DNA of 64,000 nt from Rufibacter latericius (GTDB lineage: Bacteria; Bacteroidota; Bacteroidia; Cytophagales; Hymenobacteraceae), in contig NZ_RJJD01000001.1 in assembly GCF_003721515.1 (NCBI RefSeq), positions 744,001 through 808,000 on the forward strand, read 5' to 3'. Below, in pieces: positions 1 to 64,000 of this stretch (positions are counted from its first letter, which is position 1; every line of letters begins with the position of its first letter). The notes under the pieces are model-generated. The model ran no database searches, was not told the origin of the DNA, and worked only from the letters and a program-made list of their open reading frames with translations. The translations under genes were made by a program, and so were the position numbers.

Positions 1-753
1 CCATCAGAATTTCAGAGCCTGTTAGAAGAGAGTTCAAGATCAGCCTGGCAGTTGTATGTGCCCCATATTTCTGTTGACTGCGTGGTATTTGGTTTCCATG
101 AGGCGTCTCTCAAGGTGTTGCTCCTGAAAATGAAAGACCAGGAGTTGTGGGGATTGCCCGGAGGCTACATGAAAATAGAGGAGGAACTGAGGGAGGCCGC
201 CGTCCGCATTCTGGAGGAGCGCACCGGGGCCCACAATATCTTTTTACAGCAATTCGGGGTGTTCTCAGACCTTAACCGCTCAGAAGGTTTCTTCCAGGAT
301 TTCCCGGATACCCTCTGGATGAAGCAGCGTTTTATCTCAGTTGGGTTCTACGCGCTGGTAGATTACACCAAGGTGCAGCCCCAAGCCGATAACCTTTCCA
401 GCACCTGCGCCTGGCAGGACATAAACCGCCTCCCCGAGTTGATGATGGACCACCGTCAGATCTTTGACGAAGCCCTTTTGACCCTGAGACGGCAACTCAA
501 CTACAAACCCATCGGGTACAACCTCTTGCCCGAGGAGTTCACCATGCCCGAGCTTCAAAAACTCTACGAGCTGATTCTGGGCAAAAAGCTTAACCGCGGC
601 AACTTCTACCGGAAAATGGTGGGGTACGATATCTTGGAGAAACTGGACGAACCCAGAAAAAGCGGCGGCGCGTACAAGGCTCCAAACCTATACAAATTCC
701 ATGTGGAGAGATACCAAACGGCTTTACAGAATGGGTTCAAAGAAGGCTGGTAA
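1..753 (+). CDS. NrtR/AraR-type Nudix-like transcriptional regulator, 5' end cut by window
   Basis: Probable sugar- or nucleotide-responsive transcription factor with an N-terminal Nudix fold and a C-terminal winged helix. The frame is open to the window's left edge and reads through the TTG at 52, so the true start lies outside. The Nudix box (GGYMKIEEELREAAVRI then LEERTG) keeps its glycines and several acidic residues but has Ile where the RE pair of the box should be and Arg in the EE pair, so hydrolysis is doubtful. The C-terminal part, with LYELILGKKLNRGNFYRKM, matches the winged-helix signature of NrtR/AraR regulators. No target gene is visible downstream. Family assignment is solid; ligand and regulon are unknown. 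Confidence 0.85.
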   Translation, partial: PSEFQSLLEESSRSAWQLYVPHISVDCVVFGFHEASLKVLLLKMKDQELWGLPGGYMKIEEELREAAVRILEERTGAHNIFLQQFGVFSDLNRSEGFFQDFPDTLWMKQRFISVGFYALVDYTKVQPQADNLSSTCAWQDINRLPELMMDHRQIFDEALLTLRRQLNYKPIGYNLLPEEFTMPELQKLYELILGKKLNRGNFYRKMVGYDILEKLDEPRKSGGAYKAPNLYKFHVERYQTALQNGFKEGW

Positions 754-1092
754 AACTCAGTTCTGTCACAAGCGAATTTTTCACTTTCTCTGTCTTTTAT
801 CCCCAACTAACTGCCTCTCATTGCGGCGGGCTGGATGAATATATTCTGGTCCGGATTCCTAAAAAACAGTTCTTTTCAGGAAAACAGGCATTAAACAGGC
901 TCCTTCTCTCTTCTTCCTCCCTCCTAATTCCTCCACCTAGGTTCGTAGCTAACTCCTGTTTCTGATTTCGATGGCCATAGGGGTGTCACGGCAGTTACCT
1001 GTCTTAGAGAGCAGCCATGGTTCAACAAACACCCGGCTTGCTTCCTTCAAGGCGCAAATACTGTCTATCACTCACCCTATATCCCTACATGT
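754..1092. other. Gene-free spacer with a degenerate palindrome
   Basis: No ORF with coding character is seen. Around 866-896 lies a degenerate copy of the interspersed palindrome (CTTTTCAGGAAAACAGGC core). No TAnnTTTG promoter could be placed with confidence ahead of the OmpA gene at 1093. Confidence 0.5.
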
Positions 1093-2307
1093 ATGAATTC
1101 TAAACTTTCTTTTCTCTGTGGAGCCTTCGTTTTTTCGCTCCTCACGGTGCCTGCCCATGCCCAGTTCAACATCGGCGACAAGCTCAAAAGCAAAGTCAAC
1201 GAGAAGATTGATGCCAAGATCAACAAAACAGCCGACCAGGTAACCAGCGGCAAAAAAGCATCTGCCACGAGCACAAAAGAAAGCGAAGAAGGAGCATCGG
1301 AAGAAACCACCGGTAACGGAGCGGCTGCCACCCCAGAGGCAAACACAAAAGTCTGGACCAAATATGATTTCGTGCCCGGCGACAAAGTGCTGTTCGCAGA
1401 CAATCTGAAAGGCGAGGAAAACGGCGAGTTCCCTTCGCGGTGGGACCTGAAAAACGGCAATGCCGAGGTCGCTTCTTTTGGCGGGACCGATGTCATCAAC
1501 CTGGTAAGCAACGGCACCGCCATCAGCCCGCTGATGAAGACCGAGAACTGGTTACCCGAAACCTTCACCGTGGAGATGGACGTCTACTTTGACTCTGACA
1601 ACCCCAACCTGAACTATGAAATCTATTTCCTGAGCGATTTAAACAAATACAACGAGGCCACCCACGGCATGTTCTGGGACCCGATTATCATTTCGCCGGA
1701 AGGGGTTCATTTCAAGAATTTCGGTTCTAATTCTGCCGAGCTGCAGGCCGCCGGTACCAAAAAACAGTGGCGCCACGTGTCCATCGCCTTCAACAAACGC
1801 AGCATGAAAGTCTACTTGGATCAGCACCGCCTCATCAACATCCCTAACGTCACCGGCAAACCGGTCAACCTGAAGATAAAGGCAGACCGCCGGATAGAGG
1901 GGAATGCCATGGTGAAAAACGTGTTCATCGCCGAGGGCGGCAAAAAACTGTATGACCAGATCCTGGCCAACGGAAAAATTGTGACCTACGGCGTGAAATT
2001 TGATACAAACAAAGCCGTGATCCGGCCAGAGTCTTTCGGAACCCTCAACAGCATTGTGAAACTGATGCAGGAACAACCTACGCTTAACTTTAGCGTAGAC
2101 GGCCATACTGACTCAGACGGAGACGATGCCTCTAACCTGAAACTTAGCCAGCAACGTGCCGAGGCCGTGAAAGCCTACCTCACAAGCCAGGGCATCGCTG
2201 ATTCCCGCTTAAAAGCAAAAGGCCAGGGCGAAACCAAACCGCTGGACAAAGGCACCACGGTAGAAGCCAAAGCCAACAACCGCAGGGTAGAGTTTGTTAA
2301 GATATAA
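1093..2307 (+). CDS. OmpA-family outer-membrane protein with LamG-like middle domain
   Basis: Exported protein of 404 aa. Residues 1-24 form a signal peptide ending AHA-Q. Residues about 30-90 are Lys/Ala/Thr-rich and probably a flexible linker. Residues about 95-285 resemble a concanavalin A/LamG-type beta sandwich. The last ~105 residues are an OmpA peptidoglycan-binding domain (VKFDTNKAVIRPES, then GHTDSDG, LSQQRAEAVKAYL and a terminal NNRRVEF). The domain would tether the protein to the cell wall while the sandwich may bind polymer or protein; that binding role is inference. It stands alone and is followed by a strong bidirectional terminator. An ATG at 1089 is in another frame, so 1093 is the start. 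Confidence 0.9.
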   Translation: MNSKLSFLCGAFVFSLLTVPAHAQFNIGDKLKSKVNEKIDAKINKTADQVTSGKKASATSTKESEEGASEETTGNGAAATPEANTKVWTKYDFVPGDKVLFADNLKGEENGEFPSRWDLKNGNAEVASFGGTDVINLVSNGTAISPLMKTENWLPETFTVEMDVYFDSDNPNLNYEIYFLSDLNKYNEATHGMFWDPIIISPEGVHFKNFGSNSAELQAAGTKKQWRHVSIAFNKRSMKVYLDQHRLINIPNVTGKPVNLKIKADRRIEGNAMVKNVFIAEGGKKLYDQILANGKIVTYGVKFDTNKAVIRPESFGTLNSIVKLMQEQPTLNFSVDGHTDSDGDDASNLKLSQQRAEAVKAYLTSQGIADSRLKAKGQGETKPLDKGTTVEAKANNRRVEFVKI

Positions 2308-2401
2308 ATTACCCATACCCATTACATACAACCAACATGTTCTTTTAACCCCAATAAGGCCGTTTCTTTTTGTAGAGGAATAAGGAACGACTTCTAACCA
2401 T

Positions 2402-2436
2402 AAAAAAGGCCCGCTTCATAACAGCGGGCCTTTTTT
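2402..2436. terminator. Bidirectional intrinsic terminator
   Basis: A 14-bp perfect stem (AAAAAAGGCCCGCT / AGCGGGCCTTTTTT) with a 7-nt loop sits between the convergent OmpA and oxidoreductase genes, with a T-run on either strand. Confidence 0.93.
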
Positions 2437-2453
2437 ATGGTGTTTTCTGAAAA

Positions 2454-3530
2454 CTAAGCCTGAAATGAAACTGTCCGTTTTTCCTGGCTGCTCTGCATGA
2501 TGACTTCCACCACTTTAATCACGTTCCGGGCTTGCTCTGGCGTAACGGCTAATTCGGCTTTTCCTATTATTGCCTGGTACACATTCTCATAGAAGCTGCG
2601 GTAATGGCCGGGTTCGCTTTCTATTTTGCCGGTAAAGTGTAGCCCCTGAAACTCAGTGTTCAGGTGGCCCCAAATGCTTTCGGGTTCTATGCCCCAGTTA
2701 GGTGTAAGGTGCGGCAAAAATCCATCGTTGAGGGCTTTCTCCTGTACATCCAAGCCGTATTTCAGGAAAGAGCCTTGGTCGCCGTGGAGGGTGTATCGAG
2801 GGCTTACCTCCCGCACGAGCAATCCCGCCGATAAAGTCACTTTCAGCCGTTCATAGAACAGGGTGGCCTCAAACTTATCTAATACAGGGCTGTGGGGCCG
2901 CTGGATCCTGACATCGGCGGAGATTTCCTGGGGTAGCCCGAACAGCACCAGCGCCTGGTCAATCAGGTGGGAACCTAGGTCGTAGACAATGCCCGAACCC
3001 GGCGCGTCTTCCTCTTTCCAGGTATTGCCTTTGAGGGCCGGCCTGAACCGGTCAAAGTGCGCTTTGTATTCCACCACGTTTCCCAACACCCCGCTTTGCA
3101 GCACTTTCTGCACGGTTTTGAAATCACTGTCCCATCGGCGGTTCTGGTAAACGGTGAGCACCCGTTGTTTCTGCCGGGCCAGCTGGATCAGTTCACCTGC
3201 CTCGGCGGAAGTGGGCGTAAACGGCTTTTCCACCACCACATGTTTGCCGGCGTTTAAGGCCTGTTTTGCCAAAGAAAAGTGAGAACTGTTGGGCGTGGCC
3301 ACTACTACCAGATCAATGGCTGGGTCCTGCAGAATGTCCTCGGCGCGGGACGTGATTTGCGCCTCTGGGTACCTACTTTGGGCAATCCGGATGTTCTCTT
3401 CCCTGGTCTCCCTGATGCGCACCAACTTCAGCCCTTCTACCTGGTGAATGAAAGGTCCATGGAAAATCCGGCCTGCCATGCCAAAGCCAATGAGGCCTAC
3501 GTTGATGGTCTTACTTGTTTCTGAGGTCAT
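2454..3530 (-). CDS. Gfo/Idh/MocA-family NAD(P)-dependent oxidoreductase
   Basis: Cytoplasmic dehydrogenase of 358 aa, the usual length for the family. Residues 11-20 hold the Rossmann glycine motif (VGLIGFGMAG). E101-K102-P103 is the conserved EKP motif whose lysine takes part in catalysis, and D184/H188 (YDLGSHLID) match the second catalytic motif. Family members oxidise or reduce hydroxyls of sugars, inositols or related polyols. The substrate cannot be read from sequence and there is no sugar-catabolic neighbour. No signal peptide is present, unlike Tat-exported relatives. Confidence 0.9.
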   Translation of the reverse strand: MTSETSKTINVGLIGFGMAGRIFHGPFIHQVEGLKLVRIRETREENIRIAQSRYPEAQITSRAEDILQDPAIDLVVVATPNSSHFSLAKQALNAGKHVVVEKPFTPTSAEAGELIQLARQKQRVLTVYQNRRWDSDFKTVQKVLQSGVLGNVVEYKAHFDRFRPALKGNTWKEEDAPGSGIVYDLGSHLIDQALVLFGLPQEISADVRIQRPHSPVLDKFEATLFYERLKVTLSAGLLVREVSPRYTLHGDQGSFLKYGLDVQEKALNDGFLPHLTPNWGIEPESIWGHLNTEFQGLHFTGKIESEPGHYRSFYENVYQAIIGKAELAVTPEQARNVIKVVEVIMQSSQEKRTVSFQA

Positions 3531-3830
3531 GCTTGTTGTTTCTTTTGATGGTACAGCTCTCGTGGCGAAGGTAAAGCGGAAGAAAAAATTAAGGTTGATT
3601 CTTTCTCTGGATTCATTTCTGGAGTTCCTGGAAGTAAAAAGTAATTCTTTAATTCTGTCGGTTCTTCAGCCTGGGAAAACTGCTTTCTAAGTCCCTGGTT
3701 TTTGAAAATCGATTGGTATCATGCTTTTACCTGAACCACTCAAAGGGAGGTTCCGTAAATATACTTCGTTTAAAAAGTCTAAGTGTAGAATTTAATCTCT
3801 ACATTTGTTTATTATTATATTATCACATTG
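3531..3830. other. Spacer between oxidoreductase and cold-shock gene
   Basis: No coding signal is seen. A degenerate palindrome core lies near 3666-3685. TACATTTG at 3800-3807 fits the Bacteroidota -7 element for the downstream csp gene, but no -33 TTTG is found 19-21 nt upstream, so the promoter is only a suggestion. Confidence 0.35.
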
Positions 3831-4022
3831 ATGAAAAACGGTAAAGTAAAATTCTTCAATGATTCCAAAGGATTTGGTTTCATTAAAGACGCAGACTCCA
3901 ATGAGGAGTATTTCGTGCACGTGTCTAACCTAGTGGACGAAATCAGAGAAAATGATGAAGTAACTTTTGAGCTGAAAGAAGGCCGCAAAGGTTTAAACGC
4001 TGTAAATGTGAAACTTGCTTAA
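3831..4022 (+). CDS. Cold-shock domain protein (CspA family)
   Basis: Single cold-shock domain of 63 aa that binds single-stranded RNA or DNA and acts as an RNA chaperone. RNP1 (KGFGFI) and RNP2 (EYFVHVS) are intact, and the length equals the family norm. The start is the ATG at 3831; the TTG just before it (3828) is in frame but not needed. The gene is monocistronic and closed by a strong terminator. Confidence 0.95.
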   Translation: MKNGKVKFFNDSKGFGFIKDADSNEEYFVHVSNLVDEIRENDEVTFELKEGRKGLNAVNVKLA

Positions 4023-4045
4023 GTTTTAATATACATCAGTCCTCT

Positions 4046-4078
4046 AAAAGGGCCTCACATAAAGTGAGGCCCTTTTTT
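4046..4078 (+). terminator. Intrinsic terminator of the cold-shock gene
   Basis: Stem AAAAGGGCCTCAC / GTGAGGCCCTTTT with a 5-nt loop (ATAAA) and a run of six T, 24 nt after the csp stop codon. Confidence 0.93.
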
Positions 4079-4349
4079 ATTCAAGGTAGTACCTGAAGAG
4101 GGGTGTCTCTGTTCCTATTCTGTGCCGGTACCAAGTTTATCCCTTTTCTCTGCTCTTGGGGAGGATTTCAGTTTCTCCTCACATCAGAGCTGTTTTAAAG
4201 CTAATTTCTGTAAAGTACCCCTAAAGCCCTCCGAAAATCCACCAGGATTCTGTAGATTTCGAATGGATTGACGGCCGTTGCTTTTTCTTTTCAAAGACCA
4301 GCCTGCTCTTCTTTATCTTCAAGCGTACCAGATACTTTCTTCTTTTTCT

Positions 4350-5261
4350 ATGTCCTTTTCCCTTTGCATGGGCAGGTATTTTCTTTTCGCCGCCCTTGGA
4401 TTCAGTGTCTTTTCGTGCTCTCCTTCTGAGAAAAAAGCAGACCCGAAAACCCAGGCCTCTACCCCTCCGGTAGTCGCCACCTCGGTTCAACAGAAAGAAA
4501 CAGATTCAGCCCCGGATTCTTCCTTAGCCCAATCTTCCTCTGATACAAATACAGAACTTGCCACCGCTGAAACCATTCTGGCCCGCCCGCAGGTACCTAT
4601 CCTGTGCTACCACCAGATACGCGAATGGACTTCCAGCGACGGCAAAGTGGGCAAAGACTACATTGTAAAGCCTAATGATTTCAAGGCCCAGATGAAAATG
4701 CTGGCCGATAGCGGGTACCACACCATTCTGCCTGACCAGTTGCAAGCGTACCTTACCAAAGGCACGCCGCTCCCGTCCAAACCCATCATGCTCACCTTTG
4801 ATGACACCAAACTGGACCAGTACACCGTAGCCAAGCCAGAGTTGGAGAAGTACGGTTTCAAAGGCGTTTTCTTTATCATGACTGTTTCCATTGGCCGGCC
4901 CAACTACATGACCAAAGAGCAGATTAAGGAGCTATCGGATGCAGGACACGTAATCGGCTCGCACACCTATGACCACCACAACGTGAAGAAGTACGAAGGC
5001 AAAGACTGGATTACCCAGATTGAGAAACCCACCAAGCAACTGGAAGCCATCACCGGTAAGCCCATCAAATACTTCGCCTATCCGTTTGGGTTGTGGAGAC
5101 CAGAAGCCATTCCGGAACTGAAGAAGCGTGGATTTGCCGCTGCCTATATCCTGGCCACTAAACGCGACCCGAATGACCCGCTCTACACCATCAGACGCAT
5201 TATTGCCAGCGGCTACTGGAGCACCAAAGGACTGCATAACAGCATTGTGAACAGTTTCTAG
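4350..5261 (+). CDS. Lipoprotein polysaccharide deacetylase (NodB/CE4 fold)
   Basis: Probable periplasmic or surface lipoprotein that removes acetyl groups from a polysaccharide. From the ATG at 4350 the protein has 303 aa. A lipobox-like FSVFSC puts the lipidated Cys at residue 23, which supports this start over the TTG at 4278. A low-complexity Ser/Thr/Ala linker follows. The NodB domain has TFDD at about 149-152 and a metal-binding SHTYDHH (H205, H209), and FAYPFG replaces the usual RxPF motif. The chitin, peptidoglycan or exopolysaccharide target is not resolved. The gene stands alone between two terminator-like regions. Confidence 0.88.
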   Translation: MSFSLCMGRYFLFAALGFSVFSCSPSEKKADPKTQASTPPVVATSVQQKETDSAPDSSLAQSSSDTNTELATAETILARPQVPILCYHQIREWTSSDGKVGKDYIVKPNDFKAQMKMLADSGYHTILPDQLQAYLTKGTPLPSKPIMLTFDDTKLDQYTVAKPELEKYGFKGVFFIMTVSIGRPNYMTKEQIKELSDAGHVIGSHTYDHHNVKKYEGKDWITQIEKPTKQLEAITGKPIKYFAYPFGLWRPEAIPELKKRGFAAAYILATKRDPNDPLYTIRRIIASGYWSTKGLHNSIVNSF

Positions 5262-5276
5262 TCTGCACAAAAATCA

Positions 5277-5357
5277 TGTAGGGGCAATCCCTTGTAGTTG
5301 CCCTCGTGCGTTTGTAATTATGCACAGAAAGGGCAACTACAAGGGATTGCCCCTACA
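5277..5357. repeat. GTAGGGGCAATCCC palindromic element, intact copy
   Basis: Two 28-bp arms (5277-5304 and 5330-5357) are perfect inverted repeats beginning TGTAGGGGCAATCCCTTGT, with a 25-nt centre that contains a further GTGC/GCAC pair. The 81-bp unit looks like a short MITE or REP. A diverged, longer copy lies at 30504-30675. Confidence 0.85.
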
Positions 5358-5407
5358 AAAAAGCACTTCGGGCCTGTTTTTCTAAAAACAGGCCCGAAGT
5401 GCTTTTT
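5358..5407. terminator. Interspersed palindrome acting as bidirectional terminator
   Basis: A 24-bp perfect stem whose centre is GGGCCTGTTTTT-ct-AAAAACAGGCCC. The outer stem AAGCACTTC is unique to this copy. It sits between the convergent deacetylase and metZ genes with A/T runs on both sides, directly abutting the preceding repeat. Confidence 0.85.
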
Positions 5408-5444
5408 ACTAAAAGCTAATTTCTATTACTTAATCATTAAAACA

Positions 5445-6614
5445 TTAGCACTTCTCCAGCGCCTGTAGAATATCGTTTAGGATGTCATCGGCGTACTCCA
5501 GGCCCACGGAGATTCTGATCAACCCGGGTGTGATGCTGACGGCCTGGCGTTCTTCCTCGGTGAGTTTGGCGTGGGTGGTGCTAGCCGGGTGCGAGGCGAT
5601 GCTGCGGGTGTCGCCCAAGTTAGCGGTGAGCGACATCAGTTGCAGGCTGTCCAGAAATTTGCGTCCGCTCTCCAAACCTCCTTTCAACTCGAAACAAAAG
5701 AGTCCGCCACCGTTTTTCATCTGTTTTCTGGCAACCTCATGACTTGGGTGCGTGGGCAGGAACGGGTATTTTACCCAGTTCAGCTTGGGGTGACCCTGCA
5801 GTTTGGTAGCAATGGAAAGGGCGTTACCGGCGTGGCGTTCCATACGCACATCCAGCGTTTCAAGGCTCTTACTCAACACCCAGGCATTGAACGGCGACAG
5901 GGCTGGGCCTGAGCTTCGGCAGAAGAGGTAAATGTCCTTAATCAGCTCTTTTTTGCCAACCACAACACCGCCTAACACACGTCCTTGCCCGTCAATCCAC
6001 TTGGTGGCCGAGTGTACCACCAGGTCAGCACCGTATTGGATGGGCAGCTGGTTTACCGGCGTGGCAAAGCAGTTGTCCACGTTGAAGATAATATTATGCT
6101 TCTTCGTGAGTTGGCCGGCTGCTTCCAAGTCTATGATGTCTAACCCGGGGTTGGTGGGCGTTTCAATGTAGAACATCTTGGTGTTGGGTCGGATGGCTGC
6201 TTCCCATTCCTCGGGCTTGTCGGCGGGCACGTAGGTGTACTCAATGCCGTACTTGGGCAGGTACTTGGTGATGATGGTATGCGTGCTCCCGAAGATGGAA
6301 TTACAGGCCAGCAGATGGTCACCCGCTTTCAGCAAGGCCATAAACGAGGCGAACACGGCACTCATGCCCGAAGACGTGGCATAACCAGCTTCCGCACCTT
6401 CCAACGCCACCATCTTATCCGTAAACTCCTGCACACTGGGGTTGCTGAACCGGCTGTAGATGTTATCATCAGTTTCATCAGCGAAGGCGGCCCGCATGTC
6501 CTCGGCATTGTCGAAGGCGAAACTGCTGGTCAGGAACATAGGCGTGGCATGCTCCATCTCATTCGTGCGCTCGGTTTGTATTCTGATGGCTTTGGTAAGC
6601 GGATGGTATTCCAT
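5445..6614 (-). CDS. metZ: O-acyl-homoserine sulfhydrylase (MetZ/MetY-like), PLP enzyme
   Basis: Cys/Met-metabolism PLP enzyme of 389 aa that joins sulfide to an acylated homoserine to give homocysteine. Y53-x-R55 (phosphate binding), D180 (pyridine nitrogen) and the Schiff-base Lys K205 in HSATKWIDG are all present. Length and motifs fit O-succinyl/O-acetylhomoserine sulfhydrylase better than a lyase, and the nearby metX supplies the acyl-homoserine. Cystathionine gamma-synthase is the main alternative and is hard to exclude by sequence alone. A MITE-like repeat sits about 50 bp upstream of the start. Confidence 0.85.
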   Translation of the reverse strand: MEYHPLTKAIRIQTERTNEMEHATPMFLTSSFAFDNAEDMRAAFADETDDNIYSRFSNPSVQEFTDKMVALEGAEAGYATSSGMSAVFASFMALLKAGDHLLACNSIFGSTHTIITKYLPKYGIEYTYVPADKPEEWEAAIRPNTKMFYIETPTNPGLDIIDLEAAGQLTKKHNIIFNVDNCFATPVNQLPIQYGADLVVHSATKWIDGQGRVLGGVVVGKKELIKDIYLFCRSSGPALSPFNAWVLSKSLETLDVRMERHAGNALSIATKLQGHPKLNWVKYPFLPTHPSHEVARKQMKNGGGLFCFELKGGLESGRKFLDSLQLMSLTANLGDTRSIASHPASTTHAKLTEEERQAVSITPGLIRISVGLEYADDILNDILQALEKC

Positions 6615-6665
6615 GGGGTAATGTGCTAATTTTTAATTTGCTGATGTGCTGGCTAGGTCTATATC

Positions 6666-6817
6666 TGTAGCGGCGTTACACCGTAACGGCGTGGTGCTAT
6701 AAAACGGTAGAGCCGCCCCAAAGAATAAGCCCTGCTACACCGCAGGAAAAGGTTTCTTATAGATTGGAGACTGCGCTGGTGCCTGCCGCCACAGCGTTAC
6801 GGTGTAACGCCGCTACA
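6666..6817. mobile_element. MITE-like element, family TGTAGCGGCG, copy 1
   Basis: A 152-bp non-coding unit bounded by perfect 23-bp inverted repeats (6666-6688 TGTAGCGGCGTTACACCG..., 6795-6817). A related element with matching ends and a recognisable interior lies, inverted, at 57574-57732. It separates the OsmC gene from metZ. Target-site duplications are not obvious. Confidence 0.75.
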
Positions 6818-6845
6818 TTTCTGCGCCTCTGTTCGCTCCTGAAAA

Positions 6846-6878
6846 ACTCAGGACTCAGAACTCAAGACTCAGAACTCG
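6846..6878. repeat. ACTCAGGACTCAGAACTC low-complexity tract
   Basis: Direct runs of GACTC/AGAACTC units lie right after the OsmC stop codon. The same tract recurs at 15998-16032 and 30748-30781. Confidence 0.6.
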
Positions 6879-7301
6879 TTACGCAGTAACCTTCACTTCA
6901 TAGGTGATTTGGGCACCGGCTCTGCGGAGGGTTTCAGCCACGGAGCAGTACTTCATGATGGACAATTCGCAGGCGCGCTCAGCTTTGCCTTGGTCAATGG
7001 TGCCCTGCAGTTCAAACACCACGTGCACGTTAGACCACAGGGATGGCTCTTTGCCTTTCTCGCGCTCACCAGAGATATCCATTTTGAAGCCGGTTACTTC
7101 CTGCCGCTGCTTTTTAAGAATCATGACCACATCAATGCCGCTGCATCCGCCTAAAGCCATCAGCATCATCTGCATGGGGCGGGCGCCAAAGTTAATTCCG
7201 CCGCTCTCAGGGCTGGTATCAGTGGTAATGACGTGCCCGTTGGCGTCTTTGGCTTCAAACCCGTAGTCGCCGCCTACCCGGTTCATCTCAATTCTTATCA
7301 T
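6879..7301 (-). CDS. OsmC-family protein
   Basis: Small (140 aa) OsmC/Ohr-fold protein. The two conserved redox Cys are C53 (GGCSGIDV) and C119 (MKYCSVAETL), placed as in thiol peroxidases of this family, so reduction of peroxides is likely. It resembles the YhfA/OsmC branch more than Ohr because the helix after the first Cys reads SGIDVVMIL. It is divergent from metX with a 56-bp gap, so the two may share a control region; TACCTTTA at 7353-7346 (minus) is a possible -7 element. A specific role in sulfur metabolism is not shown by sequence. Confidence 0.88.
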   Translation of the reverse strand: MIRIEMNRVGGDYGFEAKDANGHVITTDTSPESGGINFGARPMQMMLMALGGCSGIDVVMILKKQRQEVTGFKMDISGEREKGKEPSLWSNVHVVFELQGTIDQGKAERACELSIMKYCSVAETLRRAGAQITYEVKVTA

Positions 7302-7357
7302 TTTTATTACGGTTTTACGCCTGTAGGCCTTTACTTTGTAAGTTATAAAGGTACTAC

Positions 7358-8413
7358 ATGAATTATTTTCAATATAACCAACCTTTTGAACTAGAAGGAG
7401 GGCAAACGCTTCCGGAAATCACAGTGGCTTACCACACCTTCGGTAAGCTGAACGCAAATAAAAGCAATGTGGTCTGGATTTGCCATGCTCTTACTGCTAA
7501 TTCTGACGTGTTGGATTGGTGGGGCGGTATAGTGGGGGAAAGTAAGGTCATTGACCCTGAACAGCATTTCATTGTCTGCGCCAACATTCTGGGCTCCTGC
7601 TACGGCAGCACCGGCCCGCTGAGCACCAATCCCGAGACCGGAGAACCCTATTACAGCACCTTCCCGCAGATCACCATCCGTGATATGGTACGGGCGCACA
7701 TCTTGTTGCGCGAGTACCTGGGCCTGAAGAAAATCCATATCCTGGGAGGGGGCAGTTGTGGTGGCTTTCAAGTTCTGGAATGGGCGCTAGCAGAGCCTGA
7801 GGTCGTTGATAACCTCTTCCTTTTGGCTACCGCCGCCGCTGAAAGCACTTGGAGCATAGGCATTCATACCACGCAGCGCCTCATGCTGGAAGCCGACGGT
7901 ACCTGGGGAGAACCCAGCTCTACGGCGGGGAGCAAAGGCCTCAAAGCCGCCCGCGCCCTGGGAACGCTCACCTACCGCAATTACCATATCTTGGCCCAAA
8001 ACCAAACAGATCCTGATCCCGAGAAGTTGGACAATTATCGCGTGTCTTCTTACCTCAATTACCAGGGCGATAAACTGGTGAACCGCTTCAATGCCTACAG
8101 CTACTGGTTCCTGACTAAGTCGCTGGACAGCCATAACATTTCCCGTGGACGCGGCGGACGTTTAGAGCCTGTTTTAGCGAAAATAGCCCAGAAAACGCTT
8201 ATTATTGGTATCAGCAGTGATATCCTCTGTCCAGTGCAGGAGCAGCAGTTTATAGCCCAGCACCTGCCCAATGCATCTTACGTGGAGATCGATTCCAATT
8301 ACGGCCACGATGGGTTTATCATTGAAGGCGAGAAGATTTCCCAACATTTCTCTGCTTGGTACCTTGAGGTGCAAAAAGAAAACCAGGTTACTGGGTCTAT
8401 TCTCTCGGTTTAG
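7358..8413 (+). CDS. metX: Homoserine O-acyltransferase (MetX family)
   Basis: Alpha/beta-hydrolase-fold transferase of 351 aa that acylates homoserine, the committing step of methionine synthesis. Nucleophile S133 lies in GGSCGG; D288 (SSDILCP) and H317 (NYGHDGF) complete the triad. The family contains both acetyl- and succinyl-transferring members that cannot be told apart safely by eye. It is convergent with the sulfate operon and supplies the substrate used by MetZ at 5445-6614, so sulfide made by the neighbouring operon has a ready acceptor. Confidence 0.92.
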   Translation: MNYFQYNQPFELEGGQTLPEITVAYHTFGKLNANKSNVVWICHALTANSDVLDWWGGIVGESKVIDPEQHFIVCANILGSCYGSTGPLSTNPETGEPYYSTFPQITIRDMVRAHILLREYLGLKKIHILGGGSCGGFQVLEWALAEPEVVDNLFLLATAAAESTWSIGIHTTQRLMLEADGTWGEPSSTAGSKGLKAARALGTLTYRNYHILAQNQTDPDPEKLDNYRVSSYLNYQGDKLVNRFNAYSYWFLTKSLDSHNISRGRGGRLEPVLAKIAQKTLIIGISSDILCPVQEQQFIAQHLPNASYVEIDSNYGHDGFIIEGEKISQHFSAWYLEVQKENQVTGSILSV

Positions 8414-8424
8414 ACTTCTTTTTA

Positions 8425-8480
8425 CCTAAAAAGCGTTTGGGAGCTGTTTTCATGAAAACAGCTCCCAAACGCTTTTTAGG
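8425..8480. terminator. Perfect 56-bp palindrome, terminator between metX and the sulfate operon
   Basis: Both arms are fully complementary across 27 bp, with core GGGAGCTGTTTTCATGAAAACAGCTCCC and outer stem CCTAAAAAGCGTTT. It is a member of the interspersed palindrome family and separates convergent metX and the last gene of the sulfate operon. T-runs are present inside both outer arms. Confidence 0.88.
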
Positions 8481-8491
8481 TTTATGTCTTT

Positions 8492-9991
8492 TTAGAACAA
8501 CCCTGCGGCTTTCAGCAGGATGCGGAGGCTCCAGATAATTACCAGCGTTCCTACTGCAATGAACATAGTTTTCATAGGCAGTTTCCCGACCAATCTGGCA
8601 GCGATAGGAGCCGCTAACATGCCACCTATTACCAACCCAACAATCACCTGCAGGTGACTCAGCCCTAGCATGGCAAAAAACGTCAGGGCACTGGCAAAGG
8701 TCACAAAGAACTCGGTGATACTCACGGTGCCAATCACGAAACGGGGGGTGCGGCCTTTGGCAATAAGCGTACTGGTCACCAACGGTCCCCAGCCGCCGCC
8801 GCCGAAGGAATCCAGAAAACCACCGGCTCCGGCCAGAACTCCGGCCATCTTGATCTTCTTCCGTTCTTTGTTTTTCTTGAAGGCCGTGTAGATGATTCTC
8901 GCGCCTAAAACCAAGGTATACGCCGCTAAGATGGGCCTAACATAGTTCGCGTACTCCTCTCCTATTTCTGACAGCAGCCAGGCTCCTGCTACTGCGCCCA
9001 GGATGCCGGGCACCAGCAAGACCTTAAACAACTTGCGGTTCACGTTCCCGAACTTGTAATGACTGAAGCCCGAGATACCGCTGGAAAAGATTTCGGCGGT
9101 ATGGATGCTCCCGCTAATGGCCGGCAGATTCACGCCTAAAGACAGCAACACCGTGGTGCTGGTCACGCCGTAGCCCATGCCCAACGCGCCGTCTACCATC
9201 TGGGCCAGGAACCCGGCAAAAATCATCCAGTAGAAGATCGGCTCAATGTTACCCACGAAAGTGGAGACCTCGGAAAAGGTGATAGCCGAGAACACAAACC
9301 GACCCAGAATCATGAAGAAGAACGCCAGGGCTGCGCCAGAGGCAATCAGTTTCCAGGGCTTTTCCTTGCGTTTCGGAGAATTCCGAACTGGCTCTTTCAC
9401 GGCCAGCACTTTGGTGATGTCGTTGAGTTGGGTCACCTTGGCGGAAAAGTCTCCTGCGAGTTGGTTCCGGATGGACTGCAAGTTGTCCAGCACCTCGTCC
9501 AGTTCCTCGGGCAGCGTCTCGTTGAAGGTCTCCTTCAGGCGCTTGGCCATGGTGGGCGATTTGCCGTTGGTGGAGATGGCAATCTTGAGGTTGCCTTTCC
9601 GGACCACCGAGCTCAGGTAGAAATCACATAAATCAGGCGTATCGGCTACGTTCACCAGTTTGCCCTGATGTTTGGCTTCCAAGCTGATGGCCCTACTGAC
9701 CTCGCGGTCATTTACGGCCACAATCACGATATCAATTCCGTCTAAATCAGAAGGAGTGAACGCTTTGGCTTCTAACGTGATGTTGCCATGCTCTGACGCC
9801 AGTTGCAGCACTGATTCATGGAACTGGATGGCCACTACTTTAATGGTGGTCTTTGGAGAATTCTGCAGCAGCGCCGTCAGTTTCTCCAAGCCAATATTGC
9901 CTCCGCCCACCACCAGCACGCGCATCTGCTCCAGTTTCAGAAAGACGGGAAACAGGTTGTTTTGTTCTTTGGTAGCGACAGCGGAAATCAT
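8492..9991 (-). CDS. Fusion: siroheme synthase N-domain (precorrin-2 dehydrogenase) :: TSUP (TauE/SafE) permease
   Basis: Protein of 499 aa from the ATG at 9991 (a TTG at 10018 is in frame). The first ~165 residues are a CysG-N/MET8 domain: NAD-binding VLVVGGGNIG and NVADTPDLCDF, which oxidise precorrin-2 and may insert iron to make siroheme. A ~45-residue linker leads to a TSUP domain with roughly eight hydrophobic segments and the GALGMGYG and FGGGGWGP motifs, a family that moves sulfite, sulfate or other sulfur anions. Siroheme is the cofactor of CysI upstream, so the fusion links cofactor synthesis to sulfur-anion transport. No frameshift is visible; the reading frame is continuous. Confidence 0.88.
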   Translation of the reverse strand: MISAVATKEQNNLFPVFLKLEQMRVLVVGGGNIGLEKLTALLQNSPKTTIKVVAIQFHESVLQLASEHGNITLEAKAFTPSDLDGIDIVIVAVNDREVSRAISLEAKHQGKLVNVADTPDLCDFYLSSVVRKGNLKIAISTNGKSPTMAKRLKETFNETLPEELDEVLDNLQSIRNQLAGDFSAKVTQLNDITKVLAVKEPVRNSPKRKEKPWKLIASGAALAFFFMILGRFVFSAITFSEVSTFVGNIEPIFYWMIFAGFLAQMVDGALGMGYGVTSTTVLLSLGVNLPAISGSIHTAEIFSSGISGFSHYKFGNVNRKLFKVLLVPGILGAVAGAWLLSEIGEEYANYVRPILAAYTLVLGARIIYTAFKKNKERKKIKMAGVLAGAGGFLDSFGGGGWGPLVTSTLIAKGRTPRFVIGTVSITEFFVTFASALTFFAMLGLSHLQVIVGLVIGGMLAAPIAARLVGKLPMKTMFIAVGTLVIIWSLRILLKAAGLF

Positions 9992-10195
9992 CTTTTTAGC
10001 TTCTTGGGAAGGAACCAAAATATTGCTTTAATCAAATATACTTGTAATGTCTACCAATCCTATCAGGTATCAGAATTAAAGTTCATATATAAGGGCCACT
10101 TTCTTAAAAGCAGCCCTTAAACAGATCATGACAGATTCTGAATGACAGACGGTAGAGCTATTTCTTCAGCATTTTGTCGAAACTTAAGCCGAAGC

Positions 10196-11875
10196 TTAGT
10201 TCAGCAGCGTACGGTACGCGAAGTCACCGAAACGCTCCCCGGCAATGCGGTTCTGCTTGAAGAGACCAAACGCGACATCCAACTCCTGCAAAATAGCGGC
10301 TTCATCCAGGTTCTCCTTGTAGAGTTTGTTCAGGCGGTAGCCTTGCTCATCCCCGCCCAGGTTCAAGTTGTAACGACCCGGAGCCGTACCCACGAACCCT
10401 ATTTCAGAAAGCACCGAACGACCACAGCCGTTGGGGCAACCAGTCATCCTGATGATGATTTCCTCGTCCTGCAATCCGTGGTTTGCTAACACGCCGTCAA
10501 TCTTGGTGATCAGTTCCGGCAGGTAGCGCTGAGCCTCGGCCAGAGCCAATGGGCAGGTAGGAAGTGCTACACAAGCAATCGCATTTTTACGAAGAGGTGA
10601 AGCCGCATCGGTGTGCACGATTACGTTGTGTTTTACCAGAATCTGCTCAATTTCAGCCCTGTTTTCCGGCGTGATGTCGCTGAGAATCACGTTCTGGTTA
10701 CAGGTGAACCGGAAGTTGGCTTTGCCAGTCTGCGCTACTTCCAGCAACGCCGATTTTAGGGCCACCGTTAGCAAATCTGTGATGCGGCCGTTTTCCACAA
10801 ACATGGTATAATGCAGTAAGCCATTGTAACTCGTTGCCCAGCCGTAATGGTCTACGCGGGTTTTCAGCTCGTACGAACGGGGTGCTTCCAGCGGAAAACC
10901 GGTGCGTTTCTCCACTTCCTGGCGGAACACATCCTGGCCCATGTTGTCCACGGTGTACTTCAGGCGGGCCAACTTGCGGTCAGTCCGGTTGCCGAAGTCA
11001 CGTTGCACGGTCAGCACCTCATACACGGCTTTGAACAGCTTCTCGTCAGATTCTTCAGTACTCACAAACCCGATTTCAGAAGCCAGACGTGGGTACGTTT
11101 CTGCGTTTCCGTGGGTGAAGGATAAACCACCGCCAACGGCGAGGTTAAAGCCTTTCAGTTCATCGTTCTCAATGATGGCAATCAAACCCAAGTCCTGAGC
11201 GAATACATCTGAATCATTGTTAGGCGGAATCACCAGACCGATTTTGAACTTGCGGGGCAGGTAGCGGTCCTGGTACAACGGATCTTCTTCCTCTACCTTG
11301 TCATAGATTTTCTCCTCGTCCAGCCACACGTCATAGTAAGAGCGGGTTTTGGGCAGCAGGTAGTCACTGATTCTGTCGGCGTACTGGTAGATGCGTTCGT
11401 GCAGCGGTGATTCCAGCGGATTGGCAGAAGAAACCACGTTCCGGTTCACATCGCCGCAGGCAGCAATGGAATCCAGTCCGGCCAGGTTGAAGGCCTTAAT
11501 AGTGGGTTTGGTTTTGCCCTTCACAATACCATGCAACTGCAGGGTCTGGCGCGTAGTAATTTTAATCACCCCAGTGGAGTTTTCACCCGCAATGTCGTGC
11601 GTGGCGATGTATTGTTCTGGCGTCATGAATCCGCCGGGCAGGCGCAGACGAATCATGAAGGTGTACAGACGCTCCAGTTTCTTGGCGGCACGCTCTTCCC
11701 GGCGGTCACGGTCGTCCTGCATGTACATGCCGTGGAACTTCACCAGCGCGGTGTCATCCTCGCGAATGGCTCCCGTGATTTCGTCTTTCAGGCTTTCTTT
11801 GAGAGTACCGCGCAACCCTTCGCTGACCTCTTTTATTTTCTCTATAGGAGATAAATTCTTTTTCTCAGTTGACAT
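10196..11875 (-). CDS. cysI: Sulfite reductase hemoprotein (beta subunit)
   Basis: Siroheme/[4Fe-4S] enzyme of 559 aa that reduces sulfite to sulfide with six electrons. The cluster ligands are C435, C441, C480 and C484 (CVALPTC and TGCPNGC), the spacing typical of sulfite reductase. Residues TTRQTLQLHG near 107-116 match the siroheme-binding arginine region. It lies directly downstream of cysJ in the operon (gap of 204 bp), which argues for NADPH-dependent sulfite reductase over a nitrite reductase. Confidence 0.95.
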   Translation of the reverse strand: MSTEKKNLSPIEKIKEVSEGLRGTLKESLKDEITGAIREDDTALVKFHGMYMQDDRDRREERAAKKLERLYTFMIRLRLPGGFMTPEQYIATHDIAGENSTGVIKITTRQTLQLHGIVKGKTKPTIKAFNLAGLDSIAACGDVNRNVVSSANPLESPLHERIYQYADRISDYLLPKTRSYYDVWLDEEKIYDKVEEEDPLYQDRYLPRKFKIGLVIPPNNDSDVFAQDLGLIAIIENDELKGFNLAVGGGLSFTHGNAETYPRLASEIGFVSTEESDEKLFKAVYEVLTVQRDFGNRTDRKLARLKYTVDNMGQDVFRQEVEKRTGFPLEAPRSYELKTRVDHYGWATSYNGLLHYTMFVENGRITDLLTVALKSALLEVAQTGKANFRFTCNQNVILSDITPENRAEIEQILVKHNVIVHTDAASPLRKNAIACVALPTCPLALAEAQRYLPELITKIDGVLANHGLQDEEIIIRMTGCPNGCGRSVLSEIGFVGTAPGRYNLNLGGDEQGYRLNKLYKENLDEAAILQELDVAFGLFKQNRIAGERFGDFAYRTLLN

Positions 11876-11930
11876 GGTAACTGGTGTTTAGGATAACAGG
11901 AAAGCTCCTGTCCATAATGTTTGGTATCTG

Positions 11931-11964
11931 TTCTAAGCCTACTTTCAGGAAAACAGGCTTAGAA
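11931..11964. repeat. Interspersed palindrome between cysJ and cysI
   Basis: TTCTAAGCCTACTTTC / GAAAACAGGCTTAGAA with two mismatches and a 2-nt loop. It lies inside the operon and could attenuate or process the transcript ahead of cysI; that role is inference. Confidence 0.7.
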
Positions 11965-12079
11965 CAAAGTTTGATGAGTTTCATCTTCGACCCCCTTTGA
12001 AGGGGGACGGAATGCGTGGTTTCGCAAGTTGCAAACTTGCCCCATGGTTGCTCCAAGTTAAAAACCTGAAGCATGGACA

Positions 12080-13798
12080 TTAATACACGTCTTTCAGGTA
12101 GCGGCCTTCTTCTTTCATTTGCTCCAGGTATACGGCGGCTTCCTCTGGGGATGAACCGGCACCCAGTCCTATGATTTGCAGCAGGGTGTTTTCTACGTCT
12201 ACGCTCATAGGTTCTTTGGCGCCGCACACGTACACATACGCCCCGGAAGTCAGCCACTCGTAGAAGTCAGTGGCGTTTTCCAGCATTTTGTGCTGCACAT
12301 AAATTTTCTCTTTCTGGTCGCGGGAGAAGGCTCCGTTGAACTTGGTCAGAGTACCTGTCTCATACCAGTTCTGGATCTCCGTCTGGTACAGGAAGTCGGT
12401 GGCGAAGTGCTGGTCTCCGAAGAAAAGCCAGTTACGGCCATCGGCTCCGGTGGCATCGCGCTCTGCTAAGAAGGAACGGAAAGGCGCTACTCCGGTGCCT
12501 GGCCCAATCATAATCACATCTTTGTCAGCGGCCGGTAACTTGAACTGGTTGTTCTTGTGGATGTAGAATTCCAGCGGCTGGCCTCCTTTCTGCTCAGATA
12601 AATAATCAGAGCAATGGCCGCACAGCAACTCTTCGTTGATCCTGAATTCATCGCGGGCCACCGTCACGTGAATCTCACCGGAGTGCGCTTCCAAAGAGGA
12701 AGAAATGGAATACAGTCTTGGCGCAATCGGCTCCAGAATTTGCAGTACATCTTTGAACTGTTCGGTGTCTTTTACCGGGTAAATTCTCAAAAGGTCCAGC
12801 AAATCAATGCGGGTAGCTGGAATGTCCTGTTCCACCACCTCGGCGTATTTCTTTACTACGCGCTCAGGCAGGAACGTGATGTTCAGTTTATCGTGGAGCA
12901 ATTCGCGAACGGTTGATTCGCTGTTGCGGTGGTTTACTTTTTCATCCGGTGAGATGCCAGTCACTTTCAGGATGGCCTCTATGGTAAACGGACGGTTTTT
13001 AGGAACTACGCCTAACGCATCACCGGGCTCATAAGCTAAATCTTCGGCCTCGATTTCAATGTGGTGCGTGAGTTTGTTGGAGCCCACATCGTTCAGGATG
13101 ATGTTGGTGAGGATGGTGCCGTTGTATATTTTCTTACCTGCTTTTTTGGCGGGCGTCGGAGCGGCGGCCGGGGCAGAAGCAGGAGCCGAGGATTGGTTTA
13201 AGGTTTCCAGCACGCTTTGGAACCAGGCGTTGGCCTCGTCTTCGTAGTCTACGTCGCACTTCTGAATAGGCACCAAAGGGCTTCCACCTAGGCGCTGTAA
13301 TTGGGTGTCTACGTCTTCACCGGCTTTGCAGAACAGCGGGTAGGCCGTGTCACCCAACGCCAGCACGCTGTACTTCAGTTTAGGCAGCTTTTTATCGGTC
13401 TGGTGCACGTAGTCGTAGAACTTCTGGGCCCCGGCGGGCGGGTCACCCTCGCCTTGGGTACTAATGACAGTTAAGAAATATTCTTCCTTCTCCAGGTCGT
13501 TCAGGCGGTATTGGTCTAAGCTGACCACCTTGGCATTAATACCAGACTTCTTCGCTTTGCTCGCAAAATCATTGGCTACGCGCTTAGAGTTACCGGTCTC
13601 GGTGCCATAGGCAATGGTAATCTTACCTACCGATGCTTTAGGAGCCTCTGCCGTCACTGCGCCCGCGGCGGGAGCCGAGGATGTTGCACCCTGAGATGAA
13701 GTAACCCCCGCCAGGAATCCGCTCATCCAGATGAGTTCATCTTTAGATGATTGCTGGACCAGTTCCAGGAAGGTTTTTAATTTAGCTTCTGCTAACAT
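12080..13798 (-). CDS. cysJ: Sulfite reductase flavoprotein (alpha subunit)
   Basis: Diflavin reductase of 572 aa that passes electrons from NADPH through FAD and FMN to CysI. An N-terminal helix precedes a flavodoxin domain (about 57-200, starting ITIAYGTETGNSKR). A Pro/Ala linker (about 203-217) leads to the FAD domain (RLYSISSS; GDALGVVPKN) and a ferredoxin-NADP reductase-type nucleotide domain (IGPGTGVAPFRSFL) ending in the family's aromatic C-terminus, KDVY. Length and order match CysJ. The start is the ATG at 13798, 10 bp downstream of cobA. Confidence 0.95.
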   Translation of the reverse strand: MLAEAKLKTFLELVQQSSKDELIWMSGFLAGVTSSQGATSSAPAAGAVTAEAPKASVGKITIAYGTETGNSKRVANDFASKAKKSGINAKVVSLDQYRLNDLEKEEYFLTVISTQGEGDPPAGAQKFYDYVHQTDKKLPKLKYSVLALGDTAYPLFCKAGEDVDTQLQRLGGSPLVPIQKCDVDYEDEANAWFQSVLETLNQSSAPASAPAAAPTPAKKAGKKIYNGTILTNIILNDVGSNKLTHHIEIEAEDLAYEPGDALGVVPKNRPFTIEAILKVTGISPDEKVNHRNSESTVRELLHDKLNITFLPERVVKKYAEVVEQDIPATRIDLLDLLRIYPVKDTEQFKDVLQILEPIAPRLYSISSSLEAHSGEIHVTVARDEFRINEELLCGHCSDYLSEQKGGQPLEFYIHKNNQFKLPAADKDVIMIGPGTGVAPFRSFLAERDATGADGRNWLFFGDQHFATDFLYQTEIQNWYETGTLTKFNGAFSRDQKEKIYVQHKMLENATDFYEWLTSGAYVYVCGAKEPMSVDVENTLLQIIGLGAGSSPEEAAVYLEQMKEEGRYLKDVY

Positions 13799-13808
13799 AG
13801 CTTTGATA

Positions 13809-14630
13809 TTATTGAAGTACTAAGCCTACTTGTTCAGAAACCGGCTTGAAGTAATGTTCTCTACTTGGGTTGTTGGTGAACCACTTGAACTCATGGTGCA
13901 GGTTCACCACTCTGCCTATAATCACGAGCGACGGCGACACAAACGTCTTTCCGCCTAGGTTCTTCTCATAGTCATACAGGCTGCTGGTTTGCACGTGCTG
14001 CAAAGGAGTGGTGGCCTGCTCCACTACCGCCAGTTGCTTCTCCTCTGAGATACCGTGGCGCGTCAGTTTCTCCACCACCTCTCCCAGCCGCTCACTGGAC
14101 ATGTAAAACACCAGCGTGTCTTCGGTCTGGGCTAGTTCCTGCCAGTAGGCATCGGTGAGTTTGCTGTAGGTGTAGAAGGTAAGGAACCGCACGGCGGTAG
14201 AATGTTGGCGGGCCGTGAGTGGAATGCCAGCATAAGCGGCTGCGCCTAAGGCTGCCGTAATGCCGGGTATGATTTCATATTCAATCTCATGGGCTACCAG
14301 GCTTTGCAGTTCATCCAGCACGTTGGAGAAAATGGACACGTCTCCGCCTTTCAACCGAACCACTTGTTTGCCCAATAACGCATATTCCACCAGCAGTTCA
14401 TTGATGGTGGCTTGCGGCGTGGTTCCGTAGCTGCGGCACTGCTTGCCCACGTACACCACCTCCGCCGAAGGCGCGGCATAGCTTTGCAGGATTTCGGGGC
14501 TTATCAAGCGGTCAACCAGAATCACCTCGGCGTGGCGCAACGCTTTTACCGTCTTCACGGTAATCAAATCAGGGTCACCGGGACCGGCTCCTGCTATGAT
14601 TACTTTTCCTTTCTGTGGCGCTGCTTGCAT
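13809..14630 (-). CDS. cobA: Uroporphyrinogen-III C-methyltransferase (SUMT)
   Basis: SAM-dependent methyltransferase of 273 aa that makes precorrin-2 from uroporphyrinogen III, the first step to siroheme. The glycine-rich GAGPGDPDLIT motif, the RLISPEIL and YVGKQ segments and the LKGGDVSIF loop are all present. Together with the CysG-N domain of the fusion protein at 8492-9991 it supplies siroheme to CysI, so what is one protein (CysG) in enterobacteria is split here, with the second half fused to a permease. Confidence 0.95.
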   Translation of the reverse strand: MQAAPQKGKVIIAGAGPGDPDLITVKTVKALRHAEVILVDRLISPEILQSYAAPSAEVVYVGKQCRSYGTTPQATINELLVEYALLGKQVVRLKGGDVSIFSNVLDELQSLVAHEIEYEIIPGITAALGAAAYAGIPLTARQHSTAVRFLTFYTYSKLTDAYWQELAQTEDTLVFYMSSERLGEVVEKLTRHGISEEKQLAVVEQATTPLQHVQTSSLYDYEKNLGGKTFVSPSLVIIGRVVNLHHEFKWFTNNPSREHYFKPVSEQVGLVLQ

Positions 14631-14712
14631 GGTTTTAAGCTTCTGTTCATGAACCTCCGGCGAGGGAGATGCGTGAATTGGTTTGATGGGTATTCTGTTT
14701 TAGGCCTGTTTT

Positions 14713-15990
14713 CTAGATTTCCGGCCAGAAAGGCTTCTCAGTGGCTTCGGTGGAAATCATGCAGGCGCCAACCGTTACGTTGCTGGTTTCATCAATTAAG
14801 ATGGCCCCGCCGTTGGCTCTCAGGTTTTTGTAGGAATCAAAGGCAATCGGCGAAGCCGTTCTGATGGTGGCTTTCACTACATCGTTAAGACCCGCCGACA
14901 CCGGAGAAAGTTCTTTTTCCAGTGAATTTACATTCAGTTTGTACTCCAGTTCTTTCACCACGCAGCGCACGGTGCGGCTGTTGATTTGCAGCAGGTATCT
15001 GTTGCGAGGCACCAGCGGCGTGTTGCTCATCCAGCAAAGCACTACTTCAAATTCCTGGGCCACCTGTACGGGAGCGTCCTGCTTTACAATGCTATCGCCG
15101 CGGCTAATGTCTACGTCGTCTTTCAGGTGTAGCACGGCGCTTTGCGGGGCGAAGGCTTCTTCCACTTCCTCGCCGCCAACTTCCACGGCAGAAATGGTGC
15201 TTTCCACGCCAGATGGCTGAATCACCACTTTATCACCCTTGCGGTAAATGCCGCTGATGATTTTTCCGGCGTACCCACGGTAATCAGGCAATTCCTCGGT
15301 CTGAGGACGGATGACGTACTGCACCGGGAAACGGCCTTCGGTGAGGTTGATGTCCTCGTGTACCTCCACTGTTTCCAGCACGCTCAAAAGAGACTCGCCT
15401 TCATACCAGGGCATAGAAGTAGATTTCTCCACTATGTTGTCGCCGTTCAGGGCACTGATGGGAATATAGGTCACATCTTTCAAACCCAGAGATTTGGCTA
15501 CCTGTGAGTAGTCAATCACGATGTCATTGTACACATCCTGCGAATATTTCACCAAATCCATCTTGTTGATAGCTACCACTACGTGCGGCAAATTCAGCAA
15601 CGACACAATGATGGAATGACGGCGGGTTTGCTCCACTACGCCATGACGGGCATCAATCAGGATGATGGCCAGGTCTGAGTTAGAGGCACCAGTCACCATG
15701 TTGCGAGTGTACTGGATGTGGCCCGGCGTATCTGCGATGATAAACTTGCGCTTAGGCGTAGAGAAGTACTTGTAGGCCACGTCAATGGTGATGCCCTGCT
15801 CCCGCTCCGCACGTAAACCGTCAGTCAATAGCGCCAAGTCCACCTGACCTTCTTCGCGGTTTTTGGTGCTCCGCTCAATCGCCTCCAACTGGTCTACCAT
15901 GATGGATTTGCTGTCATACAACAAACGCCCAATCAAAGTACTCTTGCCATCGTCTACGCTCCCGGCGGTTAAAAATCTTAGAATATCCAT
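14713..15990 (-). CDS. cysN: Sulfate adenylyltransferase subunit 1 (GTPase)
   Basis: EF-Tu-like GTPase of 425 aa that drives CysD to form adenylyl sulfate. The P-loop is GSVDDGKST (11-19), with DTPGH and NKMD motifs following. No APS kinase domain is fused, as expected because the pathway here uses an APS reductase (see cysH). An interspersed-palindrome core overlaps the stop codon region (about 14695-14727). Confidence 0.95.
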   Translation of the reverse strand: MDILRFLTAGSVDDGKSTLIGRLLYDSKSIMVDQLEAIERSTKNREEGQVDLALLTDGLRAEREQGITIDVAYKYFSTPKRKFIIADTPGHIQYTRNMVTGASNSDLAIILIDARHGVVEQTRRHSIIVSLLNLPHVVVAINKMDLVKYSQDVYNDIVIDYSQVAKSLGLKDVTYIPISALNGDNIVEKSTSMPWYEGESLLSVLETVEVHEDINLTEGRFPVQYVIRPQTEELPDYRGYAGKIISGIYRKGDKVVIQPSGVESTISAVEVGGEEVEEAFAPQSAVLHLKDDVDISRGDSIVKQDAPVQVAQEFEVVLCWMSNTPLVPRNRYLLQINSRTVRCVVKELEYKLNVNSLEKELSPVSAGLNDVVKATIRTASPIAFDSYKNLRANGGAILIDETSNVTVGACMISTEATEKPFWPEI

Positions 15991-15997
15991 TTGAAAT

Positions 15998-16032
15998 GAG
16001 TTCTGAGTCTTGAGTGCTGAGTCCTGAGTCTG
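15998..16032. repeat. GAGTTCTGAGTCTTGAGT low-complexity tract
   Basis: Repeated GAGTTCTGAGTC-type units in the 211-bp gap between cysD and cysN. They are the reverse complement of the tracts at 6846-6878 and 30748-30781. Confidence 0.6.
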
Positions 16033-16067
16033 TTTTAAGGCTGCTTTCTTGAAAACGGCTCCTAAAC
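16032..16067. repeat. Degenerate interspersed palindrome, cysD-cysN gap
   Basis: GTTTTAAGGCTGCTTTC / GAAAACGGCTCCTAAAC: core conserved, outer stem imperfect. A TCATTTACTCC...CAATCATTCAA tract follows at 16166-16200, just after the cysD stop. Confidence 0.5.
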
Positions 16068-16201
16068 TCCTCAGTGACTCTTCACAGAAAGGCTCTTTCT
16101 ATATCTTGCATCGGCTGCGCCGATATTTATTATTATTCACTTATATGAAGTCGGAGACGAATAATTCTCTCATTTACTCCATCCCTCAATCATTCAATTT
16201 C

Positions 16202-17110
16202 CTAGAAGTATCCGTTTTTCTTACGGTCTTCCATGGCGGCTTCCGACACGCGGTCGTCAATGCGGGTCTGGCCGCGCTCGCTGGTGTTGGTAGCGATGAT
16301 TTCGTTGATGATGTCATCCAGGGTAGAAGCGCTGGACTCCACGGCTGCGGTACAAGTCATGTCACCCACGGTGCGGTAACGAACCACTTTGCGGGTCACC
16401 ACGTCATGGTGGTCAAGCGTCACAAACTCGTTGGTAGCTACTAAACGGCCATCAAACTCCAACACCTCGCGCTCATGGGCGAAGTAGATGGACGGCAGCT
16501 CAATTTTCTCGCGGCGGATGTAGTTCCAGATGTCCAGCTCGGTCCAGTTACTGATAGGGAACACGCGTACGTTTTCGCCCTTGTTGATCTTGCCGTTGTA
16601 GGTATTCCAGAGCTCGGGGCGTTGCAACTTAGGGTCCCAGGAGCCGAACTCGTCACGCACCGAGAAAATACGCTCTTTGGCGCGGGCTTTCTCTTCGTCA
16701 CGGCGGGCACCACCAATACAAGCGTCAAACTCGAACTCCTCAATGGTGTCCAGCAAGGTGTAGGTCTGCAACCCGTTGCGGCTAGGCAATTTGCCTTTCT
16801 GCTCAGTGAGGCCTTTGGCTTTGATGGTGTCTTCCACGTTGCGCACAATCAGCTTCTCGCCAATCTTATGGGCCAGGTAATCCCTGAAGTCTAGGGCTTC
16901 CTCGAAATTGTGGCCGGTGTCAATGTGCACCAACGGGAAAGGAAACTTGCCGGGACGGAAAGCTTTCAACGCCAAATGCACCAACACAATAGAGTCTTTT
17001 CCGCCGGAAAACAACAAGGCCGGACGCTCAAACTGACCTGCTACTTCTCTGAAGATGTGAATCGCTTCTGATTCAAGCTGGTCCAGGTAATCTAATTTAT
17101 ATGCTGACAT
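16202..17110 (-). CDS. cysD: Sulfate adenylyltransferase subunit 2
   Basis: ATP-sulfurylase catalytic subunit of 302 aa, of the PP-loop family. LLFSGGKDS (32-40) is the ATP pyrophosphatase loop, and GARRDEEKARAKERIFS is the conserved Arg-rich segment. The C-terminal RKKNGYF tail is typical of CysD. It lies 16 bp downstream of cysH and is expected to work with CysN. Confidence 0.95.
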   Translation of the reverse strand: MSAYKLDYLDQLESEAIHIFREVAGQFERPALLFSGGKDSIVLVHLALKAFRPGKFPFPLVHIDTGHNFEEALDFRDYLAHKIGEKLIVRNVEDTIKAKGLTEQKGKLPSRNGLQTYTLLDTIEEFEFDACIGGARRDEEKARAKERIFSVRDEFGSWDPKLQRPELWNTYNGKINKGENVRVFPISNWTELDIWNYIRREKIELPSIYFAHEREVLEFDGRLVATNEFVTLDHHDVVTRKVVRYRTVGDMTCTAAVESSASTLDDIINEIIATNTSERGQTRIDDRVSEAAMEDRKKNGYF

Positions 17111-17126
17111 AATCTGAAAATGCTAA

Positions 17127-17882
17127 CTAAACTATTTTGGCTAATGAGTTGGCAACCCCCGGCTCCTGCTCGGTCACGTGCAAGCCGCACTCTTTTTTGC
17201 TGGCGTCTTCCCACCACCAACGTCCAGCCCGGAAATCTTCGCCCGGTTGGATGGCGCGGGTACAAGGGGCGCAGCCGATGCTGATGAAGCCTTTGTCGTG
17301 CAGTTTGTTGTAAGGGATGTTGTTCTGCTTGATGAAGGCCATCACCTCGTCGGTGGTCCAGTACAGCAGCGGGTGGAACTTGATGAGCTTGTTTCCCTCG
17401 TCCCACTCAAACTTAGGCAAGTCACCGCGGCCCGGAGAGTGCTCGGCTCGCAGGCCGGTAATCCAGACAGCGTTGCCTTTGAGCGCGCGCTTCAACGGCT
17501 CCACTTTCCTGATGTGGCAGCAGTCTTTGCGGTTCTGGGTAGATTCATAAAAGGAGTTTGGACCGGTAGAAGACACAAATTCCTCCAGCTGCTCATTGTT
17601 AGGGTAATAAGGCTTGATACGGGTGTTGTACGCCTCATTGGTGCGGCTCCATACCGAGTAGGTCTCGGGGAAAAGGCGGCCGGTGTCTAACGTGAAAATG
17701 CTGATAGGAAACTGGTTCTCCAGGATCTGGTGCGAAATCACCTGGTCTTCAAAGCTGAAGCTGGAAGAGAACGTCACCTCATTAGGAAAACGGTTGACCA
17801 GCAGCGCAAACGTCTGGTCTATGGTTAAACCTTCTGTCTCTTGAATAAGCTGAGACACCTGCTCTTGTGTTGAAGAGGCCAT
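17127..17882 (-). CDS. cysH: Adenylyl-sulfate (APS) reductase
   Basis: Reduces activated sulfate to sulfite. The 251-aa protein has C121-C122 (KDCCHIRK) and C204-x2-C207 (IGCAPCTRA), the four ligands of the [4Fe-4S] cluster found in APS reductases and absent from PAPS-specific enzymes. Catalytic Cys C232 lies in ECGLH near the C-terminus. APS as substrate fits the lack of an APS kinase in the operon. It is the first enzyme gene of the operon and is preceded by the poly-Cys leader ORF. Confidence 0.93.
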   Translation of the reverse strand: MASSTQEQVSQLIQETEGLTIDQTFALLVNRFPNEVTFSSSFSFEDQVISHQILENQFPISIFTLDTGRLFPETYSVWSRTNEAYNTRIKPYYPNNEQLEEFVSSTGPNSFYESTQNRKDCCHIRKVEPLKRALKGNAVWITGLRAEHSPGRGDLPKFEWDEGNKLIKFHPLLYWTTDEVMAFIKQNNIPYNKLHDKGFISIGCAPCTRAIQPGEDFRAGRWWWEDASKKECGLHVTEQEPGVANSLAKIV

Positions 17883-17942
17883 GGCTAGAAAGTACTAAAT
17901 AAGAAAATGGATTGTAAGGGTGCCGGATAGGCAATAAAGATT

Positions 17943-17970
17943 TGTTGACTGCTAAGGACTAGCAACAACA
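17943..17970 (-). promoter_or_regulatory. Hairpin over the leader stop codon, possible attenuator
   Basis: On the minus strand TGTTG-T-TGCTA / loop GTCCT / TAGCA-GT-CAACA forms two 5-bp stems with a small internal loop. The 5' side uses the last Cys codons and the stop of the leader ORF. Only a weak T-rich run (AATCTTTATT) follows, so intrinsic termination is possible but not certain. A ribosome stalled on the Cys codons would block this fold. Confidence 0.45.
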
Positions 17971-18000
17971 GCAGCAAGGGCTGCAACAGCAGAAGCGCAT
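17959..18000 (-). CDS. Poly-cysteine leader peptide MRFCCCSPCCCCC of the sulfate operon
   Basis: ATG-initiated ORF of 13 codons plus TAG, 76 bp before cysH and about 60 nt after the predicted transcription start. Eight of 13 residues are Cys, in runs of three and five, using both TGC and TGT. Such a density of the pathway's end product in a leader ORF is the hallmark of ribosome-mediated attenuation; poly-Cys upstream ORFs controlling sulfur genes are established in mycobacteria. Function here is inferred from position, composition and the overlapping hairpin. Confidence 0.8.
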   Translation of the reverse strand: MRFCCCSPCCCCC

Positions 18001-18380
18001 TCGCTTTATGTAAGATGAATAGACCATGTAGTCTTTATCTGTTTCTGACTGTTAATTAGATGACACAAAGGTAGGTACTGATTATTACAAATCAAGTTTT
18101 CCTATCAATTTAATAGGGATTATAGATTAAAAATTCAAAGGCTAGTCTGCTTCCTCTTTATGTTTTTCCCTAAAATTTGTCTGTTTCTTTAACGCTTAGT
18201 TAAAACCCAGCGTTCCCTTTAGAACCTATTTTTTTCAAAACAGGCCGAAAGCGCTGGAGTATCAGAGAGGTAACAGCATCCGGTTAGGTTTCGATTTTGG
18301 TTCGGCTGTTTCCGGCCTGTTTTCCAGAGAAAACATTTAAAGGCAATCCTTACCTTCGCAGCTTTCATACCCACATCCAC
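18001..18380. other. Spacer between the sulfate-operon promoter and the LRR-kinase
   Basis: Beyond the cys promoter no gene is seen. Two degenerate palindrome cores lie near 18226-18262 and 18312-18335. TACCTTCG at 18351-18358 could be a -7 element for the LRR-kinase gene, but no -33 partner is visible. Confidence 0.4.
18066..18096 (-). promoter_or_regulatory. Bacteroidota-type promoter of the sulfate operon
   Basis: On the minus strand, CTTG (18096-18093) is followed after exactly 19 nt by TACCTTTG (18073-18066), a full match to the -7 consensus TAnnTTTG and three of four at -33. Transcription would begin near 18059, leaving a leader that contains the poly-Cys ORF. Confidence 0.75.
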
Positions 18381-19712
18381 ATGCAAACCCTCCTACGACT
18401 AAGGGCCGGCGAACTTTCTGGCACTAAAAGGCTAAAACTATCCTGTGGCCTCACCGAGTTCCCCCTGGAGATCCTGGACTTAGCCGATACCTTAGAAGTG
18501 CTAGACCTGACCGGAAACAGGTTAACCCATCTGCCCGAAGAGTTTGCCCGATTGACCCACCTGAAAATTGCGTTCTTCTCAGACAATCCGTTCACAGAGT
18601 TCCCAGCGGTGCTTGCCCAGTGCCCGGCTTTGGAGATGATCGGGTTTAAGTCTTGTCAGATCCAATACATCGCGGAGGATGGCATTCCCCTGAATACCCG
18701 CTGGCTTATCCTCACGAACAACCAGATCACGGAACTACCGGCTTCCATCGGGAAATGCCACCGCATGCAGAAGTTCATGTTGGCCGGAAACCTCCTGACG
18801 CAACTTCCCCCGGAACTTGCTTCCTGCCAAAACCTGGAGCTGCTGCGGATCTCGGCCAACCAGATCACCCACCTGCCGGATTGGCTTTTCTCCCTGCCCC
18901 GTCTGTCGTGGCTCGCGATCTCAGGTAACCCTTGCAACCAGCATCCGCATGAAATAGAAGACTTGCCCGAGATCAGCTGGGAAGAACTGGAACTGGAAGA
19001 AGTTTTAGGCGAAGGGGCCTCGGGAGTCATTTCCCGGGCGCATTGGAACACACCTGGTGCTCACGGTGCCCCTGATCAGGTAGCGGTGAAAGTGTTCAAA
19101 GGCGAAGTGACCAGCGACGGACTGCCGCAGGACGAAATGCAGGCCTGTATGGCGGCCGGGGTTCACCCCAACCTAGTGCAGGTGCTGGGGAAACTCGCGC
19201 AGCACCCCGCTCAAAAGCAAGGCCTGGTCTTTGAACTGATTCCGGCAGGTTACCGAAATTTAGGCGGTTCGCCCAGCTTTGCCTCCTGCACCCGCGATGT
19301 CTACCCAGAAGGCACTGTTTTCACCTTACCCGAAACCCTCAGCATAGCATCAGGGATTGCGTCTGCGGCGGCACATCTGCACGCCCACGGCATCATGCAC
19401 GGTGATCTGTACGCGCACAACACGTTGGTGAACGCCACGGGGCACGCGCTGTTCGGAGACTTCGGGGCGGCTACACTCTATGACAAATCCGATGTAAAGC
19501 GCGCTAGTGAACTGGAACGTTTGGAAGTGCGGGCCTTTGGTTGTTTGCTGGAAGATTTGCTGGATCACCTTTCCGCAGAAGAGGCCCAAAAGTCAACTGT
19601 CGCTTCCCTGGTGCAATTGAAGCAGGACTGCATGAGACCAGAAGTAAAGCTTCGGCCCGATTTTACATCCATTCTGGAACGGCTAACTGACGCTGCGAAA
19701 GAGGTGCTTTGA
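18381..19712 (+). CDS. Leucine-rich-repeat protein fused to a protein kinase-like domain
   Basis: Protein of 443 aa from the ATG at 18381; upstream in-frame codons offer only weak starts. Residues ~1-195 hold six or seven LRRs of the LxxLxLxxNxLTxLP type. From about 205 a kinase fold follows: glycine loop GEGASG, VAVKVF with the ATP-binding Lys near 236, catalytic loop MHGDLYAHNTL near 338-345 (Gly replaces the Arg of HRD) and GDFGA near 358. Key catalytic Asp, Asn and DFG Asp are kept, so activity is plausible. There is no signal peptide or membrane segment, so it is probably cytoplasmic. Substrates are unknown. Confidence 0.85.
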   Translation: MQTLLRLRAGELSGTKRLKLSCGLTEFPLEILDLADTLEVLDLTGNRLTHLPEEFARLTHLKIAFFSDNPFTEFPAVLAQCPALEMIGFKSCQIQYIAEDGIPLNTRWLILTNNQITELPASIGKCHRMQKFMLAGNLLTQLPPELASCQNLELLRISANQITHLPDWLFSLPRLSWLAISGNPCNQHPHEIEDLPEISWEELELEEVLGEGASGVISRAHWNTPGAHGAPDQVAVKVFKGEVTSDGLPQDEMQACMAAGVHPNLVQVLGKLAQHPAQKQGLVFELIPAGYRNLGGSPSFASCTRDVYPEGTVFTLPETLSIASGIASAAAHLHAHGIMHGDLYAHNTLVNATGHALFGDFGAATLYDKSDVKRASELERLEVRAFGCLLEDLLDHLSAEEAQKSTVASLVQLKQDCMRPEVKLRPDFTSILERLTDAAKEVL

Positions 19713-19753
19713 GAAAAGATATGGATACAGGTAAAAGTCCGCAAGAAGGTTTT

Positions 19754-19791
19754 CGTTTATAGGTTGATTTTCAGGAAACAGGCCTAAAACG
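19754..19791. repeat. Interspersed palindrome after the LRR-kinase gene
   Basis: CGTTTATAGGTTGATTTTC / GAAACAGGCCTAAAACG: conserved core with partly matched outer stem, 42 bp after the stop codon. Confidence 0.6.
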
Positions 19792-19897
19792 GGTGGCTTC
19801 TACGGTGGGTATGAAAAATTAGGAAACCTCTATACCTCTAATACGGTACATGTAACCTTAGACATCCACTGGCTATCCACCTATCCGTATAAACCGT

Positions 19898-21679
19898 ATG
19901 GCGAAACATACCTATGACATGGGGCTGATTGGCAATTGCGCCTACCTTGCCCTCGTTCACAAAGACACCAACATTGAATGGCTCTGTTGGCCTCGTTTTG
20001 ACAGCAGCTTTGTATTTGGCCCTCTCATGGACCGGGAAAAAGGCGGCGAGTTTTCCCTCAAGCCCGATGCCGAGGACTTCACCTCGCACCAATACTATGT
20101 GGAGAACACCAACATCCTGTGCACCGAGATCACCAGCCCCGAGGGTTCTTACCGCGTCACTGATTTCGCGCCCCGTTTCCGGCAGCACCAGCGGTACTAC
20201 AAACCTTTGATGCTCATCAGAAAGGTAGAGCCGCTGTCTGGCTCGCCGCGCATCAAAGCCACCTGTCGGCCCGTGGGCAATTACGGCCAACTGGAACTCA
20301 AGCGCCGCCGCAGCAGCAACCATATCGCCTTCTTGGGTCTGGACGAGGAAGTAAGGCTTACTACCAATGCCTCCTTGAGCTACATCCTGGAAGACCAGTT
20401 CTTTGTCTTGAACGAGACCTTGTACTTTGTCATTACCTACGGAGCACCGCTGGAAGCCAACCTGGAAAGCACCTCTGAGGAATTCCTGCGCCAGACCACC
20501 CGCTACTGGCGCATGTGGGTGAAGAACACCAGCATCAGCAACTTCTTCCAGGAGCAGGTGATCCGGAGTGCCTTGGCCCTCAAAATCCATCAGTACGAAG
20601 ACACCGGCGCCATCATCGCCTCGCCTACAACCAGCTTGCCCGAGCACCCCGGCAGCGGCCGCAACTGGGATTACCGTTTCTGCTGGATGCGCGATACCTA
20701 CTATATCCTTAATGCCTTCAACAACATCGGGCACTTTGAGGAGATGGAGCGCTATTTCCACTTCATCGCCAACATCACCGCCAAAGACACCCAGCGCTAC
20801 CAGCCGCTGTACTCCATCAGCGCCCAAAGCAAGCTCACCGAGATTGAACTGGAACTGGACGGCTACCTGGGCAACAAACCGGTGCGCATTGGCAACGACG
20901 CGTACACGCACATCCAGAACGATGTCTACGGCCAGATTCTGGTAGCCCTGCTCCCGCTCTACATTGACCGCCGTTTCAATGACGCCGAGCGGATTGAGTC
21001 GCAGAAACTCATCTACAAGACGTTGGAGAAAATCAAGCAGACCCTCCACGAGCCCGATGCCGGTCTTTGGGAGTTCCGCGATTTTGCGCAATACCATTGC
21101 TACACCTACCTGTTCCACTGGGCGGGTGCCTCGGCGGCCCGGAGCGCCGCCAATTACATGGGCGATGCAGAGCTCGCCAAAGTGGCCACCCAGCTCAGAG
21201 AGGAAGCAGCCGCCAAAATTGAGGAGTGCTTTGACGCGGAGCGCGGCGTGTACACCCAGGCCATAGGCAAACACCACCTGGATGCCAGTACGCTGCAGCT
21301 CATCATGATGCACTACATTGATCCGGCCTCTGAGCGCGCCAAAACGCACTTAGCCGAGATGGAGAAAGAACTCAAAACCCCGGAAGGCCTCTTCTACCGC
21401 TACAAACACGCTGATGACTTCGGGGTGCCGCAAAGCACGTTTCTCATCTGCGCTTTCTGGTACATTGAAGCCCTTGCCTGCGTAGGTCGCCTGGACGAAG
21501 CAGTGGCCGAGTTCGAGAACATCCTCAAGTACACGAACCACCTGGGACTGCTCAGCGAAGACGTAGACTCCAAGGACGGAAGCCAGTGGGGCAACTTCCC
21601 GCAGGCTTACAGCCACGTGGGTCTGCTCAACGCCGCTTACCGCATCTCCAAACGCTTGGATAGACCGCCGTTTTTATAG
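19898..21679 (+). CDS. Glycoside hydrolase family 15 protein (trehalase/glucoamylase type)
   Basis: Cytoplasmic protein of 593 aa without signal peptide. The N-terminal ~200 residues form the beta-sandwich that precedes the (alpha/alpha)6 barrel. The hallmark TTSLPEHPGSGRNWDYRFCWMRD spans 244-266, and a second conserved Glu region is near the C-terminus. GH15 enzymes of this architecture include trehalases as well as glucoamylases and glucodextranases. Convergence with a trehalose synthase/phosphatase fusion, and no starch genes nearby, favours trehalose turnover. A 503-aa antisense ORF covering it is a shadow. Confidence 0.9.
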   Translation: MAKHTYDMGLIGNCAYLALVHKDTNIEWLCWPRFDSSFVFGPLMDREKGGEFSLKPDAEDFTSHQYYVENTNILCTEITSPEGSYRVTDFAPRFRQHQRYYKPLMLIRKVEPLSGSPRIKATCRPVGNYGQLELKRRRSSNHIAFLGLDEEVRLTTNASLSYILEDQFFVLNETLYFVITYGAPLEANLESTSEEFLRQTTRYWRMWVKNTSISNFFQEQVIRSALALKIHQYEDTGAIIASPTTSLPEHPGSGRNWDYRFCWMRDTYYILNAFNNIGHFEEMERYFHFIANITAKDTQRYQPLYSISAQSKLTEIELELDGYLGNKPVRIGNDAYTHIQNDVYGQILVALLPLYIDRRFNDAERIESQKLIYKTLEKIKQTLHEPDAGLWEFRDFAQYHCYTYLFHWAGASAARSAANYMGDAELAKVATQLREEAAAKIEECFDAERGVYTQAIGKHHLDASTLQLIMMHYIDPASERAKTHLAEMEKELKTPEGLFYRYKHADDFGVPQSTFLICAFWYIEALACVGRLDEAVAEFENILKYTNHLGLLSEDVDSKDGSQWGNFPQAYSHVGLLNAAYRISKRLDRPPFL

Positions 21680-21695
21680 AAAATCGGAGTACTGC

Positions 21696-21737
21696 AAAAC
21701 AGAGAAGGCCCGCCATTTGGCGGGCCTTCTCTGTTTT
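21696..21737. terminator. Bidirectional terminator between GH15 gene and otsAB
   Basis: A 19-bp perfect stem, AAAACAGAGAAGGCCCGCC with its complement, around a 4-nt loop (ATTT), with A/T runs at both feet. Confidence 0.95.
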
Positions 21738-21825
21738 AAACTGATTTCAGGAAAACGAGGCCAAAACCGGAGGGGCTTGCAACCCTAACAATCAGCAATT
21801 AACAATTATCTACCAACCCCAACCC

Positions 21826-23997
21826 TCAACAAAGAGATTTCAGCAGTTTCCGGACTTCTTTGGAATTACCCAGATTGAAGCGGGCCAGTGAGCGTTCGCT
21901 GCCTACTTTGATGGTGAACGCGTCTTCGGGCATCACCCGGAACATGTCTTCATCGGTGCGGTCATCGCCAATGGAGAGGACGAAGTCATGCGGGTGTTGC
22001 TCAAGCCAGCGGGTACTGCCTATGCCTTTGTTCACCTCTACGTTTTTCACTTCTACGATTTTGTCGCCCTCCATAACCTGCAGGTTGATGTTGGCGGCCA
22101 TAAACAAGAGGTAATTGCTGAGTTCCCGGGCCCTAAGTTCGGCCAAGGCGCGGTCTACTTTACGGTAATGCCACACCAGGGAGAAGTCTTTTTCCTCGAT
22201 GAAGGAACCCGGAGTGCGACTGACGTGCAATTCCAGGATGGGCCTTACCTCGGCTTTCCAGGAATCAGACAGAGTTTGGAACATTTCCCATTCTCCGCTC
22301 CGCTCCCTGAACCAGACTCCGTGCTCGGCAATGAAATCAACAGGCAGGTGCCCCAACCACTTCTGCAGGGTGTTGCGGTCGCGGCCGCTTACAATGACAA
22401 CGCGGTTTTTAGGATCCTGGGTAAGACATTCCAAGGTGGAGATCAATTCTTTGTCAGGAAAAGCGTTCTGGGGGTTCTTGGTGAAAGACGTGAGGGTGCC
22501 GTCATAATCCAGGAACAGCAACCGCTGCTGGGCCTGCCGGAAACTGTTTACCAACTGCTCACATTCCTCAGTAGACAGGTACTGGGTGGCCATGGCTTCT
22601 TGCTTCCCTTTGATATAGTCCAGTCGGTTCATGAAAATCTTTACCCAGTGATGGATGTTGTAGCGCCGCACGATGTCCTGCATGTGTTCCATCCGGGTGG
22701 TCTGTTCCTCCTCGGGCATGGTAAGGGCAGCGTTGATAGCCTGCACCAGTTGACCCAGATCATTGGGATTAATAAGCAGGGCATCGGCTAACTCCCGCGA
22801 AGCTCCGGCCATCTCGCTCAGCACCAATACTCCTTTCTTATCCAATTTACTGGCAATGAATTCTTTGCACACCAGATTCATACCGTCGCGCATGGGCGTT
22901 ACCAGTGCGACATCAGCGATGGAGTACAGCGCAGAGAGTTCTTCAATGCGAAAAGAGCGGTAAAAATACTGGATGGGGTTCCAGGTGATGGTGCGGTATG
23001 AGCTGTTGATGCGGCCCACCAACTCGTCAATGGTTTCTTTCAGCTGACGGTACGTTTCCACCTGGTCGCGTGAGGGCACCACCAGCATGAAAAGGGTCAC
23101 CTGGCCCTGGAATTGGGGGAATTCTTTCAAAAACAGCTCAAAAGCCTGCAGGCGCTGAGGAATACCCTTGGAGTAGTCCAGCCGGTCAATAGACAGGATG
23201 ATCTTCTGCTCCTGCAGGGCCTCACGATACTCCTGTATCTTGCTTTTGGTTTCCTCAGAGGCTGCCAGCGAGGCATATTTCTCGTCATCGATCCCCATGG
23301 GGAAGGCGTCTACCATGATGCTTCGGTACCCGTTGTCAATCAATCCCTGCGAGGTGTTCAGGCCCACGATCCGGCTTACGGAGGAAAGGAAATGGCGGGC
23401 ATCGTCATAGGTGTGGAACCCGATGAGGTCGGCACCCAGCATGCCTTTCAGGAGTTGCTCCCGCCAGGGCAGCAACCGGAAGATCTCGTAAGACGGAAAC
23501 GGAATGTGCTGGAAAAACCCGATGGTACTTTGGGGCATTGCCTCTCTGATGAGGTTGGGCAGCAGCAGCAGTTGGTAATCATGTACCCAGATGGTATCGC
23601 CGGGCTGGGCCTGCTCCATGACCGCGCGGCAGAACTTCTCGTTCACCTGCAGATAGGCTTCCCAGAAAGTGTCTTCATACACGGCGTACTGGTTGAAATA
23701 ATGAAAGGTAGGCCACAGGGTTTCGTTGCTGAAGCCCTCGTAGAAGTCCCTGATTTCGGTTTCGGTGAGGAAGACGGGCTGCATGCTTTGCTCGGCCAGG
23801 TCTTTGGTCACCTGCTGCTGTTCGGCTTCGTCGGTGAAGAAGGTGCCGGGCCAGCCAATCCAGATGTTGTCGTCTTGTTTATAGATAGAACCCAATCCGG
23901 TAGCCAGGCCGCCCTCGCTGGACTCATAGGTGAGTCCGTTGTCGGTGCGCTGCACCTTGATAGGCAACCGGTTAGAGATAATGATGGTCTTTGGCAT
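21826..23997 (-). CDS. otsAB: Bifunctional trehalose-6-phosphate synthase/phosphatase
   Basis: Makes trehalose from UDP-glucose and glucose 6-phosphate in two steps in one 723-aa chain. The GT20 domain (1-~465) starts IIISNRLPI with SEGGLATGL as the N-terminal glycine loop. Other synthase motifs are [14 protein letters not shown] and [16 protein letters not shown]. From ~490 a HAD phosphatase domain follows, with [11 protein letters not shown] near 494-504 carrying the nucleophilic Asp and acid-base Asp, and [10 protein letters not shown] near the C-terminus. Fused OtsA-OtsB is common in Bacteroidota. The divergent neighbour is an MscS channel. Confidence 0.95.
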
Positions 23998-24229
23998 AAG
24001 AAGATATTTAAAGTAACAGGCCGGTGGCTGCCCTGTTTTGGGAAAGGCCTTCGGCGTGATCCGCAGAAAAAAAACGCGGTGCTCTATTTACTCCCTTTTT
24101 CCGGCCGGGGTTAAGACAAAACCAAAAAGTACTATCGCTGAGGGGTAGCAGACTTGGCGCTGGAAAGAACCAAAAGCAACCTTTCGTTCTGGAAACGGGT
24201 ATGGAGGAACTTGCCTTTGCCTTACTTTT

Positions 24230-25357
24230 ATGAATTTGCTTAATGAATTGCTGGATGACCTCACGCATGTAGTCCAGGACCACCTCCCGCTGATTCTGCA
24301 GGGTGCGGGGGTAATTACCGGCGGACTCCTGGCGGGCGGCTTCGCGAAGTGGCTTCTGTTCAGGTTCTTGGCAGCCTACAACCAACGTTTCCCCAGGTTC
24401 TGGATTGCCGGCACCCTGAAACACCTAGACCGCCCTCTCTTCTATTTCCTTCCCTTACTGGTTTTGTCCACGGTACTGCCCCTGGTGCCCTTAAGGGCCG
24501 ATGCCCATGAGGTTTTCCGCCGGATCGTGGAGATTGCTCTTACCTGCGCTTTCGCCTGGACCTTGATAGGCTGCGTGTACGTGGTTCAGTACAGAATCCG
24601 TCATAAGTACCAACTGGACAAAGCCGACAACCTCAAGGAGCGGAAACTTTATACTCAGCTCCAGTTCGTGAAGAAAGTGGTGATCATCACCATCGTCTTC
24701 TTCACCATCTGCCTGATTTTGATGAGCTTCCCTACGGTTCGGAAAATAGGTACCGGCTTGGTCACTTCCGCTGGTATTGCCGGGGTGATTCTGGGTTTCG
24801 CGGCGCAGCGCTCTCTGGGAAACCTGTTGGCTGGTTTCCAGATTGCCTTTACCCAACCCATCAGGATAGACGATGTGTTGGTGGTGGAGAATGAATGGGG
24901 TAAGGTGGAGGAAATCACGCTTACGTACGTGGTGCTGCGTATCTGGGACCAGCGGCGCCTCATTCTCCCTTTGAACTATTTTATTGAAAAACCCTTCCAA
25001 AACTGGAGCCGCACCACCGTGGAATTGCTGGGCACCGTGTTTATCTATTTAGACTACTCGGCTCCGCTGGAGGAAATCCGGAAGGAACTCACCCGAATCC
25101 TGCCCCAAAACCACCTTTGGGACGGCCGCGTAGGCATTCTGCAAGTCACCGATTTCAAGGAACGCACCATGGAGGTAAGGATTCTGGTAAGCGCCAGTGA
25201 TTCTGCCAGTGCCTTTGACCTGCGCTGCTGGGTGCGGGAAAAGATGGTCACCTTTATCCAACAGAATTACCCCGAGAGTTTACCCGTCACCCGCACCGCC
25301 GGCACCGGGGAAAGCTCCAAACCTCCGTTTGTTCCCATGGAGGAAGCCACGCAGTAA
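24230..25357 (+). CDS. MscS-family mechanosensitive channel
   Basis: Inner-membrane protein of 375 aa with three or four N-terminal hydrophobic segments, a pore-lining helix near 178-205 (GLVTSAGIAGVILGFAAQRSLGNLLAGFQIAF) and a soluble beta/alpha domain (DDVLVVENEWGKVEEITLTYVVLR) typical of MscS. It would release solutes on hypo-osmotic shock. Its place beside trehalose synthesis and breakdown genes suggests a shared osmoprotection theme, though it is divergent from otsAB and not cotranscribed with it. Confidence 0.92.
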   Translation: MNLLNELLDDLTHVVQDHLPLILQGAGVITGGLLAGGFAKWLLFRFLAAYNQRFPRFWIAGTLKHLDRPLFYFLPLLVLSTVLPLVPLRADAHEVFRRIVEIALTCAFAWTLIGCVYVVQYRIRHKYQLDKADNLKERKLYTQLQFVKKVVIITIVFFTICLILMSFPTVRKIGTGLVTSAGIAGVILGFAAQRSLGNLLAGFQIAFTQPIRIDDVLVVENEWGKVEEITLTYVVLRIWDQRRLILPLNYFIEKPFQNWSRTTVELLGTVFIYLDYSAPLEEIRKELTRILPQNHLWDGRVGILQVTDFKERTMEVRILVSASDSASAFDLRCWVREKMVTFIQQNYPESLPVTRTAGTGESSKPPFVPMEEATQ

Positions 25358-25368
25358 AGGCCTAAGTG

Positions 25369-25418
25369 ATTTTCCGTTTAGGGCCTATTTTCTTCAAAAC
25401 AGGCCCTAAACGGAAAAT
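25369..25418. terminator. Interspersed palindrome/terminator between mscS and rtcB
   Basis: ATTTTCCGTTTAGGGCCT... pairs with its complement over 23 bp with one mismatch and a 4-nt loop (CTTC). It lies between convergent genes with T-rich flanks. Confidence 0.85.
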
Positions 25419-25450
25419 TTTGTTTCATTTCAGAGAAGGTCTCCGAATTA

Positions 25451-26674
25451 TCAATCTTTGTACGGGTCATACACATCCTCCCCCGCCATGGCAACGCCCA
25501 AAGGTTTAAGGGTATGCAAAACCTTGATGGTGTTTCCCTGGTACTTCAGGACGTCTTCCAGCTTCTTGTAGGCCTCAGGTGCTTCATCGGCTCCGGCACC
25601 CCGCAGTTCTATGCCTTTGCTTTTCATGCGCTGCTGCACGGCCTCAAAATCTACCAGACCCGGAGAAACCACCGTTTTGCGTTTCACGCCTTTCTTATCC
25701 CTGATCCATTTGGTTTTCCCGGCAGCGGCCCGGCGGCTGAGCAAACGACCCGCCCCGTGTACGGTAGAATACAACCCCCTGATGGAAAGCTCACTCTCCA
25801 CCCCTTCAATGATCACGGAGTTATCAAACATATTGGCGCCAATAAAGCCTTTCTGGCCTGGAAACGCGGGTGTACAGCCTTTGCGCACTACCCAATAATT
25901 CTCTCCCTGGTGCTTTTCAAACCACGCGAAGTTGTGGTGGTTGTGGATGACCTCAGTGGCTTTTCCGCCCAGGATCTCCAGCACTTTCTCCACTACCACA
26001 TCGCGGCCCGCGTAGGCGTACTCGCCCGCCAAAGACATAGCCGCGATGTAGTCTTGGCCCAGCTCAGAGTCGATGTCAAACAGGATGGGCGGCGCATCCA
26101 TAGAGCCTTCCTTGGCTTTATCGAAGAAACTCAAGCCTTGACTCAGCGCGATGAACCCCGAAGCCGTTTTATGCCCGAACCCTCTGGACCCGAAGTGCAC
26201 GCCTACCCACAGATACCCTTTCTCGTCTTCAAACAAATCAATAAAGTGGTTGCCGCTACCCACGGTGCCCAGCTGTTCGGTGGCTACTTTACGCAACTCT
26301 CGCTGCGGCTTGAACTCGGCTTTCTTGATGTGCTCCAACACCGGATGGTCAATGCGCTTGGGATTAGGCCGCCCCACGCCAAACCCAATGGTTTTCACTA
26401 TTTCATCCATGATGCGGGAGACGTTCACATCAGAAGCCATGATGTCGGTGCGCACGGCTTTGTTTCCGCAACCAATGTCAAAGCCAACGCCAGACAACGA
26501 AACCTTGTTTTTGTAGGCCACAGCTCCGCCGATAGGGTGCGCGTAGCCGTAGTGGGCATCGGCGGTGAGTACGCCAATGTCTTCTTCGCTCACGCAGCGT
26601 TTTAACTGATCAATAGCGCTCTGGTCAATGATCTCTTCTCCAAAAACAGTGATGTTGTCTTGCACAATAGCCAT
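25451..26674 (-). CDS. rtcB: RtcB-family RNA 3'-phosphate/5'-OH ligase
   Basis: RNA repair or splicing ligase of 407 aa, GTP- and Mn-dependent. Metal and catalytic motifs are GVGFDIGCGNK (C69), GTVGSGNHF (136-144), H160 in VHFGSRGFGH, and STVHGAGR with guanylated H306. No archease or RtcA gene lies beside it and the usual RtcR activator is absent, so induction conditions cannot be inferred. Length is typical for the shorter bacterial clade. Confidence 0.93.
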   Translation of the reverse strand: MAIVQDNITVFGEEIIDQSAIDQLKRCVSEEDIGVLTADAHYGYAHPIGGAVAYKNKVSLSGVGFDIGCGNKAVRTDIMASDVNVSRIMDEIVKTIGFGVGRPNPKRIDHPVLEHIKKAEFKPQRELRKVATEQLGTVGSGNHFIDLFEDEKGYLWVGVHFGSRGFGHKTASGFIALSQGLSFFDKAKEGSMDAPPILFDIDSELGQDYIAAMSLAGEYAYAGRDVVVEKVLEILGGKATEVIHNHHNFAWFEKHQGENYWVVRKGCTPAFPGQKGFIGANMFDNSVIIEGVESELSIRGLYSTVHGAGRLLSRRAAAGKTKWIRDKKGVKRKTVVSPGLVDFEAVQQRMKSKGIELRGAGADEAPEAYKKLEDVLKYQGNTIKVLHTLKPLGVAMAGEDVYDPYKD

Positions 26675-26766
26675 GGTCCTACAAATTGGTGGTACAGGCT
26701 ATACGTGAAAAGGGCATTGCGTTTTTTACCTGTTTTCAGGAAAGAGAGTAAATAAAGGCAGGTCTG

Positions 26767-26955
26767 TTATAATGCTTTAAATATGAAGTAGAGACCGGAT
26801 ACAATGCCCATCAATCCAGCAGAAATCAGTTGAACATTTGATTTTGTGAACTGAGCCCTGGTCTCCTTTTCATTCGAATGCCAAATCAACATCAATATAA
26901 TTCCAGCAATCCCGAGGATTAGTCCCCAAATGAAGCTTTCCCATTCTATGTTCAT
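26767..26955 (-). CDS. Small two-helix membrane protein, unknown
   Basis: A 62-aa protein from the ATG at 26955 (a TTG at 26985 would add ten Lys-rich residues). Two hydrophobic segments (about 8-27 and 42-61) flank a polar loop HSNEKETRAQFTKSN. It lies downstream of rtcB on the other side of an 82-bp gap and upstream of a terminator serving the Tricorn gene. I recognise no family. Coding is likely but not certain. Confidence 0.55.
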   Translation of the reverse strand: MNIEWESFIWGLILGIAGIILMLIWHSNEKETRAQFTKSNVQLISAGLMGIVSGLYFIFKAL

Positions 26956-27001
26956 CTTCTTCCCTTTCCAGGCTTTTTTCTCCAAAATAGCTTAAAAACA
27001 A

Positions 27002-27029
27002 AGAAGCCCCACCAAAAGGCGGGGCTTCT
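27002..27029 (-). terminator. Terminator of the Tricorn-like protease gene
   Basis: AGAAGCCCC-A-CC / GG-C-GGGGCTTCT stem with one mismatch and AAAA loop; on the minus strand it is followed by TGTTTTTAAG, 24 bp past the stop codon at 27054. Confidence 0.85.
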
Positions 27030-27053
27030 GATTATTCATGTATTCCGGAAGGA

Positions 27054-30000
27054 TTACTCCTTCGCAGGTAACTCTTTCAACAGTACTTCTACTGCCTTCT
27101 CTATTTGCTGGTCACGTCCTTGCGCTACCAGAGCTGGGTCATTAGCTACGAGGTAATCTGGTTCCAGTTGAGCGTTCTCCAGGAACTTGCCGCCACTGAG
27201 CGTGCGGTAGCCTACCTGCGGAATCCCGAAAACCATGGTGGGGTCAATCAGGGTTTCCCACCACACGAAGGTACCGGTTCCGGCCACAGGCATACCCACG
27301 GTTTTACCGATGCCCAGTTCTTTGTACAGTACCGGGAAAATGTGCGCATCTGAGTAGTTGCTTTCGTTCATCACCACAATAGACGGACGGGTCCATTTGT
27401 TACGGGGCTCGTCTGAGAGGTTCTGGCCGCGCGGGATGAACTCGGCGTATTGCTTGGTGTTTAGGAAGCTGATGAGGTCATCGTGCAGGTTTCCGCCGCC
27501 GTTTGAGCGGGTATCTACCACCAACGCTTCTTTGGTGGCGTTTTTACCCAAACCATCTTCATACACCGTGCGGTAGCTGGCATCGTTCATGCCTCTAATG
27601 TGCACGTACCCCAAGCGACCGCCTGATAAACGGTCTACTTCTTTGCGGCGATTATCTATCCAGCGTTGGTACAGCAACTCACTTAATTCGGTGCCCGAAA
27701 TAGGCTTCGCGGTCTCTTCCCAGCGCTGCTTTGTTTTCTCGTTGTACAGAGACACCAATGTGTACTTACCCGATTTGCGGTTCAAAAGCTGGTCTACATC
27801 GGTGTTGTCTTCAATAGGCTGCCCGTCAATTTTCTCGATAATGATGCCCGGCTTCACTTTAGAACTGGCGCGGTCAAACGGACTTAGGTTGATGACTTCC
27901 TTCACTTTCAGGCCCGGACCGGTGTATTGTTCGTCATAGAACAAGCCTAACGAAGCAGTAGCATCTGGGTTGGCCGAGCGGTGGCTGTAACGGCCTCCCG
28001 TGTGCGAGGCATTCAGTTCACCCAGCAACTCGCTCAACACATCGGCGAAGTCATAGTTGTTGGCGATGTGCGGCAGGAACTGACGGTAATTCTCGGTGTA
28101 GAACTTCCAATCCACGTTGTGCAGGTCCTTCACGTAGAATTTCTTGTCCAACTGCCGGATTACGTGATCGTACATATAAGCACGCTCAGCGGCGGCGTTC
28201 AGGTTCATCTCGCCGTTCACCTTAAGGGTCTCCTGCTTGCCGGTTTCAGTGTCTACTTTCAGGATTTTGCCTTCGGTTAACACAAACAGGTTCTTGCCGT
28301 CTTTGCTCATGACCATGTCTCCGCCGCGGGCACCCAGTTTGGCCAGCAGTTTGGTGTCATTGTCGCGCAGGTTGGTCACCCACAGGTCATAGCCTTTCTC
28401 GAAACGGCTTAAATAGAACATGCGGTCGCCTTTATCTGTAACCACGGCATCAGCTAAGTCTGAGGAAGTGGCTGTGAGGCGGGCTTTGCGCTGGGGCAGG
28501 TTGTCCAGTTCCAGTTTCATACCGGCCGGAGCGGCAGTTTTAGCTGCTTCGCCTTTCTTGCTTTTTTTCTTCGGGTCAGCTTTTTCCGCAGAGACACCTC
28601 CTGCCGCAGCTTCGCGCTTCTCCAGGTCTTCCAACAGAGTGAAGTCTTCTTTGCTCAGTTTGAAACGGTCAAAGCCGTCTTGCGTGGTGAAAAGGGCGTA
28701 GATGTCACCAGTACCGGAGTTGTTTCCGTTGCCGCGCAGACCTTCGCGGTTAGAGTAGTAGGTGATCATTTTACCACCCATCATCCACTGCGGACTGTTC
28801 TCATAATAACCACTCTGGGTCAGGTTGATGATCTCCCCTTTGCCGCTGGCTGAAATCAGCCCTACTTCGCTCAGCCACTGTTTGGGTTGGTTGTACTGCA
28901 CCAGAAACCACTTGCTGTCCGGTGACCACTCAAAGTACTGGTCACCGTCTGAGTACGAGTAATTGTTGGCGTTGCCCAGAATGGTGCGCACCTGCTTGCT
29001 GGTTTTGTTTACCACTTTCAAGGTCACGCGCTCCTCCAGGTAAGCCACTTCCTTGCCATCAGGCGAATACGCCGGCTGGAATTCCTCAGCAGCGGTGGCA
29101 ATCACGGGCTCTTCTTTCAGCACAGTGGAAGCGTAGAAATAAGGCTCGGCGCTGCGTACCAAGCTGGTTTCATAGATGTTCCAGCTGCCGTTGCGCTCGC
29201 TGGCGTAAAGGATTTTACGGCCATCCGGGGAGAAGCTGACGCTCCGCTCCTGCTCTGGGGTGCTGGTGATGCGGCGGGTGATGCCCCCGTCTACCGATGA
29301 CACGAACACCTCACCCCGGTTCACAAATACCACCTCTTTGCCGTTGGGCGATACCTCCATCTCGGTCATACCGCCGGAGATAGGCAACACAGTCTCTGGG
29401 TTAGACCGGATGTCTGAATACAGCTGAATGGCTACTTTCTGCGGCTGCGCGCCCGGCTTCAATGTGTAAATCTCGCCGTTGTAGGTAAACGACAGCACGC
29501 CATCTTTAGAACCGCTCAGGTGACGTACCGGGTGTTTGCTGAAGTTGGTGACCGCAGCGCTCTGCTTCGGATTCTGCAAACTCATCTTGCGCACGTTGAA
29601 CGTGCCGTTGGGCTGCTCACTTAAATAATACACCTCTTGCCCATTAGCGGTAAACACCGGCTGACGGTCCTCGCCCACGTTATCGGTGAGTTTAGCGTGC
29701 TGCTTGGTTTTGGTGTTGTACGTCCAGATATCGCGGGCAGTGGACGAGGTCTGGTGCTTCCGGAAATTGTTCTCCAAGCTTTTTTTGTCCTGGTAGATCA
29801 GCACATCGCCGGAGGCGTTGTATCTGGCAGCTTCGGCAGGAGTGGTCAGGACCATGGCATTTCGACCACCACCAAGAGAAACGCTGTATAACTCAGGAAA
29901 GGTCGCCGAAGGGAACATGGTATTGGCGGCGGCATCTATTCTAGCAGAGGAGAAGATCACGTTCTTCCCGTCTGGGGTAAAGTCTGAGGGCACATCACTT

Positions 30001-30332
30001 GACGAGTGAAACGTGAGCCGTTTGCTTTCGCCACCTTGGGCAGGCATCACAAACACGTCAAAGTTGCCGTAGCGGTCAGAGGCATAGGCAATGGATTTTC
30101 CATCCGGAGACCAGACCGGCATGTACTCGTAGCCTTCGTGCATGGTGAGCGGCGTGGCGTTTCCGCCAGTCGCGGCTACTTTGTAAAGGTCACCTTTGTA
30201 ACTGAAGACAATAGTCTGGCCATCGGGCGAAATCGCTGGGGTGTTGAGCCAGAGAGGGGTTTGGGTTTGGGCCATGGTTCCCAAGCTACCTGCGCAGCAA
30301 AGGGCCAAAATGGCTAGAAACCTCTTTTTCAT
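27054..30332 (-). CDS. Tricorn-like S41 peptidase (beta-propeller, PDZ, protease)
   Basis: Exported protease of 1092 aa with signal peptide 1-21 (TMAQ). Repeated SPDGK(x)I/V blades (PAISPDGQTIVFSYKGDLY, PVWSPDGKSIAYASDRYGNFDVFV and others) form TolB/DPP4-like propellers over the first ~650 residues. A Lys/Ala-rich stretch near 590-605 separates the blades from a core. A PDZ-like region lies near 790-880 and an S41 domain follows, with DTRSNGGGNL, the probable nucleophile region NESNYSDAHIFP, and PVAGTGTFVWWETL. Archaeal Tricorn digests oligopeptides; these bacterial homologues are likely periplasmic peptidases. Confidence 0.92.
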   Translation of the reverse strand: MKKRFLAILALCCAGSLGTMAQTQTPLWLNTPAISPDGQTIVFSYKGDLYKVAATGGNATPLTMHEGYEYMPVWSPDGKSIAYASDRYGNFDVFVMPAQGGESKRLTFHSSSDVPSDFTPDGKNVIFSSARIDAAANTMFPSATFPELYSVSLGGGRNAMVLTTPAEAARYNASGDVLIYQDKKSLENNFRKHQTSSTARDIWTYNTKTKQHAKLTDNVGEDRQPVFTANGQEVYYLSEQPNGTFNVRKMSLQNPKQSAAVTNFSKHPVRHLSGSKDGVLSFTYNGEIYTLKPGAQPQKVAIQLYSDIRSNPETVLPISGGMTEMEVSPNGKEVVFVNRGEVFVSSVDGGITRRITSTPEQERSVSFSPDGRKILYASERNGSWNIYETSLVRSAEPYFYASTVLKEEPVIATAAEEFQPAYSPDGKEVAYLEERVTLKVVNKTSKQVRTILGNANNYSYSDGDQYFEWSPDSKWFLVQYNQPKQWLSEVGLISASGKGEIINLTQSGYYENSPQWMMGGKMITYYSNREGLRGNGNNSGTGDIYALFTTQDGFDRFKLSKEDFTLLEDLEKREAAAGGVSAEKADPKKKSKKGEAAKTAAPAGMKLELDNLPQRKARLTATSSDLADAVVTDKGDRMFYLSRFEKGYDLWVTNLRDNDTKLLAKLGARGGDMVMSKDGKNLFVLTEGKILKVDTETGKQETLKVNGEMNLNAAAERAYMYDHVIRQLDKKFYVKDLHNVDWKFYTENYRQFLPHIANNYDFADVLSELLGELNASHTGGRYSHRSANPDATASLGLFYDEQYTGPGLKVKEVINLSPFDRASSKVKPGIIIEKIDGQPIEDNTDVDQLLNRKSGKYTLVSLYNEKTKQRWEETAKPISGTELSELLYQRWIDNRRKEVDRLSGGRLGYVHIRGMNDASYRTVYEDGLGKNATKEALVVDTRSNGGGNLHDDLISFLNTKQYAEFIPRGQNLSDEPRNKWTRPSIVVMNESNYSDAHIFPVLYKELGIGKTVGMPVAGTGTFVWWETLIDPTMVFGIPQVGYRTLSGGKFLENAQLEPDYLVANDPALVAQGRDQQIEKAVEVLLKELPAKE

Positions 30333-30503
30333 GATGTAAGCGGTTGTTTGTTAGATTATAATACTAAATGTAATGATTGTTCACTCAGCATCAAAAGAAG
30401 CATGGTTACAGGGATGTTTCAGGAAAGAAATAAAATAAATTAGGTGTTTAGGAGGTGTTTTGTCAGAAACAAACTTGAAATGGGAGCGGCGCAACTGCCT
30501 TGT

Positions 30504-30675
30504 TGTAGGGGCAATCCCTTGTGGGTGCCCTTCGCGCAATTTACCGCTGCTTTGGTTGTTGGTGAGAACACCAACAACGGCGTGTGATATAGCGAATGTG
30601 AAACGGCTGCCATTAACTCCATCATCACTATGTTGAGGTGACCAGAAACGTTAAGGGCAACCACAAAGGATCGCC
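30504..30675. mobile_element. GTAGGGGCAATCCC element, diverged long copy
   Basis: The left end TGTAGGGGCAATCCCTTGT (30504-30522) matches the element at 5277, and the right end (about 30649-30675) is an imperfect complement, GGGCAACCACAAAGGATCGCC. The interior of ~120 bp has its own hairpin and no ORF. Looks like a decayed MITE. Confidence 0.6.
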
Positions 30676-30691
30676 AACTGACCAAAATATT

Positions 30692-30739
30692 AAAGCCGCT
30701 TTACCCCTGTTTTCAGAAATTCAGAGGTAAAACGGCTTT
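30692..30739. repeat. Interspersed palindrome downstream of tdk
   Basis: AAAGCCGCTTTACCCCTG pairs with CAGAGGTAAAACGGCTTT with two mismatches around a TTTTCAGAAATT centre. It is 46 bp past the tdk stop and may be its terminator. Confidence 0.65.
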
Positions 30740-30747
30740 CGAGATCC

Positions 30748-30781
30748 TGACTCAGAACTCAGGACTATAGACTCAGAACTC
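30748..30781. repeat. ACTCAGAACTCAGGAC low-complexity tract after tdk
   Basis: GACTCAGAACTC units, interrupted once, ending 3 bp before the tdk stop. Same family as 6846-6878 and 15998-16032. Confidence 0.6.
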
Positions 30782-30784
30782 CCT

Positions 30785-31378
30785 TTAGTAGTTTCCCTTT
30801 AGGCCTTCCTGGAAGCAGTGGCGGCAGCGGGCTTCGTAGGAATCAGTTTCGCCTAAGAGGACTTTCTCCTGGGAGGCAGCTTTCCGGAAAGAGTAGGAGG
30901 CAATGTCGCCGCACTGCACACAAATGGCGTGGACTTTGGTCACGTACTCGGCTACACCCATGAGCGCGGGCATGGGTCCGAAGGGTTTTCCCAGATAGTC
31001 CATGTCCAGACCGGCTACAATCACGCGGACGCCCGTGTTGGCCAGATGTACGCAGACCTCGGTAATGGCTTCGTCAAAGAACTGGGCTTCGTCTACACCC
31101 AGGACATCGCAGCCACTGCCCAGCAACAGCATGTCGTTCGCAAACTGGATGGGTGTGGAACGGATGCTGGTGGCGTTGTGCGAAACCACGTCAACCTCAT
31201 GGTAACGCGTGTCAATGGCGGGCTTGAAGATCTCCACGCACTGCTTGGCAATTTTGGCCCGGTTTAAGCGCCTGATTAATTCTTCGGTCTTCCCCGAGAA
31301 CATAGACCCGCAAATCACTTCTATCCAACCTCTTCTCTGGGCCTGTTGGCGGTTTCCCACCCGGGGTTCTATGAACAT
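30785..31378 (-). CDS. tdk: Thymidine kinase
   Basis: Type II (cellular-type) thymidine kinase of 197 aa that salvages thymidine. The P-loop GSMFSGKT covers 24-31, D96-E97-A-Q-F holds the catalytic Glu, and a zinc site is formed by C153, C156, C185 and C188 (CVQC, CRHC). The lid YxxR region, DSYEARC, is present. Monocistronic as far as can be seen. Confidence 0.96.
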
Positions 31379-31727
31379 AACTTCTACTGAATGATTGAAT
31401 GACTAAGTGATTGAGAGAATAGGTAGCGCCCAATCACAAACCGAAGGTACTAGCCCCCTGCCCTTTCCTAATGAACAATTTTTCCACACAGTTATCCATT
31501 TAACTGAACCTCAACGCGTTGAATGATTGAGTCATTTAATGAGTGAGAGAATAAATTTAAACTGATTGTTTTGCAACGGAATATAAGGCTATGAATGATT
31601 GCCTTTGCAGGGTGCCCACAAGATCCTTTCAGGATGACAAAGAAGGAGGGAAATTGGAAGAAAGAAGCAGAATAGAAATTTAATTCAATCACTCATTCCC
31701 CACTCTCTTATTCTCTTATTCACTCCC
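31379..31727. other. AT-rich spacer with GAATGATTGA-type tracts
   Basis: No gene is seen. Simple-sequence tracts made of ATGATTGA/GAGTGAATGA units occur at 31386-31422, 31518-31556 and, in the other orientation, 31681-31734. AAGATCCTTTCAGGATGAC at 31610-31630 is a short palindrome. Degenerate DnaA-box-like TTTTCCACA and TTATCCATT sit near 31480-31500. Confidence 0.5.
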
Positions 31728-32048
31728 TCACTTGTTATAAGAAATGTGGGGGAGTTTCGTTTGATGGGGAACCCGACAGGAAACGGGGCCGGTGAGTTGA
31801 GTTTGGCAGGTGAGTCGTTCATTGGGTTTCAGACGACCGTTGTTTCTGAAACGCATCTCGGGAGCCGTTTCGGGGGCCAGGTTCTCAGCGCCTTCCACTA
31901 CAATCATGCGGCAGGAGGTGCAGCGGCCTTTAGCACCGCAGGCGTGCATCCAGTCCACTCTGGCAACGTGCAAGGCGGCCAGAACCGTTTGCCCCGGGGC
32001 TACGTTCACCACAACTCCACCCAGATTTTGAACCGTTAATTCGGCCAT
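31728..32048 (-). CDS. [2Fe-2S] ferredoxin
   Basis: Small electron carrier of 106 aa with plant/adrenodoxin-type ligands C37, C43, C46 (ACGAKGRCTSC) and C81 (LTCQT). The middle region EGAENLAPETAPEM is acidic, as in adrenodoxin-like proteins that pair with monooxygenases or maturation enzymes. The partner is not encoded nearby. It is divergent from the gene at 32071 with only 22 bp between starts. Confidence 0.9.
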   Translation of the reverse strand: MAELTVQNLGGVVVNVAPGQTVLAALHVARVDWMHACGAKGRCTSCRMIVVEGAENLAPETAPEMRFRNNGRLKPNERLTCQTQLTGPVSCRVPHQTKLPHISYNK

Positions 32049-32070
32049 ATTTCGCTATATTTACGAGCGT

Positions 32071-33129
32071 ATGCTTCCTCCAATGAAAGACAAATATAAT
32101 CAAATACGCTTGGCGCAGTACAGCCAGGCCCTTGCCCAACGCCTTAGCGAAGAACATTTTGCTCATCATGAGAATGTTACCGCCCAACAACTGATCTCCT
32201 TTACCCCAATCAAACAGGTGAACTTGTACATGATCAGAGAGCTGCTTACGCTCTGGAACCATGAGATGGCCAACCTGCGCAGCCCGTACTTTGATTTTGA
32301 GCACCCCGAGGTGAAAGATGCCCTGGTGCAGTTCATGAATGTGCTGTCGCGTAAAATCTCCATCAAACGTCCGCACTTTGAGCCGCTGCTCCTGAAGGCC
32401 ATCCAAGACACCCTCCGTTGCGTGCTAGAGCCGGCAGCAGTTTTTGAGGAAAAGTTCATGCGCCTGGACGACCTCACGGTAGCCAAACTGCAGGAGACCC
32501 TGAAGTACCAGGAGGTAGACAAAGACCTGTACCGCCGTTTCCTGGAAACTCTGTCTGACAGCACCCTGGACCGGCACCAGATTTCCTCCCAACTGAACCG
32601 CTTTCTGGCTGAGCACGAAGCCGAGCGCACCTCAGTAGAGGAGTTGGTGGCCCGCTTCAATGAATTGCAACCCCTGCGTGTAGATGAACTGTACACCTTG
32701 GTAACAGCCCCGGTATCTATTCCTACCCCGGCGGTGAGTACCCAGGTGGTTTCTCCGCAGCCAAGCTTCCGGCCAACGCTCAACCCTGAACCTAAACTGA
32801 ATGAGCGTCTGCAAACCGAGCAAAGACCCAACCTGAATGAGCGCCTGAAACAACCCGTAGTTGCTTCCATGGCAGACCGTCAGCAAGACCAGAAAATCGA
32901 GTCCTTGAAGGAAGCTATCTCCATCAACCAGCGGTTTGCCTTTATCAACGAACTCTTCGAAGGCGACAACATGGCCTATCATGCCGTGATCAAGCAACTA
33001 GACGAATACGACAACTCAGACCAGGCCAAACAATACCTGGTGCAGGAAGTAGGCAGAAAATACAACTGGAGCCGCAAAGAAGAGCACGTCCAGAAACTCA
33101 CCAAGCTCATAGAACGAAAATTCGCCTGA
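32071..33129 (+). CDS. Conserved Bacteroidota protein of unknown function
   Basis: Soluble protein of 352 aa, mostly helical, with no signal or membrane segment. Residues 1-210 are helix-rich and charged. A Pro/Thr-rich hinge (~215-265) contains three near-repeats, PKLNERLQ, PNLNERLK and the like. The last ~80 residues (AISINQRFAFINELFEGDNMAYHAVIKQLDE) resemble a helical motif I recall from Bacteroidota proteins of unknown role. No enzymatic motif is seen. It ends at a strong terminator. Confidence 0.75.
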   Translation: MLPPMKDKYNQIRLAQYSQALAQRLSEEHFAHHENVTAQQLISFTPIKQVNLYMIRELLTLWNHEMANLRSPYFDFEHPEVKDALVQFMNVLSRKISIKRPHFEPLLLKAIQDTLRCVLEPAAVFEEKFMRLDDLTVAKLQETLKYQEVDKDLYRRFLETLSDSTLDRHQISSQLNRFLAEHEAERTSVEELVARFNELQPLRVDELYTLVTAPVSIPTPAVSTQVVSPQPSFRPTLNPEPKLNERLQTEQRPNLNERLKQPVVASMADRQQDQKIESLKEAISINQRFAFINELFEGDNMAYHAVIKQLDEYDNSDQAKQYLVQEVGRKYNWSRKEEHVQKLTKLIERKFA

Positions 33130-33160
33130 TCGTTTCAGGCCTCTTTTTCCTAAAACATAC

Positions 33161-33203
33161 GCCAAACGCCCGCCTCTATTGTAGAGGCGGGCGTTTGGCT
33201 TTT
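33161..33203 (+). terminator. Terminator of the gene at 32071
   Basis: An 18-bp perfect stem, GCCAAACGCCCGCCTCTA with its complement, loop TTG, then TTTT. Confidence 0.92.
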
Positions 33204-33240
33204 GAGACTTACCCCAAATACAGAATTAGGTACTATAAAA

Positions 33241-33296
33241 AGATGAATCCCTTTTGAGCCTGTTTTGCGGAAAACAGCCTCAAAAGGGATTCATCT
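33241..33296 (-). terminator. Interspersed palindrome, terminator of the mre/rod operon
   Basis: A 26-bp stem with one mismatch; core GAGCCTGTTTT-gcgg-AAAACAGCCTC, outer stem AGATGAATCCCTTTT. On the minus strand it is followed by TTTTTATA, 18 bp past the rodA stop. Confidence 0.9.
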
Positions 33297-33314
33297 TGCT
33301 ACCTGATACAGAAA

Positions 33315-34592
33315 CTATCCCCTACCTAAATCCAATTTCCGATGAGCGTCAATAGCCAGGAGAATGAACAACAGGATGGTAAAGGACCACAAAGACGAAC
33401 CGCCATAACTGAAGAACGGTAACGGAATCCCCACCACCGGCGCCAGACCAATGGTCATGCCGATGTTCACCAGAAAGTGGAAGAAGATGATGGAAGCCAC
33501 ACAGTAGCCGTATGTACGCCCAAACACCGATCGCTGCCGCTCAGCCACAAAGATGATGCGCGTGAGCAGCCCCATGAATAAGCCAATGATGATAAAGCTG
33601 CCAATCCAGCCGTGTTCTTCGCCTACGGTGCAGAAGATGAAGTCGGTGCTTTGCTCGGGCACGAAGTCAAACTTGGTCTGGGTTCCTTCCAGAAATCCTT
33701 TCCCGAAGAATCCGCCCGAGCCGATGGCAATTTTGGACTGCGTCACGTTCCAGCCCACACCCAAGGGATCAATCTCAGGGTCCACCAGTACCTTGATCCG
33801 GTTCTGCTGGTGTTCCTGCAAGATGTTATCAATGAAATACGTCACGCTGAACACCATCACCAACACCGCTACCCAAATACCTATAAAGGTAGGCAAGTAC
33901 CGCTTGATTCTATGAAAATTAAGCCACAGGTAAGCGCCCATCAGCACCGTGACAATGCCCGCCAGATACCACTGCGGAATCAACAGCGTCAGCACAAAGA
34001 CAAAGACTGCCACTGCCCCTATGATCAGGATCAAAGGCGACATTCCTTCGCGGAAGAAGGCCAGCGTAAAGGCGGCAAACACCAGGGCAGAACCGGTCTC
34101 GTTTTGCAGGATGATAATCATGGGCGGCAACAAAGCCAATCCGGCCAGTTTGGCCTGGTCTTTCCAGTTCTGCTGCCGCAGATTGATGCCACTCATAAAC
34201 CGGGACACCGCCAAGGCCGTGGCGAATTTAGCGAACTCCGCGGGCTGCAGCCGCACAGATTCGGTGATCACGAGCCAGGAGCGGGAACCTTTGATCGGCG
34301 AAGCCAACACCAGTGTGCCCAACAGAATCAGGATCACAAACCAGTAAATCCCGTAGGCCAGCGAATCATAGGCTTTGTAGTCAATGGCGAACAGCATGAT
34401 GATGATTACTACCGAAGTCCCGATCCAGGCCAGCTGTTTTCCGGAGTTCAAAGTGAAGTCAAAAATGCTGGTCACGTTCTCGGGGTTGTAGACGGCGGCG
34501 TAGATGTTCATCCAGCCCAGCGTCACCATAAGCCCGTACAAGCCGATGGTCACCCAATCTATGTTCTGCGTTATTTTATAGGAGGTCCGCAT
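33315..34592 (-). CDS. rodA: Rod-shape peptidoglycan glycosyltransferase RodA (SEDS)
   Basis: Integral membrane polymerase of 425 aa with about ten hydrophobic segments. SEDS-family hallmarks are present: KGSRSWL, the RLQPAEFAKFATAL segment, and near the C-terminus GIPLPFFSYGGSSLW. It polymerises glycan strands for side-wall growth together with PBP2, whose gene ends 9 bp upstream. Last gene of the mre operon. Confidence 0.95.
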   Translation of the reverse strand: MRTSYKITQNIDWVTIGLYGLMVTLGWMNIYAAVYNPENVTSIFDFTLNSGKQLAWIGTSVVIIIMLFAIDYKAYDSLAYGIYWFVILILLGTLVLASPIKGSRSWLVITESVRLQPAEFAKFATALAVSRFMSGINLRQQNWKDQAKLAGLALLPPMIIILQNETGSALVFAAFTLAFFREGMSPLILIIGAVAVFVFVLTLLIPQWYLAGIVTVLMGAYLWLNFHRIKRYLPTFIGIWVAVLVMVFSVTYFIDNILQEHQQNRIKVLVDPEIDPLGVGWNVTQSKIAIGSGGFFGKGFLEGTQTKFDFVPEQSTDFIFCTVGEEHGWIGSFIIIGLFMGLLTRIIFVAERQRSVFGRTYGYCVASIIFFHFLVNIGMTIGLAPVVGIPLPFFSYGGSSLWSFTILLFILLAIDAHRKLDLGRG

Positions 34593-34601
34593 CAGTTAAT
34601 T

Positions 34602-36437
34602 TTAATCGCCCCATTTGTAGAAACTACCGGTGATAATATCGTGCTCCCACCGCTTGCGGCCTACCGTCTTAATGGTATCGGTCAGGTACTTCTCCACAAT
34701 CAGACTGGCCATAGGAGCCGCCGCAATGGCTCCGCTACCGGCATTCTCCACGTACACGGCAATGGCTATCTTCGGATTATCTTTCGGGGCGAAGGCGATG
34801 AACACCGAGTGGTCTTTTCCGTGCGGGTTCTGTACCGTTCCGGTTTTTCCGCACAGTACTACCCCGATGTGGTCTAACCGGGCATAGCGGGCAGTTCCGG
34901 TTTCCACCACCTTCTGCATACCTTCCACCACCGGCGGAAAGTGCCTCGGGTCTACCGAGGTGAAGCGCTTCACGGAGTACTCTGGCAACGGTTTTCCTTT
35001 CTCGCCCACAGAACGCACAATGTGCGGGGTATAGTAATAGCCTCGGTTTGCTAAAATGGCCGCAAAATTGGCCATCTGCAACGGTGTCACGCCGGTCTCG
35101 CCCTGTCCAATGCTTACTGAGTAAATGGTAGGGAATTTCCAGCCGGTGGCCCCGTAAATCTTGTCGTAAAATTGCGCGTTGGGCATCAGACCCTTCTTCT
35201 CATTTGGGAGATCAATCCCCAATTTCGTCGCGAATCCGAAACTCTTGATGTGCTTGTTCCAGGCATCCAGACCTAACTTAGAGTCTTTGTAGACATTCCC
35301 CGACCGCCCGCGGTTCACTACGGAACGGAAGACCTGGTAGAAGTACGGGTTGCAGGACTGCTCAATGGCAATGCCTAAATTGGCCGGGTACGGGTGCCGG
35401 TGCGAGCATTTCACCAACGACCAGTTACAAGGATAGCCGGTTTCGGGCGTGAGCGTGCCCTCCTGTAAGGCGATGAGGGCCTGGGCCAGTTTAAAGATAG
35501 AGCCCGGCGGATACGTGGCCATCAAAGGTCGGTTGAAGAGTGGTTTCACCGGATCTCTGAGCAGCCGCATGTAGTTGTTGCCCAGCTCTTTCCCGGTCAG
35601 CTGCGAGGGATCATAATACGGAGCCGAGACCAGCGACAAAATTTCGCCGGTGCTGGGCTCAATGGCCACCACGCTCCCGGTTTTCCCTTCCATCATTTTC
35701 TCGGCGTAGGCCTGTAGTTTCAGGTCTATGGTGGTCACCAGGTTTTGGCCCGCCTGGGAAAGGGTGTCATAGGCGCCATCTTTAAAAGAGCCTTTCTCAA
35801 TGCCGCGCACGTTCACCATGGTGTATTTCACCCCGCGCTTGCCCATCAGGAACTGCTCGTACTCACGTTCCAGCCCGCTGATGCCCAGGTAATCCCCTTG
35901 CCGATAGCCGTGATAAGCCGTGTCTTCCAGTTGCCGCGGGCTGATCTCCCCGATGTAGCCCAAACCATGCGCCAAGCTTTTATGCGGATAACCGCGCACG
36001 GTACGCGCATTGATGTAGAACCCCGGAAAATCCACCAGGTTGTCCTGAATGGCGGCGAACTCAGCGTTGGTGAGGCGTTGCACAAACGGTGAGGGCCTTA
36101 CATACGAATACGCCTTCGCGGCTTTGATTCTCTCCCGGTACTCTGGCAGAGTGATACCTACCAGTTGGCAGAACTTGAGCGTGTCAATGGCTTTGGCCTC
36201 TTTGGGCACCACCATCAGGTCATAGACGGGCGTGTTCTCCACCAGCAATTTGCCGGTGCGGTCATACACCAACCCACGGAACGGATACTGCACCACCCGG
36301 CGCAAGGCATTCGTCTCGGCAGCGGTTTTATAGCTGTCGTCCAGTACCTGTATGTAGAAAAGTTTGATGAGATAAACCGCCCCAATCGCTATGAAAATCG
36401 CCTGGATTACGTATTTGCGGCCTTCTAAGTATTTCAT
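34602..36437 (-). CDS. mrdA: Penicillin-binding protein 2 (transpeptidase)
   Basis: Class B PBP of 611 aa with one N-terminal transmembrane helix (about 10-28). The dimerisation region spans ~50-220, and the transpeptidase domain has S313-x-x-K316 (PGSIFK), S361-x-N363 (QSCNP) and K531-T-G. It cross-links side-wall peptidoglycan with RodA. Its start overlaps the mreD stop by 4 bp, so the two are translationally coupled. Confidence 0.95.
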   Translation of the reverse strand: MKYLEGRKYVIQAIFIAIGAVYLIKLFYIQVLDDSYKTAAETNALRRVVQYPFRGLVYDRTGKLLVENTPVYDLMVVPKEAKAIDTLKFCQLVGITLPEYRERIKAAKAYSYVRPSPFVQRLTNAEFAAIQDNLVDFPGFYINARTVRGYPHKSLAHGLGYIGEISPRQLEDTAYHGYRQGDYLGISGLEREYEQFLMGKRGVKYTMVNVRGIEKGSFKDGAYDTLSQAGQNLVTTIDLKLQAYAEKMMEGKTGSVVAIEPSTGEILSLVSAPYYDPSQLTGKELGNNYMRLLRDPVKPLFNRPLMATYPPGSIFKLAQALIALQEGTLTPETGYPCNWSLVKCSHRHPYPANLGIAIEQSCNPYFYQVFRSVVNRGRSGNVYKDSKLGLDAWNKHIKSFGFATKLGIDLPNEKKGLMPNAQFYDKIYGATGWKFPTIYSVSIGQGETGVTPLQMANFAAILANRGYYYTPHIVRSVGEKGKPLPEYSVKRFTSVDPRHFPPVVEGMQKVVETGTARYARLDHIGVVLCGKTGTVQNPHGKDHSVFIAFAPKDNPKIAIAVYVENAGSGAIAAAPMASLIVEKYLTDTIKTVGRKRWEHDIITGSFYKWGD

Positions 36438-36958
36438 CTAAAGCCCCTTGCCCTTCGCTCAAAAAATAACATCTGAAAAATCACCAGCACCGTTCCGGTG
36501 AACAAGGTACTGGCCACTATCTTGGCTAACGTAAAACCAATCAGTTTAAATCCGTTGAGCTCCAGAAAAAACAGGGTGAAATGGTGCACGAAGATCAGCG
36601 TCATGCCATAGGTGAGAAACCAGCGCCAGCCCATTGAGGGCAAACTAGCATGGTCTGAAGGCTCGTATCCGTCCCGCGGGGTAATCAGTTTGAGCATGGA
36701 GGGCCGAAGATACGCCAAAAGCACCGTGGCCGCCGCGTGCACCCCAGAGGTGTCATAGAACAGGTCAATGGTGAACCCGCAGATGAACCCCAGAAGCAGC
36801 AACAGCACCTTGTCCATCTCTATGGGCAGGAAAAGAATGAACCCGATGTACACAAAGCAGAAGCCGGTCTCAAAGAGCACCAGGTTGCGCATGAGCAACA
36901 CCTGCAGGCTCATCAAGACTACGAACTGCACAAAGTGTATGAACCTGAAACTATTCAT
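36434..36958 (-). CDS. mreD: Rod-shape determining protein MreD
   Basis: Hydrophobic protein of 174 aa with five or six membrane segments, matching MreD in size and position between mreC and mrdA. The segment GFICGFTIDLFYDTSGVHA is the most conserved stretch. It overlaps both neighbours (8 bp with mreC, 4 bp with mrdA), a sign of a tight operon. Confidence 0.88.
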   Translation of the reverse strand: MNSFRFIHFVQFVVLMSLQVLLMRNLVLFETGFCFVYIGFILFLPIEMDKVLLLLLGFICGFTIDLFYDTSGVHAAATVLLAYLRPSMLKLITPRDGYEPSDHASLPSMGWRWFLTYGMTLIFVHHFTLFFLELNGFKLIGFTLAKIVASTLFTGTVLVIFQMLFFERRARGFR

Positions 36959-37868
36959 TGCCTTCGGTTATGCCTGATTTTACCAGCAAGCTGTCAAGCT
37001 CGGGCTTGCGTTTGTTTTCCACTACGTACACGTAAGACAGTTTCTCAAAATCAACGCTCAGGCCTACCACAATGGTGTAGAAGCTTTTATCCAGTTCTTT
37101 CTTTACGCTAATCACACGTCCCACCAAAATACCCGGCGGATAAATCCCCCCGGCCCCGGAAGTCACCACCGAATCGCCTTTGAAGATCTTCTCACTCAAC
37201 GGAATGTAATGCAGACTGGCGGTTTTAGGATCTTCGGTATCCCAGCGGATGGAGCCCAAACTCTTGTTTCGCTTCAATTTCACCGAGATCAACGTCTGGG
37301 AGTGCAGCAGCGAGGTCACGGTGGCGTAATGCTTAGAGACGGCTTTCACCCTGCCTACAATGCCGTTGGCCGTCAATACTCCCATGCCCGGCTTTATGCC
37401 AGCATCTGAGCCTACGTTGAGCGCCAAATGGTTATTCAAGCCACGCACCGAGTTGCTGGTTACCCTGGCAGGATGGTAGGTAAACACCACTGGCCCTAAC
37501 GAATCTACCGGAGCCGTGAGGGAATCGTTGGCGCCCCCCGGCACTGGAGTTGGAGGCAGGCTCGCGAAAAGAGAATCTCTTGGGGTACCCAGGCTATCGT
37601 TCAGTTGCTGTTCCTGTATCTGGGTGATCTGGGCCCTTAGCCGGGCATTCTCTAGGGCCAGGCTCTGGTTTACCTCCGTCAAACGGAAATAATCAGACAC
37701 CTGGCTCTGGAGCTCTAATATCCGTCCCACATAGTAGTTAGATGACTGATAGAACGCAGCACTGTGGTAGGTGTTGCTCCGGTACAGCAGGTAAATGGAA
37801 ACCCCCTCTAACAGCAAGAACACCAGAAAAGCCCTAATCCGGAAGATGAAAATAAATAGTTTCCGCAT
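36951..37868 (-). CDS. mreC: Rod-shape determining protein MreC
   Basis: Periplasmic scaffold of 305 aa with one N-terminal transmembrane helix (about 8-28), a coiled coil (~55-95, NQSLALENARLRAQITQIQEQQ) and a two-barrel MreC domain (ARVTSNSVRGLNNHLALNVGSDAGI; GNGI/ANGIVGRV). It bridges MreB inside with PBP2/RodA outside. A Pro/Ser-rich insertion (~97-125) separates coil and barrels. Confidence 0.93.
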   Translation of the reverse strand: MRKLFIFIFRIRAFLVFLLLEGVSIYLLYRSNTYHSAAFYQSSNYYVGRILELQSQVSDYFRLTEVNQSLALENARLRAQITQIQEQQLNDSLGTPRDSLFASLPPTPVPGGANDSLTAPVDSLGPVVFTYHPARVTSNSVRGLNNHLALNVGSDAGIKPGMGVLTANGIVGRVKAVSKHYATVTSLLHSQTLISVKLKRNKSLGSIRWDTEDPKTASLHYIPLSEKIFKGDSVVTSGAGGIYPPGILVGRVISVKKELDKSFYTIVVGLSVDFEKLSYVYVVENKRKPELDSLLVKSGITEGNE

Positions 37869-37880
37869 GGGCGCGTGCGC

Positions 37881-38909
37881 TTAGCTCAACAGCACGTTGC
37901 GGAAACCCTCAATGTTTTTCACGGCAGCGCCGGTACCCCGCACCACCGCTCTCAACGGATCTTCCGCAATATGGATAGGCAATTTGGTTTTGGCGGCCAG
38001 ACGTTTGTCCAAGCCTCTCAGAAGTGCTCCCCCGCCAATCAGGTGAATCCCGTTGTCGTAGATATCGGCGGAAAGTTCTGGCGGTGCAATCTCCAGGGCC
38101 TTTAGAACAGCCTCCTCGATTTTAGACACCGACTTATCCAGCGCGATGGCAATTTCCTGATAAGTTACCTTGATCACCTTCGGGATACCCGTCATCAAGT
38201 CACGGCCTCTGATCTCAAAGTCTGCGGGGGGGTTGTCCAGCTCGGTTAATACAGCACCAACCTCAATCTTGATTTTCTCCGCAGAACGTTCGCCAATCAG
38301 CAGGTTGTGCTGGCGGCGCATGTGGTCCAAAATGTCTTTGTTGAACACGTCACCCGCTACGCGGATGGACTGGTCGCACACGATCCCTGACAGGGCAATC
38401 ACGGCAATCTCGGTGGTACCACCTCCTATGTCTACCACCATGGTTCCGATGGGCTGCTCCACATCAATTCCAATCCCGATGGCGGCGGCCATCGGTTCCT
38501 GGATCATCCAGACCTCGCGAGCATCGGCGTGCTCGCAGGAGTCTTTAACGGCGCGTTTCTCTACCTCGGTGATCCCAGACGGAATACACACCACCATGCG
38601 GTAAGAGGGCTGAAAAAGGCGTTTCTTGCCTTTGTCAATCATCTTGATCAACCCCCGGATCATCATCTCAGCCGCGGTGAAGTCCGCGATCACGCCGTCT
38701 TTCAACGGACGGATGGTTTTGATGTTCTCGTGGGTTTTCTCGTGCATTTGCTGCGCCTCGCGTCCTACGGCCAACACTTTGTTGGTTCTTCGGTCAAGGG
38801 CTATAATAGAAGGTTCGTCTACTACAATTTTATCGTTATGGATGATGAGGGTATTGGCCGTACCCAAATCAATCGCTATATCAGAAGTAAAAAAGTTAAA
38901 TAATCCCAT
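37881..38909 (-). CDS. mreB: Actin-like cell-shape protein MreB
   Basis: Bacterial actin of 342 aa with phosphate loops DIAIDLGTANTL (9-20) and DIGGGTTEIAVIALSG, and a C-terminal adenosine motif HLIGGGALLRGLD. It organises the elongasome at the inner membrane. First gene of mreB-mreC-mreD-mrdA-rodA; the order is the classical one. CAAAATTA at 38985-38992 reads TAATTTTG on the minus strand, a possible -7 element about 75 bp upstream, without a clear -33. Confidence 0.97.
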   Translation of the reverse strand: MGLFNFFTSDIAIDLGTANTLIIHNDKIVVDEPSIIALDRRTNKVLAVGREAQQMHEKTHENIKTIRPLKDGVIADFTAAEMMIRGLIKMIDKGKKRLFQPSYRMVVCIPSGITEVEKRAVKDSCEHADAREVWMIQEPMAAAIGIGIDVEQPIGTMVVDIGGGTTEIAVIALSGIVCDQSIRVAGDVFNKDILDHMRRQHNLLIGERSAEKIKIEVGAVLTELDNPPADFEIRGRDLMTGIPKVIKVTYQEIAIALDKSVSKIEEAVLKALEIAPPELSADIYDNGIHLIGGGALLRGLDKRLAAKTKLPIHIAEDPLRAVVRGTGAAVKNIEGFRNVLLS

Positions 38910-39316
38910 TATTCGTCAGTGGTGCGGTCTCCGTCAGAACGCTATATATGAAATTTATTTTCGCAGCTAGGCATTACAATGGCGCAAAATTACGTATTTC
39001 CCGCCAATAATTACGCTTGAGGGTGAGACAGTTCTGTTTTATCCCTTTTTAATGGAAAACGGCCCTAAAAAGGGCAAAATCCCCCTCCTCTCAACCCGCT
39101 TTGGTCTTCTACGAATTAAGAACCGGTAACACTGGAAATACCTATGAATTCAAACGAGATCCAATTTCTGAAATGGGATAGCTATGAGTCCTGGATTTGC
39201 AAAATCCATTTTTGCAGGTTTCAGTTTTTAAGCTACTTCCGGGAAAACGCTCTCAAAACAAAAGCCCGGCCGCTTTTAGAGCAACCGGGCCTGCACTGCC
39301 TCAAAATGGGTGAGAA
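38910..39316. other. Spacer between mreB and purH
   Basis: About 400 bp without a credible gene. It holds degenerate palindrome cores (about 39026-39072 and 39232-39256), the possible mreB -7 element and the purH terminator. The stretch 39110-39225 shows no feature I can name. Confidence 0.4.
39256..39292 (-). terminator. Terminator of the purN-purH operon
   Basis: On the minus strand GCCCGG...CCGGGC (39290-39285 with 39269-39264) with a G-U-containing inner stem is followed by TTTTGTTTT. It starts 27 bp past the purH stop. Confidence 0.8.
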
Positions 39317-40846
39317 TTAGTGTTTAAAGTGGCGCACGCCAGTCATGACCATGGCCATGTTGCGGGCATCACAGGCGGAAATGGAGTCCTGGTCTTTGAT
39401 GGAACCACCCGGCTGCACCACCGCAGTAATGCCGGCTTCTGCGGCGATCTCCACACAATCCGGAAACGGGAAGAACGCATCTGAGGCCATAACGGCGCCT
39501 CCCAAGTCAAACCCGAACCCGCGGGCTTTCTCAATGGCCTGGCGCAGGGCATCTACGCGCGAGGTCTGGCCCACGCCGCTGGCCAGCAACTGATTTCCGC
39601 GGGCCAGTACAATGGTATTTGACTTGGTGTGCTTGCAAACCTTCAGGGCGAACTCCAGGCCTTGCACCTCTTCCTCAGACGGACCACGCTGGGTAACCGT
39701 TTTGAAATCAGCGGCTGTTTCAACAGCGAGGTCTTTGTCTTGCTCAATCACGCCGTTGAGTAAGGTCTTGAACAGCTTGGAAGGCAATTGTACTGGTTTC
39801 TGGCGTAGCAGAATGCGGTTTTTCTTGGAACGCAGCAGGTCCAGGGCATCCTGGTCATACTCGGGGGCAATCAGTACCTCGAAAAACAATTTGTTTAGTT
39901 CTTCGGCGGTAGCCAAGTCCACGGTTTTGTTCACGATGATCACCCCTCCGAAGGCAGACACCGGGTCGCAGGCCAATGCGTTCACGTAGGCCTGGTGCAA
40001 AGAATCAGCCACGGCCACGCCGCAGGCATTGGTGTGTTTCAGGATGGCAACGGCCGGTTGGTCTGAGAACTCCGCCATTAAGAGAACGGCCGCATCAACG
40101 TCTACCAGGTTGTTGTACGATAGCTCTTTTCCGTTCAGTTTGTCAAAAAGGGCTTCTAAATCGCCGTAGAAATACCCTTTCTGGTGCGGGTTCTCGCCGT
40201 AACGCAGGGTTTGGCTGGTGCGCTCGCTTTGCTTGAAGGCCGGGGCCAGGTCCTGTTCTTTGCTCAGATAATTGAAGATGTGGGTGTCATAGTGCGACGA
40301 CACATCAAAGGCTTTGGCCGCGAAACGCTTGCGGTCCGCCAATACAGTGTTGCCTTCTTTGGTTTGCAGCAACTCCACCACTTCGCCGTACTGCTCACGC
40401 GAAGACACGATCAAAACGTCCTGGAAATTCTTCGCCGCCGCGCGGATCAGGGAAATTCCCCCAATATCGATTTTCTCAATCACGTCTTCTTCGGCGGCGC
40501 CGGAAGCTACGGTTTCCTCAAACGGGTACAGATCTACAATCACCAGATCCAGAGCCGGAATCTGGAATTGCTCTACTTCCTGCTGATCTTGTTCGTGGCT
40601 GCGGCGATGCAGGATTCCCCCAAAGATTTTAGGATGAAGGGTTTTCACGCGTCCTCCGAAGATAGACGGATAATCGGTCACGCTGTCAACGGCCACCACA
40701 TCGGCGCCCAAGCCTTCCAGGAAGGTCTGGGTACCGCCGGTAGAATAGAAAGTGACGCCTTGTTTCTGCAACTCGCGCACCAACGGCTCCAGGCCATCTT
40801 TGTAGTACACCGAGATTAGGGCAGATTTGATTTTAACGGAATTCAT
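39317..40846 (-). CDS. purH: Bifunctional AICAR transformylase/IMP cyclohydrolase
   Basis: Performs the last two steps of IMP synthesis. Length from the ATG at 40846 is 509 aa, family-typical; the upstream TTG at 40882 is not needed. The IMPCH domain is N-terminal (ALISVYYKDGLEPL; STGGTQTFLEGLG) and the AICARFT domain C-terminal (LRYGENPHQKG; KHTNACGVAV with catalytic Lys-His). It follows the aspartyl protease gene after 32 bp. Confidence 0.96.
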   Translation of the reverse strand: MNSVKIKSALISVYYKDGLEPLVRELQKQGVTFYSTGGTQTFLEGLGADVVAVDSVTDYPSIFGGRVKTLHPKIFGGILHRRSHEQDQQEVEQFQIPALDLVIVDLYPFEETVASGAAEEDVIEKIDIGGISLIRAAAKNFQDVLIVSSREQYGEVVELLQTKEGNTVLADRKRFAAKAFDVSSHYDTHIFNYLSKEQDLAPAFKQSERTSQTLRYGENPHQKGYFYGDLEALFDKLNGKELSYNNLVDVDAAVLLMAEFSDQPAVAILKHTNACGVAVADSLHQAYVNALACDPVSAFGGVIIVNKTVDLATAEELNKLFFEVLIAPEYDQDALDLLRSKKNRILLRQKPVQLPSKLFKTLLNGVIEQDKDLAVETAADFKTVTQRGPSEEEVQGLEFALKVCKHTKSNTIVLARGNQLLASGVGQTSRVDALRQAIEKARGFGFDLGGAVMASDAFFPFPDCVEIAAEAGITAVVQPGGSIKDQDSISACDARNMAMVMTGVRHFKH

Positions 40847-40878
40847 ATAGATAACAAAATGTAGGTTCTCAGATAGAT

Positions 40879-41706
40879 TCAATTTCTCCAGACCTGGTAC
40901 TGCTTCAGGTCAAGGTAATAGGTGTTTTCCCGGATGAAGTCGAAGTTGAGGGCTCCGTCATACAGTATGTCTTTCACGGTAGCAGGTGCCGGCAGTGCTT
41001 TGCGGTGCAGGGTTAACGGTACCTTCTCCAACTGAGTACCGGGAGCAGCCGAGGCATTCAATCCCAGTAGGTTTACCGTTGCGGGAGAAAGCAGGATTTG
41101 ATCCAGATTACCGGAGTCAAACAAAAACCAAAGTTTTCGGTGTGGAGCCTGCACTTCCAGAAAAAGGCTGAGCTCATTTCCTGCCAAACCAGTGGCAAAG
41201 CGGCTGTTCACCAAAGCAAGGTTCTTTTGCCTGCCGGCGAAGCTTTTTTGGTCCTCCAGGGTAAGTTGGTCGTTCTTCAGGTCGATACCCAGGATTTTAC
41301 CGGCAAACGTCTTCAGGGAGATCACGCCGTCTAAGTGGGGCAAACCCGCGGGCAGAATACGCATTAAGTCCCACACCGCCACTTGATTTTGAAACAAGCG
41401 CTGCCCGTTCAACAACAACTCCACGCTATCGCATTTCTGGAAAACCACTTTCTCGCCCGTCATTCGGTACGCCGGGATCTGGCCATACGGAGTTTTAGAG
41501 AGCGCCTTGGCTACCTCTGGGGAGATGATGGTTTCGCCGCCTCCCGTATCAAACAAAAACCGATACGGCTTGCCTTGTACCACTACCTGCACGGCTTTCA
41601 GGTTACCGGCGTATTTTTCAAGAGGGATTCTGGCCTGGGAGAAGGCCCGCAGATGACACGTCCAAAGCAGCAAGAGCAGTAGAAAAGTCCGTGTCAGTTG
41701 CTTCAT
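40879..41706 (-). CDS. Exported retropepsin-like aspartyl protease with two active-site motifs
   Basis: Protein of 275 aa with a signal peptide (1-~24, AFSQ). Two aspartyl-protease motifs in one chain, D53-T-G (FLFDTGGG) and D197-S-G (FLFDSGN), suggest a two-lobed, pepsin-like arrangement from a duplicated retropepsin half. Such clan AA proteins are common in Bacteroidota and poorly characterised. It lies between purN (12 bp upstream) and purH (32 bp downstream), though a link to purine synthesis is not evident. Confidence 0.85.
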   Translation of the reverse strand: MKQLTRTFLLLLLLWTCHLRAFSQARIPLEKYAGNLKAVQVVVQGKPYRFLFDTGGGETIISPEVAKALSKTPYGQIPAYRMTGEKVVFQKCDSVELLLNGQRLFQNQVAVWDLMRILPAGLPHLDGVISLKTFAGKILGIDLKNDQLTLEDQKSFAGRQKNLALVNSRFATGLAGNELSLFLEVQAPHRKLWFLFDSGNLDQILLSPATVNLLGLNASAAPGTQLEKVPLTLHRKALPAPATVKDILYDGALNFDFIRENTYYLDLKQYQVWRN

Positions 41707-41718
41707 CTCTTCTCAGGG

Positions 41719-42348
41719 TTAGGCTGCGGGCGTTTCGGGGCTGTTTTTGGAAGAAGTCAGCAATTCCTCCACCACGCGGGGCAGGTGCCGGTGCTCCAGG
41801 GTAAGGACGCGGGCGGCCAGAGTCTCGCAGGTATCATCGGCCTGAACAGGGCAACGTTCCTGGAAAATAGGCGCTCCCTCGTCATAATGTTCGTTCACGA
41901 AATGGATGGTGATGCCGGTCTCGGCTTCCTGTGCGTTGATGACTGCCTGGTGCACGTGCTGCCCATGCATGCCTTTGCCGCCAAACTTGGGTAATAGCGC
42001 CGGATGGATGTTGATGATTTTATCGGGAAACGCCTGCACAAACGAAGAAGGCAACAGCCACAGAAACCCGGCCAGCACAATGAGATCTGGATGGTAGGCC
42101 TGCACCTGTGCCAGTACCTCTCCGCTTTTTAGGGCCGCACGATCAAAAACCGCCGTAGGCACCCCAAAGTTCTGGGCACGCTGTAGGGCATACGCGTCTG
42201 GATTGTTGGAAAAGAGCGCCACCACCTGAATGTGCGGGTGCTGCTCAAACTGCTCCAGCAGGCGCTGGGCATTGCTCCCTGACCCGGAAGCGAAAATAAC
42301 GATGTTCTTTTTGTCTGACGTGGTACCCAAAACTGCCTGTGCTGTCAA
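41719..42348 (-). CDS. purN: Phosphoribosylglycinamide formyltransferase
   Basis: Folate-dependent GAR formyltransferase of 209 aa. The N-terminal IVIFASGSGSNAQ binds phosphate, and HPALLPKFGGKGMHGQHVHQAV carries the catalytic His and folate loop. The only starts before the conserved core are TTG codons (42348 or 42330); no ATG or GTG is in frame before the upstream stop. A -7-like TATCTTTG (42364-42357) would place transcription start near 42350, so the message may have almost no leader if 42348 is used. The start is therefore uncertain. Confidence 0.9.
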   Translation of the reverse strand: MTAQAVLGTTSDKKNIVIFASGSGSNAQRLLEQFEQHPHIQVVALFSNNPDAYALQRAQNFGVPTAVFDRAALKSGEVLAQVQAYHPDLIVLAGFLWLLPSSFVQAFPDKIINIHPALLPKFGGKGMHGQHVHQAVINAQEAETGITIHFVNEHYDEGAPIFQERCPVQADDTCETLAARVLTLEHRHLPRVVEELLTSSKNSPETPAA

Positions 42349-42356
42349 TGGAAGAG

Positions 42357-42364
42357 CAAAGATA
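42357..42364 (-). promoter_or_regulatory. Possible -7 element ahead of purN
   Basis: TATCTTTG on the minus strand fits TAnnTTTG. The region 19-21 nt further upstream has no TTTG, so only half of the promoter is supported. Confidence 0.35.
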
Positions 42365-42514
42365 GTGTTTCTGGGGTATTTTTCCGGTAAACCGGGTGAA
42401 AACGTTTAAAAGGATAGGGTTTGGCGTTTAACCTGCAGAAAGAGAAGTCTATTTTGTATGGTTTTTGGGTTTCCTGTTAGATTGGCCAGGATTGAGAAAA
42501 GATTGTTGAATGTG

Positions 42515-42548
42515 TTTTGAAGGTAGTTTTCAGAAAACAGCCTCTAAG
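42515..42548. repeat. Interspersed palindrome upstream of purN
   Basis: TTTTGAAGGTAGTTTTC / GAAAACAGCCTCTAAG: core GTTTTC-a-GAAAAC kept, outer stem imperfect. Confidence 0.55.
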
Positions 42549-42935
42549 CCTTTTTTTATTGGAATTGACTTCTTTAACTTTTTTGGTTGTTTTCGGCTTC
42601 ACTCATCTCTGCAACTTCGCCAGCCGTTGTTGGTGTTCAAATGAACGACTAGAATTGCCTTCCCAAATGCACGTCCCCTTTGAAGTGGGTAGGGGAATGA
42701 CATCTCCTGCCGGTCTTCTTTCATGGTTCAAGTCTGAGACTTGGACCTACTTTGATCTGTAGTTTGCAACTTCAGTGAGGCGATAGCCTCAAAACCACTT
42801 TATGGGTCATTACCTCCCACTTCCTCCCTTCTAACTTTTGGGCGAGGTGACAGCCGCAACTAAGGTTTTTTGTTAAAATAAGGGTACAAGCGTTTATAGG
42901 TCGATTTCATTAAAACAGCTTTAAAATGGCAATGC

Positions 42936-43772
42936 TTAGGCGTTCAACCGCATGACTCCGGTGGGCACTTGTTTGTTTTGGATGGGTTGGTGCGCTTGAA
43001 CACGGGGTTTCTTTTCCGTCAAATACTTCCAGTAACGCTTGGGCATGTGGCGGAGGTGGAGCTTTTTGTTTTTCCGTTCCGGGATGTTGACGTGGTCAAA
43101 ATAGGCTTGCCACAGTTGCTGGTAAAACGGTTCCACCTGGGTGAGGATATCCGGAGATAATTGTCCTTTCCGCAAACCCAAAGGTGCTTCTTCCAGGGAA
43201 ACCATGTTGACTTGCTCCAGATCATAATAAGCCCCGTATTCCCGACGCACGTCATAGATAAGCCAGGGCTGATCGGCGTAGCGTTTCTCAAAATGGGGCA
43301 CTACCAACGGAAGCACGTTGAAGTCCGGGCTAATGGGTGCGATGTACAACCCATCTTGGGTGCGCTGGAACCGGATAAAGGCTTCCATGCGATGCTTCTC
43401 CCGGAACATCTGCTTGCCTACCGCCGCCATTTTCTGGACGCAGGGTTCGGCAAAATTTTCTTCTATGCCTTCCTTGGTACTGGAAAACACCAGACGCACA
43501 AACTGGAAGAGGAGCATCTCAAACCCGGGTTGTTCCCAGAGATAAGCCTTGTACACGTTTTCCCAGGCGGTTTTCGACAGCTTTTTGCCTAAACCGTCCC
43601 AAACGCGTTTGGCTTTTTCCTCTTGAGTGGGCACGAAGTGGTGGGTTGCGAAAATGCCCGGCGGGGCCTCGCCTTCTTTGCCTATCTGGGTAGGCCATTC
43701 TTTGCGCTCATACGCTTCAAACACCACCGTCAGGAGGCCTTCAAAGGAACCATCGTAGGTATAGAAATGCAT
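42936..43772 (-). CDS. TIGR03915-type putative DNA metabolism/repair protein
   Basis: Protein of 278 aa from the ATG at 43772 (the GTG at 43778 is in frame). The N-terminal FYTYDGSFEGLLTVVFEAY is the signature of the TIGR03915/DUF4130 family. This family is nearly always encoded with a radical-SAM protein of the TIGR03916 type, as here. The pair is predicted to act on DNA, but no reaction has been assigned to my knowledge. No catalytic residue can be singled out. Confidence 0.85.
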   Translation of the reverse strand: MHFYTYDGSFEGLLTVVFEAYERKEWPTQIGKEGEAPPGIFATHHFVPTQEEKAKRVWDGLGKKLSKTAWENVYKAYLWEQPGFEMLLFQFVRLVFSSTKEGIEENFAEPCVQKMAAVGKQMFREKHRMEAFIRFQRTQDGLYIAPISPDFNVLPLVVPHFEKRYADQPWLIYDVRREYGAYYDLEQVNMVSLEEAPLGLRKGQLSPDILTQVEPFYQQLWQAYFDHVNIPERKNKKLHLRHMPKRYWKYLTEKKPRVQAHQPIQNKQVPTGVMRLNA

Positions 43773-43787
43773 GGGCACTTAATTTAA

Positions 43788-43931
43788 TCAGGAAGCGATG
43801 CGCACAGAGGTGCGTCTGCCGTTGTTGTCGTTGCGTTGCGCCGAAAGCTGACGAAGGTAGGGCACCAGGGTGCTGAGTTTGCAACGGAAAGAAACAGGAG
43901 CTACGGTTTGGCGGTTGGCTACAGTTGGCAT
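43788..43931 (-). CDS. Possible 47-residue basic protein between the repair-pair genes
   Basis: ATG at 43931, stop 43788, 15 bp before the TIGR03915-type gene. The product MPTVANRQTVAPVSFRCKLS... is basic (eight Arg or more) and rich in polar residues. It could be a genuine small gene, or the 5' leader of the next gene. No family is recognised and coding is uncertain. Confidence 0.3.
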   Translation of the reverse strand: MPTVANRQTVAPVSFRCKLSTLVPYLRQLSAQRNDNNGRRTSVRIAS

Positions 43932-44011
43932 GGTAGGTAATGATCTATGAGGTTTTACAAAAACAATTCTTTTTCTCTTTAGCGGAGAAAGGATACAAGG
44001 CAGATGGGGTT

Positions 44012-45277
44012 TTAGCCTGCCTGCTGGAACAGATCCAGTTGGCTCCCCCATAAGCTGGCCCGGCTCCCCTTCTCCCCGAAAATGATTCTTCTCCGGATGG
44101 CTTCTTCGTCCCATTCTCTTGTCTCCAAACTGCGCCCTCCGCAGGTGATAAAATACTTGGCCCGTTTCAACACCACCCCTATCTGGCGCAGGTGCTCCCA
44201 GGTGAGATGGGCAAAGCGGCGGGCGGCCACTATCTTTTTCGCTGACTTAATCCCGATACCCGGCACCCGCAAAATCATCTCGTAGTCGGCGGTATTGATC
44301 TCCAGCGGGAACACGTGCCGGTTGCGCAGGGCCCAGGCCAGCTTAGGATCAATCTGCAGGTCTAGTTGCGGGTTCTGTTCGTCCAATAATTCGTTCACTC
44401 CGAACCCGTAAAGGCGCACGAGCCAATCGGCTTGGTACAACCGGTTCTCCCGGATGATGGGCGGCGTACTGATAAGAGGCAGGCGGCTATCTGTCACCAC
44501 TGGCACGTACCCTGAGTAGTACACCCGCTTGAGTTGGAAGTTCTGGTACAGGCCATCGGCCAGGGTCATGATCTGGCGGTCACTCTCTCCTGTGGCACCT
44601 ACAATCAACTGGGTGCTTTGCCCGGCTGGCGCGAAGGAAGGCGTAGACTTGAACAGTTTCTTCTCCTCCTTCACCAGCACCAACTGGTCTTTGATGTGCC
44701 CCATTGGGGTAAGCACCTCCTTGAAGTTCTTCTCAGGAGCTAAGGACTGTAGACTTTCCTCGGTGGGCAATTCAATGTTCACGCTCAACCTGTCGGCGTA
44801 CAGGCCGGCTTCCTTTACCAGTTCCTCGCTTGCACCCGGAATGGTTTTGAGGTGGATGTAACCGTTGAACTTATGTTCCTGGCGCAGCTTTTTCGCCACG
44901 CGTACCAAGCGTTCCATGGTGTAATCTGCGTTCTTGAAGATACCCGAGCTCAGGAACAGGCCCTCTATATAGTTACGACGGTAAAAGTTGATGGTCAGGT
45001 CTACTACTTCCTGCACGGTGAAAGCCGCGCGTTTCACGTCATTGCTTTTCCTGGACACACAATAGGCGCAATCGAAAATGCAGAAGTTGGTGAGCAATAT
45101 TTTTAGCAAAGACACGCAACGGCCATCCTCGGTATAGCTGTGGCAAATCCCCATGCCCTCGGCATTCCCTAATCCTTTCCCCTCATTTTTGCGTTTACCG
45201 CCGCTGGAAGAGCAGGAAACATCGTACTTAGCCGAATCTGCCAAAATACTTAGTTTTTCTACAAGCGAAGTATGCAT
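44012..45277 (-). CDS. Radical-SAM putative DNA modification/repair protein (TIGR03916 type)
   Basis: Protein of 421 aa. The [4Fe-4S]/SAM motif is C66-x3-C70-x2-C73 (FCIFDCAYC). Extra Cys at 22, 45 and 54 lie before it. A helix-hairpin-helix DNA-binding element, LRVPGIGIKSAKKIVAARR, sits near 320-340, followed by a Cys-containing segment (YFITCGG). HhH plus radical SAM suggests lesion or base chemistry on DNA. Partner of the TIGR03915-type protein; a 257-bp gap between the start of the latter and this stop holds the small ORF. Confidence 0.88.
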   Translation of the reverse strand: MHTSLVEKLSILADSAKYDVSCSSSGGKRKNEGKGLGNAEGMGICHSYTEDGRCVSLLKILLTNFCIFDCAYCVSRKSNDVKRAAFTVQEVVDLTINFYRRNYIEGLFLSSGIFKNADYTMERLVRVAKKLRQEHKFNGYIHLKTIPGASEELVKEAGLYADRLSVNIELPTEESLQSLAPEKNFKEVLTPMGHIKDQLVLVKEEKKLFKSTPSFAPAGQSTQLIVGATGESDRQIMTLADGLYQNFQLKRVYYSGYVPVVTDSRLPLISTPPIIRENRLYQADWLVRLYGFGVNELLDEQNPQLDLQIDPKLAWALRNRHVFPLEINTADYEMILRVPGIGIKSAKKIVAARRFAHLTWEHLRQIGVVLKRAKYFITCGGRSLETREWDEEAIRRRIIFGEKGSRASLWGSQLDLFQQAG

Positions 45278-45357
45278 CTGCTATGCGTTTTAAGTCTTTG
45301 AATACGTTAGCAAGATAGAGCCCTCCCTTCAAAATAACTAATATTTTTAGTTTAAAT

Positions 45358-45378
45358 TTATCCACAGTCTGTGGATAA
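45358..45378. promoter_or_regulatory. Inverted pair of consensus DnaA boxes
   Basis: TTATCCACA (45358-45366) and TGTGGATAA (45370-45378) are perfect inverted copies of the DnaA box TTATNCACA, 3 nt apart, in an AT-rich 180-bp region between divergent genes. Confidence 0.6.
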
Positions 45379-45457
45379 AGCTAATTAAAATAGCATTAAT
45401 GAAGCAGATATTGCACCCAGCAGAAATTTGCTGTATTTTAGGGATGGGTAATAAGGT

Positions 45458-47359
45458 ATGGTAACGGGCATCAAATCTTGGAAGCAATTCAGGGGGCTCC
45501 TCTTGCTGGTGGCAGCAGGGTGGTTTACCTGTCTTTGCGCCCATGCCCAGGATCTTCCTCCGGTCTCCTCGCCTGCGGGGACCCAAATGCTGGAGGATAC
45601 CACCAAAAACAAAAGCTTCTTAGAGTCGCTCAAGCGCATCAGTCAAAGGAAGACGTTGTTTGGCAGGGCGGTAAAGGCTTTGGTGGTATTCAAACCTAGA
45701 AGAGTAGATGGGCCCATTGAGAACGAACTGCTGCCCCCCAGCCATGAACAACACACCTATAAGGTAGTCCGGAGTATTTACTTTAAAAGGCTGGATGCCT
45801 TTGGGTATTCCATCAACGACACCCTGGCCCTGCCTGACAACGCCTTGGAGCACTTGGGCAATGCCCTGCACATGCGCACCAAACGCAACCTCCTCCGTAA
45901 CCAGATTCTGTTCAAAGAGGGAGACTTGTTGGAGCCCCTGGCCTTAACGGAGTCAGAGCGTTTGCTACGCCAAACCGCTTACCTCTTAGATGCCCGGGTT
46001 TTTGTCAATGACTCAACTTCCACCAAAGACAGCGTGGACGTGGTCATCATCACCAAAGACGTGTTCAGCATCAGTGGTTCCGGCTCGGCCAGTACCTCAG
46101 GCACCCGGCTAGCCTTGCGCGATATCAACTTCATGGGGGTGGGGCACCAGATCAGGACCAATTACCGCTTTGGGTTATCTGAACCGCAGCCTTGGCAATT
46201 TCTGGGCAGTTACTTTATCCAGAACATCTCCCACACCTTTATCTCAGGAGAGCTGATCTATCAGAACACCCATTATTATAAACAGCAGAGCCTTAGTTTC
46301 AGAAGGGATTTCTTCTCCACCAACACCCGGTACGCGGGCGGTGCCTCCGTGGCCTGGTACCAGACCCTGCAACCCGATTACTACGAGCAAGGGGAGAAAG
46401 AACCAGAAGAGGGGCAAATCATGGAGCATGTGCCCTTGGATTACAATATTCAGGATTTTTGGATTGGCCGATCCTTCCATTTGAAATCATATGACCTGGC
46501 TCAGGAATATGCGGGTAGCTTTATCACCGCGGCCCGGTTCATGAACATCAAGTACACCCAGGGAGGGGGCCCTACGATCCAGAGCGCCCGCCTGTACCTC
46601 ACCGCTTTTGGGTATAGTTTCCGGAGATACTACAAAGACCAGTACCTCTTCGGGTTTGGCCGCACGGAAGACGTTCCGGCCGGCAACCTGCTGGCCCTAA
46701 CGGCTGGTTTTGAGGATGGGGCTGTCAAGAACCGCCTGTACTTCGGGATTAAAGGGGCTTTTGGCAAATACCAACCAGATTTCGGGTATTTCTATGGTGG
46801 CATTGAATACGGTAGTTACCGGCACCTTAACTCCTGGGAACAGGGCGTACTCACCTCTGAAGCCTTGTACTTCACCCCTCTATACCGTTTACGCAACTGG
46901 CGGTGGCGGCATTTCCTGTGGAACAGAACCTCGCTGGGAATGCGCCGTCCAGATTTGTTTGCATTGGACATTGACCAGGAAGATGGCATTAGAGGGTTCA
47001 GTTCGGGGCAAGTGCGCGGGTACCGTAAGTTCGTGCTGAATTATGAGACCAACTTTTTCACGCCCCTCACTTTGTTGGGGTTCCGGCTGGCCATCATCGG
47101 GTTTGCAGACCTTGCTTGGCTGACCAGCGTTGAAAACAGATCACCACTCAAAGAAAAACCTTATACCGGTTTTGGGGCCGGTTTACGATTCCGGAACGAA
47201 TTCCTGCCCATCAACACCATCCAGATTCTGCTGGGGTACTATCCCCGTTTGCCACAGGTTAACGGGACTCAGGATTTCAAGCTTTTTCAAACCACCCGGC
47301 AGTACTATGACTTTAATGATCTGCGCTTTACCCAGCCCCTGCTTTCAGAGTTCAGGTAG
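45458..47359 (+). CDS. Outer-membrane beta-barrel protein with a POTRA-like N-terminal region
   Basis: Exported protein of 633 aa, signal peptide 1-30 (AHAQ). Residues ~80-190 (YKVVRSIYFKRLDAFGYSIND ... ESERLLRQTAYLLDARVFV) look like a POTRA repeat of the BamA/TamA/ShlB group. The rest alternates in aromatic-rich strands (FWIGRSFHLKSY, FGFGRTEDV, FTPLYRLRNWRWRHFLWNR) as in a 16-strand barrel. The C-terminal LRFTQPLLSEFR is not a standard barrel-assembly signal. It may assemble or export surface proteins, but the cargo is unknown. Confidence 0.8.
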   Translation: MVTGIKSWKQFRGLLLLVAAGWFTCLCAHAQDLPPVSSPAGTQMLEDTTKNKSFLESLKRISQRKTLFGRAVKALVVFKPRRVDGPIENELLPPSHEQHTYKVVRSIYFKRLDAFGYSINDTLALPDNALEHLGNALHMRTKRNLLRNQILFKEGDLLEPLALTESERLLRQTAYLLDARVFVNDSTSTKDSVDVVIITKDVFSISGSGSASTSGTRLALRDINFMGVGHQIRTNYRFGLSEPQPWQFLGSYFIQNISHTFISGELIYQNTHYYKQQSLSFRRDFFSTNTRYAGGASVAWYQTLQPDYYEQGEKEPEEGQIMEHVPLDYNIQDFWIGRSFHLKSYDLAQEYAGSFITAARFMNIKYTQGGGPTIQSARLYLTAFGYSFRRYYKDQYLFGFGRTEDVPAGNLLALTAGFEDGAVKNRLYFGIKGAFGKYQPDFGYFYGGIEYGSYRHLNSWEQGVLTSEALYFTPLYRLRNWRWRHFLWNRTSLGMRRPDLFALDIDQEDGIRGFSSGQVRGYRKFVLNYETNFFTPLTLLGFRLAIIGFADLAWLTSVENRSPLKEKPYTGFGAGLRFRNEFLPINTIQILLGYYPRLPQVNGTQDFKLFQTTRQYYDFNDLRFTQPLLSEFR

Positions 47360-47513
47360 TTTTGAGCAATTTTTCGGTCTTTGCTTAGAATTTAGGCACG
47401 GCAACAAACTATATAACTTTAAAAAGCTTATATTGTGTGTTACAAAGAAAAGGCTTTTCCTTCTTTGGGAGCAAAAGTCATAAACGTGGTTAAAATTCAA
47501 AAGCTCGGGGACC

Positions 47514-50500
47514 TTGAAATTTTACCTCAACCTTCTCATCAGGAGCCTACTTTCGGGTTTTCTGCTTCTATGGTGTCTTTCCACAAACGCGCAAACCACC
47601 TCCAACAAAGGGCGTGACTTTTGGATAGGGTACATGGCGCACATTCAGAACGAGTCTGGCCCCGATCCGCCGCAGGGCATTTCCAGCATGAACCTGTACG
47701 TCACCTCAGACGTCAACACCAATGTGAAGGTAGCCATTGGGCAGGGAACTGCCACTACGTACCCTGTAACTGCTAACTCGGTTACGGTTGTCCCCATCAG
47801 TCCTGCTGTGGCGTACGTGGGCTCAAGCGAAGTCATAGAAAATAAAGCCATTCATGTGACCGCTGAAGCACCAGTGGTGGTTTATTCCCATATCTATCAC
47901 TTAAATAAGTCTGGGGCTACTCTGGTCTTACCGGCGAATACTTTAGGACGTTCGTATTATGCCATCAGCTATCATCAAACCCAATATCTAGACTCCAGAG
48001 CGGCCTCGCAACTCATGGTGGTGGCCTTGGAAGACAACACCACCATTGAGATCACCCCCACCGCTACAACCCTGGGAGGACAACCTGCCGGGAAAACCTT
48101 CTCCCCTTCCCGGCCCCTGAAGAAAGGCGAAGTATACCAGGTGCGTTCTATGCAAGATCTTACGGGCACTAAAATAGAGTCTGTTGATTCTGGAGTAGGA
48201 ACCTGCAAGCGAATCGCGGTTTTCTCGGGTAGCTCATACACAGCCATACCGGAGCCATACAATTGCTCTGAGCAGTTCAGCGGAGACAACCTGTACCAGC
48301 AGCTTTACCCTGTGAGCGCCTGGGGCAAAAACTTCATGACCGCTCCCTTCAAAAGTCGCACTTCCGGGGAGATTTATCGGGTACTGGCCTCCAAAGACAA
48401 TACGGTGATTACCGTGAATGGTAACTCGGTGAGCAGAAACAGCGGGCAGTATTTTGAATTTGAGAATACAACGGCCAACTACATCACCGCCTCAGAACCA
48501 GTACAGGTCACGCAATACACCAAATCGCAGATGTGCGACGAAATCCCCAGCGACCCGGAAATGGTGTTGATCAACCCAGTGGAGCAGACGCTTAAAGACA
48601 TTACCCTCTACTCCTCTCCGTTCTTCCAGATTTCGAGTCATTACATCAACGTGACCATGAAGACTGCGGACATTGGTACGTTTCGGCTAGATGGGCGACC
48701 GGTTTCGTTTACTCCCGTACCAGCTAATCCGGCGTATTCCTATGCGCAAAACAGCGTTTCCGCCGGGAACCACACCCTTACCGCAGATAGCGGATTCAAT
48801 GCCTTGGCCTACGGATTGGGGAATTTTGAGTCGTATGCTTATTCAGCGGGGGCAAACGTGACCAATCTGAACCAGAACATCACCGTAGCCTCAGACAGCA
48901 TCTGTGATGGGCGCAACATCCGGTTTAAAGGATTTGCCATATACCAACCATTAGCCTGGAAGTGGTATTTCGGGGATGGCTCCACCTCATCGGAACAGAA
49001 CCCTTCCCACAGCTTTGCCAAACCGGGCCAGTACACGGTTTCCCTGGTCACTACCAAATCGAACGGAAATGACTGCGATTCCCAAGATTCCACTTCCATA
49101 GAAGTAGAGGTTTTCCCTACCCCAGAAGCCAGTTTATCTTATGAGGTAGCTTGTACCAATGACAGCACCCGCTTCCGGGACGAAAGCAAAATTACCACCG
49201 GCGACACCATTACAGGGTGGCGCTGGGATTTCGGTGACGGCACCTTTTCAGACAAACAGCACCCTGCGCACCGGTTCAAGAACCCGGGCACCTATAACGT
49301 AAAGCTTACCGTCACCAGCAAGAACCTCTGCGTAGCAGATACCACCCGGCAAGTCATTCTTTTTGCCCCACCGGTAGCCAAGTTCAGTGCCCCTGAAACC
49401 TGTGACAAAGAGGTCCTGCTTTTCCAAGACCAGACCACCGTAGCACAGGGAAAAATCACCCGATGGGAATGGGACTTTGGCGACGGAACACCACGCAGCA
49501 CGGAACAACACCCCCGGCATGTGTTCCCGCAGGTGGGAACCTATACGGTGAAACTTAAAACCTTCTCAGAGCAGGGCTGCAGTGATTCTACCCAACAAAC
49601 CGTCACCATTAACCCTAAACCAGTTGCTGCCTTCACTCTACCCGATCTCTGCGTTAGGGACGAGGCCGCTTTCCAGAACCAATCCACTGTGCCTTCTGGC
49701 ACCATTACGTATCGCTGGGACTTTGGGGACGGAAGCACTTCCACTGCCCAGGCTCCACGCCACCGGTACACCGCCGAAGGGGAATACACGGTAAAACTGG
49801 TGGTCACCTCAGGCAAAGGTTGCCAGGACAGCGTGTCACATACCTATACCATCAGCGGAGCAGTGCCCGTACCCAATTTCACGGCTACGTCTCTCTGCCA
49901 GGAGCAGGGCGTGACTTTCCAGGATGCCAGTTCTATTGCCTTCGGGAAGATCATCCGGCGGCAATGGACTTTTGGCGACGGAACTACTTCTGAGGAAATC
50001 AACCCCACCCATTTGTATTCTGCTCCCGGCACGTATCAGGTGAAACTAAGCGTTTGGTCGGGCATTGTCTGCACCGAGTCTATTACCAAGACTCTGATCA
50101 TTAAACCCAACCCGGCCGCTAGTTTCACGGTCCAGAATGTGTGCGAAGGATCGCGGGCCCAGTTCACCAACACCACCCAAGCCCGCGGAAGCGGAGCCCT
50201 CTCCTTTACCTGGAATTTTGGCGACGGCACCAACTCCACAGAAGCCGCTCCCTCGCACCTGTACGCAGCCCCCGGCACCTATACTGTTTCACTGGCGGTG
50301 AAAGGCGCCAATGAATGCGAACAGACCTTTTCCTCTACCATCACCGTTTACCCCGCTCCTAAACCAGATTTCTCACCCACCGTGGGCTGCGCAGCCGATG
50401 TGGTTTCCTTCCAGGACATGACCAGCCTGGTTAGCGGCAGATTGACACAATGGACCTGGGACTTCGGGGACGGAACTACCGCTACTACTCAGCACCCCAC

Positions 50501-51344
50501 CCACCGATATGGGCGGGAAGGATCTTATACCGTTCGGTTGACAGCGACCTCTGACCTGGGTTGTGTTACCTCCATCAGCAAGACCCTTTCTGTTTCACCG
50601 GCTCCTTTAGCCCAGGCAGGCCCTGATCAATTGCTCTGCGGCAGCGTCACGGCTAAGTTGGAGGCCAACGTTCCTAGCCCCGCCACTGGGCAATGGACAG
50701 TGGTACAAGGCACGGGCGGAACCTTCTCCAATGCAGCCAGTCCTTCAGCCACCTTTACCGGCACCATGGGCGGAACCTATGTCCTGCGGTGGACGGTAAG
50801 CAACAGTCCCTGTGTCAACGCTACCGACGACGTGGAGATCAGATTGAAGCCCATTCCTCAGGTGGAAGCCGGCCCTGACATTTTGTTGATTGAAGGCGAG
50901 AGCACGCCGTTGAAAGGCAGCGGCCAGGGCAAGCTTACCTGGAGCCCGGGCACCAGCTTGAGCAATTCGACGATGGCCAACCCAATGGCTTCCCCAACGA
51001 CGACGACCAGATATTACCTGAACACTGTTTCAGACGATGGTTGCCCCAACCAGGACAGTATGCTAGTGACGGTGATCAAACGGTTGCAGGTTCCCACGGC
51101 ATTTTCGCCCAACGGAGACGGATCTAACGACACCTGGGTACTGGAAGGAATACAGGATTATCCGCGCATCACCATTGAGATCTACAACCGATGGGGGCAG
51201 CAGGTCTATTCCTCGCAAGGCTATCCTAGTCCCTGGGACGGAAAGCGGAACGGAGCCGATCTGCCCATCGGGGCCTACTACTACATCATTGATCCGCATA
51301 ACGGCCGGCCGAAGATGACGGGGCCACTCACCATTCTGCGCTAA
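47514..51344 (+). CDS. PKD-repeat T9SS type-B sorted surface protein
   Basis: 1276-aa secreted protein. Residues 1-26 are a signal peptide (LSTNAQ). Residues ~30-450 resemble an IgGFc-binding N-terminal domain (GRDFWIGYM; SHIYHLNKSGATLVLP). Seven PKD domains follow, each with W-x-FGDGT/S and an HxY-PGTYTVxL strand. Two further Ig-like modules precede a C-terminal T9SS type-B (gliding-motility-associated) domain: VPTAFSPNGDGSND ... IYNRWGQQVY ... DGKRNGADLPIGAYYYII. The frame has no ATG before the signal peptide, so the TTG at 47514 is the likely start. Paired with the PorP/SprF gene at 51357. Confidence 0.93.
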   Translation: MKFYLNLLIRSLLSGFLLLWCLSTNAQTTSNKGRDFWIGYMAHIQNESGPDPPQGISSMNLYVTSDVNTNVKVAIGQGTATTYPVTANSVTVVPISPAVAYVGSSEVIENKAIHVTAEAPVVVYSHIYHLNKSGATLVLPANTLGRSYYAISYHQTQYLDSRAASQLMVVALEDNTTIEITPTATTLGGQPAGKTFSPSRPLKKGEVYQVRSMQDLTGTKIESVDSGVGTCKRIAVFSGSSYTAIPEPYNCSEQFSGDNLYQQLYPVSAWGKNFMTAPFKSRTSGEIYRVLASKDNTVITVNGNSVSRNSGQYFEFENTTANYITASEPVQVTQYTKSQMCDEIPSDPEMVLINPVEQTLKDITLYSSPFFQISSHYINVTMKTADIGTFRLDGRPVSFTPVPANPAYSYAQNSVSAGNHTLTADSGFNALAYGLGNFESYAYSAGANVTNLNQNITVASDSICDGRNIRFKGFAIYQPLAWKWYFGDGSTSSEQNPSHSFAKPGQYTVSLVTTKSNGNDCDSQDSTSIEVEVFPTPEASLSYEVACTNDSTRFRDESKITTGDTITGWRWDFGDGTFSDKQHPAHRFKNPGTYNVKLTVTSKNLCVADTTRQVILFAPPVAKFSAPETCDKEVLLFQDQTTVAQGKITRWEWDFGDGTPRSTEQHPRHVFPQVGTYTVKLKTFSEQGCSDSTQQTVTINPKPVAAFTLPDLCVRDEAAFQNQSTVPSGTITYRWDFGDGSTSTAQAPRHRYTAEGEYTVKLVVTSGKGCQDSVSHTYTISGAVPVPNFTATSLCQEQGVTFQDASSIAFGKIIRRQWTFGDGTTSEEINPTHLYSAPGTYQVKLSVWSGIVCTESITKTLIIKPNPAASFTVQNVCEGSRAQFTNTTQARGSGALSFTWNFGDGTNSTEAAPSHLYAAPGTYTVSLAVKGANECEQTFSSTITVYPAPKPDFSPTVGCAADVVSFQDMTSLVSGRLTQWTWDFGDGTTATTQHPTHRYGREGSYTVRLTATSDLGCVTSISKTLSVSPAPLAQAGPDQLLCGSVTAKLEANVPSPATGQWTVVQGTGGTFSNAASPSATFTGTMGGTYVLRWTVSNSPCVNATDDVEIRLKPIPQVEAGPDILLIEGESTPLKGSGQGKLTWSPGTSLSNSTMANPMASPTTTTRYYLNTVSDDGCPNQDSMLVTVIKRLQVPTAFSPNGDGSNDTWVLEGIQDYPRITIEIYNRWGQQVYSSQGYPSPWDGKRNGADLPIGAYYYIIDPHNGRPKMTGPLTILR

Positions 51345-51356
51345 CTCAGGAGACCT

Positions 51357-52388
51357 ATGAAAAAGAACCGCTACCTCCTGCTTTTCCTGTTCTGTTTCCC
51401 AATTCTAGCGATGGCACAGCAGGTGCCGCACTACAGCCAGTACATGCTCAACCCTGTGCTTCTCAACCCCGCCGTGAGCGGCACCGATAACTATGTGGAT
51501 GTGCGGGCCGGTTACCGTAACCAATGGACGGGCCTGGAAGGTGCGCCCACTTCTTATTACCTGAGCGGCCACATGCCCCTTTCCCGCATGGATTACCTGA
51601 GTCCGCCCACTACGTTCAAGCCCCGGAACGCCGTGAAAGGGAAGTTCAAAAATCAATGGCGGCCAGAGTACCGAAACAACGCCCAGAAAACGCGTCCGCA
51701 CCATGGGGTAGGTATTCTGGTGCAAGCCGACAAAGCCGCCGGCCTGAAACGCACCGAGGTACAGTTCCTGTATGCATACCACCAACCCCTTACCTCGTCC
51801 ATTAAACTGGCGGCCGGTGTAGCAGCCGGTGTGACCCAGTTCGGGCTGAACCGAGACATGCTTACCTTCGCCAGTGCCGGAGACCCGGTCATCAGCGCCG
51901 ATGAGTACAACCGCCTGCTGCCCAACATTGGGGTGGGGGTGCTTCTCTATAGTTCCCGCTTTTTCCTGGGGGCTTCGGTAGCGCAGGTGCTACCTACGCC
52001 TTTCAGTTTTCGGGACACCCGTGCAGCCGTATCGGCTAAACAGCAACGGCACTTCTTCGGGCACGCCGGGTACCGGTTGGCGGTGAGCAGTTACCTGAGC
52101 GTGATGCCGTCGGTGGTGGTGAAGTATGCGGCTCCCAGTCCGCTTTCCGTGGATCTGAACACCAAAATTTTCTGGCGCGATCAGTTCTGGGTAGGTGGTT
52201 CTTACCGGTTGCATGATGCGGCCGTGCTGACGGCGGGGTTCCAGTACAAGCAGAAATTCCATTTGGGGTACGCGTATGACCTCACCACTTCGGGGCTGAG
52301 CCAGGTGAGTTACGGGTCGCACGAGATTGTGCTGGGGTTTATGCTTCGTAACCGCCGCAGCATCTATTCCCCGTCGCAGTACTGGTAA
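51357..52388 (+). CDS. PorP/SprF-family type IX secretion membrane protein
   Basis: Outer-membrane protein of 343 aa, signal peptide 1-20 (AMAQ). The family hallmark QVPHYSQYMLNPVLLNPAVSGTDNYVDVRAGYRNQW opens the mature chain, and alternating beta-strands run to a C-terminal LGFMLRNRRSIYSPSQYW. PorP/SprF proteins are needed for surface retention of type-B T9SS cargoes encoded next door, so it probably anchors the 1276-aa PKD protein. It starts 12 bp after that gene, forming an operon. Confidence 0.95.
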   Translation: MKKNRYLLLFLFCFPILAMAQQVPHYSQYMLNPVLLNPAVSGTDNYVDVRAGYRNQWTGLEGAPTSYYLSGHMPLSRMDYLSPPTTFKPRNAVKGKFKNQWRPEYRNNAQKTRPHHGVGILVQADKAAGLKRTEVQFLYAYHQPLTSSIKLAAGVAAGVTQFGLNRDMLTFASAGDPVISADEYNRLLPNIGVGVLLYSSRFFLGASVAQVLPTPFSFRDTRAAVSAKQQRHFFGHAGYRLAVSSYLSVMPSVVVKYAAPSPLSVDLNTKIFWRDQFWVGGSYRLHDAAVLTAGFQYKQKFHLGYAYDLTTSGLSQVSYGSHEIVLGFMLRNRRSIYSPSQYW

Positions 52389-52392
52389 ACTT

Positions 52393-52428
52393 GTTTTGGA
52401 CTCGTTTTCAGAAAAGCAGGCGTAAAAT
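52393..52428. repeat. Interspersed palindrome after the PorP/SprF gene
   Basis: GTTTTGGACTCGTTTTC / GAAAAGCAGGCGTAAAAT with core kept, placed 5 bp after the stop codon. Confidence 0.5.
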
Positions 52429-52499
52429 GCCAGCAGCTTTTTTCACTTAGGAAACGGTAATTTGGCTAGGCGAGTCGGTTCATCAACGGAACGGGTAAA

Positions 52500-52868
52500 A
52501 TGTGTACATCAGCAGGAAAATTTATTCACTTTGCGCTAAGGTCGCTGCTCTTGCTTGTAGCAGTTAACGCTTTTGGAGGCGGTTACTACGGCATGGCGGG
52601 AGCAGAGAATATTCCTGCCCAATGGCTGAAGGGTAGCCCTTTTCAAGACTACTTTATTCCAAGCCTTATCTTGTTTGTTTGCGTGGGCGGTTCGGCGCTT
52701 GCTGTTGCTACCCCTCCCTTTTGGCATCATTGGCTGGCCCGAACATCTGCTTTCATTTGTGGTGTAATCCTTCTTCTCTGGATTAGCATTCAGGTAGCCA
52801 TCATCGGCTTTGTTTCCTGGCTGCAGCCAGCTACTACTATCGCGGCTTTTCTCATCCTCTTGTTTTGA
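52500..52868 (+). CDS. Small four-helix membrane protein, unknown
   Basis: 122-aa protein with about four hydrophobic segments (10-28, 51-70, 76-96, 103-121) and short polar loops. The first stretch, with the motif AFGGGYYGMAGAENIPAQWL, resembles a family of Bacteroidota inner-membrane proteins of unknown role. No catalytic residues are seen. Its stop lies 16 bp before the next membrane protein, and the two are probably cotranscribed. Confidence 0.7.
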   Translation: MCTSAGKFIHFALRSLLLLVAVNAFGGGYYGMAGAENIPAQWLKGSPFQDYFIPSLILFVCVGGSALAVATPPFWHHWLARTSAFICGVILLLWISIQVAIIGFVSWLQPATTIAAFLILLF

Positions 52869-52884
52869 GGGCAGATTCTAAAAA

Positions 52885-53271
52885 ATGGGCATAAAACACT
52901 TTCTACTTTGGCTACCCATGATCGTGATTGCATTTGCCAATGCAACGTTAAGAGAATTGGTGTTTATAAAACACTACCATGAGCTTAGGGCGCATCAGTT
53001 GTCCACGATAACTCTCATCCTCTTATGTGCCATATATGTAGGATTTGTTTTCCCGCATTTGGGCATTCATTCGGCCAGGCAGTGCTTTCTGATTGGCATA
53101 TCATGGGTGTTATTGACGGTGGCTTTTGAATTCACCCTTGGCCGGGCAACCAATAAATCATGGGACTATCTTCTCCAGGACTATAACCTGTTAGCCGGCC
53201 ATATCTGGCCCGTTTTCCTGGTTTGCCTTTTCTTACTACCGTATGTCTTTTATATTTTGGGAAATAAGTAA
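52885..53271 (+). CDS. Second small membrane protein of the pair, unknown
   Basis: 128-aa protein with four hydrophobic segments (3-22, 38-58, 66-88, 104-125). Conserved-looking polar residues are ANATLRELVF near the first helix and FEFTLGRATNKSWDYLLQDYN between helices three and four. It may form a complex with the preceding protein. I recognise no assigned function. Confidence 0.7.
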   Translation: MGIKHFLLWLPMIVIAFANATLRELVFIKHYHELRAHQLSTITLILLCAIYVGFVFPHLGIHSARQCFLIGISWVLLTVAFEFTLGRATNKSWDYLLQDYNLLAGHIWPVFLVCLFLLPYVFYILGNK

Positions 53272-53533
53272 CAAATCCTTCTTCTAACCGCACCCACCTT
53301 CGACACAATACCTATGACGTGCCAGATTCACCCAGAAGGTCATTAAAACAGCCGTTCAAACAGCCCCTTTCCACAATTGGGTTTACTTCTGCTCTATTTC
53401 AAGATTCCTGTTTCAGCCCTGATTTGAGTAAAACAGCCCCGAAACACCTGCCTAGAACAAACTTTGCCTAACGCATGATAGGTGCCGGATAGATTCAATA
53501 TCTTTGTCTGAATATCCCAAAACTGCTGACACC
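53272..53533. other. Spacer upstream of the CvfB-like gene
   Basis: No gene is seen. Degenerate palindrome cores lie near 53338-53365 and 53408-53430. TATCTTTG at 53499-53506 fits the -7 element for the CvfB-like gene; a TTTG occurs only 32 nt upstream, too far to count. The TTG at 53504 lies inside this -7 element, which argues for the ATG at 53534 as start. Confidence 0.45.
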
Positions 53534-54370
53534 ATGCTACACCTAGGCGATTACAACTATCTGGAAATTCTGCGCGATGTGGAACACGGTCTTTATCTGG
53601 GTTCTGAGGACGGCGACATTCTGCTGCCCCGCAAGTACGTTCCCGCCGATGCCCGCATCGGAGACATGATCCCGGTGTTTGTGTACCGTGACTCAGAGGA
53701 CCGCCTCATTGCCACCACGCTGGAGCCAAAAGCCAAGGTAGATCAGTTTGCCTGTCTGCAGGTAAGGGACGTGACAGATTTCGGGGCATTTTTGGAGTGG
53801 GGCCTGGAAAAAGACCTGTTTGTACCCTACAAAAATCAGCACGACCCTCTGTTCACCGGCCAGTGGGCTTTGGTGTACGTTTACCTGGACGATAACTCAG
53901 ACCGCCTGGTGGGCTCAACGAAACTGGGTCCCTTCCTGAACTACGACCCCATCACGCTGGAGGAAGGCGACGAAGTGCAGCTGTTGATCGGGCCGGAGAA
54001 GGCATTGGGTTTTCAGGTCATCGTGAACAACAAATACCTGGGCATGCTCTACCGCAACGAGGTGTTCCGCAGCCTGGAGCCCGGCACTTACACCCAGGGT
54101 TACCTCAAGAAGGTACGCGAAGACAACAAACTGGACGTGAGCCTGCAGAAACAGGGTTATGATGAGGTGCTGGAAGCCTCTGAAATGATCCTGGCGCGGC
54201 TGCGCGCTGAGAAGGGGCACCTGCCGCTCACTGACAAAAGCACTCCAGAACTGATCTACCAGACGCTGGGCATGAGCAAAAAAACCTTCAAAAAAGCAAT
54301 CGGGGCCTTGTACAAACGAGGAGACGTGCAACTATTGCCCGAAGGCATTAGTCTTTTGAATAACCCATAA
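53534..54370 (+). CDS. CvfB-like S1 RNA-binding protein
   Basis: 278-aa cytoplasmic protein with repeated S1-like domains (GLYLGSEDGDILLPRKYVP; VTDFGAFLEWGLEKDLFVPYKNQ; YLKKVREDNKLDVSLQ) and a C-terminal winged helix (LIYQTLGMSKKTFKKAIGALYKRGDVQL). This order is that of CvfB/YitL, an RNA-binding regulator known in Firmicutes and widespread in Bacteroidota. It probably affects mRNA stability or translation. Confidence 0.9.
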   Translation: MLHLGDYNYLEILRDVEHGLYLGSEDGDILLPRKYVPADARIGDMIPVFVYRDSEDRLIATTLEPKAKVDQFACLQVRDVTDFGAFLEWGLEKDLFVPYKNQHDPLFTGQWALVYVYLDDNSDRLVGSTKLGPFLNYDPITLEEGDEVQLLIGPEKALGFQVIVNNKYLGMLYRNEVFRSLEPGTYTQGYLKKVREDNKLDVSLQKQGYDEVLEASEMILARLRAEKGHLPLTDKSTPELIYQTLGMSKKTFKKAIGALYKRGDVQLLPEGISLLNNP

Positions 54371-54402
54371 TCTGTTTCCACAACACCCGTCCTTTTTGCT
54401 TT

Positions 54403-56898
54403 ATGAAATACGTCTGTCTGCTTTTGCTTTGTCTTTGCAGCACCCTCATCACCTATGCCCAAACCGCTCCTAAAGAAACAAAGCAGATCGCAGCAGGCCG
54501 GACAGCCACCCCACCAAAGTTAGACGGCATCCCAGACGAAGACATCTGGAAACAGGTAGAACCCGCCACCGGCTTCACCCAGATGAACCCCGCCAACGGA
54601 TCTCCGGCCAAGCAACGCACCGAAGTTCGGGTGTTGTATGACGATGAAGCCGTGTACGTAGGCGCCATACTCTTTGACACCGCCCCAGACTCCATCTTGT
54701 CGCAGTTAAGCCAGCGCGATGGCGGCCAGGTAAACGCCGATATGTTTGGGGTGTACTTTGACACCTACTTAGACAAGCAGAACGCCTTCGGGTTTGAGGT
54801 TTCCACCGCCGGGGTGCAGACCGATTTCAAGGCCACCAGCAACGGGAATGAGACCTCCTGGGATGCTGTTTGGCAAAGTGCCGTGGCGCGTCACCCGCAG
54901 GGTTGGAGCGTGGAGTTCCGGATTCCGTATTCCGCCATCCGTTTTCCTAAAAAAGACGTGCAGACCTGGGGCATCAACTTCTGGCGCTCTACCCGCCGCT
55001 ACCGCGAAGAGGCGTTCTGGAATTTCGTGGACAGCTCCATTCAAGGATGGGTAAACCAGTTTGGCCAGGTGCACGGCATCACCGGCCTGAAAGCCCCTTT
55101 GCGCCTGTCTTTGATGCCGTACCTCTCTGGCTACGCCGACCACTTCCCCCAAGACCAACCCGGTAAGAAAGACCTCAAAACTACTGTCAACGGCGGCATG
55201 GACATTAAATACGGGATCAACGATGCCTTCACCCTGGATATGACCCTGGTCCCGGATTTCGGGCAGACGCAGTCAGATGCGCAGGTGCTCAACCTCTCGC
55301 CGTTTGAGGTCCGTTTTGACGAAAACAGGCAGTTTTTCACCGAGGGAACCGAGCTCTTCAACAAAGCCGGTCTTTTCTACTCGCGCCGCATAGGAGCCCA
55401 GCCCATGAACTACGGCAACCTTTCCTATGACAAAGAACGGCACGGCGAGGTGGTGGAAGTAGTGGAAAATCCCGAGAAAACCAGCTTGGTAAACGCGACC
55501 AAGATATCGGGGAGAACAAACAAGGGCTTGGGAATTGGGGTCTTCAACGCCGTGACCCGCAACACCTACGCCACCCTCAAAAGCGGACTTACGAACGAGG
55601 AGTTCAAGGTCTTAACCGACCCCGTGACCAACTACAACGTACTGGTGCTGGACCAAAGTTTGAAGAACAGTTCTTACGTGACGCTCACCAACACCAACGT
55701 GACCCGTGGAGGCGGTTTTTACAACGCCAACGTCACAGGCTTCATGACGCGGCTAACGAACAAGAAAAACTCTTACACCCTGAATGTATCTGGGAACCTG
55801 AGCCAGCGCTACAACAAAGGGGAACTTCCTGTGGGCACTGACCAGGTGGAGCTGGGCCACGCCTATTCGGCCAGTTTTGGCAAAACCAGTGGTAGTTTCC
55901 AGTTTCAGGCGCGGCACACCGCCGAGAACCACACCTATGACATCAATGACCTGGGCTACCTGGACAACAACAACTCCCGCGAAACCCAGGTCCACGTGGC
56001 CTACAACTTCTACAAGCCTTTCTGGAAGCTGAACAACGCTTACAACGCCTTGGGAGTGCAGCAACGCATGCTCTACAAGCCGTCTGCGTTCACCCAATTG
56101 GCCTATTTCCTGGAAACCAACGCCACCACCAAGAACTTCCTCTCGTTTGGGTACACCCTGGTTTGGCTCCCCAAGGACGGCTACGACTACTTTGAACCCC
56201 GCTCCTACAAAGACGGAGTTCCGGACCGGAAATGGCGCAAGCCCGCTGGGTGGGAAGTGAATTCTTACGTTTCCAGCGACTACCGCAAGAAATTGGCCGT
56301 AGATCTGGAATTCGGTTTCTATTGGGCCCCGGAGTACAGCGAATTAGACAGATGGTTGGGTATAAGTCCCCGGGTACGGGTCAATGACCACCTACAGTTG
56401 GTCTACGGTGTCCGCTACAATGATACGCCGCGCGGGTTCGGATTTGCCGGAAACGGAGTTCAGGACAGCATTTTCTTCGGGCGCCGCAAGGTAAAGACCG
56501 TGAGCAATACCTTAACGAGTACCTACATCTTCAACGCCCGCACCGCCCTCAACCTGAATATGCGCCACTACTGGTCTAATGCCACATTTGACAAGTATTT
56601 CCTGTTGCAGGAAGACGGCAACGGTCGCCCCCTGGAGTACCGGCCCAGCTCCCCATCTGCTGATGCGCGTAACTTCAATGCCTTCAATATTGACCTGGTT
56701 TACAGTTGGCGGTTTGCCCCGGGCAGCGAGGTGAGCATCGTCTGGAAAAACGCCATCTATGACAGTGCGCTGCCAGAACGCCCAGACTATTTCCTGAACC
56801 TCAAGAACACCCTTCAGGCTAAACAATTGAATAGTTTCTCCGTTAAGGTGCTATATTACCTTGACTACCAAGTGCTCAGAAGAGCCCTTAAAACTTAA
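54403..56898 (+). CDS. DUF5916 outer-membrane protein with CBM9-like domain
   Basis: 831-aa exported protein; signal peptide 1-20 (TYAQ). A CBM9-like domain (about 30-240, starting PPKLDGIPDEDIWKQVEPATGFTQ) is followed by the DUF5916 region, alternating aromatic strands of a beta-barrel (FDENRQFFTEGTELFNKAGLFYSRRIG is the family's signature). It probably forms a barrel that handles carbohydrate or surface ligands, though its function is unassigned. It lies 32 bp after the CvfB-like gene and 8 bp before the next gene. Confidence 0.9.
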   Translation: MKYVCLLLLCLCSTLITYAQTAPKETKQIAAGRTATPPKLDGIPDEDIWKQVEPATGFTQMNPANGSPAKQRTEVRVLYDDEAVYVGAILFDTAPDSILSQLSQRDGGQVNADMFGVYFDTYLDKQNAFGFEVSTAGVQTDFKATSNGNETSWDAVWQSAVARHPQGWSVEFRIPYSAIRFPKKDVQTWGINFWRSTRRYREEAFWNFVDSSIQGWVNQFGQVHGITGLKAPLRLSLMPYLSGYADHFPQDQPGKKDLKTTVNGGMDIKYGINDAFTLDMTLVPDFGQTQSDAQVLNLSPFEVRFDENRQFFTEGTELFNKAGLFYSRRIGAQPMNYGNLSYDKERHGEVVEVVENPEKTSLVNATKISGRTNKGLGIGVFNAVTRNTYATLKSGLTNEEFKVLTDPVTNYNVLVLDQSLKNSSYVTLTNTNVTRGGGFYNANVTGFMTRLTNKKNSYTLNVSGNLSQRYNKGELPVGTDQVELGHAYSASFGKTSGSFQFQARHTAENHTYDINDLGYLDNNNSRETQVHVAYNFYKPFWKLNNAYNALGVQQRMLYKPSAFTQLAYFLETNATTKNFLSFGYTLVWLPKDGYDYFEPRSYKDGVPDRKWRKPAGWEVNSYVSSDYRKKLAVDLEFGFYWAPEYSELDRWLGISPRVRVNDHLQLVYGVRYNDTPRGFGFAGNGVQDSIFFGRRKVKTVSNTLTSTYIFNARTALNLNMRHYWSNATFDKYFLLQEDGNGRPLEYRPSSPSADARNFNAFNIDLVYSWRFAPGSEVSIVWKNAIYDSALPERPDYFLNLKNTLQAKQLNSFSVKVLYYLDYQVLRRALKT

Positions 56899-56906
56899 CC
56901 CGAGAT

Positions 56907-57569
56907 ATGGTATCTGCCAAAGCTGCTCTCATTGCTGGCGCCAGCGGATTGGTAGGCAGTCACTGCCTACAACTGCTGCTGCAAAGCCCCCGCTACAACA
57001 AGGTAATCTCGGTGGGCCGCAAGAAACTACCCATAGAGCACCCCAAGTTGCAGCAGATCATCGTGGACTTTGACAACCTGGAGAAACACCGTCACAGCCT
57101 CATCGCCGATGATGTGTACTGCTGTTTAGGCACTACTATCAAAAAAGCAGGCTCAAAGGAGAATTTCAGAAAGGTAGACTTCACCTACGTCCTGAACCTG
57201 GCCCGCAGCACCTCTTCTCATTTCGCCACGCAGTTCCTGGTGGTTTCCGCGCTGGGCGCCGATGCCCATTCCCGCATTTTCTACAACCAGGTGAAAGGCG
57301 AGATGGAGGAGGCGGTGAAAAAGCTTCCTTTCACGGCAGTGCACATCTTCCAACCATCCCTGCTTCTGGGCGAACGGCAAGAGGTACGGTTTGGCGAGCG
57401 CGCCGCCGCCGCTGTCATGAAACGGGCCGGTTTCCTGTTCAGCGGCCCTCTGCGCAAATACAAAGGAATAGATGCCAAAACGGTGGCCAAGGCCATGCTG
57501 GAGGCGGCTAAACAAGACGGCGGCGGCGTCCTGATCCACCCCTCAGAGCAGATGCAGCAGTATGCTTAA
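56907..57569 (+). CDS. NAD(P)-binding oxidoreductase, HTATIP2-like (atypical SDR)
   Basis: 220-aa protein with an N-terminal Rossmann motif ALIAGASGLVGSHCLQLLL. VYCCLGTTIKKAGSKENFRKVDF and VSALGADAHSRIFYNQVKGEMEEAV match the HTATIP2/TIP30-like group, which keeps Tyr-x-x-x-Lys (YNQVK) of short-chain dehydrogenases. The substrate is unknown. It is cotranscribed with the DUF5916 gene in all likelihood. Confidence 0.88.
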   Translation: MVSAKAALIAGASGLVGSHCLQLLLQSPRYNKVISVGRKKLPIEHPKLQQIIVDFDNLEKHRHSLIADDVYCCLGTTIKKAGSKENFRKVDFTYVLNLARSTSSHFATQFLVVSALGADAHSRIFYNQVKGEMEEAVKKLPFTAVHIFQPSLLLGERQEVRFGERAAAAVMKRAGFLFSGPLRKYKGIDAKTVAKAMLEAAKQDGGGVLIHPSEQMQQYA

Positions 57570-57573
57570 CTGA

Positions 57574-57732
57574 ACAGCGTCGTTACCCTGTAACGACGTG
57601 TCACTCTGAAACAGGAGCCTCCCGTATAAATCAGCCCCTTTTCCAAGGCATAGGGTTGCTGAGAATGGTTCTTTGTTGGAGGCGGCATTTCTGCTTCGTA
57701 GAACTACGTCCTTACAGGGTAACGACGCTACA
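57574..57732. mobile_element. MITE-like element, family TGTAGCGGCG, copy 2 (inverted, diverged)
   Basis: 18-bp perfect inverted repeats AGCGTCGTTACCCTGTAA (57576-57593 and 57712-57729) bound a 159-bp non-coding unit. Ends match the element at 6666-6817 with compensating changes (CGTCG for CGGCG; CCCTG for ACCG), and interior blocks such as GCCGCC-CCAA and GAAAAGG align when inverted. It begins about 5 bp after the preceding stop. Confidence 0.72.
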
Positions 57733-57785
57733 TGGGTCAACTTCCGTCCGTTTCCCGCGTAATGTTTGCAAACCCAACGAAAACC

Positions 57786-58571
57786 ATGGACTCTGCCCAG
57801 CACCAGATCAAACACCATTTTCCGCGCAGCACCCAGTATGATCCCACGTGGGTGCGCGAGCATTCCATGGGCGAGAACGTGCTGTTCAACCTTGAAAGCA
57901 TCACCTCTCTTATTCCGCTGGAGAAAGGCATGCGCGTGCTGGATTTGGGTTGCGGGAAGGCGGCCAGCTCCATTTTCCTGGCCAAAGAATACGGCGTGCA
58001 GGTGTGGGCCGTAGACGAAGCCATCTCGGCCACGGCCAATTACAAACGCGTGCAGGAAGAGAACCTGGAAAACCAGGTGTTCCCGCTTCAGGCCGATGCC
58101 CGCGACCTGCCTTTCCCCGAGGAGTTCTTTGACGTGGTGCTGGTCATCGACTCGTATACTTACTTCGGGACCGATGACAAGTACTTGCCCTACATCTGCC
58201 GTTTCCTGAAATCGGATGGCTACATTGGCATTGTGGACGTCTGTTTCAAAGAGGAGATTGAGACCATTGACCAGGTTCCCGAATTCCTGCAAGCCGATTT
58301 CCAGGCGTACTGGTACTACATCCACTCGGTGGCCTGGTGGCGCAAACTGTGGGAAAAGACCGGCTTGGTGCTGATCAAAACCGCCGAGCTCCTGCCCGCC
58401 GCTGACCTTATCAGGGAACAGTACGTGCGTGATTTCGAGGAACACGGCCAGAAAAAAGATCCGTTTGCCCGCGGCCTCAAAAAAGACAACGACCACCAGA
58501 TCAGCTTTTTCAGGCTCATTGGGCAGCGCACCTCCCGCGAGGCGTACCTACAGTCGTACAAAAAAGCGTAA
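57786..58571 (+). CDS. Class I SAM-dependent methyltransferase
   Basis: 261-aa protein from the ATG at 57786. Earlier in-frame ATGs at 57732 and 57762 exist, but the first sits in the end of the MITE and both precede weakly conserved sequence. MRVLDLGCGKAASSIFLAKEYG is the SAM-binding motif I, with AVDEA as the acidic post-I motif and DVVLVIDSYTYFG as motif IV. The C-terminal half carries AYWYYIHSVAWWRKLWEKTG. The target is unknown; the fold resembles small-molecule methyltransferases more than RNA or protein enzymes. Confidence 0.85.
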   Translation: MDSAQHQIKHHFPRSTQYDPTWVREHSMGENVLFNLESITSLIPLEKGMRVLDLGCGKAASSIFLAKEYGVQVWAVDEAISATANYKRVQEENLENQVFPLQADARDLPFPEEFFDVVLVIDSYTYFGTDDKYLPYICRFLKSDGYIGIVDVCFKEEIETIDQVPEFLQADFQAYWYYIHSVAWWRKLWEKTGLVLIKTAELLPAADLIREQYVRDFEEHGQKKDPFARGLKKDNDHQISFFRLIGQRTSREAYLQSYKKA

Positions 58572-58709
58572 CTTGGCCACCCAATAACAAAGGTGCACAT
58601 AGAAGAGCAGCTTCCCTGTATTTATCAACAGGTAAAATAATCACCGGTTCTGCGCAGTTTTAAAGGGGCAAGCATCCATCTTCTTTCTTTTGCGAAGAAT
58701 CTTTTTTCT

Positions 58710-59219
58710 ATGAGAAACAAACATCTTATTTTTGGGCTCGGAATCCTGCTGCTCTCCCTGGCCAACCTGCCAAGTGCCCAGGCGCAGAAAGCGGGGATTG
58801 GTCTCCGGCTGGGAGGCCACACCGGGGGCATCTCAGGGAAATATTTTTTCAGAGACGCCCTGGCGGTGGAAGCCCTTCTGGGCACGGGCTGGGGCCGAAG
58901 AGGGCTCCAGTTGACTGGCCTGGTGGAGATACACGCCTCGGCCTTTGACGTGGAGGGGTTAAGGTGGTTTTACGGTGGAGGAACCCACGTGGGGTTTTTC
59001 AAAGGACGGTACTACCACAAGCCTTCTAACAGGCATTATGCAGAATCTTACAACAGAAACCTCACCACCGTGGGGATAGATGGAATTGTAGGTTTGGAAT
59101 ATCAGATTACGGAAATTCCGGTTTCCCTTGGGATCGATTTTAAGCCATTTATCGAAACCAACCGGGACGGTCTTTTCTTGTATGGCGACGGAGCTCTGAC
59201 CGTCCGATACACCTTCTAA
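58710..59219 (+). CDS. Small outer-membrane beta-barrel-like protein
   Basis: 169 aa, signal peptide 1-25 (AQAQ). Mature part alternates short beta-strands (GIGLRLGGHTGGISGKYFF, AVEALLGTGWGRRGLQLTGLVEIH, GGGTHVGFFKG) and ends in LTVRYTF, a C-terminal aromatic typical of OmpA/OprF-type eight-strand barrels. No specific function can be inferred. Confidence 0.8.
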   Translation: MRNKHLIFGLGILLLSLANLPSAQAQKAGIGLRLGGHTGGISGKYFFRDALAVEALLGTGWGRRGLQLTGLVEIHASAFDVEGLRWFYGGGTHVGFFKGRYYHKPSNRHYAESYNRNLTTVGIDGIVGLEYQITEIPVSLGIDFKPFIETNRDGLFLYGDGALTVRYTF

Positions 59220-59240
59220 TGCTTCCCCGAACCTACTAGG

Positions 59241-59270
59241 AAAGCCTGCCTCGTGCAGGCTTTTTCTTTT
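59241..59270 (+). terminator. Terminator of the small barrel gene
   Basis: AAAGCCTGC / GCAGGCTTT with loop CTCGT and TTTTTCTTTT tail, 21 bp after the stop. Confidence 0.92.
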
Positions 59271-59325
59271 TAGCCGTTTTCTGTTTTCCGGCTGTTTTGC
59301 ATAAAACACCCCTAAAGCGCCTCTC

Positions 59326-60360
59326 CTACTCCTTCAATTTTATCTTCACGTAGTTCTTGGACCGATGAGGATTCACGCCGCCGGGGTACAGGAGCCGGTC
59401 CACGAAGTTGAGGTTCTCGGCTACGTTGCGGTTGGTCTTGATGACCGGGTCACCGTGGGAAGCACCTTCAAACGGAACCAGTTGGGCCAGTTGCTTACCG
59501 GTGGCCTCGTTCACTTTCTTCTGCATGTCTACCGATTGCTGAAAAGGCACCACCTTGTCATTAGTGCCGTGTACCAGCAAAATGGGCGGGAAATTTTTGG
59601 AGACCAGATCCAGCGGGTTGGCATCACGGGTTTTGGCTTTTTCTACCCGCACATCGAAGCCCATGATTTTATTGGCGGGCGGAAGACCGATATCGGTAAG
59701 GGTGCTCACATCGGCTACGCCGTACCAAGCCACCACGCCCTGCACCGCACTGGAAGCAGTCTTGTTTCCCATAGACAGGTCTTCAAACGCAGGTTGGTGA
59801 TTGGTGGCAGCCAGCATCTCAGCAATATGGCCGCCCGCTGAGGCACCCCACACCACCAATTTCTCAGTGTCTAACTGGTACTTTTGGCTGTTGGCTCGCA
59901 GAAACCGAATGGCAGCCTTGGCATCGTGCAGCGGCTTGGGCCACTTCACCTCCCCAGACAACCGGTAATTCACCGACACGACGGCGTAGCCCTGGTGCAC
60001 CGCCTGAAAGATGGACGCGATGGTTTCGGATTGCTTGTGCCCGGCCATCCAGCCGCCCCCGTGGAACAGTACAATGGTTTTGTAAGGCGGCGTGCTGTGG
60101 TTAGGATACGTGATGTCCAGCGTCTGCCGGGAATTCTGGGTTCCGGCATAGGCAATGTTCAGAACGGTTTTCTTGAATTGGGTCATGTCAATGGACCGCT
60201 CCTTGCCCGAGGTACTCACGGTAAATTCGCCAAAGTCTGCGGGCGCAGCGGTTTGTTCTTCCTGCGGCTCTACCGTCTTCTGGCCCTTGCCGCAGCCAGC
60301 CACCCCAATCTCCAGAAGAGCCGGGAAAAGAAAGACCAAAAACCTACAGTGACGTTTCAT
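59326..60360 (-). CDS. Lipoprotein alpha/beta-hydrolase (esterase)
   Basis: 344-aa probable lipoprotein with lipobox VAGC (Cys 23). Oxyanion motif HGGGW (100-104), nucleophile S174 in GASAGG, D268 (HGTNDKVV) and H302 (ASHGD) form the catalytic set of the BD-FAE/hormone-sensitive-lipase-like family. These act on acetylated or feruloylated carbohydrates or small esters; the real substrate is not indicated. It is convergent with the barrel gene and divergent from metH's leader. Confidence 0.9.
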   Translation of the reverse strand: MKRHCRFLVFLFPALLEIGVAGCGKGQKTVEPQEEQTAAPADFGEFTVSTSGKERSIDMTQFKKTVLNIAYAGTQNSRQTLDITYPNHSTPPYKTIVLFHGGGWMAGHKQSETIASIFQAVHQGYAVVSVNYRLSGEVKWPKPLHDAKAAIRFLRANSQKYQLDTEKLVVWGASAGGHIAEMLAATNHQPAFEDLSMGNKTASSAVQGVVAWYGVADVSTLTDIGLPPANKIMGFDVRVEKAKTRDANPLDLVSKNFPPILLVHGTNDKVVPFQQSVDMQKKVNEATGKQLAQLVPFEGASHGDPVIKTNRNVAENLNFVDRLLYPGGVNPHRSKNYVKIKLKE

Positions 60361-60511
60361 GGCAACAGGGATGAAAAGACCAATCTGAGCAGCAGACCAT
60401 TTGTCTCCGCTTCAAACAGACGCAGCTACTTAGCTACCCAAACGCTTCCATCCTAAATACGCTAAAATTGCCCCGAACGCCACCTTCTGCCGAGGGAATC
60501 ATTGGCTTTCC

Positions 60512-60548
60512 ATTTTTGGGCCTCATTTCACCAAAACAGGCCAAAAAC
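60512..60548. repeat. Interspersed palindrome upstream of the metH promoter
   Basis: TTTTTGGGCCTCATTTC / AAAACAGGCCAAAAA with short centre; core and outer arms conserved. It lies ~50 bp before the -33 element of the metH promoter. Confidence 0.65.
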
Positions 60549-60596
60549 TCTTTATCATACATTCCTTCCTTCCACCATTCAATCGCTTACTCCCTA

Positions 60597-60628
60597 TTTG
60601 CAGAATCCAATACCAGCCTGTATCTTTG
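60597..60628 (+). promoter_or_regulatory. Bacteroidota-type promoter of the SAM-riboswitch-metH unit
   Basis: TTTG (60597-60600), 20 nt, TATCTTTG (60621-60628): exact match to TTTG-N19..21-TAnnTTTG. Transcription would start close to 60635, where the riboswitch begins. Confidence 0.85.
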
Positions 60629-60634
60629 CTACTG

Positions 60635-60739
60635 CTTATCAAGAAAGACGGAGGGATTAGGCCCTGTGATGTCTTAGCAACCCAATTCAGTTGGGTGCTA
60701 CTTCCTACCCACCACGCCAGCCGTGTTGGGGGAGATAAG
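60635..60739 (+). ncRNA. SAM-I (S-box) riboswitch
   Basis: P1 pairs CTTATC (60635-60640) with GATAAG (60734-60739). The conserved core AAGAAAGACGGAGGGA ... GGCCC ... GATG ... TTAGCAACCC and the later GGGTGCTACTTCCTACCC match the SAM-I class. No intrinsic terminator is evident in the 81 nt before the metH start, so control may be at translation or by an unrecognised fold. Confidence 0.9.
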
Positions 60740-60820
60740 TGTCCGAGACGACTCCTACACCCTCGCGCCACTTCCTCCTGCCCTTTCTTGAGACGCAACC
60801 TAACCTTCGGTTTGCAAAGA

Positions 60821-63800
60821 ATGATGACTCCAATAGAGGAAGAAGTAAAAAAACGCATTTTAGTCTTAGACGGTGCCATGGGTACCATGATCCAGCGGTA
60901 CAACCTCCAAGAGGAAGATTACCGCGGCGAACGCTTCAAAGACTACCACCTGGATGTGAAGGGCAACAACGATTTGCTCTCTATCACCCAGCCCCATATC
61001 ATCAAGGAAATCCACAGCCTCTATTTTGAGGCTGGCGCCGATATAGCGGAAACCAATACCTTCTCCGGCACCTCCATCGCCATGGCCGACTATGACATGC
61101 AGGACCTGGTGTATGAACTGAACTACGAGTCGGCCCGCATCGCCAAAGAAGCCGCCGACGAGTGGACTGCCAGAACGCCTGACAAACCGCGCTTCGTGGC
61201 CGGGGCCATCGGTCCCACCAACCGTACCGCTTCTTTGTCGCCGGATGTGAACAATCCTGGTTTTAGAGCCATTACCTATGACGAGCTGGTAGAAGCCTAC
61301 ACCGAGCAGGTGCGCGGACTGGTGGACGGTGGCGTGGATTTGCTGTTGGTGGAAACCATTTTTGATACGTTGAATGCAAAGGCGGCTTTGTTCGCCATTG
61401 ACCAGTATAGCCAACAAACGGGAAAGCGTCTGCCGTTGATGGTGTCTGGTACCATCACCGATGCCAGCGGACGTACCCTGTCTGGCCAGACCGTGGAAGC
61501 ATTCCTGTACTCGGTGTCGCACATGCCGCTGTTGAGCGTGGGCTTTAACTGCGCGCTGGGTGCCAAACAGCTGCGTCCGCACTTGCAGTCATTGAGCAAG
61601 GCGTCTAAGTTCCACATCAGTGCCTACCCGAACGCCGGTCTTCCTAACGCCTTCGGGGCGTATGACGAGACGCCGGAGCAGATGGGCCAGCACATCCGCG
61701 ATTTTCTGGAGAACAACTTCGTGAACATTGTGGGTGGTTGCTGCGGAACCACGCCGCCGCACATCAAAGCCATCGCGGAGATTGCCAAAGAATACCCGCC
61801 ACGTCCGTTGCCGCAATTACCGGCCGTTCCTACCTACTCCGGTCTGGAGCCGCTGACGGTGTACGAAGGGTCTAACTTCATCAACATTGGCGAGCGTACC
61901 AACATAACCGGCTCTAAGCAATTTAAGCGTTTGATTCTGAACGAGCAGTACGAAGAAGCCCTGGCCATCGCCCGTCAGCAGGTGGAAAACGGAGCCCAGA
62001 TCATTGACGTGAACATGGACGAAGGCATGCTGGACTCTGAGGCCGCCATGACCTTGTTCCTGAACCTCATCGCCTCTGAGCCAGACATCGCCCGCGTTCC
62101 TATCATGATTGACTCCTCCAAATGGAGCGTGATTGAGGCCGGTTTGAAGTGCGTGCAAGGAAAAGCCATTGTAAACTCCATCAGCTTAAAAGAAGGCGAA
62201 GAAAAATTCAAAGAGCATGCCCGCAAAGTGCGCAGCTACGGGGCTGCCGTGGTAGTAATGGCCTTTGACGAAGAAGGCCAGGCCGACAACTACGAGCGCC
62301 GTATCCAAATCTGCGAGCGTGCTTATAACATCCTCACCAAAGAAGTGGGATTCCCCGCCGAGGACATCATCTTTGACCCCAACATCCTCACCGTGGCCAC
62401 GGGAATGGAGGAGCACAACAACTACGCCGTAGACTTCATCAACGCCACCCGCTGGATTAAGCAGAACCTGCCGGGTGCCAAAGTGAGCGGTGGCGTGAGT
62501 AACATTTCCTTCTCGTTCCGGGGCAATGACCCGGTGCGCGAGGCCATGCACTCTGTGTTCCTGTACCACGCCATTAAAGCAGGCCTGGACATGGGCATTG
62601 TGAACGCGGGTATGCTGGAGGTCTACGAGGAAATCCCGAAAGACCTGCTGGAGCGCGTGGAAGACGTGTTGCTGAACCGCCGCCCAGATGCGACCGAGCG
62701 CTTGGTGGAATTCGCCGAAACGGTGAAGAACAAAGGCAAGGAAGTAGTACGCGATGAGGCTTGGCGACAGGAGCCGGTACAGAAGCGTTTAACGCATGCT
62801 TTGGTGAAAGGACTGGTAGAATACATTGACCAAGACGTGGAGGAAGCCCGTCACCTGTACCAAAAACCACTGGAAGTGATTGAAGGCCCATTGATGGACG
62901 GCATGAACGTGGTGGGTGATCTCTTCGGCGAAGGCAAAATGTTCCTCCCGCAGGTGGTGAAAAGCGCCCGCGTGATGAAAAAAGCCGTGGCCTATCTACT
63001 GCCTTACATTGAGCAGGAGAAAGAACGCGCCGCCGCCGCCGGAGACACCTCTACACGCCAGACCAACGGAAAAGTCCTGATGGCCACCGTGAAAGGTGAC
63101 GTGCACGACATCGGGAAAAACATTGTAGGCGTGGTTTTGGCCTGCAACAACTACGAAGTGATTGACCTGGGCGTGATGACGCCTGCAGATAAAATATTAG
63201 ATGCAGCCCGGGAGCACAACGTAGACGTGATTGGCCTGAGTGGTTTGATTACCCCGTCACTTGACGAGATGGTGCACGTAGCCCGCGAAATGGAGCGCCA
63301 GAACTTCAACATTCCGCTGCTTATCGGTGGAGCCACCACTTCCCGCGCGCATACCGCCGTGAAAGTGGCTCCGGCCTACAATGGCACTGTAGTGCACGTA
63401 CTGGATGCTTCTCGCAGCGTGCCCGTAGTAGGCAATTTGCTGAGCCCAGACAACAAGGAGAAGTTTGCCGCTGACACCCGCTTGGAGTACGACCAAATGC
63501 GCGAAGGCTACCTAAGCCGCCAGAAGGATAAGAAATACCTGCCTTTGCCGCAGGCCCGAGCCAACAAGCTACCTATTGAGTGGAAAGCCGAAGACGTGTA
63601 CACCCCGGCCAAAACCGGTGTGCAGGTATTCGAGAACTTCCCGTTGGAGGAGTTGGTGCCGTACATCGATTGGACTCCGTTCTTCCAGGCCTGGGAACTG
63701 CACGGAAAATTCCCGAAACTGCTGGAAGACGCGGTAGTTGGCGAAGCAGCCACCAAACTGTACGCCGATGCTCAAGCCTTGCTCAAGCGCATTGTAGACG

Positions 63801-64000
63801 AGAAACTGCTCACCGCCAATGGCGTGGCAGGTCTGTTCCCTGCTAACAGCATAGGCGACGATGACGTGGAAATCTACACGGATGAAGCTCGTACTGAGAT
63901 TTTGACCCACTTCCGGACGCTGCGGCAGCAAGGCCAGAAAGGCCCGAACGTTCCCAACATTGCGTTAGCTGACTTTGTAGCACCGAAGGAAACCGGACTG
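60821..64000 (+). CDS. metH: Cobalamin-dependent methionine synthase, 3' end cut by window
   Basis: Open for 1060 codons from the ATG pair at 60821 to the window edge; full MetH is about 1230 aa, so the C-terminus is missing. Domains in order: homocysteine domain ([11 protein letters not shown]; Zn-site Cys around [12 protein letters not shown] and [11 protein letters not shown]), pterin domain ([17 protein letters not shown]), cap plus B12 domain with [17 protein letters not shown] (the His that ligates cobalt), and the beginning of the reactivation domain ([22 protein letters not shown]). It makes methionine from homocysteine. Regulation by the SAM-I riboswitch just upstream is clear from position. 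Confidence 0.97.

Follow-up and report, generated by a model that had tools for sequence, protein, structure and literature searches.

A putative cysteine-sensing leader peptide gene before the sulfate-assimilation operon of Rufibacter latericius and its counterparts in other Bacteroidota

The leader region and the operon behind it

The window analyzed here is a 64,000-nucleotide stretch of the Rufibacter latericius genome (NCBI RefSeq assembly GCF_003721515.1, contig NZ_RJJD01000001.1, positions 744,001 to 808,000). Its minus strand carries a sulfate-assimilation operon in the order cysH-cysD-cysN-cobA-cysJ-cysI (Table 1). An earlier note on this DNA had spoken of cysH-cysI expression; the cysH start that it gave, 17882, is retained and the gene content is given as all six genes. 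The cysH product scored above the curated cut-offs of both the PAPS reductase and the APS reductase models.

Table 1. Features of the leader region and the operon, with positions in the window
Feature	Position	Strand	Basis or remark
Palindrome CCTATTAAATTGATAGG, before the promoter	18101..18117	-	pattern in 15/55 leader-bearing and 6/72 leader-less loci
TACCTTTG, -7-like box of a presumed Bacteroidota promoter	18066..18073	-	match to the consensus as we take it to be
Leader ORF, 22 residues MVYSSYIKRMRFCCCSPCCCCC + TAG; alternative start 18000 (13 residues)	17959..18027	-	open and of equal length in 14/14 genus loci
First Cys run, codons 13-15	17983..17991	-	all three codons Cys in 14/14
Second Cys run, codons 18-22	17962..17976	-	codons 19-21 Cys in 14/14, codon 18 in 13/14, codon 22 in 10/14
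Hairpin H1, one-base bulge, over the last three Cys codons and the stop	17943..17970	-	17970-17960 with 17954-17943
Hairpin H2, short, TGCC with GGCA	17921..17934	-	77.1% of cells paired; broken in some species
Spacer from leader stop to cysH, C-rich and G-poor	17883..17958	-	C > G in 14/14 genus leaders, mean 29.3% vs 11.2%
cysH, first gene after the leader	17127..17882	-	NF002537 262.9 bits (cut-off 154); TIGR02055 245 bits (cut-off 235.3)
cysD	16202..17110	-	family profile search
cysN	14713..15990	-	TIGR02034 above cut-off
cobA, uroporphyrinogen-III C-methyltransferase	13809..14630	-	family profile search
cysJ-like sulfite reductase flavoprotein	12080..13798	-	TIGR01931 564.9 bits, below cut-off 668.15
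cysI, sulfite reductase hemoprotein	10196..11875	-	NF010029 743.4 bits (cut-off 457)
Further ORF behind cysI	8492..10018	-

The first gene is preceded by a Cys-rich ORF, MRFCCCSPCCCCC, at 18000-17959 of the same strand, with 8 Cys among its 13 residues. It reads ATG CGC TTC TGC TGT TGC AGC CCT TGC TGC TGT TGT TGC TAG, and these letters match exactly the poly-Cys ORF claimed earlier. A second in-frame ATG lies 27 nt upstream of 18000, at 18027, and extends the ORF to 22 residues, MVYSSYIKRMRFCCCSPCCCCC. Of the earlier ORF claim, the ATG at 18000 and the Cys run therefore stand, and the start probably moves to 18027, because codons 3-8 of the longer frame vary between species of the genus without a stop or an indel in 14 of 14 loci. 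The invariant ATG at 18000 may act as an internal start. In many folds of the genus leaders, the ATG at 18027 sits in the loop of a small hairpin, AGAC/GTCT (18021-18034 in the window), which in these models might tune leader initiation.

The promoter that had been proposed at 18096-18066 is represented by the box TACCTTTG at 18073-18066, which we take to be the -7-like box of the Bacteroidota promoter consensus; CTTG at 18096-18093 could be its upstream box. The predicted -7 box ends 39 nt upstream of the ATG at 18027, and TAnnTTTG occurs within 200 nt before the Cys run in 41 of 55 leader-bearing cysH loci. The palindrome CCTATTAAATTGATAGG is, from its letters and occurrence, a possible operator; its pattern matched 10 times in 444,721 bases of loci L050-L120. 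Similar sites, ACTAATTTGGTA, precede cysH in leader-less Chryseobacterium and Epilithonimonas loci.

Two groups of three Cys codons separated by six bases occur at ten places in the genome: the window leader, seven places within two simple TGC/TGT repeats, and two others. The pattern of four Cys codons followed by TRR occurs at 12 places in the same genome, each checked singly, one of which led to a second leader. As a finder across genomes the same pattern was rejected, since it was swamped by other frames among the matches listed. A search of Rfam with the window leader gave no match, and RF00162 was not found in 17600-18400 at E values up to 1.

The genus sample comprised 16 genomes including that of the window, 14 of which gave a cysH locus; the named ones are Rufibacter and one Sabulibacter. 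The 22-codon leader frame runs without indel or stop upstream of cysH in 14 of 14 loci, and orthologous leaders lacking the ORF or its frame, which the earlier note had listed as counting against its proposal, were not seen in the genus. Codons 3-8 are variable (Tyr TAT/TAC, His CAT/CAC, Ser TCA/TCT and some amino-acid changes), and codons 9-16 are nearly invariant. The last Cys codon (22) is replaced by Leu, Phe or Arg in four of the 14 leaders and codon 18 by Gly in one. The synonymous exchange suggested earlier as a check fails within the genus: TGC and TGT alternate at codon 13 only, in a single leader of 14, which argues that the leader nucleotides themselves are constrained. Exchange of TGC and TGT is present between genera. 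By their sequences, the genus leaders alone thus indicate a kept reading frame together with strong nucleotide constraint.

The hairpin that was said to use the last Cys codons and the stop is present, with its 3' end at 17943 as claimed. Its arms are TGTTGTTGCTA (17970-17960) and TAGCAGTCAACA (17954-17943). Across the 14 genus leaders 92.1% of cells are paired, two of the 11 pairs have changed on both sides, and some changes in the last leader codons are compensated in the partner arm. When this structure, which was drawn from the same 14 sequences, was compared with 500 shuffles by five measures, it was reached by 2, 5 and 5 shuffles in three of them but by 148 and 308 in the other two. RNAalifold, run unaided on the 14 leaders, gave a covariation term of about zero and one pair changed on both sides. 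The covariation check proposed for this hairpin thus gives a modest result, with three measures exceeding the shuffles and two of the five not.

The spacer between the leader stop and cysH is a possible Rho loading region, judging from its composition. An excess of C over G is also found in 10 of 10 sister-genus leaders and 25 of 25 other leaders, but in 23 of 72 leader-less upstream regions, for which a different stretch, the last 80 nt, was used. Since six of six leaders with terminators show it as well, the bias is not specific to terminator-less leaders.

Poly-Cys leaders and attenuators beyond the genus

We scanned 400 nt upstream of 137 cysH loci for ORFs of up to 60 codons with CCC or at least four Cys in eight residues. 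Ten of these loci are named second copies of genus loci, and dropping them leaves 127 distinct loci; three upstream regions were short (L072, 202 nt; L130, 56 nt; L129, 4 nt). Rows left out were L285 (a duplicate of L240), a spurious hairpin row of L100 and the L282 match, 584-725 nt from cysH. A poly-Cys mini-ORF was found on the forward strand at 65 of 137 loci (55 of 127 distinct ones), against 1 of 137 on the reverse strand and 34 of 2740 shuffles. By group, it was present at 14 of 14 loci in the genus, 10 of 16 in other relatives, 28 of 70 in named other genera and 3 of 27 in a class draw that included two upstream regions shorter than 60 nt. The ten positive relatives account for every same-family cysH locus in the sample, and named leader-positive loci include Chitinophagaceae and Saprospiraceae. 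Further upstream regions from the class had the leader in 5 of 16 cases, and those of a sulfite/nitrite-reductase-like gene in 8 of 30 (duplicate excluded). The 400-nt scan found no leader at 72 of 127 cysH loci, among them Epilithonimonas, Chryseobacterium and Pedobacter. Leader peptides of different lineages have little in common outside the Cys run. A plasmid search with the window leader gave no match.

Leaders of Saprospiraceae and those before the reductase gene have a Cys run followed by a possible antiterminator arm and then by a strong terminator. For seven such units, RNAalifold paired the Cys codons with the arm (1:2) and formed the terminator (3:4), with four pairs changed on both sides in at least one unit. 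We measured the arm in 18 units from 14 loci, picked because a terminator was visible. The arm lies 7-18 nt after the Cys run in 17 of the 18 units; its pairing was equaled by five or fewer of 200 shuffles in 11 units and by more in seven, and the mean z of the pairing was -2.4 over 19 rows, one of them spurious. Terminators of relatives reach about -23 to -31 kcal/mol in a loose terminator scan. From this arrangement we regard the leaders of the 14 chosen loci as trp-type attenuators composed of Cys run, arm and terminator.

Four loci hold tandem units, namely L100 and, in three genomes of one genus, L238, L239 and L240. There, two complete units of Cys leader plus terminator stand in series before one gene (2536-2881 in L100), so that tandem units occur in two unrelated lineages. 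A covariance model built from seven attenuators and run on 395 genomes was rejected as a finder, the matches listed being mostly like ordinary terminators; of the 30 loci listed, four had a run of at least three Cys codons, and one of these (L229), read further, is a Cys leader.

Poly-Cys ORFs joined to SAM-I riboswitches

The genome of the window has four poly-Cys leaders directly behind SAM-I aptamers, before a SusC/SusD pair (L289), an M14 peptidase gene (L313), an ATP-grasp gene (L330) and metY (L331). The poly-Cys ORF before the SusC/SusD pair, at G000:C16:96373, follows an aptamer that scores 74.4 bits against RF00162 (cut-off 44.4), and a second Cys ORF lies between it and the pair; the M14 peptidase leader also contains a second Cys ORF. 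The window itself has a SAM-I match of 73.8 bits at 60633-60741 on the plus strand (G000:C10:804633-804741), before metH and without a poly-Cys ORF.

Of 59 relatives, 52 have SAM-I aptamers, with 146 matches in all. In ten sister-genus genomes the aptamer precedes the poly-Cys ORF of cysH, and the ORF starts 9-12 nt behind it in 10 of 10. We examined 132 regions behind aptamers (141 matches when the ten cysH cases are counted in, one being in both sets). A poly-Cys ORF was present in 74 of the 132 riboswitch leaders, compared with 24 of 1260 shuffles. The composite arrangement depends on the gene: it was found before metY in 39 of 42 cases, amino-acid permease genes in 8 of 8, ATP-grasp genes in 9 of 10, SusC in 6 of 6, M14 peptidase genes in 5 of 5, reductase genes in 3 of 3, cysH in 1 of 2, unclassed genes in 3 of 10 and metB-like genes in 0 of 4. 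None of the 42 metH riboswitch leaders has such an ORF.

The start of the Cys ORF lies 6-12 nt after the last base of the aptamer in 67 of the 74 composite leaders, with a mode of 9, where the start was taken as whichever ATG, GTG or TTG comes first after the aptamer in the Cys frame, a definition that leans to short distances. By the same measure the other frames gave a first start at 6-12 nt in 0 of 148 cases. The 74 starts are 58 ATG, 13 GTG and 3 TTG; five further composites, before SusC, have an in-frame ATG at +7 (MTM...). In 70 of the 74, the last Cys lies at most two codons from the stop. Among the misses, L327, L329, L351, L421 and L424 carry an ORF starting at +6 to +9 that holds a weaker pair of Cys close to its end. 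The 3' strand of the aptamer reads TATAAA or a close variant in 70 of 74 Cys leaders, compared with 1 of 41 metH leaders. The metH leaders are shorter, which favors the contrast between them and the Cys leaders, yet a start (ATG or GTG) at +5 to +14 is present in just 3 of 41.

In a class sample, the composite was found in 4 of 20 further regions, one of them before a gene taken as metX, and in none of the best 30 by score, 18 of which precede metH as judged by N-termini. One locus (L122) has the order SAM aptamer, terminator-like hairpin with a T run, poly-Cys ORF about 110 nt further on, and cysH, that is, two separate stages unlike the fused form. Two members of the genus without a cysH match (L378 and L386, in G006 and G013) have kept a SAM-plus-poly-Cys leader.

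Geometry alone, namely the fixed distance, the AU-rich P1 strand and the contrast between genes, leads us to the hypothesis of a SAM-plus-cysteine gate, in which the platform of the riboswitch is the initiation region of the poly-Cys leader peptide; we hold this tentatively, at a little under even chances. SAM would close P1 of the aptamer, whose TATAAA 3' strand would double as the site where ribosomes land, about 9 nt ahead of the leader start, and high SAM would therefore block leader translation. At low SAM the decision would pass to Cys-tRNA. Genes for sulfur acquisition would thus be expressed only if SAM and cysteine were both low, as in an RNA NOR gate, and metH, which has no leader ORF and a P1 strand of another kind, would answer to SAM alone. 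The stand-alone cysH leader of the window would correspond to the cysteine half of this two-input device.

Mechanism, alternatives and comparison with known systems

We propose that the window element encodes a leader peptide whose translation monitors how much charged Cys-tRNA is available and adjusts expression of cysHDN-cobA-cysJI, a reading to which we assign a probability of roughly 80%. That the reading of Cys-tRNA would occur by ribosome stalling is, from the codon run and its counterparts, highly likely. Rho as the executor, in the manner of mgtL, is somewhat less than an even bet; the conserved hairpin H1, the C-rich spacer and the presence of a rho gene in the genome (655.7 bits) make this scheme the favored one. 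With plentiful cysteine, the ribosome would reach the stop, hold H1 open and leave, and Rho would load on the bare C-rich spacer and end transcription before cysH. With too little Cys-tRNA, the ribosome would halt at codons 13-15, H1 would form beyond it and the polymerase would continue. The 5' arm of H1 begins at codon 20, so it would lie beyond a ribosome at codons 13-15 and under a ribosome at the stop. On paper the switch is incomplete, because H1 would also form on an untranslated leader, as in the free-state fold.

The earlier note had proposed that cysteine shortage stalls the ribosome, changes the leader fold and raises cysH-cysI expression, by intrinsic termination, Rho or a translational route. 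The leader and the hairpin support this in part, stalling on Cys codons being the natural reading, and relatives display the logic in full; folds with a ribosome placed on the leader show no change at the cysH start. Under translational attenuation, the position of the leader ribosome would open the cysH start, or ribosomes would re-initiate after the leader stop. Such control would suit the loose terminator scan, which found no convincing intrinsic terminator before cysH in the 14 genus leaders, and the short way from leader stop to cysH start (73-82 nt in all 14 loci, 76-82 in most and 76 in the window), and mycobacterial poly-Cys ORFs are said, in the passages of the source considered here, to affect translation of the next gene (PMC9031893). 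Averaged over the 14 leaders, access to the cysH start nevertheless hardly moves: it is 0.57 in the free leader, 0.58 when the ribosome stands ahead of the first Cys, 0.54 when it has gone two codons on and 0.55 when it is at the stop. Sequestering of the cysH start was rejected as the constrained folds of the 14 leaders show no consistent change, and no consistent alternative fold that could act as a mutually exclusive antiterminator was found in them with or without a placed ribosome. We consider translational attenuation unlikely. It is less probable still that H1, with its poor T stretch, is itself a terminator. The same scan does flag it in five of the 14 genus leaders, including that of the window (-9.8 kcal/mol, with TCTTTATT after two A), but these calls are weak, the other nine leaders are unflagged, the true terminators of relatives are much stronger, and H1 was rejected as an intrinsic terminator in the genus. 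A ribosome finishing the peptide would melt H1, which makes it an unlikely terminator, and the logic would be reversed, as ribosomes short of Cys-tRNA would leave H1 free to form, and transcription would stop.

Two alternatives dispense with Cys-tRNA altogether. A peptide with eight Cys could bind metals, and it is conceivable that the peptide acts as a product, its Cys run sensing metal or redox state; we hold this very improbable, given the little likeness of the peptides outside the Cys run, the antitermination arms directly behind the Cys codons in relatives, and downstream genes that serve sulfur assimilation or uptake and are never metH. Chance, with TGY repeats being common and a short ORF over them meaningless, would draw on the fact that TGYTGYTGYTGYTRR occurs in at least 141 of 149 class genomes, several times in each. 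It deserves almost no credence in view of the reverse-strand (1/137) and shuffled (34/2740) controls, the metH riboswitch leaders (0/42) and the position of the start behind the aptamer (67/74 in the Cys frame vs 0/148 in other frames).

We see the window element most readily as one half of a broader system of sulfur control, the half that would sense cysteine, with Cys-tRNA as its probable signal. If this is true, it shows how Bacteroidota set sulfate assimilation by cysteine, of which we found no description in the open-licence literature, and control by poly-Cys leaders reaches this phylum with several executors: a single terminator, tandem terminators or none visible. By linking a riboswitch to the start codon of the leader peptide, the composite leaders would form a naturally occurring RNA gate with two inputs, for which metH in the same genomes serves as an internal contrast. 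The leaders also offer a way to find sulfur-supply genes, such as those for an amino-acid permease, a SusC/SusD pair, an M14 peptidase and a RimK-like ATP-grasp protein.

In trp-type attenuators, codons for the amino acid under control are followed closely by an arm, and a terminator completes the device. All three are seen in leaders of relatives; the window leader has the run of Cys codons but no convincing terminator, and its folds gave no consistent antiterminator. The aptamers of composite leaders match SAM-I (RF00162) in full and above the curated cut-off, and differ from it in ending about 9 nt before a poly-Cys ORF and in an AU-rich 3' strand unlike that of metH leaders. The statement in the earlier note that no poly-Cys attenuator is described in Bacteroidota holds for the open-licence PMC literature, in which we found neither a poly-Cys leader from this phylum nor a SAM riboswitch joined to a Cys leader. 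According to a 2010 survey (PMC2965389), leader peptides had been known, with the exception of ermC, from Proteobacteria and Actinobacteria alone, and the survey extended them to Firmicutes.

Poly-Cys leader ORFs were predicted before mycobacterial cys operons, with Rho suggested (PMC1262725, in the passages considered), and were tested by Canestrari et al. 2020, as cited by later papers. As these sources present them, they resemble the window leader in being short, with a Cys run near the stop, sulfur genes behind and no clear terminator, and differ in phylum, H1 and the SAM link lying outside their description. They are of a leaderless type; the window leader is by prediction not leaderless, since its promoter box precedes the ATG at 18027 by 39 nt. 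The Cys leader uORFC-8-2 before cysS in Rhodobacterales (PMC8632094) is, in the part of the source used, like the terminator-type leaders of relatives in its Cys codons, stems and intrinsic terminator, and unlike them in having two tandem Cys codons and in gene and phylum. For mgtL and corL, efficient translation of the uORF is described as leading to Rho termination and slow translation as allowing a structure that keeps the gene on (PMC11552253, excerpted). According to those excerpts, their signal is Mg2+ rather than one charged tRNA, it is read at proline and acidic codons, and no SAM aptamer is involved. With the mgtL type, the window leader has in common that RNA rich in C and poor in G follows the uORF and that the genome encodes a Rho factor.
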